Of a stretch of 44,039 nucleotides of DNA, positions 1-44,039 are shown one piece after another (positions within the stretch are counted from its first letter, which is position 1; every line of letters starts with the position of its first letter). The position numbers were made by a program, and so were the translations under genes. Location: NCBI GenBank assembly GCA_016215155.1, contig JACRLQ010000004.1, positions 1-44,039 on the forward strand. Reading direction: 5' to 3'. The notes beneath the pieces are model-generated. The model did not search any database. It was not told where the DNA came from and worked only from the letters and a program-made list of their open reading frames with translations. Source of the DNA: Nitrospirota bacterium (GTDB lineage: Bacteria > Nitrospirota > Thermodesulfovibrionia > Thermodesulfovibrionales > UBA6898).

Positions 1-2372
1 GGGATGGCCTGTATCTCGATATGCATCTTCAAATGAGGCTCGAATACCTCGGCTATGGAGGGCTTACCGGACACGAGGCAGTGACAACTCGGGCACCCTT
101 CGGGCGGACAACCCGCGCCGTGGAAATACTCGAAGCATTTCACCTTCTTCACGTCCAGAAACGGAAGTCCGAGTATCTTTTGAGCGGCCTTGTTGGCCCG
201 TATGATATTGAAATCCTTATCGTGGACTGTGACCATGTCCGTAATGGTGTTGAAGGTCTCTTCCCACTCCCGGGTAATCTGTGACAGCTGCTCCTCCGCA
301 AGCTTTCGGGCTGTAATGTCCTGAAGGGTCTCGATGGCGGCGATGACAACGCCGGTCGTATTAATGATTGGCGCCGCATCGAACACGACATAGCGGTCCC
401 TGCCGTTCATGTTTTTGTACCACCCTTCGGCATGAAGGCCCATGGGAGTGAGCAGAGATTTCGAATAGACCGAATATAGAGAGGACAACTTTTCCGGATC
501 GCCGTCCGCGTCCATGACGACATCGGCAAGGGCAGGCCGTTGATGGTCATAAAATGGTTTCCATTGGTCGGCAGTCCCGATCATCTCGGAGGCTTGGAAC
601 CCGGTCAGTTCCTCACAGGCCCTGTTCCATATCAAAATAGTGTGCTGCGCATCCAGCACAAATGTTGCGACCGCGGAATTTTGTATCAGGTTTTCGGTAA
701 ACTGTTTTTGCTGCTCAAGCGCCTCTGACGTCTTCATGCGTTCTGTGATATTATGGACGACCTCAATGCCCGCTATGATATTCCCCTTAGAGTCCCGCAA
801 CGGAGAAGCGGTTATCTCGACATACACTGTCCCCTTATCTGTGGGAGCGGACCTTACCACGCTATGGACCTCTCCGTCTTCGAACACCATCGCAACGCCG
901 CATCCCTCGCAGCGCTGGTCCCTCTTTTCATAGGCCATATAGCAGCATTCTCCGACATGCTCGCCCAACAGATTCTTGAAGGCCTGATTTTGATACAGGA
1001 CCCTGAAATCCCTGTCCTGAATGGTTACGCCGTCTCCGATGGCCGCAATAATGCTGTCAGCCCTGGCCTTTTCATCCCCAGCCCTGACAAGGGCCTCCTT
1101 GAGCGCGTCCTCCAGGCGTATTCGTTTGGTAATGTCCCGCGCTATTCCAAACAGTCCGGCTACGCCGCCGTCCTTAAGGTTCGGTTTTGACAGGATCTCG
1201 GCATAAAGATGACCGCCCGCTTTGTTGAGTATCCGTAACACGTGAAGCGGCGGAGATTCCCCCTGCATGACACGATGAAAATTGTCCAGGGCAATATTCA
1301 GGTCATCGCGATGGACAATTTTTGTGAAACTCCGGCCTATGAGCTCGGCCAGAGGCCAGCCGGTGATCGTCTCGAACACCGGGTTTAGAGATACGACCGT
1401 TCCGGCGTCATCGAGCGAAAAAATAACATCCTGCGCGGTATCGACAAGATTTCTGTACCGCTGCTCGGACCGGGCAAGTCTTTCCTGGTTATGTTTTTGC
1501 TCGGTCTCCAGTCGCCTGCGCTCCGTGACATCTATGGCGGACACCAGTTGTGAGCGTCTTCCGGCAAAGACCATGGTATGGGCGACTATTTCCACTTCAA
1601 TAATCGTCCCATCCTTTTTCCTGTGTCTCCAAACGCCTGCTTCGTCGATCCCTCTGCTGACCTTCGATATCTTGCCGAGGAGGGCGGGGACATCTTCAGC
1701 GGGCCGGATGTCCTTGATTGTCAGGGAGAGGAATTCCTCTTTCGAGTATCCGTAGTGCGCTACGGCCGCGTCATTGACCGCAAGGAACGCCAACGTCTCA
1801 AGGTCAAATACCCACATGGGCTGGGGATTATTCTCAAAGAGCGTCCGGTAGCGCTCTTCCCTGTCTTGCAGCACCGCCCTGGTTTGTTCCAGTTCCCGGA
1901 GCTTTTCTTCAAGTTTGGCGGCCACAACCCGGCAGTAGTCCCTGAAACGTTCTTCTTCTTTTTTTTCGTCCGTGGAGGCCGTGCCAGTGGGTTCCTTCCC
2001 GGACGCATGCATCGCAAGGGCCGCCGTAAACTCCTCCCAGAAAGCGTCCGGCGGCTTGGGTTTGACTATCAGCGCGTCGGCCCCGAGGGAACGGGCAAGT
2101 TCATGTTCATCATCTCCGGTATAGATTGCGGTAAATAAAATAAAAGGTATGTTGCGGAGCGCATCCTCATGCCGGAGGGCGTGCAGAAATTGGAAGCCGT
2201 CCATCCTGGGCATCACGGCATCGGAGATAATCGCATCGGGCCTGTGCTCCAGCGCCTTTTCAAGGCCCTCCTGCCCGTCCGAGGCCTCAAGGACGCTATG
2301 CCCATGGCCTTCGATGAGCAGTCTCAGTAATTTTCTCGAGCCTGGATCATCATCAACAATCAGTATATTCAT
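1..2372 (-). CDS. Receiver/multi-PAS signalling protein (C-terminus beyond left edge)
   Basis: The frame stays open from an ATG at 2372 to the window edge (790 codons), so the protein is truncated here only by the window. Residues 1-120 form a CheY-like receiver: acidic cluster D7-D9, phosphoacceptor D51 (SDAVMPRMDGF) and K104. After a Glu/Lys-rich linker come five PAS domains at about 172-290, 303-420, 437-550, 556-690 and 700 onward. The third carries C476, C477, C488 and C491; the fifth carries C746, C755, C760, C763 and C765. No membrane segment is visible, so it is probably cytoplasmic. A histidine kinase or GGDEF output is expected past the edge but cannot be seen. No Shine-Dalgarno precedes the ATG. 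It is divergent from the PstS-like/kinase pair, which suggests a shared signalling locus (inference). Confidence 0.9.
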   Translation of the reverse strand, partial: MNILIVDDDPGSRKLLRLLIEGHGHSVLEASDGQEGLEKALEHRPDAIISDAVMPRMDGFQFLHALRHEDALRNIPFILFTAIYTGDDEHELARSLGADALIVKPKPPDAFWEEFTAALAMHASGKEPTGTASTDEKKEEERFRDYCRVVAAKLEEKLRELEQTRAVLQDREERYRTLFENNPQPMWVFDLETLAFLAVNDAAVAHYGYSKEEFLSLTIKDIRPAEDVPALLGKISKVSRGIDEAGVWRHRKKDGTIIEVEIVAHTMVFAGRRSQLVSAIDVTERRRLETEQKHNQERLARSEQRYRNLVDTAQDVIFSLDDAGTVVSLNPVFETITGWPLAELIGRSFTKIVHRDDLNIALDNFHRVMQGESPPLHVLRILNKAGGHLYAEILSKPNLKDGGVAGLFGIARDITKRIRLEDALKEALVRAGDEKARADSIIAAIGDGVTIQDRDFRVLYQNQAFKNLLGEHVGECCYMAYEKRDQRCEGCGVAMVFEDGEVHSVVRSAPTDKGTVYVEITASPLRDSKGNIIAGIEVVHNITERMKTSEALEQQKQFTENLIQNSAVATFVLDAQHTILIWNRACEELTGFQASEMIGTADQWKPFYDHQRPALADVVMDADGDPEKLSSLYSVYSKSLLTPMGLHAEGWYKNMNGRDRYVVFDAAPIINTTGVVIAAIETLQDITARKLAEEQLSQITREWEETFNTITDMVTVHDKDFNIIRANKAAQKILGLPFLDVKKVKCFEYFHGAGCPPEGCPSCHCLVSGKPSIAEVFEPHLKMHIEIQAI

Positions 2373-2532
2373 TTATAAACTTAAGTATAGCTCTGTTTGA
2401 GCCGAATTTGTAGTCTTATTTGACCCGTTATCGATATATCCGCCCCGTCAACGTCAAAGAATATTTTTGAGTCCTCCGCTTGTGCCGGTTGCAGGCGATC
2501 GCGGAGGGTCCATATCTTCACTCATCATGCAA

Positions 2533-2565
2533 TTGACTTATGTTAGAATGAAGCATAGCAATAAT
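2533..2565 (+). promoter_or_regulatory. Possible promoter for the PstS-like/kinase pair
   Basis: TTGACT at 2533-2538 resembles a -35 box. The correctly spaced -10 (2556-2561) is poor. TAGAAT at 2544-2549 and AATAAT at 2560-2565 look better but are wrongly spaced from it. The site lies about 30-60 bases upstream of the preferred ATG at 2596. This is a weak call. Confidence 0.25.
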
Positions 2566-2595
2566 AGCCGTTTATCTCATAAACAAAGGAAAGTT

Positions 2596-3414
2596 ATGAG
2601 CACATTGATTAAATGTATTTTCATAGTCATATGCTGCCTGATTTCAGACCCCCGCCAGGCCTGCCCGGCTGCATTTATTACCGGAAGCGGATGTTCCGTC
2701 AGCATCCCCGGATATCTGGCCGAACTTGCGATGGTATATGAAAAAGAGTCCGGGGTCAGGGTGGCCGTAAGGGGAGGCGGAAGCCTTCAGGGTCTTCATG
2801 ATCTCGCCAATAACAGGGTCGATTTCGCCGCTTCATGCAAGAGTAAATCCCCGGACGATCCGGAGGACCTGGACTTTACAACCGTGGCCTGGGACGCGCT
2901 GGTATTCGTAGTCCATAAGTCGAACCCCGTTAACACAATTACTCCTGAACAGGTACGGGACATCTATGATGGCCGCATAACAAACTGGAGACAGCTGGGT
3001 GGTCCGGACCTGCCTTTTAAATCCTTTATCGCGACAAAAATGGGGGGGGTCGGCGAATCCCTCAGTCAAATGGTCTTGAAGGGGAAGTCGGTCACAAAAC
3101 AAAATAACTCCATTTTGCTTTCCTCCTCGGTCGCGATCTGGGAACAGCTGGTCGAAAAAACACCAGGGGGCTTTGCCTCTTCCGGGTTTTCAAGCGCCAG
3201 GAAACGCAACGTAAAAATGCTTAAGGTCAATGGGGTCAGCCCCACAAAGGTGAATATATCGACTGATAAATATCCCCTCAGGAGACCGCTTTACATAGTT
3301 ATGAAAAAAAATACCAGGCCCGAGGCCAGAAGATTCCTCGATTATGTGCTGAGCAAAAAGGGCCAGGGGCTCATCTCGTCATACGGCATGGTCTCTCTTT
3401 CAGAAGCCAGGTGA
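2596..3414 (+). CDS. PstS-like phosphate-type substrate-binding protein
   Basis: A 272-residue periplasmic binding protein of the PstS/PBP-like family. The ATG at 2596 is preferred because AAAGGAAAG sits just before it and the hydrophobic signal peptide starts there; the frame is open further upstream to 2467. The mature protein opens with GSGCSV and continues with RGGGSLQGLHDL and a VDFAASC segment, the usual ligand-loop positions of PstS-like proteins. The IYDGRITNWRQLGG motif is typical of the family. No pstC, pstA or pstB lies nearby. Its stop overlaps the GTG of the histidine kinase (GTGA), so the two are translationally coupled. It may present a ligand to the kinase rather than feed a transporter (inference). 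The ligand, phosphate or another oxyanion, cannot be read from the sequence. Confidence 0.85.
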   Translation: MSTLIKCIFIVICCLISDPRQACPAAFITGSGCSVSIPGYLAELAMVYEKESGVRVAVRGGGSLQGLHDLANNRVDFAASCKSKSPDDPEDLDFTTVAWDALVFVVHKSNPVNTITPEQVRDIYDGRITNWRQLGGPDLPFKSFIATKMGGVGESLSQMVLKGKSVTKQNNSILLSSSVAIWEQLVEKTPGGFASSGFSSARKRNVKMLKVNGVSPTKVNISTDKYPLRRPLYIVMKKNTRPEARRFLDYVLSKKGQGLISSYGMVSLSEAR

Positions 3415-5678
3415 AACTCTCTCTCCAAAAAAGAGTGACCCTTTTAATCACCGTGGTTATGACGGCCATAAGTCTCGTTAGCACGCTTCTTTTTATAACT
3501 TCCCACCAAAAAAGCATGGAAAAGGAGATAATTGCGCGCGGATTGACCATGGCAACTTCCCTTTCAAAAGCGGTCGATGAAGGGGTCGCCACCGAAAACC
3601 TGGATCTGATCAAACAGTTTGAAGATATCGTCCATACAAGCGACGTCGATATCGCGCAGGTCTTTTCCTCCCTATGGCTACCGGTCGATGCCTACCCTGC
3701 CGAAAAACACAACGAGCCGCCTGACCCTGCCGCGGTGGAATATTTCCGCACTACCCAGGGTCCTCATCCTGATTTTTATAAAAAAAATGGGACCTTTTTT
3801 GATTTCTATACCCCGGTATACTATAAATATGCGGGGGAGGTAAACCCCACGGACCGGCTGCTGATCGGATACGTCAGGCTGAGGCTTTCAACGTCTGAGT
3901 ATACGCTAGGAATGAAAAAAGCTGTTGTTTTAAACATGGCTGTATCGGTTCTTCTGACGATTTTTGCAGTTATTGTCCTTAGCGCGGTGATAAGAAGAAA
4001 TGTCCTCAGGCCTGTCATAGACCTTCACGGTTCGGTCTCCAGGCATAAAGAAGGCGAACTGCCTGAGCCCATTGCCGTAAGGACTTCCGGTGAGATAGGC
4101 GAACTTACCGCTGAGTTCAACAATATGATAATGTATGTAAGGGACAGAGAGGAAAAACTCGCGCAGGAAAAAGAACGTCTCGGGGTCACTCTCCGAAGCA
4201 TCGGTGACGGGGTCATCGTGACCGATACCGACGGCACTGTCACACTCATAAACAGAGTGGCTGAACAGCATACCGGATGGACTGCGCAGGAAGCCGTCGG
4301 CCGAAAACTGAACGAGGTTTTCAATATCATAAATGAGGTGACCCGCGAGATATGCGAAAATCCGGTTGAAAAGGTGATGAGTACGGGCGTAATAGTCGGT
4401 CTGGCCAACCATACGGCCCTGATCCGTAAAGACGGCGGGGAAATCATCATCGAAGACAGCGCCGCGCCCATCAGGGACAAAAAAAGCGAGATAATAGGTA
4501 TAGTGCTGGTATTCCGCGACGCCACCGAAAAAAAGAAGATCGAAGAGGAACTTCTTAAGATGGAGAAGCTGCAGTCAGTGGGACTGCTGGCCGGAGGCCT
4601 GGCCCATGATTTCAATAATCTTCTTACATCGATCGTCGGCAATATAAGCCTTGCCAGGATATGTCTGGACCCCGGAAGCAAGGCCGATGAACGATTGAAG
4701 GATGCGGAAACCGCCTCTCTGAGGGCGACGGACCTTACCCGCCAGCTCCTGACCTTTTCAAAAGGCGGGGCGCCCGTGAAAGTGGCCACCTCGATCGTCG
4801 ATGTCATAAGGGAAGCCACCGGGCTGGCCCTCTCCGGCACAAACGTGTCGTCCGAAATGGTTGTCGCGGAAGATATACCTCTGGTCGACGTAGACCCCGG
4901 ACAGATGAGCCAGGTCTTCAATAACCTTATCATAAACGCTGTTCAGGCGATGCCGGCGGGCGGCAAAATACTGTTCAGTGTAAGCGCGGCAGTAATATCC
5001 GCCGATGAGAACCCCTTGCTTGAGGAGGGAAGATATGTAAAAATATCAATCAAAGACAGCGGGATAGGGATCCCCCCTGAGCATCTCGGAAGTATATTCG
5101 ACCTTTATTTCACGACGAAACAAAAAGGCAGCGGCCTGGGCCTTGCAAGCGTCTATTCGATTATAAACCGGCATGACGGGCTTATTACCGTTGAATCAAA
5201 ACCGGGAGAAGGCTCGACATTTCAGATATATCTGCCCGCCTCAAAAAATATAGCGGCTGACGGAACATCTGAAGAAAAACTCGTCCACCACGGACAGGGA
5301 AATATTCTGGTTATGGACGATGAAAAGCTGGTCAGGGACATCGCGGGTGAGATGCTGCGTTCACTGGGGTACAATGTTTTTTTTGCCGAAAATGGGTCCG
5401 GGGCCATCGAGATATATAAACGACACCTTGCCGAGGGCAGGCCGTTCGATGCGGTCATTCTGGATCTTACCATCCCCGGGGGAATGGGCGGAACGGACAC
5501 CGTGCGCAATCTCATGGCGATAGACCCTGATGTCCGGGCGATCGTGTCGGGCGGATATTCGAATGACCCGGTAATGGCCGAATTCAGAGAATACGGATTT
5601 AAGGGTGTAATAACCAAGCCTTACCGTATCACTAATTTCAGCAGGACCATCCGGGAAGTCTTGAAGGGACCCGCGTAA
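3411..5678 (+). CDS. Membrane hybrid histidine kinase (sensor-HAMP-PAS-HisKA-HATPase-REC)
   Basis: A 755-residue hybrid sensor kinase starting with GTG, overlapping the preceding stop. Order: TM1 about 10-28, periplasmic sensor about 29-170, TM2 about 171-193, HAMP to about 248, PAS about 255-375, HisKA with phospho-accepting H399 (LAHDFNNLL), HATPase with N box (NNLIINAVQAM), G1 (DSGIGIP) and G2 (GSGLGLASV). A C-terminal receiver about 620-755 has acidic MDDE, phosphoacceptor D685 (ILDLTIPGG) and K736 (TKPY). The DFNNLL H-box is typical of PAS-linked kinases with a C-terminal receiver. The coupled PstS-like gene suggests that a periplasmic binding protein supplies its signal. No DNA-binding response regulator lies next to it; the divergent receiver-PAS protein is a possible partner. 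Confidence 0.93.
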   Translation: MKLSLQKRVTLLITVVMTAISLVSTLLFITSHQKSMEKEIIARGLTMATSLSKAVDEGVATENLDLIKQFEDIVHTSDVDIAQVFSSLWLPVDAYPAEKHNEPPDPAAVEYFRTTQGPHPDFYKKNGTFFDFYTPVYYKYAGEVNPTDRLLIGYVRLRLSTSEYTLGMKKAVVLNMAVSVLLTIFAVIVLSAVIRRNVLRPVIDLHGSVSRHKEGELPEPIAVRTSGEIGELTAEFNNMIMYVRDREEKLAQEKERLGVTLRSIGDGVIVTDTDGTVTLINRVAEQHTGWTAQEAVGRKLNEVFNIINEVTREICENPVEKVMSTGVIVGLANHTALIRKDGGEIIIEDSAAPIRDKKSEIIGIVLVFRDATEKKKIEEELLKMEKLQSVGLLAGGLAHDFNNLLTSIVGNISLARICLDPGSKADERLKDAETASLRATDLTRQLLTFSKGGAPVKVATSIVDVIREATGLALSGTNVSSEMVVAEDIPLVDVDPGQMSQVFNNLIINAVQAMPAGGKILFSVSAAVISADENPLLEEGRYVKISIKDSGIGIPPEHLGSIFDLYFTTKQKGSGLGLASVYSIINRHDGLITVESKPGEGSTFQIYLPASKNIAADGTSEEKLVHHGQGNILVMDDEKLVRDIAGEMLRSLGYNVFFAENGSGAIEIYKRHLAEGRPFDAVILDLTIPGGMGGTDTVRNLMAIDPDVRAIVSGGYSNDPVMAEFREYGFKGVITKPYRITNFSRTIREVLKGPA

Positions 5679-5716
5679 AATAACCGGCATGATCTTAAAA
5701 TCATCACGATACTGAC

Positions 5717-7090
5717 ATGAACATTCCATATGGACACCGCCTCTGCTTCCTGACGAGGGGAATCATTTTAAGCCTTGCTATTTTTCAGTTCCTCGGTCCC
5801 TTTTCCGCCCCTGCGCACGGCGGGGACAAAATCATAGTCTATTTTTTCTGGTCCGAAGGATGTCCTCACTGTGAAAAAGAAAAAGTCTTTCTGGCCGGGA
5901 TGAAGGGAAAATACCCCGGGCTTGATATCCAGTCATATGAGGTCAAGAAAAATCCCGACAACGCAATGCTCTTTACGCAGATCTCCGAAATCTACGGTCT
6001 GAAGATCGGGGGCGTCCCGGCAACATTCGTAGGGGGCCTCTCTCCGGTAATCGGGTATCTGGGAGACGCTGCTTCAGGCAGGGAGATAGAAGATAAAATC
6101 CGGTACTGCGTGAACAACCCCTGTAACGACCCAATGAGCAGGCTGGGAGTTGATACGCTTTCCGGCGCAATTTTGGATCAGGGGAAATCACCTCAAAAGG
6201 AGGGGCTCTGCGCGCAGGATGAGGATTGCCCTGAAGAGGCCAAGAAAAAACCTCAAGAGACGATGCTGACGCTGCCCGTAATCGGCGCCATCGATACGGC
6301 GAAAACGGCCCTTTCTTACCAGACCGTCATCATAGCCGGTCTCGACAGTTTCAACCCCTGCGCGTTTTTCGTGCTGATCACCCTGCTGGGGCTTATGATT
6401 CATGCCCAGTCGAGAAAACGGGTCCTCCTTATAGGCGGGATCTTCGTTTTTTTCTCCGGGTTCATATATTTCATATTCATGGCGGCCTGGCTCAATATAT
6501 TCCTGCTGACCGGCCAGGTGGCCGCGGTCACCGTGGCGGCAGGTGTCATCGCCCTGATTATCGCCGCCATAAATATCAAGGACTTCTTTTTTTTCAAAAA
6601 GGGGGTCTCTCTGAGCATCCCTGACAGCGCAAAGCCCAAACTCTTCGAGCGGATGAGGAAACTTCTGAAGGCGGACTCACTTCCCGCCGTCATCTCCGGC
6701 GCCGTCGTGCTTGCCGTTGCCGCAAATGCTTACGAACTCTTCTGCACGGCAGGCTTCCCGATGGTATATACCCGCATACTCACGCTCCATAACCTCTCCA
6801 AGCTGTCCTACTATCTCTACCTCGCGCTTTATAACGTGATCTACGTTACACCTCTGGCCCTTGTGGTAGTTTTTTTTGCCGTAACGCTGGGGGCGAAAAA
6901 ACTTACCGAGCGGCAGGGACGCATACTGAAGCTTATCTCGGGCATGATGATGTTATGTCTGGGGCTTCTGCTGATCTTAAAGCCGGAACTCCTCAATAAC
7001 ATCGTCGTTACCTCAGGAATACTCGGGGCCGCCCTGCTGCTGTCGGCCATTATAATCTTTACGGAAAATAAAGTACTCAGACAGGGATGA
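5717..7090 (+). CDS. Thioredoxin-fold plus DsbD/CcdA-like membrane disulfide reductase
   Basis: A 457-residue fusion. A signal/anchor segment (about 15-35) precedes a periplasmic thioredoxin-like domain with C49-P-H-C52 and a cis-Pro loop (GGVPATF, P101). A linker with further cysteines (CVNNPC, CAQDEDC) follows. The C-terminal half is a polytopic domain with C215 in NPCAFF and C343 in FCTAGFP, corresponding to the paired membrane cysteines of the DsbD/CcdA family. The expected role is passing electrons from cytoplasmic thioredoxin across the membrane to periplasmic disulfides. Domain order (thioredoxin first) is the reverse of E. coli DsbD, whose thioredoxin domain is C-terminal. There is no clear Shine-Dalgarno at the ATG. 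It lies 38 bases after the kinase and overlaps the convergent peptidase by 14 bases with no terminator between them. Confidence 0.85.
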   Translation: MNIPYGHRLCFLTRGIILSLAIFQFLGPFSAPAHGGDKIIVYFFWSEGCPHCEKEKVFLAGMKGKYPGLDIQSYEVKKNPDNAMLFTQISEIYGLKIGGVPATFVGGLSPVIGYLGDAASGREIEDKIRYCVNNPCNDPMSRLGVDTLSGAILDQGKSPQKEGLCAQDEDCPEEAKKKPQETMLTLPVIGAIDTAKTALSYQTVIIAGLDSFNPCAFFVLITLLGLMIHAQSRKRVLLIGGIFVFFSGFIYFIFMAAWLNIFLLTGQVAAVTVAAGVIALIIAAINIKDFFFFKKGVSLSIPDSAKPKLFERMRKLLKADSLPAVISGAVVLAVAANAYELFCTAGFPMVYTRILTLHNLSKLSYYLYLALYNVIYVTPLALVVVFFAVTLGAKKLTERQGRILKLISGMMMLCLGLLLILKPELLNNIVVTSGILGAALLLSAIIIFTENKVLRQG

Positions 7091-8216
7091 CCGGATTTAT
7101 ATTATCCAATGACGTTATGCATTCCAGCAGCGCCCGGCAGCCGTCGATAAGGTCTTTTCTCAGAATAAACTCGCCGGAGGTATGCACCTTCTGCATCCCG
7201 TTTGAGATATTTACGGCCCTTATCCCGGATTCATTGAATATGCTGGCATCCGAGCCTCCCCCGGTTACGACCAGCGACGGTTTGATCCCACATCTTTTAA
7301 AGGCGGAGATTACATGAAGAACAAACGGATCGCTCGCCTCAAGCCTGAAGCTTCTGTACTCCTGCCGCTCGGTAATCTTAAGGCCCGCATCGAGCCCGGA
7401 GGCAATCCTCCGCGCGGTTTCAAATATCCTTGAGCTGACCTGCTCAAGGGCGCGGGGATCATGACCGCGTATCTCCCCGTGTATTAAAACCTCCCTGGGC
7501 ACCACGTTCGTCGCCGTGCCGCCGCTTATAATCCCGATATTGGCCGTCGTCTCGGGGTCTATCCTTCCGTCAGGCGCCGAGGATATGATGCCCGCCGCGG
7601 CCCTTATCGCGCTTATTCCCTTTTCGGGCTCGATCCCGGCATGCGCCGCCCTGCCGGTAATGCGCATCTCATAGGTAATGTGGGTCGGAGCGCCCATGAC
7701 GATATTGCCGACACTCCCTGAGGAATCGAGCACAATTGCGTGTTGACTCCGAAGAATACCGAAATCAAGGTTTCTGGCCCCGACCAGTCCCTTCTCTTCA
7801 GCGGACGTAAAGACCACCTCGATGTCCCCGTGCGGGACGTCATTTTCAGCCAGTACGGCAAGCGCCTCGCATATCTGGGCTATCGCGCTTTTGTCGTCAG
7901 CCCCAAGCACCGTATCGCCAGCGGACCTTATCATCTCGTCATCTATGGCGATCTTTATCCCCGCGGTCGGCTCAATCGTGTCCATATGCGCGCTAAGCAT
8001 AAGCGGCGGACGCCCCCGGACGTTTCCCTTTTTTCTGCCTATCAGATTGACACCCCGGTCATATTCCTGCACCGTCACGCCGCAGCCGTAACGCTCCATC
8101 GCCCTGACGAGATAGGCCGCGATCTCCGTCTCGCCGAACGACGGCGAGTTGATATTGACAAGCTCTATGAAGGTCTTAAGGAGCCGTTGGGTATTTAATA
8201 GTCCGTCCATGTCCAT
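7077..8216 (-). CDS. M20-family metallopeptidase (peptidase T-like)
   Basis: A 379-residue di-zinc exopeptidase. Metal ligands and catalytic residues are recognisable: H77 and D79 (SAHMDT), bridging D107 (LGADDKSA), catalytic E140 and metal E141 (TSAEEKG), D164 (VLDSSG) and a late His in KVHTSGEF. The segment about 185-290, with GRAAHAG and GTATNVVPREV, is the lid/dimerisation domain of the M20 family. It resembles the PepT/YqjE-like subgroup that cleaves short peptides; the substrate is not determined. There is no signal peptide, so it is cytoplasmic. It starts 1 base after the radical SAM stop, so it is the last gene of a leftward block with that gene and the FAD oxidoreductase. Confidence 0.9.
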   Translation of the reverse strand: MDMDGLLNTQRLLKTFIELVNINSPSFGETEIAAYLVRAMERYGCGVTVQEYDRGVNLIGRKKGNVRGRPPLMLSAHMDTIEPTAGIKIAIDDEMIRSAGDTVLGADDKSAIAQICEALAVLAENDVPHGDIEVVFTSAEEKGLVGARNLDFGILRSQHAIVLDSSGSVGNIVMGAPTHITYEMRITGRAAHAGIEPEKGISAIRAAAGIISSAPDGRIDPETTANIGIISGGTATNVVPREVLIHGEIRGHDPRALEQVSSRIFETARRIASGLDAGLKITERQEYRSFRLEASDPFVLHVISAFKRCGIKPSLVVTGGGSDASIFNESGIRAVNISNGMQKVHTSGEFILRKDLIDGCRALLECITSLDNINPVIPV

Positions 8217-8217
8217 T

Positions 8218-9684
8218 TTAGGCGGCCGGACGGCCCCTGCCGCGGAGAAATAGATTGTCCTTTGCGAACAGCCAAAGGAGGCTCCTCGCGCTTTTTGCGG
8301 CGGCCTTCAGATCGCCCAGGTTCCTGAGTTCAAGGACTTTTCCAAGAAGAAAAGAAGGCCTGCCATAAAACCTTCTGAAGGCAAGTTGTCTCAGATAAAT
8401 TATCTCGTCTCTGGTCATCGAATAAGGCACGAATGCCGCGCCCTGATATGTATAATCGGAAAGTTCCTCCGAGACCCTGCCGTATTTCTCCAGATTATCA
8501 TGCAGATAGGTCCCCGGGAATGGCGTTATGGCGTGAAAATTGGCAATGTCGGGGTCAAGGTCAACGGCAAACTGTATCGTCTGCAGTCCCTCGGCGAATG
8601 TCTCGCCGGGGATGCCGAACATAAATGGGGTGCTTACCCTGAGCCCCACCTCTTTTGCCGTCTTTACGGCATTTTTGATCTGCTCGAGCGTGGCGCCCTT
8701 TTTTATGGTATTAAGATTCTTCTGCACACCGCTTTCCGCGCCGAAAAGTATCGCCCAGCAGCCTGCGTCCCTGAACGCCTGCAGCAGCGGTCTGTCGACC
8801 TGGTTCACACAGGCGGACGCAAACCATGTGAAGTCCAGTCCGCGGGCCCTAATGCCGCGGGCTATTTCCATGGCTCGGTCATAGTCTCCGGCAAGAGTGT
8901 CGTCGATGAATTTTATTTCTTTATAGCCCTGTTTCAGGCAGAGTTCTATTTCGTCGAGGACACTTGCCACCCCTCTGAACCTGATGCCGCTTTTTCTTTC
9001 CTTGTCTATCTGAAAACAATATATGCACCTTCTGTTACATCCGCGTGATGTCATCAGCACGGCTACGGGCTTTCTCCTGTATGTAGCAGGAGGGGGTATA
9101 TATAGGTTCGTATCGCCCAGGAGTTCTCTCGCCGGAAAAGGCAGGGAATCCAGGTCATCTATTAGCGGTCTTTCAGGGTTGATGACAACGTGTCCTTCGT
9201 CCCTGTAAATAACGCCCTTTACTCCATCGAGTCTATTTCCGGATTCCGGGCCGGCTTCCAGCCGCTGCAGTATTTCGAGGACGGTCACCTCACCCTCACC
9301 GACGACTATCGCATCAAAGAGGCCGCCCGCATCATGCATGCAGGCCTCCTTCACCGCAGTCGGATACGGACCTCCAGCAGAGATAAAAACGTCCCGTCCG
9401 AAAATCGCGCGGACATCAACCGCTGTCTTTTTTGCCTTTTCCCAGCCGAAAGTAGTCGAGTATACGCCGACGAAAGAAGGGCTGAAATCCTCTATTTCGG
9501 AAAGCAGTTTCCGGTGGTCCATAAACGCCCCGTTTATGAACCTCACCTCATGGCCCGCCTCAAGGAGCACCGCGGCCACATATAACGTCCCGAGCGGCTG
9601 CCAGTAATTTATCTGCGAGGCTGCCGTCCTGGATGAGAATATATCTTCAGGGACCCAGGATGGGATGACCAGAGCGCATTTCAT
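8218..9684 (-). CDS. B12-binding-type radical SAM protein
   Basis: A 488-residue protein. Residues about 1-150 form the Rossmann-like cobalamin-binding domain of the BchE-type radical SAM family (QPLGTLYVAAVLLEAGHEV near residue 30, then VGEGE). No DxHxxG cobalamin motif is evident, as is common in this group. The radical SAM core carries C216, C220 and C223 (SRGCNRRCIYCF) for the [4Fe-4S] cluster, followed by IKFIDDTL and an ESG motif. The C-terminal region (about 430-488) is basic and helical. Members perform difficult methylations, cyclisations or rearrangements, often on lipids or tetrapyrroles; this substrate is unknown. Its ATG overlaps the FAD oxidoreductase stop (ATGA), so the two products probably act in one pathway. 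Confidence 0.9.
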   Translation of the reverse strand: MKCALVIPSWVPEDIFSSRTAASQINYWQPLGTLYVAAVLLEAGHEVRFINGAFMDHRKLLSEIEDFSPSFVGVYSTTFGWEKAKKTAVDVRAIFGRDVFISAGGPYPTAVKEACMHDAGGLFDAIVVGEGEVTVLEILQRLEAGPESGNRLDGVKGVIYRDEGHVVINPERPLIDDLDSLPFPARELLGDTNLYIPPPATYRRKPVAVLMTSRGCNRRCIYCFQIDKERKSGIRFRGVASVLDEIELCLKQGYKEIKFIDDTLAGDYDRAMEIARGIRARGLDFTWFASACVNQVDRPLLQAFRDAGCWAILFGAESGVQKNLNTIKKGATLEQIKNAVKTAKEVGLRVSTPFMFGIPGETFAEGLQTIQFAVDLDPDIANFHAITPFPGTYLHDNLEKYGRVSEELSDYTYQGAAFVPYSMTRDEIIYLRQLAFRRFYGRPSFLLGKVLELRNLGDLKAAAKSARSLLWLFAKDNLFLRGRGRPAA

Positions 9685-11114
9685 AGGCCGCTTCCGGCCA
9701 TGACAACGCCTGTCCCGCCGTCCCCGGCAGTTTCAAAAACGGGTTTTCTATCCATTACCTTGTCCGCGGTACGGACGCCCGATTCTATCGCATGGTCCAT
9801 GTTGTAGTACCTGAACATGCCTGACCGCCCCGCGATGTGAAGATTAGTGAAACGCTCCAGATACTTCATAATCACTTCGCATGGTTTTTCGTATCCCACC
9901 TCAAAAAGCGGATAAGCGCGGGGCACTCTTATAACCTGGCTGCCTACGGCCTCTTCGCGTTTTATAAAGCCGAGCTTTTTCAGGTTTTCGATCGTGATGT
10001 CGACAAGACGCCCGTCCGACTCATTCCATATGCCGTCCCCCCTGAAGCTGAAAAATTCCATGACTAGCAGGGACTTTCCCTCCGGGGCCATCTTCCTTGA
10101 CCAGTTGGTAGGTTCATGGATCCTGCCGAAGGGTATCTTTTTCTCGGGGACGTAAATCCAGGTCTGATCGGTCACCTGCGCCCTGTCTACCATGACCGCC
10201 ACAACGACAAGGTCCCTGAATCTGAGCATCGACGCGGCCTTAAGAACGTCTTCCGGAGGAAGCGGATTGAGCATCCGCACAAGAGCGGGCAGCGGCACGC
10301 TGGATATAAATTCCCTGCCGTAAAAAATACCGGAACCGGACCGATTAGAGGCGAACACGCTTTCTACCGTCCGTCCGTCATGGTTGACCTGTCCGACCGA
10401 GGTCCCGGTATAGACCATGCCGCTTTTTTCAATCTCCTCTTTGAGTCTATCCGAAATCCGTCCGATACCAAGCTCAGGGTAGAGAAAGCTGTCGGCCAGC
10501 GTCGGAAGTTCTCTGCCGCTTACCCTGAAGAAGGCATTTTTTATCGCGCCCGACAGCGAAAGCCCTTTGATCCGCTGGGCGACCCATTCCGCGCTGATCC
10601 TGTCGCAGCCGATTCCCCAGACCTTTTCACTGTATTCCCTGAAGTAGATATTAAACATGGTGCGGCCGAATTTGCTCACGACCCAGTCTTCAAGGGAAAC
10701 GATCTCCTTTTCATTCATTACGGAGCGGAGCCTGTTAAGGCCGTAATCAGCTATCGCCTTAACAGTCGTGGGAATCCCGAGTCCGAAAAGGGCATTGACA
10801 GGCTTGAGGGGATAGTCAAAGAATCTGTCCCTCAGGTATATCTTGCTGGACCGGCCGACGGCGATGAGTTCATCCCCCATCAGGTCCCTCACGAAGGCGT
10901 TGGTCCTTTCGTCCTTTGTGAAAAACCTGTGTCCGCCGAGGTCAAAACGATATCCGTCCGTTTCTATCGTTCTTGAGAGTCCTCCGACCTCATGATCACG
11001 TTCAAACAGCGTTACGCCGCGGCCGGCGGAAGACAGACGATGGCCCGCCGACAGCCCGGTAAGGCCGCCACCCAGTATTATTGTTGTATTTTTGCTCTCA
11101 GGAGTATCAATCAT
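9681..11114 (-). CDS. NAD(P)/FAD-dependent oxidoreductase (amine-oxidase/UGM-like)
   Basis: A 477-residue flavoprotein. The dinucleotide-binding motif GGGLTGLSAGHRL is at about residues 15-27, followed by the E/R-rich FERDHEVGGLSRT segment and the GGHRFF loop of the protoporphyrinogen oxidase/phytoene desaturase/UDP-galactopyranose-mutase superfamily. The C-terminus keeps the FAD-contact region (NLHIAGRSGMFRYYNMDHAIESG). The GRSGMFRYYNMD segment resembles mutase-like members of polysaccharide loci, but nucleotide-sugar mutase activity cannot be claimed. It is coupled by a 4-base overlap to the radical SAM gene downstream. It lies 38 bases after the TusA-like gene and could share its transcript. 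Confidence 0.88.
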   Translation of the reverse strand: MIDTPESKNTTIILGGGLTGLSAGHRLSSAGRGVTLFERDHEVGGLSRTIETDGYRFDLGGHRFFTKDERTNAFVRDLMGDELIAVGRSSKIYLRDRFFDYPLKPVNALFGLGIPTTVKAIADYGLNRLRSVMNEKEIVSLEDWVVSKFGRTMFNIYFREYSEKVWGIGCDRISAEWVAQRIKGLSLSGAIKNAFFRVSGRELPTLADSFLYPELGIGRISDRLKEEIEKSGMVYTGTSVGQVNHDGRTVESVFASNRSGSGIFYGREFISSVPLPALVRMLNPLPPEDVLKAASMLRFRDLVVVAVMVDRAQVTDQTWIYVPEKKIPFGRIHEPTNWSRKMAPEGKSLLVMEFFSFRGDGIWNESDGRLVDITIENLKKLGFIKREEAVGSQVIRVPRAYPLFEVGYEKPCEVIMKYLERFTNLHIAGRSGMFRYYNMDHAIESGVRTADKVMDRKPVFETAGDGGTGVVMAGSGL

Positions 11115-11152
11115 GACCTAACAGTATAAACAATATCCTCAGCGGGGCAATG

Positions 11153-11404
11153 CTACCCGGCGCATCCGCAGGAACCGCCGGTCAAATGCAGCAGGTTATA
11201 CCCTTCCTTTTCTTCCGCCTCGATTCGATAGCCGGACATGGCCGCGAAAGACTTCAGCTGCATTATTGAGATCTTTTCATCTACGAGGATATCGATACAT
11301 TCTCCATTTATGCGGCAAGACGACATTGTTTCCCTGAGCCGCCTGAAAATTTCTATCTGCTCGAGATTCCGCGCATCCAGTTGCATTGCGTATTTTAAAA
11401 GCAA
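11153..11404 (-). CDS. TusA-like sulfur-carrier fold protein lacking the CPxP motif
   Basis: An 83-residue protein (77 if it starts at the ATG at 11386; the TTG at 11404 has a weak AGG upstream). The profile LDARNL...GECIDILVDEKISIMQLKSFAAMSGYRI matches the beta-alpha-beta layout of TusA/SirA proteins. The catalytic CPxP at the start of helix 1 is replaced by LEQIEIF. Cysteines occur instead at C30, C36, C79 and C81, the last two in a GGSCGCAG tail. TusA proteins relay persulfide sulfur; the loss of the usual Cys leaves its activity open. A YeeE/YedE transporter lies just upstream, a common TusA neighbour. The intervening terminator suggests mostly separate transcription. Confidence 0.65.
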   Translation of the reverse strand: MLLKYAMQLDARNLEQIEIFRRLRETMSSCRINGECIDILVDEKISIMQLKSFAAMSGYRIEAEEKEGYNLLHLTGGSCGCAG

Positions 11405-11457
11405 TGCAGCCTATTTTTCCAGCAGACTGCTGAGGGGGCCGGTTTATTTGGTCCCAT

Positions 11458-11500
11458 AAAAAAACCTGAGGGAACATTTAACACATCCCCTCAGGTTTTT
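11458..11500 (-). terminator. Intrinsic terminator after the YeeE/YedE gene (bidirectional)
   Basis: The stem AAAACCTGAGGG (11461-11472) pairs with CCCCTCAGGTTTT (11487-11499) around a 14-base loop. A-runs on the left and T-runs on the right make it functional on either strand. It lies 20 bases past the transporter stop, in front of the TusA-like gene. Confidence 0.9.
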
Positions 11501-11519
11501 CCAGGCAATAAAATTAACT

Positions 11520-12602
11520 CTATATGTCTTCCATGGGTTTGATGAATTTATAGTAGACCATGGTCCAGTTTCCGAGTACTATCGCTATAGTGGCCGCGAT
11601 GCTGCCGATCGACAGAGTTGTAAAACCCGTAAGGGCCTGTCCGACGTTACAGCCTCCGGCAACCGAAGCGCTGAATCCCATAAGAAAACTGCCGCCCATG
11701 ACCGTCAGCATCTCCTGCGCCGGGGGGATTTTCCATTTGAATTCCCTGAGGATTTTTGCGCTGATAAAGGCGCCTATGGGCACGCCGATATAGAAAAACT
11801 CCCCCCAGGTCACCTTGAAGCCCGCCAGATCAAACATAGGAAAAAACTTCGACCTCGCATCTCCGATAAGGAAGGTAAACATCGTCTCGCCTGCCGGGGT
11901 CGTAAAGTTCATGCCCCTCGCAAAACCCGGCGAGCCCCAGTTCTCGGAAGCCCAGAAGGTGACAAGCCCCATAACACCGATAAGCGATCCCGCGACCGAC
12001 CAGAAAAAACCCTTCTGCTTGCCGAACGCAAAAGGCTTCCCCGTAAGCACATAAACAAAACATCCCACGCACAGCACCCCGATAACAATCCACTTCATCA
12101 TAGGATCGTCACCTAAAAAACCATGGAGAGTATAGGGGGCGCCCTCCGCTCCGGCCAGCTTGACGCTCCTGAGCAGGTCATACACCGGCTTCAGGATACC
12201 ATTGGTCGTTGCGCCGATACCAAAGAGAAAACAAAATACCGCGACGATGGAGGCGACCTGCCCCTCGCCCACCCTGTAAATAATGCCGCTTCCGCACCCA
12301 CCGGCAAGGACCATGCCTATACCGAAGAGATATCCGCCGATGATATTCGCAAGCGGATAGAAGGTCTGGGCCTTAAGATGAATAATCCCCATGTCTGCAA
12401 GGGCGTTCCCGCCGATCAGCATGATAATCAGCGCGATCAGATAAGCCTGGAACAGGTTATATTCCTTGATGAAGATGATGTCCCTGAACGCGCTGTTCAT
12501 GCAGAACCGCCCGCGCTGCAAAATAAGCCCGACGAGCCCTCCGCAGAGCAATCCAGTGACAATAAACGCTAATGATACGCCTTGCAGTGCTTCTGATTCC
12601 AT
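11520..12602 (-). CDS. YeeE/YedE-family sulfur (thiosulfate-type) transporter
   Basis: A 360-residue polytopic inner-membrane protein with roughly nine or ten hydrophobic segments. The conserved cysteine sites of the YeeE/YedE family are all present: C34 (QRGRFCMNSAFRD), C103 (AGGCGSGIIYRVGEGQ) and C318 (AGGCNVGQALTG). The two GGC motifs sit in the pseudo-repeated halves. Family members import thiosulfate or related sulfur species, and the cysteines are known to act in transport. The nearby TusA-like gene fits a sulfur-acquisition or sulfur-relay role. It has a strong own promoter and a good Shine-Dalgarno (GGGAGG), and it ends in a strong terminator, so it looks monocistronic. Confidence 0.92.
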   Translation of the reverse strand: MESEALQGVSLAFIVTGLLCGGLVGLILQRGRFCMNSAFRDIIFIKEYNLFQAYLIALIIMLIGGNALADMGIIHLKAQTFYPLANIIGGYLFGIGMVLAGGCGSGIIYRVGEGQVASIVAVFCFLFGIGATTNGILKPVYDLLRSVKLAGAEGAPYTLHGFLGDDPMMKWIVIGVLCVGCFVYVLTGKPFAFGKQKGFFWSVAGSLIGVMGLVTFWASENWGSPGFARGMNFTTPAGETMFTFLIGDARSKFFPMFDLAGFKVTWGEFFYIGVPIGAFISAKILREFKWKIPPAQEMLTVMGGSFLMGFSASVAGGCNVGQALTGFTTLSIGSIAATIAIVLGNWTMVYYKFIKPMEDI

Positions 12603-12629
12603 TGCCTACCTCCCAGAAAAATTTTGTTT

Positions 12630-12658
12630 AAAATATCACAGCGCCCTTCGTTTGTCAA
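12630..12658 (-). promoter_or_regulatory. Sigma-70-type promoter of the YeeE/YedE gene
   Basis: On the minus strand, a perfect TTGACA (12653-12658) lies 17 bases before TATTTT (12630-12635). The expected start is about 20 bases upstream of the ATG at 12602, with GGGAGG as ribosome site in between. Confidence 0.75.
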
Positions 12659-12691
12659 CGACGGACCTATTAATTATGTTAATAAAGTTAT

Positions 12692-14386
12692 TTAGTACGC
12701 AGAATTTTCAGGATCATAATAAACCGTCACGATCGTCCTGAACATAAATTCATTTTCATCCGTACTGAAAAGCCGGGATTTCCGGTATTTTCCGACTTTA
12801 TTCTTAATATCCCCCGGCAGCGGCGCCGAAGGCCGGTCAGCGATCACCACCACCGCCGCAGGGTAACGGTTTCCTTTGCCGGCATCGCCTGCATAGTATG
12901 CCGGGTTCCTATATTCCCAGGTGAACCGCAGAGACGATGTATATTGTTCATACGGACCCTGCTTGCCGTCGTCATTGTACTCATAACGTATGTTTTTCCG
13001 GGTGAACAGATCCAGTATGGGAACCGCGACCGCGGGGTTGGCCGGCGGCCTTTCGTCATATACGGTAAAGACCTCGGCGTCTGCCCCCGGTAAGCGGTCA
13101 AGGAACTCCCCGGCGGTCTTCAGGTTGACCATGGTAATTTCATTCAAATATGGCCGATATGCAAAAAAAGCGATTACCACAGAGGAAATGACGACTGATG
13201 ATAATATAAACCTGCGCATATGAGCCGACCTGAGACGCATAAGTCCATAGGCGGCCATGAGCCCCAGCATAGGAAAGACCATGATGATATAGCGGGCCCT
13301 CCGGATCTGGAGCGCAAAAACCAGAATTACCAGCCATGCGATGATGATGTAACTCAAATCCCGGCCGCGCATGGCGGCCCATATGGACCAGGCTGCCGCC
13401 AGGCTTATTACAGGATGCGCCTGAAACAAAAAGGTCGAGGCGAAGCTCTCTCCCCACCTGCCCAGCCCGGGTCTCTGGTAATCAAGCAGCAGGGCAAGCT
13501 GATTGAAGACGACATCATGCTTTGCCCAAAAAAACAGCCCTATAACAGCTCCTGAACAAAGGAAGACCATCAGGCCCCGTAAGAGCACGTCCGTTGAGCG
13601 GCTTGACATCATCCCGCCCTCCAGTGCGGACTCCCGTCTCCCCGCGCAATAAACGTATAACACAACAGGGAGTTCGGTCAGCGCCGGCACGGACGAATAC
13701 TTGGTAAAAAAACATAGACAGACTGAAACCGTCGACAGCGGTATCAGCCATCCTCCGCGTTCGAGCGCAAGGATAAACGTATAGACCGACAGCATAAGAA
13801 AAAACATAAGCGGCACGTCCACGAGCATCAGAGGGACCTGAGAATACAGGTAGGGAATTCCAAGAAGAAACACCCCTCCCGCAAAACCCGTGTCCTCGTC
13901 CCATAGTCTCCGCCCGATCAGGAATGTCAGAACAACAGTGGCCGAAAACATAAGCGCCGTCAAAGCCTGGATATATTCCCGCACTTCTCCGAAAACCCGG
14001 AAAATGAGACCGAACAGCAGAGGCATGACCGGCATATCGGTCCAGACCGGGATTTCCCTCCCCCACTCCCTGAGGAAATAGCCCGGCCCGTAGAGTTCCA
14101 GATATTTTGCCTGGCTGATATATCTGGAGGCATCGACAATAAGCTCAGGTTCACTCCAGAACTGCATGCAGGCGGCATACGAACCGGCAAAGAGGAAAAT
14201 GATCCGGTAATGCTTTTTTAATCTAATCGGATTAATCAGTACTGCCAGAATAATCCCGGCGGAAAATACCTTGAAAACCCAAAGGGGATCGGCGTAATTG
14301 AAGACAGACTCCCAACTCGTGAACCGGTTGTCAATGAGGAGCCCTTCCCCGCCGTGCCGCCCGAGGTAACGTCCCGGCCTAGCCAC
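12692..14386 (-). CDS. GT-C (family 39/ArnT-like) membrane glycosyltransferase
   Basis: A 564-residue protein with about ten to twelve membrane helices. It has a soluble C-terminal part (about 430-564). An acidic segment after the first helices (SEPELIVDASRYISQAKY, about 76-93) and a WTDMP segment match the first periplasmic loop of GT-C enzymes, where the catalytic Asp and lipid-linked sugar bind. Such enzymes move sugars from polyprenyl-phosphate donors to lipid A, glycans or proteins on the periplasmic side; acceptor and donor here are unknown. The GTG start overlaps the end of the fused heptosyltransferase gene by 8 bases. It is the last gene of the long envelope operon. Confidence 0.8.
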   Translation of the reverse strand: MARPGRYLGRHGGEGLLIDNRFTSWESVFNYADPLWVFKVFSAGIILAVLINPIRLKKHYRIIFLFAGSYAACMQFWSEPELIVDASRYISQAKYLELYGPGYFLREWGREIPVWTDMPVMPLLFGLIFRVFGEVREYIQALTALMFSATVVLTFLIGRRLWDEDTGFAGGVFLLGIPYLYSQVPLMLVDVPLMFFLMLSVYTFILALERGGWLIPLSTVSVCLCFFTKYSSVPALTELPVVLYVYCAGRRESALEGGMMSSRSTDVLLRGLMVFLCSGAVIGLFFWAKHDVVFNQLALLLDYQRPGLGRWGESFASTFLFQAHPVISLAAAWSIWAAMRGRDLSYIIIAWLVILVFALQIRRARYIIMVFPMLGLMAAYGLMRLRSAHMRRFILSSVVISSVVIAFFAYRPYLNEITMVNLKTAGEFLDRLPGADAEVFTVYDERPPANPAVAVPILDLFTRKNIRYEYNDDGKQGPYEQYTSSLRFTWEYRNPAYYAGDAGKGNRYPAAVVVIADRPSAPLPGDIKNKVGKYRKSRLFSTDENEFMFRTIVTVYYDPENSAY

Positions 14387-15902
14387 AGATTATCTTTACG
14401 ACATCTTTGAGGTCACGGGCCACTCTGTCGGCACTCGGCGCCCGTTCCTCCTGGCCCGTCGTGACATGAATGCCGACGGCCCCCGCCGCTTTTGCAAGCC
14501 GCATATCGACGTCCTTGTCCCCCACGACAAAAGACCTCTTAAGGTCGATCCCGTGGTCGACTCTCGCTTCAAAGAGCATTCCCGGCTCCGGCTTTCTGCA
14601 GGAACAATGCTCATCCGGATGATGGGGACAGTAATAAAACCCGTCAAAACCATATGAGCCGGTAAATATGGCATTTATTTCTTTGACAAACGACTCATCG
14701 ACCAGACCCCTCGCGACACCGGACTGATTTGAGACGCCTATCAGCTTGAACCCTTTTTCCTTCAGCGCCTTAAGTTCGGATATCCCGGAAAAGACCTCGA
14801 AGTCTTCCATGCGCGACAGATAGTGCGCATCGCGGCAAAGAGTCCCGTCCCTGTCGAAAAAAACGGCCCTATTGGGTTTGAGAAGCCCCATCGCAGCCCC
14901 AAAGACCTCATCCGGTGTTATTGCTTCCATGCAGATAACTTCCGTTTTGTCACATTTTCTTTTGAAACAAGGGGCGCAGCCCACCTCTTTGCTGAGGGCA
15001 ATATTTCCTTTTGAGGGAAGCCTGGTGACGGGGGCGACAGGACCGAATATCCCGACAACCGGTGTCCTGACAGCATAGCCGATATGCATCGGACCGGAAT
15101 CATTTGAGATGAGAACGTCACATTCCGAGATAAGGGCGGGCAGTTCCCTGAGAGTCGTCTTTCCGGCAAGACTGAGCGCCCTGCCCTGGGAGGCCTCCGG
15201 AAGGCCCAGAATTATCCGGTCCGCGGAGGCAACTTCGCCAGGCCCGCCCAACAGCACGACGCTGCCGCCCGTGGCCTCCATTGTCCGCCCGGCGACTTCC
15301 ATGAATCTTTCCGCGGACCATCGTCTTGAAGAAGAACCAAAGGCCCCGGGGGCCATGCCTATAACAGGCCTGCTCAAAGAGGCAAGCCTCCCACGCGCGC
15401 TGAATCTTTCCTGAAGCGTAAGGTATATCCAAGGCAGGGCCGATTCAGCGTTAACCCCCGCGGCCCGGATTAGATCAAGATAATATTCAGAGTCATGAGA
15501 ATCCCGGTATATTTTTTCAGCAGGGTCGATGCTGTCGGTCAGTAATATCCCTCTTGCGTCCCGGCCATAGCCAAGTCTCACCGGGATCCGGGCAAGCCAG
15601 GCGATGAGCGCGGCTTCGAGCGCATTTTGGAACAATACGGCAAGACAGAACCCCCTCCCCTTCAATTCCCCCGCCAGCCTGCAGATCCCCCTGATCCCCC
15701 TGTGTTCAGGCCTGTAAAGGATGATCTCGTCAATGTCAGGGTCCTTTTCGAAGAGGGCAGCCACCCATGGCTTAACAAGCAGCGAGAGTTTCGACCCGGG
15801 CATGGCCCTCTTCAACGCCCTGATGGCGGGCATCGTCATCACGGCATCCCCGACCCAGTTGACACCCCTTATGAGAATTTTATCGCACTTTTTTGGGATC
15901 AC
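14379..15902 (-). CDS. Fused heptosyltransferase (GT9, WaaF-like) and heptose-bisphosphate phosphatase (GmhB-like)
   Basis: A 507-residue two-domain protein. Residues about 1-340 are a GT9 ADP-heptose:LPS heptosyltransferase: GVNWVGDAVMTMPAIRALK at the N-terminus, and ISNDSGPMHIGYAV plus GIFGP in the sugar-nucleotide half. Residues about 345-507 are a HAD phosphatase of the GmhB type, with catalytic D350 and D352 (FFDRDGTL), SNQSGVARG, the zinc-loop CPHHPDEHCSCRKPEPGM and GDKDVDM. GmhB removes the 1- or 7-phosphate of heptose bisphosphate while making ADP-heptose, and GT9 uses ADP-heptose for the LPS inner core. The fusion therefore joins an early and a late step of one pathway. It overlaps the CMD gene (23 bases) and the GT-C gene (8 bases). 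Confidence 0.92.
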   Translation of the reverse strand: MIPKKCDKILIRGVNWVGDAVMTMPAIRALKRAMPGSKLSLLVKPWVAALFEKDPDIDEIILYRPEHRGIRGICRLAGELKGRGFCLAVLFQNALEAALIAWLARIPVRLGYGRDARGILLTDSIDPAEKIYRDSHDSEYYLDLIRAAGVNAESALPWIYLTLQERFSARGRLASLSRPVIGMAPGAFGSSSRRWSAERFMEVAGRTMEATGGSVVLLGGPGEVASADRIILGLPEASQGRALSLAGKTTLRELPALISECDVLISNDSGPMHIGYAVRTPVVGIFGPVAPVTRLPSKGNIALSKEVGCAPCFKRKCDKTEVICMEAITPDEVFGAAMGLLKPNRAVFFDRDGTLCRDAHYLSRMEDFEVFSGISELKALKEKGFKLIGVSNQSGVARGLVDESFVKEINAIFTGSYGFDGFYYCPHHPDEHCSCRKPEPGMLFEARVDHGIDLKRSFVVGDKDVDMRLAKAAGAVGIHVTTGQEERAPSADRVARDLKDVVKIICG

Positions 15903-16215
15903 TGTCCATCGCTATTATATCCTCGATCCATGACAGCGACGCGGAGACCGCTGGAAAGCCGATAGTGCTCGTCAGAAGGAGCAGCGTATGATATATTTCA
16001 TCAGGTTTTGCGCCTGCTTCGAGCGCCCGTCTTGCATGTGAATGCACGGAACCCTCCGACCTTACGGCAGCCGCGCCCGCCAGCTGTATAAGCTGGGAGA
16101 CTTTTTCGTCAAGGGGGCCCGCCTCACGCACGGTTTTTCCGAGATTGTTGACCGCGGTAAAATATTTCTTGAACCTTCTTCTTATGCTCAGATACTGGTC
16201 AGGCAGTTTTGACAT
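15880..16215 (-). CDS. Carboxymuconolactone decarboxylase (CMD/AhpD-fold) family protein
   Basis: A 111-residue all-helical protein with the CMD core: IQLAGAAAVRSEGSVHSHARRALEAGAKPDEIYHTLLL. The AhpD redox CxxC is absent, replaced by SEGSVHSH, so peroxidase-coupled thiol chemistry is not expected. The strong ribosome site GGGAGG precedes the ATG. It sits 20 bases after gspD and overlaps the fused heptosyltransferase gene by 23 bases. The function is unknown; decarboxylase activity should not be assumed from the family name. Confidence 0.85.
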   Translation of the reverse strand: MSKLPDQYLSIRRRFKKYFTAVNNLGKTVREAGPLDEKVSQLIQLAGAAAVRSEGSVHSHARRALEAGAKPDEIYHTLLLLTSTIGFPAVSASLSWIEDIIAMDSDPKKVR

Positions 16216-16235
16216 AGCAACCTCCCTCGCGGCCC

Positions 16236-18224
16236 CTAATTATCGCTGCTCTCCATATTACGGATAGCGCTTTCCACTTTTTTCTGCCGCTTTTCAATAT
16301 TTTCCTTGATGCTCTGCACCCTGTCCTTCAGTTCCCTTGTCAACTCATCGGCCTCGTCATGATTGCTGATCACATGCGGGGTTACCATCAGGATAAGTTC
16401 CTTCCTCGCAATCGTATCGGTCGTGGACCCAAAGAGATAACCCAGCAGAGGAAGGTCGCTCAGTATCGGCAGTCCTGATCTGGACGTGCCCTTTCGCTCA
16501 TTTATTATCCCGCCTATCACAAGCGTGTGACCGTCCTGCACAATAGCGGTAGTGTTCGCCTTTCTGGTCTTGAAGCCCTGGTAGTCCTGACCTCCGATCG
16601 GCACCGTGGCGCCCAGTTCGCTGACTTCCTGGGATATCTTAAGAGTCACCTGCTTCTTCTCGTTTATATGAGGGGTGACGGTAAGGATCGTTCCGGCAGA
16701 CTTGAACTGGACCTGAGACGTATTGGTAATCGTCGATTGCCCGGGAGTTGTCGAAGTGGGCCCGGGCTGAGTAATGGACGTCGCGACCGGGACCTCATCC
16801 GCGATCTCGATCTTTGCCTCTTTATTGTCGAGGGCCAGCACATGAGGACTGGCAAGGACATTCAGTTTCCCGGTCGAGGCGGCGGCGGTCAGCAATACGT
16901 CAAATTTTCTGGGCGAAATGATGCTGGCAAAGACGTTCGCGGGGTGAGAAAGAACAGCGCTCTCAGCGGCGGCGTCTACGAGACTGAACGCATTCCGGGA
17001 AGCGTCGTATTTCAGATTGCCGGAGTTGTCTTTTGTCGTGAATCCGCCTATAACATCAAAATCGTAATCACGGTTTTTCATTTTGACGCTCTGCTTCATC
17101 AGCCATTCGACCCCGAACTGACTTGAATTATCGAGCGTTATTTCCGCGATGAGCATTTCTATGAGCACCTGTTTGGGCTGAACATCGAGTTTTTTTATCG
17201 TCTCGATCAGGGTCAGGTAGGCGCGCGGGGTCGACTTTATTATGATCGCGTTTATATCATCGTACGCCTCGATCAGGATCTCGCCCTCGATATCGCCTGC
17301 CAGCGCGTCCAGTACGGCGGAGGTCGGGGCCGCCGGGGTCCTGGCAGGTGTCTGCGCGCGCTGCGCCGGGGTAGAGGGCGATGCGGGCGCGGGGGCAGGG
17401 GAAACGCTCCTGACCGGCGCGCTTCCGCCCGTCTTCTTCGCGGTATAGATGTTCTTCAGGATATCAACCAGTTTCTTAGCCTCGCCGTTTTCAACGTTAT
17501 AGACAAAGGTCTTGACAGCGTCCCTGTCGGTGGCGGGAATGTCTATAGCCTCGAGGAGTTTAAGAAACTTTGCGATGCCGGCGGGCTGGGCAGTGACGAT
17601 GAGCATGTTCGACGGTTCATATACGACGATGTCGGTGCCACGAGGCATCAGATTCCTTACGATGTTCGCAACGTCGCCGGCTTTTACATACTCCATCGGG
17701 ATCTGCTGCGTAACAAAGCCCGAGTCCTTCGACGCCACCTGAGATTTGCCGGCTTCTATCGGCACGGGCTGCTGCTTGGCCTGGTCGATCGGGACGATCC
17801 TGTAAAAACTGCCGTATTTTACGGCGGTGAACCCGTTGAACTCCAAAATAGTCTGGAAGGTCGAGAACAGTTCACTGATGGGTATCTTGGTATAGGACTG
17901 TATCGTTATCTTTCCGGATACCCCCGGAGCTACGATATAGTTTATCCTGAGCATCTCACCGATCGTGGATATGACCGTTTCGATGTCGGCGTTTTCAAAG
18001 TTGAGCATTATATACTGCTCGTCGGGCTTTTTTTCAGCCTCTTCGGACCTTGGTGTTGTCGTTTCGGACAGGCCTGCCGGGAGGGGGACATCGGGCAGCT
18101 TCAGTTCCTCGGAATCCATTTTTTCCGATAGTTCCGCCGGCTGGATGACCTGTTTTTTCGCGCAGCCCGCAGCCAGGACAGAGAACACACACAACAGGAA
18201 AATCGGAATAATGCGGTATCTCAT
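16236..18224 (-). CDS. gspD: Type II secretion secretin GspD (lipoprotein)
   Basis: A 662-residue outer-membrane secretin. A lipobox (LAAGC, Cys about 21) indicates a lipidated N-terminus. N0 (about 70-140), N1, N2 and N3 domains follow; a Ser/Ala/Pro-rich insert (about 270-300) interrupts an N-domain region. The secretin core (about 340-620) has EMLIAEITLDNSSQFGVEW, the VPVATS gate motif and a C-terminal LPLLGYLFGS...TPHVI region. The tail (about 620-662) is a charged helix that may bind a pilotin. It is coupled to gspC by an ATGA overlap and is the last gsp gene of the cluster. Confidence 0.95.
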   Translation of the reverse strand: MRYRIIPIFLLCVFSVLAAGCAKKQVIQPAELSEKMDSEELKLPDVPLPAGLSETTTPRSEEAEKKPDEQYIMLNFENADIETVISTIGEMLRINYIVAPGVSGKITIQSYTKIPISELFSTFQTILEFNGFTAVKYGSFYRIVPIDQAKQQPVPIEAGKSQVASKDSGFVTQQIPMEYVKAGDVANIVRNLMPRGTDIVVYEPSNMLIVTAQPAGIAKFLKLLEAIDIPATDRDAVKTFVYNVENGEAKKLVDILKNIYTAKKTGGSAPVRSVSPAPAPASPSTPAQRAQTPARTPAAPTSAVLDALAGDIEGEILIEAYDDINAIIIKSTPRAYLTLIETIKKLDVQPKQVLIEMLIAEITLDNSSQFGVEWLMKQSVKMKNRDYDFDVIGGFTTKDNSGNLKYDASRNAFSLVDAAAESAVLSHPANVFASIISPRKFDVLLTAAASTGKLNVLASPHVLALDNKEAKIEIADEVPVATSITQPGPTSTTPGQSTITNTSQVQFKSAGTILTVTPHINEKKQVTLKISQEVSELGATVPIGGQDYQGFKTRKANTTAIVQDGHTLVIGGIINERKGTSRSGLPILSDLPLLGYLFGSTTDTIARKELILMVTPHVISNHDEADELTRELKDRVQSIKENIEKRQKKVESAIRNMESSDN

Positions 18225-18733
18225 TTACGCGGCGCCTTGGGTTTGTCGATAGTCTTTATTTTATCCAGATTCAGGGTTATCATTTCACTATTCCATTGTA
18301 ACACAGCCTCCCTGCCGGATAGTTCAATTAATTCTATATTTTCTTTCTTGTCTCCCTTTCGCATGGGGGCGGCCTTCGCCCTGTCGATCTCTATATACGC
18401 CACGTAATCACCGAAGGAATCGAGAATGATGCCCTTGAGGGTAATATCAGGTCTCTTCGGGGGTTCCACAACCGGTGGAGGGGCCACGGGAGCTACAACA
18501 GGTTTTGGCTCCTGGTACGTTCTGAGCGGGTTGAAGAGGTTCTTTTCGTATATGACGTCACTCCAGCCCGGCCCGTATTTGGCGGGCACGACCGTGACCG
18601 GTTCCTTCTGGTCCGTTTTCCGCGCTGTCACCTCACTGAAGGGATTATGCCTCACCGCCTGCGTGTAAAAATTCCAGGACGCAACGATAAAGAGAAGTCC
18701 CGCAACGCTCAGCAGACATATATGACGTATCAT
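18221..18733 (-). CDS. gspC: Type II secretion GspC-like inner-membrane protein
   Basis: A 170-residue bitopic protein. One N-terminal membrane helix (about 5-22) is followed by a periplasmic NLFNPLR segment and a Pro-rich linker (about 77-92). A compact homology-region domain follows (TLKGIILDSFGDYVAYIEID...MRKGD). The C-terminal PDZ domain of proteobacterial GspC is absent. In the family, the homology region contacts GspD N0 and links inner and outer membrane parts. ATGA overlaps with both gspM and gspD support the assignment. Confidence 0.85.
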   Translation of the reverse strand: MIRHICLLSVAGLLFIVASWNFYTQAVRHNPFSEVTARKTDQKEPVTVVPAKYGPGWSDVIYEKNLFNPLRTYQEPKPVVAPVAPPPVVEPPKRPDITLKGIILDSFGDYVAYIEIDRAKAAPMRKGDKKENIELIELSGREAVLQWNSEMITLNLDKIKTIDKPKAPRK

Positions 18734-19260
18734 ATTCTGGCCAGCCCCGATACCTGGATCTTGAATTTCAGTTCCCTGGGGTTCTGCATATTGGTCACAT
18801 TCACGCCCAGTTTGTCGACCTTGATGATCACGACCGCCGACTCGATATGCCTGAGAAACTGGCTGATCTGCCTGATATTGCCGCTTCCCTCGAAGTAAAC
18901 GGGGAGATTGCTGAAGTGCCCCGCCTTCACCGCGGGCATCGGCCTGATCGTAAGCAGCTTGAGGCCCGCTTTTTCGGCCATGCCCGAGACCTCGTCCTGG
19001 AGCCTCGCGGACGCGAGAAACTCCGTCTTTTCGCTGACCAGCCTCTCTTCGAGTTTCTTCATCTCCCCGGCGGCATCGGACGGACCCTTCTCTGACAAAG
19101 CGGAACCGGCAAGGAGCTGTTCGTCCCTCTCTAACGCCCTGGAGTTTTTGGCGATCTCATCCCTGACATCCTCCGCCCTCGGCTGAATGAAATACCTCTC
19201 AAACCCCAGGACAGTGAGCGCAAGGGCCAGGGCCAATATCAGGTATCTCCTATTTATCAA
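18730..19260 (-). CDS. gspM: GspM/PilO-like assembly protein
   Basis: A 176-residue inner-membrane protein. The TTG at 19260 is preferred over longer frames because GGAGG lies nine bases before it and the product then starts directly with the membrane helix (LILALALALTVLGF). Starting at 19371 would add about 37 unlikely Arg-rich residues overlapping gspL. A coiled coil (about 35-85) leads to a ferredoxin-like PilO/GspM domain (about 90-176). It overlaps the gspL end by 11 bases and gspC by 4. It is expected to pair with the PilN-like part of the upstream protein. Confidence 0.82.
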   Translation of the reverse strand: MINRRYLILALALALTVLGFERYFIQPRAEDVRDEIAKNSRALERDEQLLAGSALSEKGPSDAAGEMKKLEERLVSEKTEFLASARLQDEVSGMAEKAGLKLLTIRPMPAVKAGHFSNLPVYFEGSGNIRQISQFLRHIESAVVIIKVDKLGVNVTNMQNPRELKFKIQVSGLARI

Positions 19261-20527
19261 GGCCCCTGACCTCCATCTTAAGCGAAAAGCGTTCCTCTCC
19301 GTCCTTGGCGATAATCGGGGCCGCGTAGGACACGTTCCTGAACGCGTCCGATTTCTCGAGCGCCATAACAAGCGAGGACGTCTTTCCGGTAAACCCTTCT
19401 ATTTCGACTTTCCCTCCGTCGTCGGCGGACATGCCTATCAGCCATGATCCTTCGGGGACTATCCGGCTTAGGTCCGAAAGCACCCTGGTGGCGACATTGC
19501 TCCTGCCTAGGAAATCGAGGACCGTATTTTTGTCCATCGTGAGCAGGTCGTTTTTTTTCTTTGCGTCAAGAAGTCCCGCCGCCCTGCTTTTGAGTTGCTC
19601 CCGCTTGGTCTCAAGGGCCCTCAAGGCCGATACGTCCTTATAATAAATTACTGCGCCCGTGAGAAAATAGATGATCACGGCCGCCGCAATGAGTCCGCCC
19701 ATCGCATACGGATAATAGTCAGGCCCTTTTCCTTCCTCACCCGCTTCAAGGAACTCAAGGTCCAGACGGTTTTTGCCGACCATCGAGAGCGCGAGGAACC
19801 TGGGCGTCTGTATGTGAAATTTAGTCCCGCCGAATTTTTCGGCCAGGCCCGAAGGCGGGTTGCCCGTAAAATATACCCCTCCGGGGCAGAGGGCCAGCAG
19901 TTTTTGTATCTCGGCCGCAAGGTCCGCTTCCTTTGGAAGGGATTTGGCATACATTGGCAGGGAGTTTTTCAGCCCGCATATTTCGCAGGCGTCACCTGTC
20001 ATATTTACAAAAACGCCGCTTAAGCGCCTGCCCCCGGACACCTCCAGAAGCCCCCTTAAGGCGGACAGGAAAGAGCAGCGCACCGAACTTACCCTGGTCC
20101 CGGATTCTCTTATCCGCCGTGTAAGATCATTCACAAACTCTTTCTTTATCGCGAGCACCATAGTGTTCGGTCTCCCGGGTTCGACGGGTATCGAAATGAA
20201 ATCAAATACATATTCATCCACCGGAAGCGGAAGGTACTTCTCAAGTTCAAAGAGCAGGGCGTTTCTGAGGTCCTGCCTCTTCATCGCGGGCATCTCTATC
20301 ATCTGATGTGAAAAATACCTCAGCGGAAGTCCTATTACAGCCTCTTCGACCAGATTTTCTTTCTTCCATCTCTCGAAGGAGCCGGCAATAAGTTTGTGCC
20401 GGTCTTCACCGGTCCGGGGCAAAGGGATGTCTTCATATTTTACAGGCTTCAGTGACCTGAACCCCCTGGCCGCGATAAACCCGCTCATGCTCTCGTGGCC
20501 TATATTAACTCCTGCCGTAATCCGCAT
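19250..20527 (-). CDS. gspL: GspL-type PilM-PilN fusion protein
   Basis: A 425-residue protein. Residues about 1-250 have the actin-like cytoplasmic fold of PilM/GspL (VIGLPLRYFSHQMIEMP, LPVDEYVFDFI). A membrane helix at about 272-292 and a coiled coil come next, then a PilN-like periplasmic domain (about 340-425: LSRIVPEGSWLIGMSADD...GFTGKTSSL). This matches the GspL architecture (PilM plus PilN in one chain). GspL bridges the GspE ATPase and the periplasmic GspM. It overlaps gspK by 23 bases and gspM by 11. Confidence 0.87.
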   Translation of the reverse strand: MRITAGVNIGHESMSGFIAARGFRSLKPVKYEDIPLPRTGEDRHKLIAGSFERWKKENLVEEAVIGLPLRYFSHQMIEMPAMKRQDLRNALLFELEKYLPLPVDEYVFDFISIPVEPGRPNTMVLAIKKEFVNDLTRRIRESGTRVSSVRCSFLSALRGLLEVSGGRRLSGVFVNMTGDACEICGLKNSLPMYAKSLPKEADLAAEIQKLLALCPGGVYFTGNPPSGLAEKFGGTKFHIQTPRFLALSMVGKNRLDLEFLEAGEEGKGPDYYPYAMGGLIAAAVIIYFLTGAVIYYKDVSALRALETKREQLKSRAAGLLDAKKKNDLLTMDKNTVLDFLGRSNVATRVLSDLSRIVPEGSWLIGMSADDGGKVEIEGFTGKTSSLVMALEKSDAFRNVSYAAPIIAKDGEERFSLKMEVRGLDK

Positions 20528-21635
20528 TCTCTCTCCAGTACATGGTCTGAACTTTGTAACCTTTTCCCCTGAACTGCCTGTTTATGACCGCCGTTATTTT
20601 GGAAGAGACCTTGCTGTTGGCCGCCCTTCCGGTGACCTCGATCCTCAGGTTATTCGACGTCATGGAACTGAACCCGCGCGCTATAAAATCCGGGGGAACG
20701 AGCCTGAGGCCACCGGATTCAGGGTTTCTCTGTTTCATAATGAACTCTATCTCGAAACTGCTAAGCCCCATCATTTCCATGACTTCTCTTGATGCGGTAT
20801 TAATATTCATTGCGCCGCTGCCGAATGTGGTGACCAAAGGAAGGACTGACCTTAAATCACTCCCTCCGTACAGGTGTTCGGGCTTCATGCCCTTGACAAG
20901 CAAAAGTTCCTCCGGCACATCGAAGGGGGCGTTCTTTGTTTTATACGGCTCCTCGAGCGCCTCGTAATATTCATCCTCGGCGCCCATCAACCGATGTTCC
21001 TTGTCCGGGTCACGCCAGTCCATTATACAATCAATCACCTCATTCAGGGCCTCTTCCTTTACACCGGCGTTCATGAACAGCCGTCTCAGGCTCTCGGGTG
21101 GGGCGGTGTTGATGTTTATCTTCGAGTCTTCGTCCGATATCAATATCTCTATTTCACCTTCGGGGGTTGTCCTTTTTCCCGTAACGGGAGGTGTATCTTT
21201 ATCGACCCTGTAATTTCCGTCGGAATCGTGAAAATCAAATGTCTGGTCCTTGTCGGACATGATATATTCGACGGCCTCATGATAGCCGGAGAGGGCCATA
21301 TAATAAGAAAGGGTCTCTTCCTTCATATTACGTGTGGCCGCCGAATTGTGCCTGGTCGAACTCAGGTGGTTCAACGCTATTATGCTGAGCAGCACGAATA
21401 TCCAGAGGACCATCATCAGCGCCATTCCGTCTTCCTGAAGACGTAAACGATAAGGTGAACAGTCAAAGGTGAAACGTGAACGAAGACGCGAACAAAGACG
21501 TGAAATCTGAAACGTGAAACGTGTATAGTTAAGGAGTCGTGAACGGTAAAATATAAAATAACGTACCAGAACGCTTTGCCTGAGTTCAGCCTCCGCGGAT
21601 CGTATCTTACAGTCAGATTTATTATGATGTTTCAT
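20505..21635 (-). CDS. gspK: Type II secretion minor pseudopilin GspK (5' end uncertain)
   Basis: A prepilin-type cleavage site, EDG before MALMMVLWIFVLLSIIALN, gives a 304-residue mature GspK. It is followed by the helix-hairpin-helix region (INTAPPESLRRLF; AMNINTASREVMEMMG) and the Asp/Glu-rich DWRDPDKEHRLMGAEDEYY loop that binds calcium in homologues. The reading frame extends about 70 residues upstream of the cleavage site, through Arg/Phe-rich sequence (SRLRSRFTF) encoded by GTGAA-type repeats. No ATG, GTG or TTG lies closer than 21635, and no ribosome site is evident there or at the GTG at 21647. GspK normally has a leader of only about 6-40 residues, so the start may be non-standard or displaced by the repeat tract. 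Confidence 0.85.
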   Translation of the reverse strand: MKHHNKSDCKIRSAEAELRQSVLVRYFIFYRSRLLNYTRFTFQISRLCSRLRSRFTFDCSPYRLRLQEDGMALMMVLWIFVLLSIIALNHLSSTRHNSAATRNMKEETLSYYMALSGYHEAVEYIMSDKDQTFDFHDSDGNYRVDKDTPPVTGKRTTPEGEIEILISDEDSKININTAPPESLRRLFMNAGVKEEALNEVIDCIMDWRDPDKEHRLMGAEDEYYEALEEPYKTKNAPFDVPEELLLVKGMKPEHLYGGSDLRSVLPLVTTFGSGAMNINTASREVMEMMGLSSFEIEFIMKQRNPESGGLRLVPPDFIARGFSSMTSNNLRIEVTGRAANSKVSSKITAVINRQFRGKGYKVQTMYWRENADYGRS

Positions 21636-21664
21636 TTCACTTTTCACAATTCACATTTCACGCT
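21448..21664. repeat. Degenerate GTGAA/TTTCAC repeat tract
   Basis: Clustered short units, GGTGAACAG, GGTGAAACGTGAACG, ACGTGAAATC, GAAACGTGAAACGTG (left part), and TTTCATTTCACTTTTCACAATTCACATTTCACG in opposite polarity at 21630-21661. The left cluster reads as GTGAA and the right as TTCAC on the plus strand, so the two halves form an imperfect long inverted repeat around an ordinary stretch. It covers the gspE-gspK junction and the 5' part of the gspK frame. Confidence 0.7.
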
Positions 21665-21668
21665 TTTT

Positions 21669-23345
21669 TTATAGTTCCACCTGGGTCACCCTCAATACCT
21701 CATCCAGGGTAGTCATTCCGTTTATTACCTTCTGGATGCCGTCTTCACTCAGCGTCCTCATGCCCAGTTGTATGGCCTTCTCCTTTATTTCCCGTACGGT
21801 AGCGTGCGCCATAATCAGGTTGCGGATTTCATCGGTTATAGGCAGGACTTCAAAGATGCCCATCCTCCCCCTGTAGCCGGTCCCCGAACACTGCTCACAC
21901 CCCCTGCCGACCCAGATAGAATCCACGTCCCTGTTAAATCTCTTGAGAAAATCAGACGATACGGGCTGTTCTTCCCTGCAATTCCGGCAGATGCGCCTTA
22001 CGAGTCTCTGCGCCACGACACAGATCAGGGTCGAAGAAACCAGGTAGTTTTCGATGCCCATATCCATCAGTCTCGTTATGGCGCCCGGTGCGTCGTTTGT
22101 ATGGAGTGTGCTGAACAGGAGATGACCCGTAAGGGCCGCATGTATCGAAATATTGGCGGTCTCCATGTCCCTGATCTCACCTACCATGATGACGTCAGGG
22201 TCCTGTCTGACTATATGCCTCAGGCCGCTTGCAAACGTGAGCCCGATTTTGGGCCTGACCTGGATCTGGTTGATCCCCGGCATCAGGTATTCCACCGGTT
22301 CTTCAACCGTTATTATTTTCTTTTCGGGTGAGTTGATTTTGTCTAAAGAGGCATAGAGGGTCGTCGACTTTCCGCTTCCGGTCGGGCCCGTGATGAGGAC
22401 CATGCCGTAAGGCTTCTTTATTACAGCTTCATAGATGTCCAGGATCAACCGGTCGAACCCGATCTCCTCGAGAGTGACAAAGGAGGTCTCCTTGTCGAGC
22501 AGTCGCATAACGATACTTTCGCCGTAGATGGTAGGAAGTGTCGAGACCCTTATATCGATGGCCCGCCCCCCGACGGTGACCTTGATCCTGCCGTCCTGGG
22601 GGAGTCGTCTTTCAGCGATGTTCATCTGAGACAGGAGCTTGATCCTCGAAGATATGGCGGAGTATGCGCGCGCCGGAAATATCTCTTTTTCATACAGGAT
22701 CCCGTCTATGCGGTACCTGGCCCTGACACTATGCTCGCCCGGTTCTATATGTATATCGCTGGCCCTGTCCTTGACGGCGTTTTCGATGACCAGATTCACG
22801 AGCTGTATTATACCTTTTTCCTGCGCGAGGTCCCTCAAGTGACTGATTTCTCCGGTTACGTCCGTCTCGGGCGTCTCGTCTTCTTCCGTGTCTTCGATCA
22901 GGCGCTGCATGACGGCGCTTCTCGAACCGCTTACGATATGGAGATGGTCCAGGATATCCGATTTTTTTGAAATATATACCTCCAGCTCATAACCGAAAGA
23001 GGATTTGAGCGCGTCGAGGCCCTCGGTATTCAAAGGGTCGGCCACCGCTATCTTAAGCAGATTATCTTTCAGCGAAAGCGGCAGCAGAAGGTTGTTTTCA
23101 AGAAAACTGAACGATATTTTCTCGAGGGGGATCTGGTCCGGAAAATCCTTCGGGTCCGCAAGAGGCAGGCGGAACTGTGCCGACAGCGCCTCAAGGAACC
23201 TGTCGACCGGGAATTCAGAATCCAGCAATATCTCGCCGAATTTCCTTTTGGCGGTGTCGGACCGCTGTATTTCAAGGGTCCTGTCGATCTCCGCGGCCGT
23301 TATATAGCCCATATCCAGAAGTATTTCGCCTATTCTTTTATTCAT
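21669..23345 (-). CDS. gspE: Type II secretion ATPase GspE
   Basis: A 558-residue cytoplasmic secretion ATPase. The N-terminal part has a type II secretion GspE N-domain (IGEILLDMGYITAAEIDRTL...FGEILLDS). The ATPase core has an Asp/Arg-rich segment (RASDIHIEP), Walker A GPTGSGKST at about 320, an Asp box (TVEEPVEY), Walker B (DPDVIMVGEIRD) and a His box (LLFSTLHTNDA). A tetracysteine zinc element (CRNCRE ... GCEQC) follows. It powers pseudopilus growth. A PilB role cannot be excluded by sequence alone, but position among gsp genes supports GspE. It sits 27 bases after mlaD and 33 bases before the listed gspK start. Confidence 0.93.
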   Translation of the reverse strand: MNKRIGEILLDMGYITAAEIDRTLEIQRSDTAKRKFGEILLDSEFPVDRFLEALSAQFRLPLADPKDFPDQIPLEKISFSFLENNLLLPLSLKDNLLKIAVADPLNTEGLDALKSSFGYELEVYISKKSDILDHLHIVSGSRSAVMQRLIEDTEEDETPETDVTGEISHLRDLAQEKGIIQLVNLVIENAVKDRASDIHIEPGEHSVRARYRIDGILYEKEIFPARAYSAISSRIKLLSQMNIAERRLPQDGRIKVTVGGRAIDIRVSTLPTIYGESIVMRLLDKETSFVTLEEIGFDRLILDIYEAVIKKPYGMVLITGPTGSGKSTTLYASLDKINSPEKKIITVEEPVEYLMPGINQIQVRPKIGLTFASGLRHIVRQDPDVIMVGEIRDMETANISIHAALTGHLLFSTLHTNDAPGAITRLMDMGIENYLVSSTLICVVAQRLVRRICRNCREEQPVSSDFLKRFNRDVDSIWVGRGCEQCSGTGYRGRMGIFEVLPITDEIRNLIMAHATVREIKEKAIQLGMRTLSEDGIQKVINGMTTLDEVLRVTQVEL

Positions 23346-23372
23346 TTGCCGTATTCAACCCGCGGGCCCATT

Positions 23373-24800
23373 TTATTTTGCCAGAGACATCGATCCCAGA
23401 AGATATTTGAAGTCCTCATCCTCGAACCTGACCCCGACGCCGAGGTAGCCTCCGCGCCCTTTTTTATTGAGGATATTGTCCATCCCGGCGCTCAGGAAAA
23501 TGTCCTTGAAGACAAAGTAATTCATGCCGACCTTCACGTGAGGACGCTTGGCCTGCTCCTCATTTTTTGAGAAATCCCAGACGTCGGCGGATATCTTCCA
23601 CCTGTCCTTGTCCATAAAATAATCCCCTCCGGCCCCAAACGTATTTTCGGTGACCCCGAGCCGCAGGGCGGCGTTCCCGAACCGTCTGGCGAGATGCGCG
23701 GTGAACTCGACCCTATTGCTTAACTCACCTCCGGGGCCGGTCTTTCCCGCCGGATCGGCAACCACGCCGAAAACATAATAATTTTCAGCGCTGGGCTGGA
23801 GGGTCAGATAAAACTGTCCCTTGGTGCCTTTGGGCTTTGTCAGATAGTCGGCCTGGAAGGTAATAAAGGTCCTGAACCGGTCTATGGTGGAAAGCGTCCT
23901 GTTGAGGCCCTCGGCCGCCTTGCTTACGGAGTCATACAGCTTATCGTCCCTGACGAGTTTCCCGATCGAACCCTCGCCCCTGTTTATCGTCCCGGTTATG
24001 CTGTCAAGAGACGCGACCGCGCTTTTTACGGCCGGCCTGTTTTCCTCGACTATCTCCCTGAATTCCCTGACAGCCTTGTTCAGGTCGAGTACCAGGTCGG
24101 TGCCTGACGTCTTTAACGTTCCTGAGAAATCGCTGATATTGGCCACGGCGTGGCTGCTGCCGTCGACAAGCCTGCTCAGCGAACCGGTCAGGCTGCTTAT
24201 GTTATCGAGCGTTTTCCGGAGTTTCAGGTCGTTGACGTCAATACCGAGGCGGAGACTATCGGTAATGTCCTTGAGGTTTCTGATCGACTGTTTGACGGAC
24301 TCTTTCGATTCCTCCGACCCCAGTATGTCGTTGAGTGACGCGGTAAGGTCGGAAAAATTCTGGGCAAACCTCAGGAAATGCAAGGCAAGGTCGTCGATGT
24401 CTATCACCTCCCTGACATTTTCGATGGTGTCCCCGTCCTTTAGCTGCGGCTGGTCCTGCGTGCCTATATTGATGCTGAGGAACTTGTCCCCCAGCAGTCC
24501 GGACGACTTGATCGATGCCGTGGCGTTTTTATAAAGGACAATATCCTTGTCCAGCCTGAGCCTGACCCTAGCCCGTCCCTTTACCAGGTCGATCCCCTCG
24601 ATCACCCCGGCGTCTATGCCCGCGACCTTGACCTTCGTCTTTTCGTCCAGCCCCGCGGTATTGTTAAACAGAATATTGACCGCGTAGCCCCTGGTCTTGG
24701 CCCATTCCAGTCCGCCCGCCCTGAAGGTCATAAACCCCAGGACCGCGATAGCGAATATGGCGAATATGCCCACCTTAATTTCTGTCGATATTCCTGTCAT
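23373..24800 (-). CDS. mlaD: MlaD/MCE-domain lipid-transport protein with beta-rich C-terminal extension
   Basis: A 475-residue protein. A single N-terminal membrane helix (about 10-28) is followed by an MCE domain (about 35-115: VNILFNNTAGLDEKTKVKVAGI...VIEGIDLV), then a long helical region (about 125-320). The last about 150 residues are rich in alternating aromatic and polar residues (QFYLTLQPSAENYYVFGVV, LGVTENTFGAGGDYFMDKD, LSAGMDNIL, YLGVGVRF), which suggests an outer-membrane beta-barrel-like or beta-sandwich domain. E. coli MlaD is only about 180 residues and lacks this part. GGAGT precedes the ATG. It overlaps mlaF by 26 bases. Confidence 0.88.
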   Translation of the reverse strand: MTGISTEIKVGIFAIFAIAVLGFMTFRAGGLEWAKTRGYAVNILFNNTAGLDEKTKVKVAGIDAGVIEGIDLVKGRARVRLRLDKDIVLYKNATASIKSSGLLGDKFLSINIGTQDQPQLKDGDTIENVREVIDIDDLALHFLRFAQNFSDLTASLNDILGSEESKESVKQSIRNLKDITDSLRLGIDVNDLKLRKTLDNISSLTGSLSRLVDGSSHAVANISDFSGTLKTSGTDLVLDLNKAVREFREIVEENRPAVKSAVASLDSITGTINRGEGSIGKLVRDDKLYDSVSKAAEGLNRTLSTIDRFRTFITFQADYLTKPKGTKGQFYLTLQPSAENYYVFGVVADPAGKTGPGGELSNRVEFTAHLARRFGNAALRLGVTENTFGAGGDYFMDKDRWKISADVWDFSKNEEQAKRPHVKVGMNYFVFKDIFLSAGMDNILNKKGRGGYLGVGVRFEDEDFKYLLGSMSLAK

Positions 24801-25554
24801 CGCTTACTCCTTCTATCTTTATGGGACCGGTGGCGCTGCCCGTTATGAACTGTCTGATATACGGGTTGTCCGTGCCCCTGATCTCCTCGGGGGTCCCGGT
24901 CCCGATGATCTTCCCGTCATACAGCATTGATATCCTGCCGGCGATCTTGTACGCGCTGCTCATATCGTGAGTTATGGCGACCGAAGTGACACGGAGTTTT
25001 TCCCGCATCTCGACAATAAGGTCGTTTATCGCGTCCGCGGTAATGGGATCAAGACCGGTTGTCGGCTCATCGTAAAGCAGTATCTCCGGCTCGTACGCGA
25101 TGGCCCGGGCAAGCCCGACCCTTTTTTTCATGCCTCCCGAGAGTTCCGACGGCATAAGGTTTTCCACGTCCACCAGGCCGACCATCTTCAGTTTGTCCAC
25201 CGCTATCTCTTTTATATCGGCGGGCCTCAGGTCCCTGCGCCTCCTCAGCCCGAAACCTATATTTTCCCACACGTTCATGGAATCGAACAGGGCCGCCATC
25301 TGGAAAAGCATTCCGAACTTCTTCCTGGTTTCATAAAGGGAGCTCTCCTTCATGACCGTTATGTCGACACCGTCGATAAATACATGGCCCTTATCAGGCT
25401 TCATTATGCCGATAATATGTTTTAAGATAACACTCTTTCCTGAGCCGCTGCCACCGATTATGACCCTGCTTTCGCCTTTTTCGACCTCAAGGTCCAGCCC
25501 CTTGAGCACGCCGCCTTTTCCGAAAGACTTAAATAGTCCCTCCAGTTTGATCAC
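24775..25554 (-). CDS. mlaF: Mla-type ABC transporter ATPase (MlaF)
   Basis: A 259-residue ABC ATPase. Walker A GGSGSGKSV lies near residue 35, then a Q-loop (GMLFQMAALFDSM), signature LSGGMKKRVGLARA, Walker B ILLYDEPTTGLDP and switch His (ITHDM). The MKKR signature is characteristic of MlaF-type ATPases. It powers movement of phospholipid between inner and outer membrane with MlaE and MlaD. It overlaps mlaE by 4 bases. No mlaB or mlaC lies in the operon. Confidence 0.94.
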   Translation of the reverse strand: MIKLEGLFKSFGKGGVLKGLDLEVEKGESRVIIGGSGSGKSVILKHIIGIMKPDKGHVFIDGVDITVMKESSLYETRKKFGMLFQMAALFDSMNVWENIGFGLRRRRDLRPADIKEIAVDKLKMVGLVDVENLMPSELSGGMKKRVGLARAIAYEPEILLYDEPTTGLDPITADAINDLIVEMREKLRVTSVAITHDMSSAYKIAGRISMLYDGKIIGTGTPEEIRGTDNPYIRQFITGSATGPIKIEGVSDDRNIDRN

Positions 25555-26324
25555 CTGAATAACCAGTTCGAAAGGAAATAGTCCGAAATCAGGATTGTCA
25601 TCGACGAAAGAACGACCGCGCCGGTAGTGGCCTTGCCCACGCCTTCGGCCCCGCCGCTCGTATAAAAACCCTTATAACAGCTGATGATCGCTATGGAGGC
25701 CCCGAAAAAGCACGCCTTTATGAGGCCGTTATAGATATCGCTTGCCACAAGGAAATCCCATGTCCGCTTCCAGTAAACAACCGAGCTGGTCTTAAACAGA
25801 CCGACCGTCACGATGTAGCCTCCGATGATCCCGATGATATCGGCGACGATGGTCACTGCCGGCAGCATTATCATACCGGCAAAAAACCGCGGAACGATAA
25901 GATATCTGACGGGGTTCGTGGCGAGCGTCTCCAGCGCGTCGATCTGTTCAGTGACCCTCATCGTGCCCAGTTCCGCGGCCATGGCGGCCCCGGCCCTGCC
26001 GGCCACGATAAGACCGGTCAACACGGGGCCCAGTTCCCGTGTCATGGAAAGCGCGACGACCGTCCCGACTACGGACTCGGCGCCGAACCTCTTGAACCCG
26101 GTATAAGTCTGGAGGGCGAAGACCATCCCGGTGAATATCGCGGTCACCACGACCACAGGGAGTGACCTCACGCCTATTTCGAGCATCTGATAAAACGTGT
26201 TCCTGAGCTCAAGGGGAGGCATCAGGGCCTGCCTTACCGTCGCCAGCAACAGAAGGACTATCCTCCCCAGTTCCCCGGAAAAGCCGATCAGCGTCCTCCC
26301 GAGAGTTTCGATCAGTTTTATCAA
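25551..26324 (-). CDS. mlaE: Mla-type ABC transporter permease (MlaE)
   Basis: A 257-residue permease of the MlaE family, with five or so membrane helices. Family motifs: QMLEIGVRSLPVVVVTAIFTGMVFALQ, TRELGPVLTGLIVAGRAGAAMAAELGTMRVTEQIDALE and a VASDIYNGLIKACFFG coupling-helix region. It forms the membrane dimer with MlaF. It overlaps alr and mlaF by 4 bases each. Confidence 0.95.
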   Translation of the reverse strand: MIKLIETLGRTLIGFSGELGRIVLLLLATVRQALMPPLELRNTFYQMLEIGVRSLPVVVVTAIFTGMVFALQTYTGFKRFGAESVVGTVVALSMTRELGPVLTGLIVAGRAGAAMAAELGTMRVTEQIDALETLATNPVRYLIVPRFFAGMIMLPAVTIVADIIGIIGGYIVTVGLFKTSSVVYWKRTWDFLVASDIYNGLIKACFFGASIAIISCYKGFYTSGGAEGVGKATTGAVVLSSMTILISDYFLSNWLFR

Positions 26325-27418
26325 TTCAGATAACTCCTTCTTGCCCTGCAGCCGAGTGAGATCAGTATCTCATATGGAATAGTGCCTATCTTTGCCGAGA
26401 GTTCGGACGCCCTGACGGTCTCGTCCGCCTGTCTCCCCAGGATGACCACCTCATCGCCTTCAGAGACGTCCTCGACCTCGGTCACGTCCACCATCGTAAG
26501 GTCCATGCAGACGCGACCCGCAACCGGCACGCGCCTTCCCCTTACGAGCATCTCGGCGTTGTTCGAAAACAGTCTGTTATAGCCGTCGGCATACCCGATC
26601 GGCACAACCCCTATCCTGCTGGGTCTCAGCGTACAGAACGTCCGGCCATAGCTGATTGCGCAGCCTGCGGGGAGGTTCCTTACGGCCAGAAGCTTTGTCT
26701 TTATGGTCATTACCGGTTTAAGTCCATACCGCTCCTCAAAGGGAGAATGGCCGTATAAGAGCAGTCCCGGCCTGACCGCCTCAAACAGGGCCTCGGGAAT
26801 CGACAAGGAAGCCGCGCTGTTTGCCATATGGCAGATGAGCGGCCGGTGAAGCCTTGCCGAAAGCTCCTTTGTTATGCCGTCGAAGATTTGAATCTGATGC
26901 ATGGCGTATGACCTGTCGGTAAGGTCCGCCTCCGAAAAATGGCTCATCAGCCCTTCCAGTTCGATTCCCTTCATGTCCGCCACGCGGACCGCGTCGCTGA
27001 CGGCCTGCTCAGGACGGAAACCGATCCTTCCCATGCCGGTATCTATCTTTATATGGACCCGTATTTTTTTTCCCCTCGAAACCGCCTCTTTTGAAAAAAC
27101 GTCCGCCGTCCTGATGTCCTGGATAACCGGCGTAAGTCCCAGTTCAAAGTAATCGTTTAACTCGTCACGGTCGAACAAAACCAATATGGGGGCGGCAATA
27201 CCGGAGTCCCTCAATTTCCGGGCCTCGCCGGTAAACGCGACTGCCAGCATCGAAACGCCTTCCCTCAGCAGTCTTCGTGAGACCTCGACGGACCCGTGAC
27301 CATAGGCGTCCGCCTTTACGACTGCTATGACCGGCCTGTCACCGGTGACGTTTCTGAGGACCGCGATATTATGCGCGAAAGCGGAAAGATCTATCTCGGC
27401 GGAAGGACCCCTATTCAC
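26321..27418 (-). CDS. alr: Alanine racemase
   Basis: A 365-residue PLP enzyme that makes D-alanine for peptidoglycan. The PLP lysine is K35 ([10 protein letters not shown]). The catalytic Tyr region is [21 protein letters not shown] and [14 protein letters not shown] complete the C-terminal domain of the family. Length is normal for Alr. Its start overlaps the tatA end by 8 bases, and its stop overlaps the mlaE start by 4. Confidence 0.96.
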
Positions 27419-27629
27419 CTTTTGCTTTTTCAGCGCCCGTCTTTGAGTCTTCCCCGGTCACACCTTTTTTAGGTGTCACGTCAATCTCATCCGGCTCGGA
27501 TGTCGCCTTCTTGAAATTTTTTATCGCCTGCCCTATGCCCTTCCCTACCTCGGGCAGCCTGCTTGCCCCAAACAGCACCATCACGATGACCAGGATAATT
27601 ATAAGCTCCGGCATTCCCAATCCAAACAT
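27411..27629 (-). CDS. tatA: Twin-arginine translocase subunit TatA/E
   Basis: A 72-residue protein: a short N-terminal membrane helix ([13 protein letters not shown]), the hinge [23 protein letters not shown], and a charged tail. This is the TatA/TatE pattern; no tatB or tatC is adjacent. A strong ribosome site (AAGGAGG) precedes the ATG. First gene of the long leftward operon. Confidence 0.94.
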
Positions 27630-27733
27630 TTCGTTCCTCCTTAGACCTTATGACCGTTTAATTTCATACTGATTAAACCGCCCCATGATCACGGGCGGAC
27701 ACCACCGGGGTCCCGGTCAGTGCATGTTCTTTT

Positions 27734-27762
27734 AGTTTATTCAATAATCGCTTTCAATACAA
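27734..27762 (-). promoter_or_regulatory. Candidate promoter of the tatA-to-glycosyltransferase operon
   Basis: On the minus strand TTGTAT (27757-27762) lies 17 bases before TAAACT (27734-27739). This would give a leader of about 100 bases before tatA. A palindrome, ACCGGG-GT-CCCGGT (27704-27717), lies inside that leader and could be regulatory. Confidence 0.4.
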
Positions 27763-27795
27763 GCTAAAAACTCTTTTAATATAAAGATTTTTCAC

Positions 27796-27825
27796 TTGCC
27801 CAAAGCCCCGTCTTTCTGGTATAAA
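27796..27825 (+). promoter_or_regulatory. Promoter of the probable 6S RNA gene
   Basis: TTGCCC (27796-27801) and TATAAA (27820-27825) are 18 bases apart. The predicted start near 27832 matches the 5' end of the folded RNA. Confidence 0.55.
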
Positions 27826-27831
27826 TAAAGT

Positions 27832-28037
27832 ACTATGACGTTAGGGTTAAGTACCTGCCCTGTAGGTGATATATGAAAGAGTTGATCCGGCAAATTAGAT
27901 CTTACGGGAGCCAGCGTATTCTGCTGGTGTGCATGCTGCCCATGTGGCAGAAGCCTGAAGGCAGTCTTATGGCACCCACCTATAACACAATAGGCGGATC
28001 TGATTTTTCATGTACACGACAGGGCGGGATCTAATTA
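27832..28037 (+). ncRNA. ssrS: Probable 6S RNA
   Basis: A rod-like structure can be drawn by hand. The closing stem CCTGCCCTGT (27854-27863) pairs with ACAGGGCGGG (28019-28028). Continuing inward, GTG...ATGAAA pairs with TTTCAT...CAC, and GATCCG (27884-27889) pairs with CGGATC (27995-28000). A large central bubble follows, then a terminal arm (GGTG with CACC) bearing CCAGC/GCTGG, CTGCC/GGCAG and GCCT/AGGC hairpins. Length (about 200 nt) and a long closing stem with a bubble fit 6S RNA, which mimics an open promoter and binds sigma-70 RNA polymerase. It lies directly upstream of rarA, as 6S genes do in several phyla (in Bacillus subtilis bsrA lies near yrvN/rarA). A covariance-model match has not been run. 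Confidence 0.72.
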
Positions 28038-28256
28038 TTTACCGTATTGACTGTATTAAATTTATTGTTGAATCCGGCTGCTATGGTAACTGTGCTTTTG
28101 GAAAAGAAAATGAATAAATTCAGGGAAAAACTTGCATCAGGGTCTCTATATGGAACCGTTATAATAGATTTTGAGAGCCAACTTTATCATCATTTTCGGG
28201 TTTTCCCCTTTCCAAAAGCTGCATCCATGCCATAGTCCGCCCACGGGACTATTTAA
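28038..28256 (+). promoter_or_regulatory. rarA upstream region: possible -10 box and hairpin
   Basis: No convincing gene. TATAAT at 28160-28165 is a good -10 sequence without a good -35. The inverted repeat TAGTCC/GGACTA (28233-28238 and 28246-28251), just before the TTG start of rarA, contains the only GGGA-like ribosome site, so it could mask it. Together with 27630-27831 and the 6S gene this accounts for the whole 627-base gap between tatA and rarA. Confidence 0.3.
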
Positions 28257-29534
28257 TTGGAATTATTCAGGGTTAAAAAAGACATACCGCCGCTCGCCTG
28301 GCGCATGCAGCCCGGGGACTTCTCTGATTTCCTGGGACAGGCCCACCTGCTTGCCCCCAATAAGCCCCTCAGAAGGCTTATTGAAGAAGACAAGCTGGTG
28401 TCCGTCATTTTATACGGCCCTCCCGGCACCGGAAAGACCGCTCTGGCCCATATCATAGCCAATAAGACACAGGCTGATTTTATCCCGATCAACGCCGTCA
28501 CCGCAGGCATAAAGGACATCAGGGAGGCCGTCTCCTCGAGGACAGGCGATAAGACCATCCTTTTTATAGACGAGATCCACCGCTTCAACAAGATCCAGCA
28601 GGACGCCCTGCTTCCCCATATAGAAAAAGGCGAGATCACTCTAATAGGGGCCTCCACGCAGAACCCTTTTTTTGCTCTGGTACCGGCGCTTTCTTCCCGG
28701 TCGCTGATATTCCAGTTCCATAAAATCCCGCGGGAAGACCTGAAAAAATTGATCCTTAAGGCCGTCTCCGACGGCCGGGGCCTTGGACAATACCGCATAT
28801 CGATAGAGGAAGAGGCTGTCGCTTTTATCGCATCTTTCAGCGAAGGAGATGCAAGGAAGGCCCTCAATACGCTCGAACTGGCGTTTCTGTCATCAACAGA
28901 AGACGAAAGCGGAAGACATTGCCTCACTCTTGAGCATGTCCGGGACGTCCTCCAGAACAAGACCCTCTATTACGATGAAGACGATCACTACGACACTATA
29001 TCCGCCTTTATCAAGAGCATGCGCGGATCCGACCCTGATGCGACGGTCTATTGGCTGGCCCGCATGATCGAATCAGGAGAGGACCCCCTGTTTATAGCCC
29101 GCCGGATAATCATCTGCGCCTCGGAGGACGTGGGAAACGCAGACCCCCACGCCCTTCCACTTGCGGTCTCCGCGATGATGGCAGTCGAGCGCATCGGGAT
29201 GCCTGAGGGCAGGATACCGCTGTCACAGGCGGCGATATATATCGCTTCGGCCCCGAAAAGCAACGCGTCATATATGGCGATCGACGGCGCCCTGGAGGAG
29301 ATAAGGACCGGGCCGCTCCAGCAGGTGCCGGCCCATCTCAGGGACACGCATTATTCGGGGGCCCAGAGACTCGGGGCCGGCCAGGGATACCGGTATCCGC
29401 ACGACTTCGCCGGTCATTACGTCAGGCAGGACTACATGAACACAAACAAATCTTTTTACTCTCCCTCTTCAGAGGGATATGAACGGATCATTAAATCTAG
29501 ACTGAAAAAAAGGAGGATAACATCGGATGTTTGA
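28257..29534 (+). CDS. rarA: Replication-associated recombination protein RarA (MgsA)
   Basis: A 425-residue AAA+ ATPase. The TTG start is chosen because family-typical PLAWRMQP and FLGQAHLL lie right after it. Walker A GPPGTGKT is at 54-61 and Walker [11 protein letters not shown] has D105 and E106. Sensor 1 region GASTQNPFF and arginine-finger segment SSRS follow. The C-terminal tetramerisation domain is present ([37 protein letters not shown]). RarA acts at stalled replication forks with single-strand-binding protein. It overlaps rny by 8 bases. Confidence 0.96.
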
Positions 29535-31089
29535 CATTCAATACCTGTTTATCGCGGTTATTGTCGGTATCACCGCCGGCCTTATTCTGAGTCTGATATT
29601 TAAACATACACTAAAAAATCGGAAAGACAGTGTCGAGGTCGACAGGACCAGGGTGATCCAGGAAGCGGAAAAAAATGCGGAATCGATCCGCAAAGAAGCG
29701 GCCATCGAGGCCAAGGACATTATCTATCAGGCAAAGACCGAGGCTGAAAAGGAACTGAGGGAAAGACGCACCGAGCTTAACCAGCTCGAAAAAAGACTCA
29801 GACAAAAGGAAGAGTCGATCGAAAGGAAATACGACCAGATCGACAAAAGAGACCACGACCTCTCCCGCAGGGAAAAAGAGACGGCGGCAAAGGAAAAGGC
29901 GGCCCAGGAAAAGGACGCCAAATACGGTGAACTCCTGAAGGAGCAGACCCAGCTCCTCGAAAAGATATCGGGAATCACTTCCGAGGAAGCGAAACAGGAG
30001 ATCATGCGCCGCACGGAGGAAGAGTCGCGGTTCGAGGTCGCGAAGGTCATCAAGAGGATCGAGGACGAGGCGAAGGAGACGGCGGAGAAGAAGGCTAAAG
30101 AGGTGATCGGTACGGCGATCCAGCGTTACGCCAGTGATTATGTGGCGGACGCCACTGTCACTGCCGTGAGCCTCCCCAACGATGAAATGAAGGGCAGGAT
30201 CATAGGCAGGGAGGGCAGAAACATCCGGGCGCTGGAAGCGGCGACAGGAGTGGACCTGATCGTGGACGATACACCGGAAATGGTGACCCTGTCCGGATTC
30301 GACCCTGTAAGGCGTGAGATCGCGCGCCTGTCGCTTGAACGGCTGATCACGGACGGCAGGATCCATCCGACAAGGATAGAGGAAGTCGTCGAGAAGGTCA
30401 AAAAAGAGGTGGAGATAAACATAAGGGAAGAGGGCGAAAAATCGGTCTTCGATCTGGGGCTCTCGGGCATCCACCCCGAGCTGATAAAAACCCTCGGCAG
30501 GCTTAAATACAGGACTTCCTACGGCCAGAACGTGCTTCAGCATTCGAGGGAAGTGGCCTATTTTGCCGGTATGATGGCGGGTGAACTCGGGGTCGATGTG
30601 AAACTCGCCAAAAGGGCCGGGCTCCTCCATGATATAGGCAAGGCGGTTGACCATGAAATCGAGGGGACCCATCAGGAGATAGGCGCGAACCTGGCGAAAA
30701 AATTCGGCGAGAACAACAAGGTCATAAACGCGATCATGGTACACCATGGCGAAGGTGACCCGATAACGGTAGAGGCGGCGCTCGTAGCCGCGGGCGACGC
30801 GCTATCGGCCGCAAGGCCCGGGGTCAGGCGTGAGAGCATCGAGCATTACCTCAAACGTCTTGAGGCCCTCGAAACAATGGCCCTGTCGTTTAAAGGGGTC
30901 GAAAAATGCTATGCGATCCAGGCGGGCAGGGAGATCAGGATAATCGTGAAGCCCGAAGACGTAAATGACGAGATGTCGTCGATGATCGCCCGCGACCTGT
31001 CGAAGAAGATAGAAGCGGAGATGTCATACCCCGGCCAGATAAAAGTCACTGTGATCAGGGAATCAAGATATGTGGAGTACGCGAAGTAA
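29527..31089 (+). CDS. rny: Ribonuclease Y
   Basis: A 520-residue membrane-anchored endoribonuclease. An N-terminal helix (about 5-23) leads to a long Lys/Glu-rich coiled coil (about 35-200), a KH domain ([21 protein letters not shown], about 219-239), and an HD domain with H368-D369 ([12 protein letters not shown]). The C-terminal region ends in [21 protein letters not shown], the typical end of the family. It starts mRNA decay at the inner membrane. GGAGG precedes the ATG by nine bases. It is followed after 3 bases by the YmdB-type gene, the same order as in Bacillus subtilis (rny-ymdB). Confidence 0.97.
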
Positions 31090-31092
31090 CTT

Positions 31093-31875
31093 ATGAAGAT
31101 CCTTTTTATAGGTGATATTGTCGGCAAGACGGGCAGGAACGCGCTTAAGGCGTTGCTGCCCGATCTTACCGATAAATACAAGACCGACCTGGTGATCGCC
31201 AATGCCGAAAATATCGCCGGGGGGTTCGGACTTACCGAGCCCCTTGTGGCGGAGCTCTTCCGCATGGGCGTACAGGTGATCACAACGGGAAACCACGTCT
31301 GGGACAAAAAAGACTTTGTCCATTACATATCGAAAGACAACCGGGTGCTCAGGCCGCTTAACTATCCGCCGGGCGCTCCCGGCTATGGGAGCATTATCTT
31401 AAATACGCCGGGAGGGCATAAGGCGGCGGTCCTTAACGTCTCCGGAAGAATATTCATGAACACCCTGGACTGCCCCTTCAGGACCGCGGCCTCCGAGGTC
31501 GAACGCCTCCAGAAGGAGACCAACATCATCTTCGTCGACTTCCATGCCGAGGCCACCTCCGAAAAGATAGCCTTCGGGTATTTCATGGACGGCAAGGTCA
31601 GCGCGGTCGTCGGGACCCATACCCATGTCCAGACCGCCGACGAAAAGATATTCCCAAACGGCACGGCCTATATTACAGACGTTGGGATGACAGGCCCCGC
31701 AAATTCGGTCATAGGCATGGAGATAAACCAGATCCTCCAGCGCTTCCTGACCGCGATGCCCGCGAAATTCGATACGGCCCCGGGTGAGGCGGTCCTTTCG
31801 GCGGTCGTGGTGGAGGTCAACGCAGACTCAGGAAAGGCGACGGGGATACAGAGGGTGCAGCTAAGGCATTTTTAG
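31093..31875 (+). CDS. YmdB-family metallophosphoesterase
   Basis: A 260-residue calcineurin-like phosphoesterase of the YmdB/TIGR00282 family. Metal-binding motifs: FIGDIVGKTGR (D8), NAENIAGG, TTGNHVWDKK, VDFHAEATSEK and GTHTHVQTADE. Bacillus YmdB cleaves 2',3'-cyclic nucleotides and affects biofilm and motility switching; its role here is unknown. Coupling to rny suggests a link to RNA turnover. No secretion signal is present. Confidence 0.94.
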   Translation: MKILFIGDIVGKTGRNALKALLPDLTDKYKTDLVIANAENIAGGFGLTEPLVAELFRMGVQVITTGNHVWDKKDFVHYISKDNRVLRPLNYPPGAPGYGSIILNTPGGHKAAVLNVSGRIFMNTLDCPFRTAASEVERLQKETNIIFVDFHAEATSEKIAFGYFMDGKVSAVVGTHTHVQTADEKIFPNGTAYITDVGMTGPANSVIGMEINQILQRFLTAMPAKFDTAPGEAVLSAVVVEVNADSGKATGIQRVQLRHF

Positions 31876-31887
31876 GGAGTCCCCGCT

Positions 31888-32226
31888 TTACTTGTCAATA
31901 TTCCGGCAGAGTTCGTGCCTGACAAAAACAGGGGCCATATTCTCCCGGACCCTCACCATCACGGCTTTGCCGGCTAATTCCGCGGGGAAGCCTTCGGGAA
32001 GACTCAGCACTACGTCATACCCCCTCTCACGCATCATCCCGGCGAATTCCTCAGGCGTGGCCGGGACACTCGGGAGGTTCTCCCGCTTTGCAAGCAGTTC
32101 GACCCTGACACAACCATCTTCCCTTGACATAAGGGACCATTCAGGCTCCCCGCCATTGGCCGGCAGCGCCATAAAACCAAGAAGCAGGATCAAACACAAA
32201 CCGTAGAGCATCGCATTCCCTCTCAT
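31888..32226 (-). CDS. Small secreted protein of unknown function
   Basis: A 112-residue protein with a clear signal peptide (hydrophobic about 6-22, then ALPANGGEPEW). The mature part has two cysteines (DGC and ELC) that could form a disulfide, and is otherwise hydrophilic (YDVVLSLPEGFPAELAGKAVMVRVRENMAPVFVRHEL). No family is recognised. Two bases separate it from the VapC stop, so it may be cotranscribed with the toxin-antitoxin pair. Confidence 0.6.
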   Translation of the reverse strand: MRGNAMLYGLCLILLLGFMALPANGGEPEWSLMSREDGCVRVELLAKRENLPSVPATPEEFAGMMRERGYDVVLSLPEGFPAELAGKAVMVRVRENMAPVFVRHELCRNIDK

Positions 32227-32228
32227 TC

Positions 32229-32615
32229 TCAGACCGCCATGATCAACCCGTTATAGCCTGTCAGAAGGACGTCATGGGTAATGAACCTCATGGGTTCGCT
32301 GATTGCCTGGGCAATCAGGATGCGGTCAAACGGGTCTGCATGGATTGGCGGAAGAGACTCCAGATACGCGGCATGCTCAGCCGAGACGGGAAGCAGCCGA
32401 TATCCCGCTTCCTTAAAATATCCAAGCGCCTCATTGCCGGAAACCGGCATATTGCCGCGACCCAGGCTGTGCTTGACGGATATCTCCCAGATCGAGGCCG
32501 CGCTGACGGTAATCTCGTTATCAGCCGACATAATCAGGGCGAGAGCCGATTGCGGCAGTTTAGGATCGTCGGTTATTGCCCACAGGGCTATATGAGTATC
32601 GAGAAGAAGCTTCAC
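32229..32615 (-). CDS. PIN-domain ribonuclease toxin (VapC-like)
   Basis: A 128-residue PIN-domain nuclease. The acidic catalytic set is complete: D6 (LLDTHIALW), E44 (SIWEISVK), D94 and D97 (HADPFDRILIAQA), plus D115 (FITHDVLL). The GTG start overlaps the antitoxin stop (GTGA), the usual coupling for such modules. VapC toxins cleave specific RNAs and are held in check by the partner protein. It belongs to the PIN subgroup that pairs with Phd/YefM antitoxins. Confidence 0.92.
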   Translation of the reverse strand: MKLLLDTHIALWAITDDPKLPQSALALIMSADNEITVSAASIWEISVKHSLGRGNMPVSGNEALGYFKEAGYRLLPVSAEHAAYLESLPPIHADPFDRILIAQAISEPMRFITHDVLLTGYNGLIMAV

Positions 32616-32857
32616 TCATGTCCCCCGGTGAAGAGCTTATGAATGGCATCGTTGTCCGTATCGATCGAATCGGGAACGCGGAATTTACCCTTTGCGACCC
32701 CTATTCGCTTATCTATGGGAAAGGTGCTTAACGCTACAAGTCGGGCTATGGGCTTGCCGTTGCGGGCGATTATGACCTCCTGCTCGCGGCCGCTTTCGAT
32801 TGATTCGAGCAGCTTTGAAAGATTTGTTTTGGCCTCGAATATGTTCACTGACGGCAT
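32612..32857 (-). CDS. Phd/YefM-type antitoxin
   Basis: An 81-residue protein. The N-terminal NIFEAKTNLSKLLESIESG...VIIARNGKPIARLVAL is the DNA-binding fold of Phd/YefM antitoxins. The charged C-terminal tail (about 55-81) should wrap the toxin. A very strong ribosome site (AAGGAGGTG) precedes the ATG, which fits a need for more antitoxin than toxin. Confidence 0.92.
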   Translation of the reverse strand: MPSVNIFEAKTNLSKLLESIESGREQEVIIARNGKPIARLVALSTFPIDKRIGVAKGKFRVPDSIDTDNDAIHKLFTGGHE

Positions 32858-32869
32858 AAAACACCTCCT

Positions 32870-32912
32870 TGCTAGCTAAGGTTAGTCTAGCAGAAAACGG
32901 ATAAGATTACAA
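32870..32912 (-). promoter_or_regulatory. Promoter and palindromic operator of the toxin-antitoxin operon
   Basis: TGCTAG (32870-32875) and CTAGCA (32887-32892) flank CTAA-GG-TTAG, giving a nearly perfect palindrome with one extra T. On the minus strand TTGTAA (32907-32912) and TAGACT (32884-32889) are 17 bases apart, so the palindrome covers the -10 box. Binding by the antitoxin complex would block transcription. Confidence 0.65.
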
Positions 32913-32913
32913 C

Positions 32914-33885
32914 CTATGAATCCAGATCAGGAAATTGCTCCCTAATCTCGGCCTCAAAAACCTCCGCAATCTTCATAAATCCAGCCGACGACGGATGGAT
33001 CTCGTTTGCCCACCAGGATGGAGTCGGCTGCAAGGTGTTCTGCGTCGGCACATAGAATACCCGTCCCGGGTTTGAAGCAGCCAGACTCTTCAGGATAGAG
33101 GCAAATTGGGTGAGTATCTCTTTTACAACTTCGAACTGGGCTGCTTCGTCTTCGATGCCCCTGAGCTCGAGAGAAGGCTTCAACCATGGGCCGACAAAAC
33201 AAACCCCTTTCCCCGTGGCCATCGGAAAATCGTACCCGTGCAGAAATATTTTCGTCTCAGGACTGAGGGCCTTTGTGATGGCGATGAGATCACGGTAGCC
33301 CGCCTCAATGATCGCCAAAACAGCGGCCAGCCTGGATCTGTTTATCAGCGCCCCCGGTGAGCCGCCACTTTTATAGTCGTTAAGCCAGAGACAGAACTGG
33401 TCGCCGACAAGGTCATTGCCGCCCCCTGAAAACAGGAGCGCATCGAACCGGAGTTCGTCGTCCGAGAGCCGGGTCTGCAATTCCTCGCGCTGGGAAACTC
33501 CCATGATCTGACGCACCTCGTCGCCATGATGGGCCATATTGCAGATGGGAACGTTGAGCAAATTCTCAAGGTGGTCGATAACTCCACCCTTGTCCATCGG
33601 GTACTCGAACCAGGAGTCCCCCTCGGCGAGAATTTTTATCCTCGCCGATTCAAAAAAAGCGGTCGCCCTGGCGCTCGTTCGTGCGGCCCTCTGCCTGGGC
33701 GGCATAATCTTACTGATGTAGTTCTCATAGCGCTCTTTGCGGTCTTTTTTAACGCGCTGCGCGAGGATATCACGCCTTTCGGCAACCGCTTCAACCGTGA
33801 TCCTCTTTATAACGCGCGCGCTCCTCGTCTTCACGACATCTGACTTTGATTTCCCTGTCTCAATAGCGTCCTTTTTCCGCCTCAT
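32914..33885 (-). CDS. SGNH/GDSL-family hydrolase-like protein
   Basis: A 323-residue protein. The second ATG (33885) is preferred: the AGGGGG ribosome site abuts the first ATG (33891) but is six bases from the second. A very basic N-terminal region (about 1-75), without signal peptide, precedes an SGNH core: S91 (AEGDSWFEYP), block II Gly (HHGDEV), N157 in SGGGNDLVGDQ, and H297 in NEIHPSSAGF. The DxxH Asp of block V is replaced by Asn (N294). SGNH enzymes are esterases, lipases or acyl-transferring enzymes. The substrate is unknown. It stands last in a leftward trio with the membrane protein and the NlpC/P60-like protein. Confidence 0.8.
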   Translation of the reverse strand: MRRKKDAIETGKSKSDVVKTRSARVIKRITVEAVAERRDILAQRVKKDRKERYENYISKIMPPRQRAARTSARATAFFESARIKILAEGDSWFEYPMDKGGVIDHLENLLNVPICNMAHHGDEVRQIMGVSQREELQTRLSDDELRFDALLFSGGGNDLVGDQFCLWLNDYKSGGSPGALINRSRLAAVLAIIEAGYRDLIAITKALSPETKIFLHGYDFPMATGKGVCFVGPWLKPSLELRGIEDEAAQFEVVKEILTQFASILKSLAASNPGRVFYVPTQNTLQPTPSWWANEIHPSSAGFMKIAEVFEAEIREQFPDLDS

Positions 33886-33955
33886 TTTCATCCCCCTATC
33901 GCTTTCAGTTAATAATCGAGATGTCTCTTATCAAATATCTTTACAGGCGGACTCA

Positions 33956-35065
33956 TCACGCCTCCTGCCCGACTTTGCCCCCGACCTGCGAATCAGGTAA
34001 TGTCTTATCGGCCTTCTTCTGCCCCCTGACAGGACTGTTTGAAAATGCAAGGACGAATTTATCCATAGCCGTAAAGAAAAGTTCCACGCTGTAGCCGGCG
34101 AGGAAGGCCAGGGCAAATGGTGAAAGAGACGAATTGACCAACCCATCGGGCTTGTAAAACCAGCCGATCGCCAGCCCCGCAAGGGTGCCTAACTGCATTC
34201 TCAGACCGAACCCGGTGTTTGCAGTTGGGACATAGGTAACGTTCCTTATCCTGACAGACAACGTACGAAGCACATATGCAGCGGAGCCCAACAGGCCGTA
34301 TAGTAACGGTAATATGTTGGCCTGTATCATCTGCAACCCCAAATTAGCAATGCCCACTGATGCGAGATTACTTATATGAGCGTCCCTCCTCCACTCGCCG
34401 CCCTTCTCATGTTTATCTGCCTGTTGGTCATCATTATTAGAGGTCAACAGGGGCGACCAATATTTCTTGAACACTTTCAGGTCGGCTTCATAAATAGTCC
34501 TCTCACGCCGGAGTTGCTCAAGAACTTTTTTTGTCTCGGCGCTTTGCTGTTCCTGGGGCTTCCCGATCTCCCCTCTCAGTGCTGAAACGGCCGTCCAGCT
34601 GGTATCGAGTTCTTTTCTGTGTTTTTCGATCCTGTCGAGCATGTTGGCCCCGCTTGACCAATAAATCTGGACAACTATCAGCGCGAGCAGTATTGTGGAT
34701 GTGCAGAGTCCGTATCTCATCGCATACCATCGTGCCGCGGAGGCCTTAAATTTTCCGCCGGTTAGCCTCTGAACAATTTTGAACGGAAGACTGTGCGTTG
34801 GAGGATCGATAGCCGCCTTTATGCTTGCCACGGTTACCGGGGCTGCGCCTTTGGCTGCAGCATTATATGCGGCCCAAAAATCGGTCTCGTCCTGCGGGGC
34901 CCAGTTCCCGGCGGCAAACAGGTGCTTTGCCTTTACTATCGCAGAGGCAGTTTTTGTGTCGAACTCCAGGCCCTGCCGCGAGATGTAGTCCAGCAGAAGT
35001 TCAGCCTCCCTGACGGCCTCAAACAGCAGAATGTGATCGTCTACCTCTGTCCCGTTTTTTCCCAT
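33956..35065 (-). CDS. Unrecognised membrane protein with coiled coil
   Basis: A 369-residue protein I do not recognise. Residues about 1-110 are soluble and helical (HILLFEAVREAELLLDYISRQG). A membrane helix lies at about 118-136 (CTSTILLALIVVQIYW), followed by a charged coiled coil (about 140-205). Then come two or three hydrophobic segments (about 240-275, 298-312 and 324-345). The C-terminal tail is basic and hydrophilic. GGGAGGG precedes the ATG. The layout, a membrane-anchored coiled coil with a soluble N-terminal domain, would suit a signalling or scaffolding role beside the two predicted hydrolases, but no function is assigned. Confidence 0.65.
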   Translation of the reverse strand: MGKNGTEVDDHILLFEAVREAELLLDYISRQGLEFDTKTASAIVKAKHLFAAGNWAPQDETDFWAAYNAAAKGAAPVTVASIKAAIDPPTHSLPFKIVQRLTGGKFKASAARWYAMRYGLCTSTILLALIVVQIYWSSGANMLDRIEKHRKELDTSWTAVSALRGEIGKPQEQQSAETKKVLEQLRRERTIYEADLKVFKKYWSPLLTSNNDDQQADKHEKGGEWRRDAHISNLASVGIANLGLQMIQANILPLLYGLLGSAAYVLRTLSVRIRNVTYVPTANTGFGLRMQLGTLAGLAIGWFYKPDGLVNSSLSPFALAFLAGYSVELFFTAMDKFVLAFSNSPVRGQKKADKTLPDSQVGGKVGQEA

Positions 35066-35154
35066 GAGTCCCTCCCCTTTACGACTTTTGTTTCTTCACC
35101 CAAGGATGAAGGCAAATTGGATTGACAGTTTTCACAGGCAATCCTTTAGTGTCG

Positions 35155-35649
35155 TCAATCCATACCAGCATACCACGCATATATTGTGTTTTCCCTGGCC
35201 TTGAAAACGGCTGGGCCTGTTTCCTGGATTGCGTCACCTGTTCTTTTATAGTTACCGCTTGAGCAATGAATGACCTTTATGACCTCCCCTTCCCCGGACG
35301 TCTCTGTAACTATTCCTACATGACCAACTGATTTGGGGCTTGAACCCGGATAGACAATAAGGCATCCGGGGATAGGTGTTTCCAATGTTTCAAAGATTCC
35401 AACCGGAGTATTCGCATCGTATACAATTGCATCCGTATTTATCCAGCCGCCATTAAATTTCTGATACACGGGATTGTCCGTCATACGGCTTAGACCGAGG
35501 CACCAGGCTGCATACCCGCTGCAATCACATTCGTTTACATCATTGGCCGGGCTTATGGTTAAGGCCTTGAGGCCCCCTTTGCCCAGCCTGTACTTGATCC
35601 CTTTTCCTAAAACTGATCTTGCCCTTGAAATCACCTCAGCAACCTCCAT
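35155..35649 (-). CDS. NlpC/P60-like cysteine hydrolase
   Basis: A 164-residue single-domain protein of the NlpC/P60 papain-like superfamily. The catalytic triad is present: C43 (CDCSGYAAWCLG), H110 (SVGHVGIV) and a third polar residue, H128 (VIKVIHCSSG). Family members cut peptidoglycan stem peptides or amide bonds. No signal peptide or cell-wall-binding domain is present, so the product starts in the cytoplasm unless exported otherwise. A strong AGGAGG lies six bases from the ATG. It heads the trio with the membrane protein and SGNH hydrolase. Confidence 0.85.
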   Translation of the reverse strand: MEVAEVISRARSVLGKGIKYRLGKGGLKALTISPANDVNECDCSGYAAWCLGLSRMTDNPVYQKFNGGWINTDAIVYDANTPVGIFETLETPIPGCLIVYPGSSPKSVGHVGIVTETSGEGEVIKVIHCSSGNYKRTGDAIQETGPAVFKARENTIYAWYAGMD

Positions 35650-36020
35650 AAATCCTCCTGTGTATCGTCATTGAGCTTTCTTAATCAGAACGTGCCCACT
35701 TTCTACCGCAGCCTGGAAGCTTATATATTAAGGTGTTATATACTGAGGACCGGAAAAAGTGAAGGCAGAAGGCTCTGGTTGCCGACGCGCGAAGCAGAAG
35801 CTTCAGCCCCGAAGGGATAAAATGACAGTTACGGTCCGATAAATAATTATTGACTGGATTGTTCTTGTAACTGGAAAAGGACTGGTCCCCGGACGTCCCC
35901 ATAAGCGATCCCCCCGCTGTGTGATCCCATATTATATATACCGACACCCATAGTGAAAATAAAATACCAGAAGCGTTTTTTATATGTCAATGATTATTTT
36001 AGTGCCGTTACCATCCCCGT
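35650..36020. other. 371-base gene-free region
   Basis: No credible gene. It holds short GC palindromes (GGACGTCC at 35891-35898 inside GTCCCCGGACGTCCCC), which may be remnants of an interspersed palindrome. The promoter of the NlpC-led block should lie near 35660-35720; I see no strong boxes. Confidence 0.4.
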
Positions 36021-37130
36021 TTATTTCTCGACCAGCACCGTAGGTTCTACCGACATCCCGACCCTCAGCATATGCTCCCTGTCCGTGTCTTTATCAAATA
36101 GTATTTTGACAGGAATCCTCTGGACGACCTTTACGAAATTCCCCGTGGCGTTCTCGGGCGGAAACAATGAAAAAGACGCCCCTGTCCCTGACATTATGCT
36201 TTCTACCGTCCCTTTGAATTTCTTTCCTGGATATGCGTCCACCTTTATCTCGACCTTCTGGCCCTGTTTTATCTTCTCAAGCTGGGTCTCCTTGAAATTT
36301 GCTATGACATGTATATCGTCAAGAGGGACGACCGCCATCAGCGGCTGGCCGGGCTGGATCTGGTTTCCGACCTCGACAGACTTCTTAGTCACATAGCCGT
36401 CAGCCGGCGCAATAATCTTCGTATAGCCCAGACTCAATTCAGCGGCTTCACGCACCGCCTCTCTGGGCTTCAGCATCGCCTGCTGGGCATTTAACGCCGC
36501 CTCAGACTGGCTTACCAGTGCACGCTGGGTTTCGATCCCTGCCTCGGCCTGCCTTAATTGCTCCCTGGCGGCATTGACAAGGGCAACACCCACGTCGTAT
36601 CCGGTCATTGTCTTTTCATATCTCTCTTTTGAGATTACATCCTTTTTAAAAAGAGACTCGGCCCTCTTTCTGTCTTTTTCAGCCTGTATCAGCCCCGCCT
36701 GCTGCAGATCAAGGTTGGCCTTCGCAGCCATGGCCTTTGACTCAAGTTCGGCAATCTGCCTCTTTGCGGCCGCGACCCTGAAACGGTACTCATTCAGTCT
36801 TGACCTTTCGGCCTCCAGGGACGTCTCGGCCTCTTTCACCTTCACTCCATAATCAGCCGGGTCGATCTCGACAAGAACGTCTCCCTTTTTTACGGCCTGA
36901 TTGGCCTTGACGAGCACCGCCTTAACAGTTCCGTTGATCTTCGACGCGACAGTATGGATATTCCCCTCTATGAAGGCGTCGTCGGTCGATATATGCGTGC
37001 TCTTATATCGTAAATAGAAGAACACAGAAACGATACTTACCAGAGCCAGCAATATAAATACCGACTTAGCAAGCGTCTTCCTTTTATCGCCTTCCGGCTG
37101 CTTCGTCTCTTCCTGTTTTATCTCTGTCAT
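36021..37130 (-). CDS. EmrA/HlyD-family membrane-fusion adaptor without adjacent transporter
   Basis: A 369-residue periplasmic adaptor. A short cytoplasmic N-terminus and one membrane helix (about 22-42) precede the EmrA-typical STDDAFIEGNIHTVASKINGTV segment. Lipoyl halves flank a long helical hairpin (about 95-205), and a beta-barrel region follows (IAPADGYVTKKSVEVGNQIQPGQPLMAVVPLDDIHVIANFKE). The PENATGNFVKVVQRIPVKI motif is diagnostic of EmrA-like proteins that pair with EmrB MFS pumps. No MFS gene follows; the next gene leftward is in the accessory block. It may share the TolC-like protein encoded upstream. Confidence 0.93.
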   Translation of the reverse strand: MTEIKQEETKQPEGDKRKTLAKSVFILLALVSIVSVFFYLRYKSTHISTDDAFIEGNIHTVASKINGTVKAVLVKANQAVKKGDVLVEIDPADYGVKVKEAETSLEAERSRLNEYRFRVAAAKRQIAELESKAMAAKANLDLQQAGLIQAEKDRKRAESLFKKDVISKERYEKTMTGYDVGVALVNAAREQLRQAEAGIETQRALVSQSEAALNAQQAMLKPREAVREAAELSLGYTKIIAPADGYVTKKSVEVGNQIQPGQPLMAVVPLDDIHVIANFKETQLEKIKQGQKVEIKVDAYPGKKFKGTVESIMSGTGASFSLFPPENATGNFVKVVQRIPVKILFDKDTDREHMLRVGMSVEPTVLVEK

Positions 37131-37171
37131 TTTATCCTCACTGTTTAAGCCGATCTGAATTCTGTTTTTGG

Positions 37172-37247
37172 ACTGTCATTCCCGCGAAGGCGGGAATCCA
37201 TTTTGAGAAGCATGGATGCCCGACTAAGAACCTCGGGCATGACGGAC
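37172..37247. repeat. REP/MITE-like palindromic element
   Basis: The outer ends are inverted: CTGTCATTCCCG at the left and CGGGCATGACGG at the right. An internal hairpin CCCGC-GAAGG-CGGG occupies the left half and a CCCGA-CTAAGAACC-TCGGG hairpin the right. It looks like an interspersed non-coding palindrome. It separates the EmrA-like adaptor from the TolC-like gene. Confidence 0.65.
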
Positions 37248-37298
37248 AAAGCTGAAAGTCTATAAATACTACTTTGAGACGGTTACTATCCACGGAAA

Positions 37299-38615
37299 TT
37301 ATTTATATATCTCCAGAAGGTTCTGTCCTGTCGCATATAATACCGCTGCCTCGGCCTTTTTTGCGTCATACAGGGACCTGTAGTAATTCGTCTCGGCAAG
37401 GGTCAGGAGGGTAAGCGCGTCAAGCACCTCCGTGGCGGTGCCTACACCTTCCTCATACCGCAGGCCGTTTATTCTCAGGTTCTCCTCCGCCTGCTTTACC
37501 GAATCGGCAGTTACCAGAACACGCGACCTCGCGTTATCCGAATCAAGCAGGTATTTCTTTATCTCAAGTTTTATATCTTCCATGACCCTGTTTTTCTGTT
37601 CGACAAGTTTTGCCTTCTGCGCGGCAATCTTTCTTAGCTCTGCCGATGTCGCCCCTCCGCTATATAGATTGATGCCGACTCCTACCGTTACCATCCAGTT
37701 GCCCTCATGCACCTGGTAGCGGTTTTCCGTAAAATCGTATCCGCCCTTAAGAAATAGTCTTGGGTAATATTCCGCTCTCCGGGCGGTCTCATCGAGTTCA
37801 AGCGCCCTCATCGTCTCCTCCAGTATAAGGATTTCCGGCCTCCGGGAGACGGCCGCATCCCAGGCCTTTCCGAAGTCAAGCTCTAATGATGCGGTATTTT
37901 CAAGCGCATAATCGACTGCGATTATCTCCTCATTGAGCGGACTTACAATGATGGTATTGAGCCGGGCCGAATGGACGGACCTGAGATTATTCATACTTAT
38001 ATACCTCTGTCGGGCGTCGGCCAGTCTCACCTCCGCCTGCAGCAGATCGTTTCTGGTCGCCACTCCTTCGTCCAGCAGCGCGTGGGCGTCCCTCGAGTGG
38101 GACTCAAGCCTCTCGATCTCCAGCTTCGAGAGCGCCACCATCTTCTGGGATTCAAGAAGGTCCAGATAGGTGAGCGCAAAATCGACCGCCACCAGGTTTC
38201 TGACCCTGACCCTGTCGAGCCCCCTGGCCCCCATCCTTATCCTGCTGGCCTCGTACCTCGAGGCGTTGCCCCTGAAGTCATAAAGCGTCTGCTGAACGCT
38301 TATGCTGTAAGAAAGAAAGTCCCTCTGTGAAAGCGGCACTGACGCAGTCCCAAAGATGGCCCCGGGCCGTTGTGAAAGCGCGGTCCCCGCCGCCGACGCG
38401 CTGACTGCAGGCAGCATCCTGGATTTTTCTTTAAGAGTGTCGGTAAGGGCAATTTCTTCATCCCGCTCGGCGATCTTTATGAGACGGCTGTTTTCAGCCG
38501 CGCGCTTCAGCCCTTCCGCCAGTGTGAGTTCAAAGGCAGACGCGGCGCCGGCATATAAAAGCCAGACGGCCGATATACATTGCGCAAGGATGAGAAATAT
38601 CCTGTCTCTATTCAT
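37299..38615 (-). CDS. TolC-family outer-membrane efflux protein
   Basis: A 438-residue TolC-family protein with a signal peptide cleaved near AASAFE (about residue 28). Two tandem OEP repeats (about 30-230 and 240-435) carry the usual ALTYLDLLESQKMVALSK and RYEEGVGTATEVLDALTLLTLAETNYYRSLYD segments. It supplies the outer-membrane channel for the MacAB-type pump, whose permease gene it overlaps by 8 bases. Confidence 0.95.
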   Translation of the reverse strand: MNRDRIFLILAQCISAVWLLYAGAASAFELTLAEGLKRAAENSRLIKIAERDEEIALTDTLKEKSRMLPAVSASAAGTALSQRPGAIFGTASVPLSQRDFLSYSISVQQTLYDFRGNASRYEASRIRMGARGLDRVRVRNLVAVDFALTYLDLLESQKMVALSKLEIERLESHSRDAHALLDEGVATRNDLLQAEVRLADARQRYISMNNLRSVHSARLNTIIVSPLNEEIIAVDYALENTASLELDFGKAWDAAVSRRPEILILEETMRALELDETARRAEYYPRLFLKGGYDFTENRYQVHEGNWMVTVGVGINLYSGGATSAELRKIAAQKAKLVEQKNRVMEDIKLEIKKYLLDSDNARSRVLVTADSVKQAEENLRINGLRYEEGVGTATEVLDALTLLTLAETNYYRSLYDAKKAEAAVLYATGQNLLEIYK

Positions 38616-39837
38616 ATCTCAACGCGTCTATAGGATCTAAAAGAGACGCCTTGTAAGCCGGGAAATACCCGAAGAATATCCCTATCAGGGCGGAAAAACC
38701 GAACGACAACATCACCGACGGGATGGAGACTATGGTCGGCCATCCCGCGAGGATCGAAAGTATGTGGGAGCCCCCGAGGCCGATTATGATCCCTGCGGTC
38801 CCTCCTATCATCGACAGCGTCAGGGCCTCGATGATAAACTGGAGGCGTATGTCCCAGGTCTTCGCTCCTATAGCCATACGTATGCCTATCTCCCTTGTCC
38901 GCTCGGTGACCGAGACAAGCATTATGTTCATGATACCTATGCCGCCTACAAGCAGAGATACGGAGGCTATCGCGCCAAGGAGAAGTGTCATCACCCTTGA
39001 GGACTGTTCCGCGGCCTGCATCATCTGGGTCAGGTTTCTGACCGAGAAGTCGGGGTCCTGTTTGTTCGATATCCTGTGGCGCTGCCTCAGGAGATCATTG
39101 ATCTGTCGTTCCGCCGTGGAGAGTTCCTCGCTGCTGTTTGCCTTTACCATGATAACCCTGACCATCCCCGGAAACGTCGTCCCGAAGAGCTTCTTCTGGG
39201 CGGTAGTTATGGGCACATAGATCGTGTCGTCCTGGTCCTGTCCGTTTGGGGACTGCCCCTTCGGGCCGAGCACGCCGATAACAGTAAAAGGTATCTTTTT
39301 GATCCTCACGATCTGCCCAAGAGGATCGGCGCCGCCAAACAGGTTGTCTACGACCGTCTGGCCCAAGAGGCAGACCTTCGTAGCGCTCCTTACATCCTGC
39401 TGCGTAAAAGGCCTGCCGGATGACAGCGGCCAGTCCCTGACGTTAAGCATGCTTTGAGTGGTGCCTGTAATGCCTGTGGACCAGTTCAGGTGCCCTGAGA
39501 CAACCTGCGCCACGCCGCTATGCACAGGCGCGACATCGGAAACCGCCGAGCACTCCTTCTGGATTGCTTCGGCGTCGGCCATCGTCAGGGTGGACTGAGT
39601 GCCGGCCCCCATCCTCACCCCTCCCGCGGTTGTCGTGCCGGGGACTATCATGATCATGTTGCTTCCCATCTTTGAGATCTGTTCTGAAATCTGGGAACTG
39701 GCCCCGGTGCCGACCGCGAGCATCGCGATAACCGCGCCGACGCCTATGATTATCCCGAGCATCGTGAGGGCGGAACGCATCTTATTGACGCGGAGCGCCC
39801 TGAACGAGAGTTTGAAGGTGGAGGAGATACTTATCAT
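38608..39837 (-). CDS. macB: MacB-type ABC permease
   Basis: A 409-residue MacB/FtsX-family permease. Its first membrane helix (about 22-45: LTMLGIIIGVGAVIAML) is followed by a large periplasmic domain (about 50-280), and three further helices make up the C-terminal end (LLLGAIASVSLLVGGIGIMNIMLVSVTERTREIGIRMAIGA). Here the ATPase is a separate upstream gene, unlike E. coli MacB where ATPase and permease are fused. Periplasmic mechanotransmission, not transport across the inner membrane, is the family mechanism. It overlaps the ATPase gene by 4 bases. Confidence 0.94.
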   Translation of the reverse strand: MISISSTFKLSFRALRVNKMRSALTMLGIIIGVGAVIAMLAVGTGASSQISEQISKMGSNMIMIVPGTTTAGGVRMGAGTQSTLTMADAEAIQKECSAVSDVAPVHSGVAQVVSGHLNWSTGITGTTQSMLNVRDWPLSSGRPFTQQDVRSATKVCLLGQTVVDNLFGGADPLGQIVRIKKIPFTVIGVLGPKGQSPNGQDQDDTIYVPITTAQKKLFGTTFPGMVRVIMVKANSSEELSTAERQINDLLRQRHRISNKQDPDFSVRNLTQMMQAAEQSSRVMTLLLGAIASVSLLVGGIGIMNIMLVSVTERTREIGIRMAIGAKTWDIRLQFIIEALTLSMIGGTAGIIIGLGGSHILSILAGWPTIVSIPSVMLSFGFSALIGIFFGYFPAYKASLLDPIDALRYE

Positions 39838-40529
39838 CGTCTCTGCTGCTGTTTCACGTCGCTCACTACCAGCCCGTCAACGAACCTTATGACCCTGCGG
39901 CTGTACGCCGCGATGTCATTTTCGTGGGTGACGAGGATGACCGTGATATTCGATTCATTGTTGAGCTTTACGAAGAGTTCCATGATCTCCATGCTGGTTT
40001 TGGTGTCCAGATTGCCGGTAGGTTCATCGGCCAGTATTATGGGGGCGTCATTGACCAGTGCCCTGGCTATCGCGACCCTCTGCTGCTGTCCTCCGGAGAG
40101 CTGGTTCGGGTGGTTTTGTTCCCTGCCCTCAAGCCCGACGCTCCGGAGCGCCTCCCTCGCCTTCTGCCTTCTGTCCGGGGCGCTTATCCCGGCATACAGC
40201 ATCGGCAGTTCGACGTTTTCAAGGGCCGAGGTCCTCGGAAGCAGATTGAACCCCTGGAAGACGAAGCCGATCTTCCGGTTCCTTATCGCGGCAAGTTCAT
40301 CCCTTGAAAGATCGGCGATCTGCTCCCCGTCGAGACGGTATGTGCCGGCGGTCGGCTTGTCGAGACAGCCCAGGATATTCATGAAGGTCGATTTGCCTGA
40401 CCCCGACGGGCCCATCACGGCCACAAACTCACCCTTTTCCATATCGAGAGAGACCTTGCAGATGGCATTGAGATCAATATCTCCCATATGGTAGGTCTTG
40501 CAGATATCATTGACCTCTATAATCGGCAT
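39834..40529 (-). CDS. MacB-type ABC ATPase (LolD/MacB family)
   Basis: A 231-residue ABC ATPase. Walker A GPSGSGKST lies near residue 40, signature LSGGQQQRVAIARA, Walker B PIILADEPTGNLD and switch His (VTHEND). This is the LolD/MacB/FtsE subfamily. One base separates it from the adaptor gene. Confidence 0.95.
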   Translation of the reverse strand: MPIIEVNDICKTYHMGDIDLNAICKVSLDMEKGEFVAVMGPSGSGKSTFMNILGCLDKPTAGTYRLDGEQIADLSRDELAAIRNRKIGFVFQGFNLLPRTSALENVELPMLYAGISAPDRRQKAREALRSVGLEGREQNHPNQLSGGQQQRVAIARALVNDAPIILADEPTGNLDTKTSMEIMELFVKLNNESNITVILVTHENDIAAYSRRVIRFVDGLVVSDVKQQQRR

Positions 40530-40530
40530 G

Positions 40531-41697
40531 TTACATCATCCTTGGCGGCCCCGATTGCCTCGCCTTGCCCGAACTGCTTCCGGTCTCCTCGATGATGACC
40601 TCCTGGCCCTCTTTGATCTCTTCAGAGACTATCTCGGTAAAATTCCCGTCGCTCGATCCGGCGGTAACAGGGACCCGTTTGGGCTTCTCATTTTCGACAA
40701 TATAGACCGCCTGCCCCTTTCTGCCCGCCGCCGTCTTCGATCTGTCCTTGTCAGACGGCCTGAACCTGAGCGCGGCATTGGGGATCTTAAGGACGTCCTT
40801 CTTCACTGAAAGTATGATCGACACATTCGCCGTCATGCCGGGCTTAAGCCTGAGTCCCGTATTGTCCACCTTGAGCACGACATCGTACGTGACGACATTC
40901 TGCACATTAATGGGCGCGTTTCTTATCTGTGCCACGGCCCCTTTGAAGGTCACGTCGGGATACGCGTCCACGGTAAACTCGACCGCCTGCCCCAGGGTTA
41001 TTTTTCCTATGTCGGACTCGTCCACATTTGCATCGATCTGCATCTTGGCAAGGTCCTGGGCGATGCTGAAGAGCGTCGGCGTCTGGAAACTTGCCGCCAC
41101 GGTCTGGCCTATGTCCACATTCCGGGATATGACGGTGCCGTCAACCGGGGACACTATCCTGGTGTACTTAAGGTTTGTCTCCGCGATTTTGAGCGCCGCC
41201 TCCGCCTGGGCTATCAGCGCACCGGCCCCGGAGACCTGCGCCTGGGAGGACTCGAAGTTCGTCTCCGCGGTATCGAGTTCATTCCTCGATATATACCCCT
41301 TTTCAAAGAGCTCCCTGTTCCTGGTCATCGTCCTCCTGGAGTCGGTCAGGGCCGCCTGGGCCTTATCGAAATTCGCCCTGGCGTTAAGTTTATTGGCCCT
41401 TGCCTGGTCCACCTGGGCCTCAAAAGTCGCAGGGTCGATCTCGGCGATCAGCTGTCCTTTTTTTACGGCCGAATTGAAGTCGGCATGGATCTGTTTTACG
41501 GTCCCCGAGACCTGAGTGCCGACCAAAACCGTAGTCACGGCGTTTACCGTGCCGGTCGCGGTCACGGACTCGACGATGTCTCCCTTTTCCACCTTCTCCG
41601 TTTTAAACTTTGGACGACTATTGTCCTTCTTCCAGAAGTAATAGCCGCCTGCGGCAGCCACGGCAAGAATTATCAGTACGACAATGATCCGTTTCAC
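40531..41697 (-). CDS. macA: MacA-type periplasmic adaptor
   Basis: A 388-residue membrane-fusion protein with an N-terminal membrane helix (IIVVLIILAVAAAGGYYFWKK). The hairpin (about 95-175) is flanked by lipoyl halves (VSGTVKQIHADFNSAVKKGQLIAEIDPATF; YTRIVSPVDGTVISRNVDIGQTV). The C-terminal domain has LRLKPGMTANVSI and GRKGQAVYIVENEKPKRVPV. It is a RND/MacA-type adaptor by layout and by operon partners. The GTG start follows directly after the TetR stop. Confidence 0.93.
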   Translation of the reverse strand: MKRIIVVLIILAVAAAGGYYFWKKDNSRPKFKTEKVEKGDIVESVTATGTVNAVTTVLVGTQVSGTVKQIHADFNSAVKKGQLIAEIDPATFEAQVDQARANKLNARANFDKAQAALTDSRRTMTRNRELFEKGYISRNELDTAETNFESSQAQVSGAGALIAQAEAALKIAETNLKYTRIVSPVDGTVISRNVDIGQTVAASFQTPTLFSIAQDLAKMQIDANVDESDIGKITLGQAVEFTVDAYPDVTFKGAVAQIRNAPINVQNVVTYDVVLKVDNTGLRLKPGMTANVSIILSVKKDVLKIPNAALRFRPSDKDRSKTAAGRKGQAVYIVENEKPKRVPVTAGSSDGNFTEIVSEEIKEGQEVIIEETGSSSGKARQSGPPRMM

Positions 41698-42306
41698 TTA
41701 AGCCTCCGTTTCTTCAACGCCTCTTACAAGAGTACCATGAACAAATATTTTTACAAATTCGCATATCGCCTGCTCGGGGTCCGTAGCCCTGTATTTATTT
41801 CTCATAAGAAATTCCTGCGCATTAAAGTATGAAAAAAACATGCCGAAGAAGGCCCTTGCGCCGAATTCGACGTCGAATTGCCTAAGGGTCCCGCTCTTGA
41901 TAAGAGAGTCAAAATATGACGCAAGCATGCCGGTCATCTGGTCGATGAAGCCATGATAGACCTTCTGCACCTTATCGGGATACCGTCCGATCTCGGCGTG
42001 CATTATTCTTATCATATCTCTCCTTGCCGCGAGTGTCGACAGAAGTTTCCTGGCGATCTCGACCATCGCCTTTTCATACGGCATTCCGGTTATCCCTGGC
42101 ATGAGTTCTTTAAGCACGGCAAGAAACGAATCACGCACGAGGACTTCTTCAAAGAGCAGTTCTTTGGAGGAGAAATGCCTGAAGAGGGTCAGTTCCGCCA
42201 CACCGGCCGCCTTCGCTATTTCCTTTGTCGTTGCGCCGAGATAACCCCTGGTTGAAAACAGCTTCAGTCCGGCGTCGAGGATCTTATCACGAGTATTTCT
42301 TGCCAT
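41698..42306 (-). CDS. TetR-family regulator of the efflux operon
   Basis: A 202-residue TetR-type regulator. The N-terminal helix-turn-helix (about 5-50: RDKILDAGLKLFSTRGYLGATTKEIAKAAGVAELTLFRHFSSKELLFEEV) is typical. The C-terminal ligand domain has no assigned ligand. It is the first gene of the operon and so likely represses its own expression and that of the pump. Confidence 0.94.
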   Translation of the reverse strand: MARNTRDKILDAGLKLFSTRGYLGATTKEIAKAAGVAELTLFRHFSSKELLFEEVLVRDSFLAVLKELMPGITGMPYEKAMVEIARKLLSTLAARRDMIRIMHAEIGRYPDKVQKVYHGFIDQMTGMLASYFDSLIKSGTLRQFDVEFGARAFFGMFFSYFNAQEFLMRNKYRATDPEQAICEFVKIFVHGTLVRGVEETEA

Positions 42307-42315
42307 TTCATTTAT

Positions 42316-42331
42316 GTTAGCGGTTACTTAC
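42316..42331. promoter_or_regulatory. Candidate TetR operator
   Basis: An imperfect palindrome, GTTAG-CGGTTA-CTTAC, ten bases upstream of the TetR ATG, with one mismatch in the arms. Its place in the divergent region fits an autoregulatory operator. Binding is inferred. Confidence 0.4.
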
Positions 42332-42489
42332 ATTTAATGATACGCAATATTCACGGTGATTGTCAAAGACCATGGGGGAAGATGTTCGCACCAATAGGAT
42401 GTTGGAAAACTCCCATATTTTCGGTTAGAGCCGTCAGTCAGTTTAGAGGCCGTGTTGATAAAGATTTCACGTTATAGTTATCATAAAAA

Positions 42490-44039
42490 ATGCGGTACTC
42501 CACATTGAGAAAAATTCTCCTCATTATAATTCTCTTAAGCCTGTCGTTCAGGCTCACCCCGTCGCAGGGCAATGACGATCCCGCGAAGATCGAGGCCAAA
42601 AGGGCGACTCTTATTTCATATGTCCTCAGGACGAACCTTGCCCGGCATCACTTTACCAAAAAACAGTTCGACGACAACCTCTCAAGGGCCGCCTTCGGCC
42701 TTTATCTTAAAGTGATCGATCCGCAGAAAAGATACCTCCTTAAAGAGGACGTGGAGCTCCTCAAGGGCTACATGGACAGAATGGACGACGAGATAATGAA
42801 CAGTTCCGTCCATCTGCCCGAGATAGCGGGCGGGATCCTGGCAAAAAGAACACACGAGGCCGAGCTTATTATCAGGGAGGCCCTTTCCGAAAACCCGGAT
42901 TTTTCCTCGGACGAAACGATTGAGACCGACCCTGAAAAAATTGATTTCTGCGGCACGGCTGACGAGCTGAAGGAACGCTGGAGAAAGGCCCTTAAATACC
43001 AGGTGCTTTACCGCTACCTGAGCATGGTTGAGGACGAAGGAAAGGCCCGGACCTCTGAGACCGAGCATGACCTTAAGGATAAGTCCGCCAAGGCCGACAA
43101 ACAAAAGAAGGAACCCGGTGAGATCCTGACGGCGGCCAGGAAGAAGATCCTGAAAAACTATGAAACGACCTTCCAGAGGGGCCATCAGGAAAACCCCAGG
43201 GAGCGCTATGATATCTACTTCGAGTCGATTGCCCGGTCCTTCGACCCGCATACCAATTTCATGCCTCCCGTGGACAAGGAAGACTTCGACATAGGTATGA
43301 AGGGTTCTCTTGAGGGGATCGGCGCCACATTAAAAGAGGACGAAGGTTACGTGAAAATCGTAAGTATCGTCCCTGGAGGCCCGGCATACAGGCAGGGTGA
43401 GCTGCAGCCTGAAGACGTTATCCTTAAGGTCGGGGAAGGCAGCGGCGAACCGATAGATATTACCGACCTCATACTGCGCGACGCCATAAAGATTATCAGA
43501 GGTAAAAAGGGCACCGAGGTGACCCTGACCGTAAAAAAACCCTCCGGTATGCTCAGCAAAATAACAATCGTCCGCGATGTCGTACAGCTCGAAGAGGGCT
43601 TTGCCAAGGGCACAATACTTAAGGACGAAAAGACCGGCAGATCATACGGGTATTTGAAGATCCCGACGTTTTACAGGGATTTTGAAAGCACCCGCTTCGG
43701 CGGCGGCGGACGGAATGTGACGAGCGATGTCAGGAAAGAACTTAAGAGCTTCGAGTCTGAAAAGATAAGCGGCCTTATACTGGACCTTCGGAACAACGGC
43801 GGCGGGGCCCTCACCGATGCGGTCAGAATCGCCGGGCTCTTCCTTAAAGGCGGACCGGTCGTGCAGGTAAAGACGAGCGATGAGAAGGTGTCGGTCATGT
43901 ACGACGATGACCCAACTATAGCCTATAGCGGACCTGTCACGGTCCTTGTGAACAAGTTCAGCGCCTCGGCCTCGGAGATCCTGGCCGGCGCGCTTCAGGA
44001 TTATGGCCGGGCAGTTATTATCGGGGGTGAACATACCCA
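42490..44039 (+). CDS. prc: Tail-specific protease Prc/CtpA-family (C-terminus beyond right edge)
   Basis: The frame is open from the ATG at 42490 to the edge (516 codons). A signal peptide (about 8-25) precedes the long helical N-terminal region of Prc (about 30-250). A PDZ domain follows (about 255-345: GSLEGIGATLKEDEGYVKIVSIVPGGPAYRQG). The peptidase domain begins with LDLRNNGGGALTDAV. The nucleophile corresponds to S493, the middle Ser of SASASEI, followed by QDYGRAVIIGGE; the Lys partner should be just past the edge. Prc degrades periplasmic proteins and trims envelope proteins. No Shine-Dalgarno precedes the ATG; TTGATA (42455-42460) and TATCAT (42479-42484), 18 bases apart, would place transcription start almost on the ATG. 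Confidence 0.94.
   Translation, partial: MRYSTLRKILLIIILLSLSFRLTPSQGNDDPAKIEAKRATLISYVLRTNLARHHFTKKQFDDNLSRAAFGLYLKVIDPQKRYLLKEDVELLKGYMDRMDDEIMNSSVHLPEIAGGILAKRTHEAELIIREALSENPDFSSDETIETDPEKIDFCGTADELKERWRKALKYQVLYRYLSMVEDEGKARTSETEHDLKDKSAKADKQKKEPGEILTAARKKILKNYETTFQRGHQENPRERYDIYFESIARSFDPHTNFMPPVDKEDFDIGMKGSLEGIGATLKEDEGYVKIVSIVPGGPAYRQGELQPEDVILKVGEGSGEPIDITDLILRDAIKIIRGKKGTEVTLTVKKPSGMLSKITIVRDVVQLEEGFAKGTILKDEKTGRSYGYLKIPTFYRDFESTRFGGGGRNVTSDVRKELKSFESEKISGLILDLRNNGGGALTDAVRIAGLFLKGGPVVQVKTSDEKVSVMYDDDPTIAYSGPVTVLVNKFSASASEILAGALQDYGRAVIIGGEHT

Follow-up and report, generated by a model that had tools for sequence, protein, structure and literature searches.

A degenerate heptanucleotide tract at a gspE–gspK junction in the Nitrospirota and its probable use as a prepilin leader

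Tandem repeats with a 7-nt period are known from several groups of bacteria. The heptameric simple sequence repeats described in Xanthomonas (GGGAATC/GGGANTN) and Nostoc (GGGGA(T/C)T) include convergent inverted pairs, 70 and 75 cases in two strains (PMC4692102). As described there, they resemble the tracts considered here in their 7-nt tandem units, two degenerate positions, mostly intergenic placement, inverted pairs and variability between close relatives. They differ in three respects: the present units are not G-rich, one junction holds different units in different genomes, and many tracts lie in frame in the export leaders of conserved proteins. The TAACTGA direct repeats of Beggiatoaceae, Cyanobacteria and Bacteroidetes are also heptamers near start codons, of which one orientation closes three frames and the other is translatable; their interior copies are reported in the open orientation, mostly near protein ends (PMC4679880). 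According to the same paper, the main text of which does not contain the term 'signal peptide', their sequence is conserved and related heptamers are rare, whereas the present tracts keep the period and not the sequence (PMC4679880). Rickettsia palindromic elements and enterobacterial miniature inverted-repeat elements (MITEs) with open reading frames (ORFs) share with the present tracts the in-frame fusion to conserved genes, and the signal peptide of Yersinia YPO1552 is partly formed by a MITE (PMC2229807, PMC2759123). As described in these sources, however, such elements are about 100–200 bp long, with family sequences and terminal inverted repeats, whereas the present copies mostly share 7-nt arrays only. 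Judged against these accounts, degenerate heptameric repeats, inverted pairs, a frame-closing orientation and a MITE-derived signal peptide are already known. A search of open-licence PMC papers found no account of heptamer tracts recurring as the leaders of conserved exported proteins.

The window, a stretch of 44,039 nucleotides, is contig C99 of a 3.43 Mb draft genome of a Nitrospirota bacterium in 101 contigs, here labelled G000. Its minus strand carries gspE (21669–23345), gspK (20505–21647), a PilN-domain (GspL-like) gene and, at a greater distance, a secretin gene. The gspK product matches the Pfam domain T2SSK_1st (PF21687, E 1.2e-16). This domain, a Gly before the hydrophobic start and the adjoining gspE, PilN-domain and secretin genes are features of GspK, a minor pseudopilin of type II secretion systems. 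The leader sets the window's protein apart: it is repeat-coded and about 70 residues long, compared with about 5–21 residues in family loci with short spacers. The parts of the junction, in the direction of transcription, are as follows.

21669–23345, minus strand: gspE, with C-terminus VTQVEL; its 3' end reads CTATAA, with no GTG or ATG start over its stop.
21636–21661, minus strand: GTGAA arm; along the gspK coding strand it comprises four GTGAANN units spaced 7 nt apart, which place TGA in each of the three frames and supply candidate GTG starts.
21645–21647, minus strand: GTG, the first candidate gspK start, contributed by a repeat unit.
21633–21635, minus strand: ATG, the second candidate gspK start, at the end of the GTGAA arm.
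21544–21632, minus strand: mid-tract between the arms, with the gspK frame open throughout; a repeat-family search of it reported none.
21455–21543, minus strand: TTCAC arm, in which the gspK coding strand has six TTCAC units, forming an Arg/Phe/Ser-rich part of the leader.
21426–21437, minus strand: leader end QEDG, whose final Gly precedes the predicted prepilin cleavage site; it contains AGGA.
20505–21425, minus strand: mature GspK, a T2SS minor pseudopilin beginning MALMMVLWIF, with ATG as codon 1.

The distance from gspE to mature GspK is 243 nt, and the coding strand presents first the four GTGAA units and then the six TTCAC units; on the plus strand, these are six GTGAA units in 21455–21543 and four TTCAC units in 21636–21661, at exact 7-nt spacing. 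In the whole window, GTGAANNGTGAA is matched with at most one mismatch ten times, always in the gspE–gspK spacer, whereas 100 shuffles average 2.26 matches and never exceed 6. The best lag among 4–12 is 7 (17 of 21 matches), tied with lag 12. A sequence-only reading of this DNA had placed GTGAA/TTCAC units on both flanks of the junction; the units exist, but they are the two arms of one inverted tract within the spacer, the GTGAA arm coming first along transcription. Its observation that the plus-strand GTGAA cluster at 21455–21543 is open in the gspK frame and encodes an Arg/Phe-rich peptide just before the predicted cleavage site is confirmed.

From GTG 21647 to that site the gspK frame comprises 74 open codons, or 75 if the preceding ATT is counted, and the leader ends in YTRFTFQISRLCSRLRSRFTFDCSPYRLRLQEDG directly before MALMMVLWIF. 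With a slash for the cut, the predicted prepilin cleavage motif is EDG/MALMMVLWIFVLLSII in the window and, by eye, G/IALMM and similar in relatives; cleavage after Gly, ahead of the hydrophobic stretch, accords with the prepilin motif. As proof of leader translation the open frame is too weak, with a chance probability of 0.038 (3000 dinucleotide shuffles) and a TTCAC arm that is open by nature; in a second frame across the tract, too, stops are confined to the GTGAA arm. It had further been remarked that no standard start codon lies within about 70 residues of the cleavage site. Upstream this holds: ATG 21635 and GTG 21647 stand 70 and 74 codons before it, and no ATG, GTG or TTG occurs between ATG 21635 and the site. 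The remark overlooked residue +1, which is itself an ATG (21425–21423) with AGGA 7 nt before it. We infer that the leader is translated from GTG 21647 or ATG 21635 and processed by prepilin peptidase.

Relatives were compared at the same junction. The gspK search covered 61 genomes, mostly drafts in many contigs, and gave matches in 52, the best 30 of which were taken as loci (21 in the family, nine in other families); the junction count omits six of the 27 family genomes (G001, G009, G016, G021, G022 and G023), for which this search gave no full-length close gspK. Spacers between gspE and gspK measure 14–243 nt in the 21 family loci and 14–37 nt in the eight of nine other-family loci that were measurable, the gspE end of L022 not being located. 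By eye, a GTG or ATG gspK start overlaps the gspE stop by 4 nt in 12 of the 21 family loci; such a start is absent from the window. The nine family loci with spacers below 71 nt have, by eye, leaders of about 5–21 residues, so that the gspK 5' ends of short-spacer relatives do not share a common long leader. Because these 9 of 21 family loci lack a long tract, it is dispensable for the family.

The longer spacers have a period in common. In all 12 family spacers of at least 71 nt the best lag of 4–12 is 7, with two ties with lag 12. Strong lag-7 runs, defined by 16 of 21 matches, number 11 in 7 of the 21 family spacers (2,005 nt in total), compared with none in the remaining 79,723 nt of these loci; at lags 5, 8, 10, 11 and 13 there are none anywhere in the 21 loci. 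Read by eye, the junction units are GTGAANN in G000, G012 and G019, GTAAGGC-like in G017, GTTATGA-like in G008, AAAGGTC-like in G015 and TTCAAAA-like in G013. Across genomes, the gspE–gspK junction preserves the period and not the unit sequence. The long spacers of L005 (G006) and L009 (G007) hold a different repeat-like sequence (in L005, CCCCTC...CTTTG...CAAAGAGGGG-like), across much of which the gspK frame is open; the only starts in L005 are TTG.

The genetic code accounts for the orientation in which such tracts are read. Enumeration of all 4096 choices of three spacer dinucleotides shows that no frame survives three GTGAANN units (4096 of 4096 cases), and that every frame stays open through three TTCACNN units (4096 of 4096). 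Any frame entering from gspE is therefore terminated in the GTGAA arm, which also provides new GTG starts, and the TTCAC arm can be read in any frame. A second arm (at least two exact units within 300 nt) accompanies 15 of 70 anchors, a count of exact units only that excludes weaker arms. The TTCAC cluster (at least two units, at most 300 nt from the GTGAA anchor) lies downstream in 15 of 15, with L034 counted once and L066 and L117 among the few possible chance cases.

The reading preferred here, at a probability of roughly two in three, is that a degenerate heptamer tract grew in the gspE–gspK junction and, once translated, takes the place of the native prepilin leader, as one case of a lineage habit. 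It builds on the observed tract, its period, the open frame, the short leaders of relatives, the recurrence at this junction and in other leaders, and the orientation bias. The proposed course is this. (i) An inverted-arm heptanucleotide tract, GTGAANN followed by TTCACNN, would have grown within a normally very short gspE–gspK junction. (ii) The 7-nt period brings the TGA of GTGAA into all three frames within three units. (iii) The junction now lacks the usual overlapping gspK start, and the tract would be translated as a prepilin leader of about 70 residues. (iv) The TTCAC units, open in any frame, give F-T-x-H-x-S-(L/R/H/P/Q) peptides. (v) The replacement leader would end in the retained motif EDG/MALMM. 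(vi) As a habit of the lineage, 7-nt tracts would appear or lengthen where genes adjoin closely, each genome having its typical unit dialect, and would stay in frame chiefly where a tolerant N-terminus is removed by cleavage, as in prepilin leaders and Sec signal peptides. Several points count against it: shared ancestry explains part of the recurrence across genomes, drafts of many contigs could contain a misassembled repeat tract or a misplaced contig, and copies alike beyond the arrays would also be compatible with insertion.

The best surviving alternative, itself unlikely, is that GspK starts leaderless at ATG 21425, residue +1, needs no cleavage, and follows a tract that is merely untranslated spacer. 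The AGGA 7 nt upstream of this ATG could serve as a ribosome site, and no clear one is seen by eye at GTG 21647 or ATG 21635; yet the leader end EDG and the frame are preserved, with 74 codons open. The remaining 29 loci have I, V, F or Y at residue +1; the tract-bearing relatives L007, L010 and L013, having no Met at this position, require an upstream start. Another GspK with a repeat leader (L107) likewise has Met at +1, so this residue is not special to loss of the leader. The E. coli GspK, too, carries Met at +1, following a leader that is cleaved.

The replacement-leader reading extends beyond one junction. In G000, ten matches to three tandem GTGAANN units represent nine arrays at eight places, including the gspE–gspK junction; the reversed control gives two. 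The repeat is not unique to the junction, as the sequence-only reading had allowed: three-tandem GTGAANN matches occupy eight places in G000 and occur in 14 of the 27 family genomes. Of 295 genomes sampled from the phylum, 79 have at least four tandem units. For most family matches the surroundings were covered (60 stretches and eight G000 loci, omitting ten places: the eight of G023, plus G019:C57 and G021:C149). Strong lag-7 runs number 11 in 444 kb of G000 versus 0–5 at other lags, with two further runs of N left out, and 5 in 200 kb of G008 versus 0–4; in 200 kb of G017 lag 7 is not prominent, with 3 runs versus 0–7 elsewhere (7 at lag 12). The excess of 7-nt runs over other lags in G000 and G008 is modest. 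A genome-wide 7-nt periodicity was considered and rejected, there being no lag-7 peak in inter-ORF DNA (444 kb of G000, 200 kb each of G017 and G008); the 7-nt signal is limited to scattered tracts.

Of 71 anchors, 70 were kept, the minus-strand anchor of L034 being dropped as the second arm of one element. Thirty-five are intergenic, 21 lie in the first 90 codons of an ORF and 11 deeper, these 32 with TTCAC coding, and three have GTGAA coding; the classes are mechanical, so that the window's site (L039) and L120a fall under intergenic and L102, a carboxypeptidase leader, under inside. Internal stretches were also seen. KdsB-like cytidylyltransferases of G007 (L066:1315–2070) and G009 (L086:1222–1977) carry an in-frame heptamer insert at the identical internal place (DLKQFTIHDSRFTVFKH and DLNQFTVHGSRFTVFKH), and heptamer-coded stretches lie within a ferrochelatase (L067), CobU (L080), a PurL-like protein (L096) and a ManC-like protein (L099). 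By eye, tracts stand beside or between apparent tRNA genes at L037, L097, L109, L074, L105, L065 and L116. GTGAA tracts occupy apparently one common junction in three genomes (L090, L098 and L104), and in L090 a protein whose N-terminus is signal-like probably starts at the GTG of a repeat unit. In L038 of G000 (1501–1530), the likely start of the next gene is the final GTG of a three-unit tract.

Among the 21 N-terminal TTCAC cases, 18 have a Pfam match: TolB (4), Peptidase_S11 (3), the N-terminal methylation motif (3, one below the curated cut-off), Peripla_BP_2 (2), and one each of CbiM, T2SSK, LptD, cytochrome c, ATP-synt_B with a signal-like leader, and ACR_tran. By judgement, and as a plain count, 17 of these 18 appear to be proteins with an export signal, a prepilin leader or a signal-like leader. 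The Peptidase_S11 cases with in-frame tract leaders are D-Ala-D-Ala carboxypeptidases and those of Peripla_BP_2 are periplasmic binding proteins; in the ACR_tran case, an inner-membrane pump, the start is probably downstream of the repeat and the N-terminal extension may be false. The three cases without a Pfam match (L072, L079 and L100) may not be genes. With cleavage predicted by eye and marked by a slash, repeat leaders read MRNRLAVSLFTFHFLPCVVPSAYA/MHISEGILP in CbiM of G000, MRRVFFIFLLFTFHLSLFTAVQA/KVYIDI and MKKQFTVICLLLLLFTIHCSLFTVAEA/KVYIDI in TolB of G012 and G006, and MMKVQIILKKLFTVHCSLFTAKKG/FTLIEILLV in a pseudopilin of G006 (L070), a stretch identical in G289. Over 3,001 nt, L070 (G006:C27) and L187 (G289:C100) are 100% identical, although the two genomes are filed in different families; this points to a contig misplaced in either draft, or to a transfer in the very recent past.

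TolB leaders of the family reach a lag-7 score of at least 16 in 6 of 25, compared with none of 150 values across six other lags. In their best 12 residues the six repeat-coded leaders are somewhat less hydrophobic than the other 19 (Kyte–Doolittle 2.0–3.0 versus 2.4–3.5). The frame open upstream of tolB in G000 (L132) holds another repeat-like peptide (VIPAQAGIHVSRASKWTPAFAGVT), which resembles a widespread intergenic repeat.

Prepilin leaders were surveyed across the phylum. Two TTCAC units with a GFTLxE motif after them give 28 matches in 13 of 295 genomes, and the reversed control none in all 295. The 28 matches amount to 18 sites, and each of the 17 distinct leaders read is open across the repeat. 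A scrambled-unit control, confined to the 13 positive genomes, gives one match, itself a 7-nt repeat of a different unit. The bare motif GFTLxE occurs at 135 sites in those 13 genomes, and 18 of 135 is no rate because the genomes were picked for being positive. In G259 such leaders stand on four neighbouring genes of one contig. The L181 prepilin has no standard start codon across its entire 41-residue open stretch, as is also true of the window's leader after ATG 21635. A broader proposal, tentative and somewhat less probable than its contrary, is that inverted heptamer tracts act as ready-made export-signal cassettes. The GTGAA arm would give a GTG start and a Lys/Arg-rich n-region, and the TTCAC arm a stop-free Phe/Leu/Ser/Thr h-region or, as TTCACGN, an Arg-bearing prepilin leader; such tracts would have been recruited repeatedly in the phylum, serving conserved exported proteins as functional signal peptides or prepilin leaders.

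As to origin, replication slippage, the explanation quoted for heptamers in general in two of the papers above (PMC4679880, PMC4692102), would be the main source of tract growth. The genomes compared comprise one per species, and a search for relatives, which may omit very close records, found no conspecific strain. It may be speculated that the tract was seeded at the gspE–gspK start–stop overlap, because the overlapping GTGA(A) there contains the core of the unit; other genomes have other units at this place. Spacer-dinucleotide identity is 0.247 within genomes versus 0.103 between them, a difference reached in 0 of 2000 permutations; the likeness within genomes fits spread or renewal of units inside each genome.

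A quite unlikely alternative to growth in place is insertion of a mobile palindromic element, MITE-like or RPE-like, into the junction. The arms are inverted and their order is fixed (15 of 15), but a second cluster is absent for 55 of the 71 anchors. Copies lie between genes and within conserved ORFs (the KdsB-like cytidylyltransferase, ferrochelatase and CobU), and MITEs fused in frame, one forming part of a signal peptide, provide a described precedent (PMC2229807); at the gspE–gspK junction, however, the period is constant and the unit variable between genomes. Within-genome BLAST of 68 loci gave matches mostly of 25–54 nt, covering the arrays alone, and at the window's site found no likeness extending beyond the arrays. 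Against this stand two-arm copies in G006 alike over 75–97 nt (L073/L076 at 83%, L073/L084 at 74%) and two sites in G004 alike over 305 nt at 88% (L091/L092); some copies may therefore have moved as units. The two G004 sites (contig C48) are about 32 kb apart; their likeness is partly inverted, with short repeats around it and a four-unit GTGAA array at one end. The sequence-only reading had suggested that a mobile or expanding repeat replaced the native leader. Replacement or extension by an expanding repeat is borne out by the short leaders of relatives and the presence of the repeat elsewhere; mobility is not, since the unit differs between genomes at the junction and matches are mostly arrays alone, though some copies in G006 and G004 are alike over a longer stretch. 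An altered gspK translation, which that reading had also suggested, is conjectural.

Very unlikely is a regulatory role, in which the tract would form a structure in RNA or DNA (hairpin, terminator or protein site) setting the gspE:gspK expression ratio. In its favour are the inverted arms, the candidate start within the first arm, and the proposal for Beggiatoaceae that heptamers upstream of start codons are translational sites (PMC4679880). Against it, the junction RNA is no more stably folded than its shuffles (z -0.90; 36 of 200 at least as stable), the junction has no terminator-like site and no Rfam match at E up to 1, and its sequence is unconserved between relatives. Two weak promoter-like sites occur there, where shuffles average 0.5.

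The origin of signal peptides and prepilin leaders, which evolve fast, is seldom observed. In this phylum a simple repeat, one strand of which is stop-free in all frames, seems on several occasions to have been taken into the leaders of conserved export proteins, a concrete route from noncoding repeat to protein signal. Annotated gene starts around such repeats may often be wrong, and heptamer tracts may show one way in which new export signals arise.

Follow-up and report, generated by a model that had tools for sequence, protein, structure and literature searches.

A possible envelope self-destruction cassette of a CHAP hydrolase, an uncharacterised four-helix membrane protein and an SGNH hydrolase in a Nitrospirota genome

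Among the described systems, the nearest frame for the locus considered here is provided by the conflict systems of the Aravind type, featuring YEATS, caspase and trypsin parts. Another comparison is offered by the holin–endolysin lysis cassettes of phages and by holin-dependent release in bacteria; in these cassettes, a small membrane protein consisting mostly of transmembrane (TM) helices recurrently adjoins a peptidoglycan hydrolase lacking an export signal (hereinafter, signal-less), the folds of the enzyme being interchangeable. The locus in question comprises genes for a CHAP hydrolase, an uncharacterised protein with four TM helices (4-TM protein) and an SGNH hydrolase; it resides in a 44,039-nucleotide stretch of a Nitrospirota bacterium genome (contig JACRLQ010000004.1), referred to below as the window.

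The three genes are collinear on the minus strand (Table 1) and tightly spaced, with 89 bases between the CHAP and 4-TM genes and 64 bases between the 4-TM and SGNH genes, and their ribosome sites (AGGAGG, GGGGAGGG and GGGGG) are strong, so the layout proposed by a sequence-only reading of this DNA stands. The same is true of the housekeeping genes on its flanks and of the neighbouring toxin–antitoxin pair, whose two adjacent genes follow the SGNH gene directly and both score above the Pfam cut-off. The promoter-like sites upstream of the CHAP gene are of a kind occurring at a frequency barely above the chance expectation. The window also harbors a 6S RNA and, between ymdB and the PIN gene, a small protein with a likely signal peptide (Table 1).

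Table 1. Features of the window (window coordinates) and loci of the 4-TM and SGNH families outside it (L numbers)
Feature	Location	Strand	Basis or remark
CHAP (NlpC/P60-like clan) gene, 164 aa	35155..35649	minus	Pfam match, C43/H110 motifs
Uncharacterised 4-TM protein gene, 369 aa	33956..35065	minus	ORF, AlphaFold2 model
SGNH/GDSL (GDSW subtype) hydrolase gene, 325 aa	32914..33891	minus	Pfam score near cut-off, motif blocks
Phd/YefM-type antitoxin gene	32612..32857	minus	PF02604; neighbour, cassette membership not established
PIN-domain toxin gene	32229..32615	minus	PF01850; neighbour, cassette membership not established
Promoter-like sites TTGACA-18-TATTTT and TTTTCA-17-TATAAT	35931..35990	minus	Consensus match alone, upstream of CHAP gene
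6S RNA	27849-28034	plus	RF00013, 88 bits
112-aa protein, no Pfam family	31888-32226	minus
Stand-alone 4-TM genes, Sneathiella	L040, L048, L055, L058, L061, L062, L066, L068, L070
SGNH + Amidase_3 + M15 protein	L174, L175		Pfam; L174 SGNH part from phmmer
SGNH + Amidase_3 + M74 + S8 protein, 1716 aa	L184:4695-9842, Rhizobium sp. TH2 plasmid		Pfam
SGNH + trypsin + EEP nuclease protein	L180, L185		Pfam; L185 SGNH part from phmmer
SGNH + trypsin protein	L012		Pfam
SGNH + caspase protein	L013, Rhizobium		Pfam
SGNH neighbours GH19, amidase and murein endopeptidase	L012
SGNH neighbour GH46	L014

The product of the first gene matches the Pfam CHAP family (32.3 bits against a cut-off of 26, 1.4e-7), with the catalytic residues C43 in CDCSGY and H110 in GHVGIV. 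CHAP and NlpC/P60 belong to the same Pfam clan, that of papain-like cysteine hydrolases. The earlier assignment of this protein to NlpC/P60 was therefore nearly right: the DCSGY/GHVGIV pattern is NlpC/P60-like and the clan is shared, but the family matched is CHAP. Close relatives of this protein were not found; its matches from phages were limited to weak ones with tail proteins. Its single-sequence fold (pLDDT 32) was set aside.

The SGNH assignment of the third gene stands as well: its Lipase_GDSL_2 score (32.1 bits) falls slightly short of the cut-off (32.9), but all motif blocks are in place, i.e., GDSW at 91 (with S93), GGGND at 156 and EIHP at 297 (as NEIHP), and are kept in four relatives. 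Annotation or scoring places these and other relatives among the SGNH/GDSL proteins, one of them (at L175) reaching 42.3. The N-terminus of the protein is basic and helical. Hydropathy revealed no signal peptide in either hydrolase, in line with the sequence-only reading.

The protein encoded between them, described by that reading as an unrecognised membrane protein with a soluble N-terminal domain and a coiled coil, proved to be just that, according to family searches and an AlphaFold2 model. Searches of Pfam, PHROGs and PADLOC assigned it to no family, and no NCBIfam match came near the cut-off. The model (all-helical, pLDDT 85, built with 47 aligned sequences) features a soluble domain at residues ~1–100, TM1 at ~112–138, a coiled coil at ~139–243 and three C-terminal TM helices. 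The charge distribution across the family suggests that the N-terminus is inside, the coiled coil outside (periplasmic) and the C-terminus inside. Its structural neighbours (best Foldseek E 0.37; VIA Z up to 9.7) are within the chance range of helical bundles. The YLATT family (PF20303) was considered and rejected as its identity, since none of the 47 family members matched the Pfam model and the hhalign probability (0.4) equalled that of an unrelated control; the YLATT search across the phylum returned zero matches anywhere and hence provides no informative contrast. A phage origin was likewise rejected for the 4-TM and SGNH genes for want of phage relatives: none were found in phages or viral contigs for the former or in phages for the latter.

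As a conserved system, the trio did not withstand comparison with other genomes. In 290–295 genomes of the phylum, no second locus with two of the three genes together was found; the 4-TM protein has one clear relative there (37%, in another family of the order) and three marginal matches, and the SGNH and CHAP proteins have six relatives and two marginal ones, respectively, in different genomes. SGNH relatives are not enriched where the 4-TM family is present (3/49 genomes against 7/290 in the phylum), no SGNH locus examined carries a 4-TM-family gene, and the one link between the two seen outside the window is on a Microvirga plasmid, 30 kb apart. The CHAP and SGNH hydrolases of the window were not found travelling with 4-TM homologues, a check that the sequence-only reading had proposed; the lack of co-occurrence elsewhere, which it had itself named as refuting, thus tells against the trio as a system.

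In relatives, emrB comes immediately behind emrA or is separated from it by one or two genes; in the window genome, emrA (window 36021) is followed by the trio and emrB (82% identical) is on another contig (G000:C96:41339-42874). On the other side lies ymdB, with neighbours that also vary between relatives; therefore, the junction is rearranged. A search for repeats flanking the trio revealed none of note. Its codon adaptation, computed leave-one-out over the window genes, is low: the CHAP (0.64) and 4-TM (0.66) genes rank below all 23 other window genes tested (0.68–0.82), and the SGNH gene (0.69) ties for the second lowest. Recent acquisition of the trio is likely. It could even be that the three genes form no functional unit and are cargo landed at a gene-accumulating junction beside a toxin–antitoxin pair. 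The uniqueness of the trio, the displaced emrB and the low codon adaptation agree with this explanation, yet the tight same-strand spacing and the good ribosome sites do not, nor does the association of the 4-TM and SGNH families, each on its own, with peptidoglycan hydrolases; we regard it as unlikely.

These associations emerge from the distribution of the two families. The 4-TM protein of the window founds a family, lacking a Pfam entry, that is spread over many phyla: a single scan, covering 84,980 species genomes, yielded 79 loci, distributed among Proteobacteria, Nitrospirota, Nitrospina, Desulfobacterota, Bacteroidota, Spirochaetes and others. Its members recur in three settings, namely with a DUF2914-like partner, with signal-less peptidoglycan hydrolases, or standing alone. 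The second setting is encountered in four clades besides the window, in agreement with the earlier expectation that the 4-TM protein is associated with envelope-acting hydrolases: the enzyme is a GH19–DUF2272/CHAP fusion in Bradyrhizobium, a PG_binding-GH19 protein in Paraburkholderia and GH19 in Methylococcaceae, and Vibrio, Photobacterium and Marinomonas have an N-acetylmuramidase together with a lamin-tail protein. The CHAP protein of the window has no BLAST similarity to the Bradyrhizobium DUF2272 domain, so the clan alone is common to both. Within three genes of the 4-TM gene, 11 loci have GH19 and 5 have N-acetylmuramidase (16 together), as compared with just 2 genes of these types farther away in the same loci (~450 near vs 570 far ORFs). 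In a quick family tree with long branches, the hydrolase-bearing groups occupy separate parts, and the starred branches force at least three changes of the GH19 label. None of the 14 GH19 and muramidase partners tested has a signal peptide.

In Methylococcaceae (L056, L076, L077, L085), two tandem 4-TM paralogues stand next to the signal-less GH19 gene. The neighbours at single 4-TM loci include caspase, S8, phosphoesterase, Tle1-like and alpha/beta hydrolase genes. A Zn-dependent phospholipase C domain is encountered near both the 4-TM and SGNH families (above the cut-off at L016, weak in L106). A match to the Tli3 immunity protein at two loci was set aside, with a beta-propeller cross-match at L051.

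In 21 loci (e.g., L017, L020, L032, L038), a secreted DUF2914-like protein is encoded just upstream (−1) of the 4-TM gene; this pairing spans Nitrospirota, Gammaproteobacteria, Desulfobacterota and Bacteroidota and makes the secreted protein a candidate periplasmic partner of the family. No such partner was found elsewhere in the genome of the window by a search run without a positive control. In Sneathiella (Table 1), the 4-TM gene stands alone amid conserved housekeeping genes (tgt, queA and gyrA nearby, by sequence). The orphan copies and the DUF2914-like pairing are ill-suited to a dedicated lysis gate and speak for a role in envelope maintenance, where the 4-TM protein would serve as a general scaffold or stress sensor of the inner membrane and the hydrolases would be accessory enzymes of remodelling or turnover, not killers. 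However, the partner hydrolases bear no export signals, so periplasmic peptidoglycan would be out of their reach in normal growth, and the SGNH relatives are parts of caspase-containing and multi-hydrolase proteins. On balance, envelope maintenance seems a somewhat unlikely explanation of the trio.

The SGNH family, signal-less in all except one or two of the 25 proteins checked, is recurrently fused to, or encoded beside, peptidoglycan hydrolases and death-type proteases (Table 1). Its closest member (64% identical, from a sister genus) is encoded behind clostripain C11 and transglutaminase genes, with no 4-TM-family gene. Judging from these fusions and neighbours, the family combines domains of the lipase type with wall-cutting and protease ones. 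The signal-less polyproteins of L184, L174, L175 and L180, found on rhizobial and rhodobacterial plasmids, look like many-headed self-destruct or effector proteins. In Methylococcaceae (L171:3528-7055), an SGNH gene lies ~30 bases downstream of a TPR-CHAT (caspase-like) gene, and a PIN toxin is encoded nearby. Two rhizobial SGNH loci (L011:6767-7468 and L013:7669-8439) have in common an unnamed protein with a LKxW..YY..KKGLPI.FY-like C-terminus. A distant SGNH relative (28%) is present on the Pseudomonas aeruginosa plasmid pPALA50 (L181) and three more plasmids of this species, where it adjoins a LemA family gene and genes for hypothetical proteins.

Peptidoglycan hydrolases and lipases without export signals are also typical cargo of the type VI secretion system (T6SS), and single 4-TM relatives are situated near a Tle1-like phospholipase gene (L023) and a VgrG-like gene (L022, named by eye from the sequence). 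Accordingly, the hydrolases might be exported effectors in an inter-bacterial conflict, with the 4-TM protein as their immunity or delivery partner. Still, neither the T6SS sheath (VipB) nor a phage-type tail sheath was found in the genome of the window, the positive controls of both searches having matched, and T6SS or contractile delivery was rejected on this ground; VgrG and Tle1 are limited to one locus each, and the orphan 4-TM genes are at odds with an immunity role. We consider this conflict role very improbable.

Both families point to destruction of the envelope from inside, by enzymes unable to leave the cell unaided. Thus, we tentatively interpret the trio, with a probability of roughly 0.38, as a cassette for envelope self-destruction that was assembled recently and is probably transcribed as one unit. 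The two hydrolases, having no export signals, would be held in the cytoplasm, the CHAP enzyme for peptidoglycan and the SGNH enzyme for lipid or acyl esters. The 4-TM protein, with its cytoplasmic N-terminal domain and periplasmic coiled coil, would sense or respond to envelope damage and either open the membrane or deliver the hydrolases to it, with lysis or death of the cell as the outcome; such self-killing may serve abortive infection or the release of cell content. The gating by the 4-TM protein, the SGNH target, the trigger and the purpose of self-killing are what we infer from the families involved. A sensor, anchor or gate is the most economical reading of the 4-TM protein, its step from the membrane to hydrolase access being presumed. 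Against the self-destruct cassette stand the uniqueness of the trio, the size of the 4-TM protein (much larger than a holin), the CHAP protein without close relatives, the absence of phage relatives of the 4-TM protein and the absence of known defence genes alongside: the PADLOC 2.0.0 defence protein models matched none of the six proteins searched (the trio and its neighbours). Overall, the trio probably represents an uncommon combination of self-destruct-type parts that recur elsewhere, and not a fixed system.

A broader proposition, which we hold to be doubtful, is that the 4-TM family is a new membrane gate or sensor repeatedly paired with any available signal-less peptidoglycan hydrolase for non-phage, envelope-triggered self-lysis, to which the window would add an SGNH lipase of a caspase-linked family. 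The general 4-TM family is a more interesting lead than the trio. If the interpretation given here holds, two widespread and apparently undescribed associations are exposed: one links an un-named 4-TM family to wall hydrolases that are signal-less and interchangeable, and the other places a signal-less SGNH lipase family within multi-domain proteins with caspase, trypsin and peptidoglycan amidase; through both of them, bacterial self-lysis outside prophages becomes directly testable.

In the recurrent adjacency of a membrane protein and a signal-less peptidoglycan hydrolase of interchangeable fold, the 4-TM loci resemble the holin–endolysin cassettes. Unlike a holin, the 4-TM protein has 369 residues, including a domain in the cytoplasm and a coiled coil of ~100 residues in the periplasm; it lacks phage context or relatives, the flanks in the window being housekeeping genes, its family is often orphan or paired with the DUF2914-like partner, and no spanin genes were recognised. 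YLATT (YEATS-like-associating three TM) is comparable as a multi-TM protein next to the caspase–SGNH fusion of Rhizobium (L013), but it resembles the 4-TM protein of the window neither in sequence nor in profile. In the open literature searched, we found no description of the 4-TM/wall-hydrolase or SGNH/protease–amidase association, so both are provisionally regarded as undescribed. In the text of Kaur et al. 2020 (PMC7159879), SGNH, GDSL, lipase, amidase and chitinase are absent and NlpC appears once. The window differs from the caspase/trypsin multi-effector conflict systems of that paper in having no peptidase, NTPase or STAND component, whereas the SGNH family resembles them in two respects: its members are built into, or encoded next to, caspase, CHAT, clostripain, trypsin and S8 proteins, and one protein carries several hydrolytic domains.
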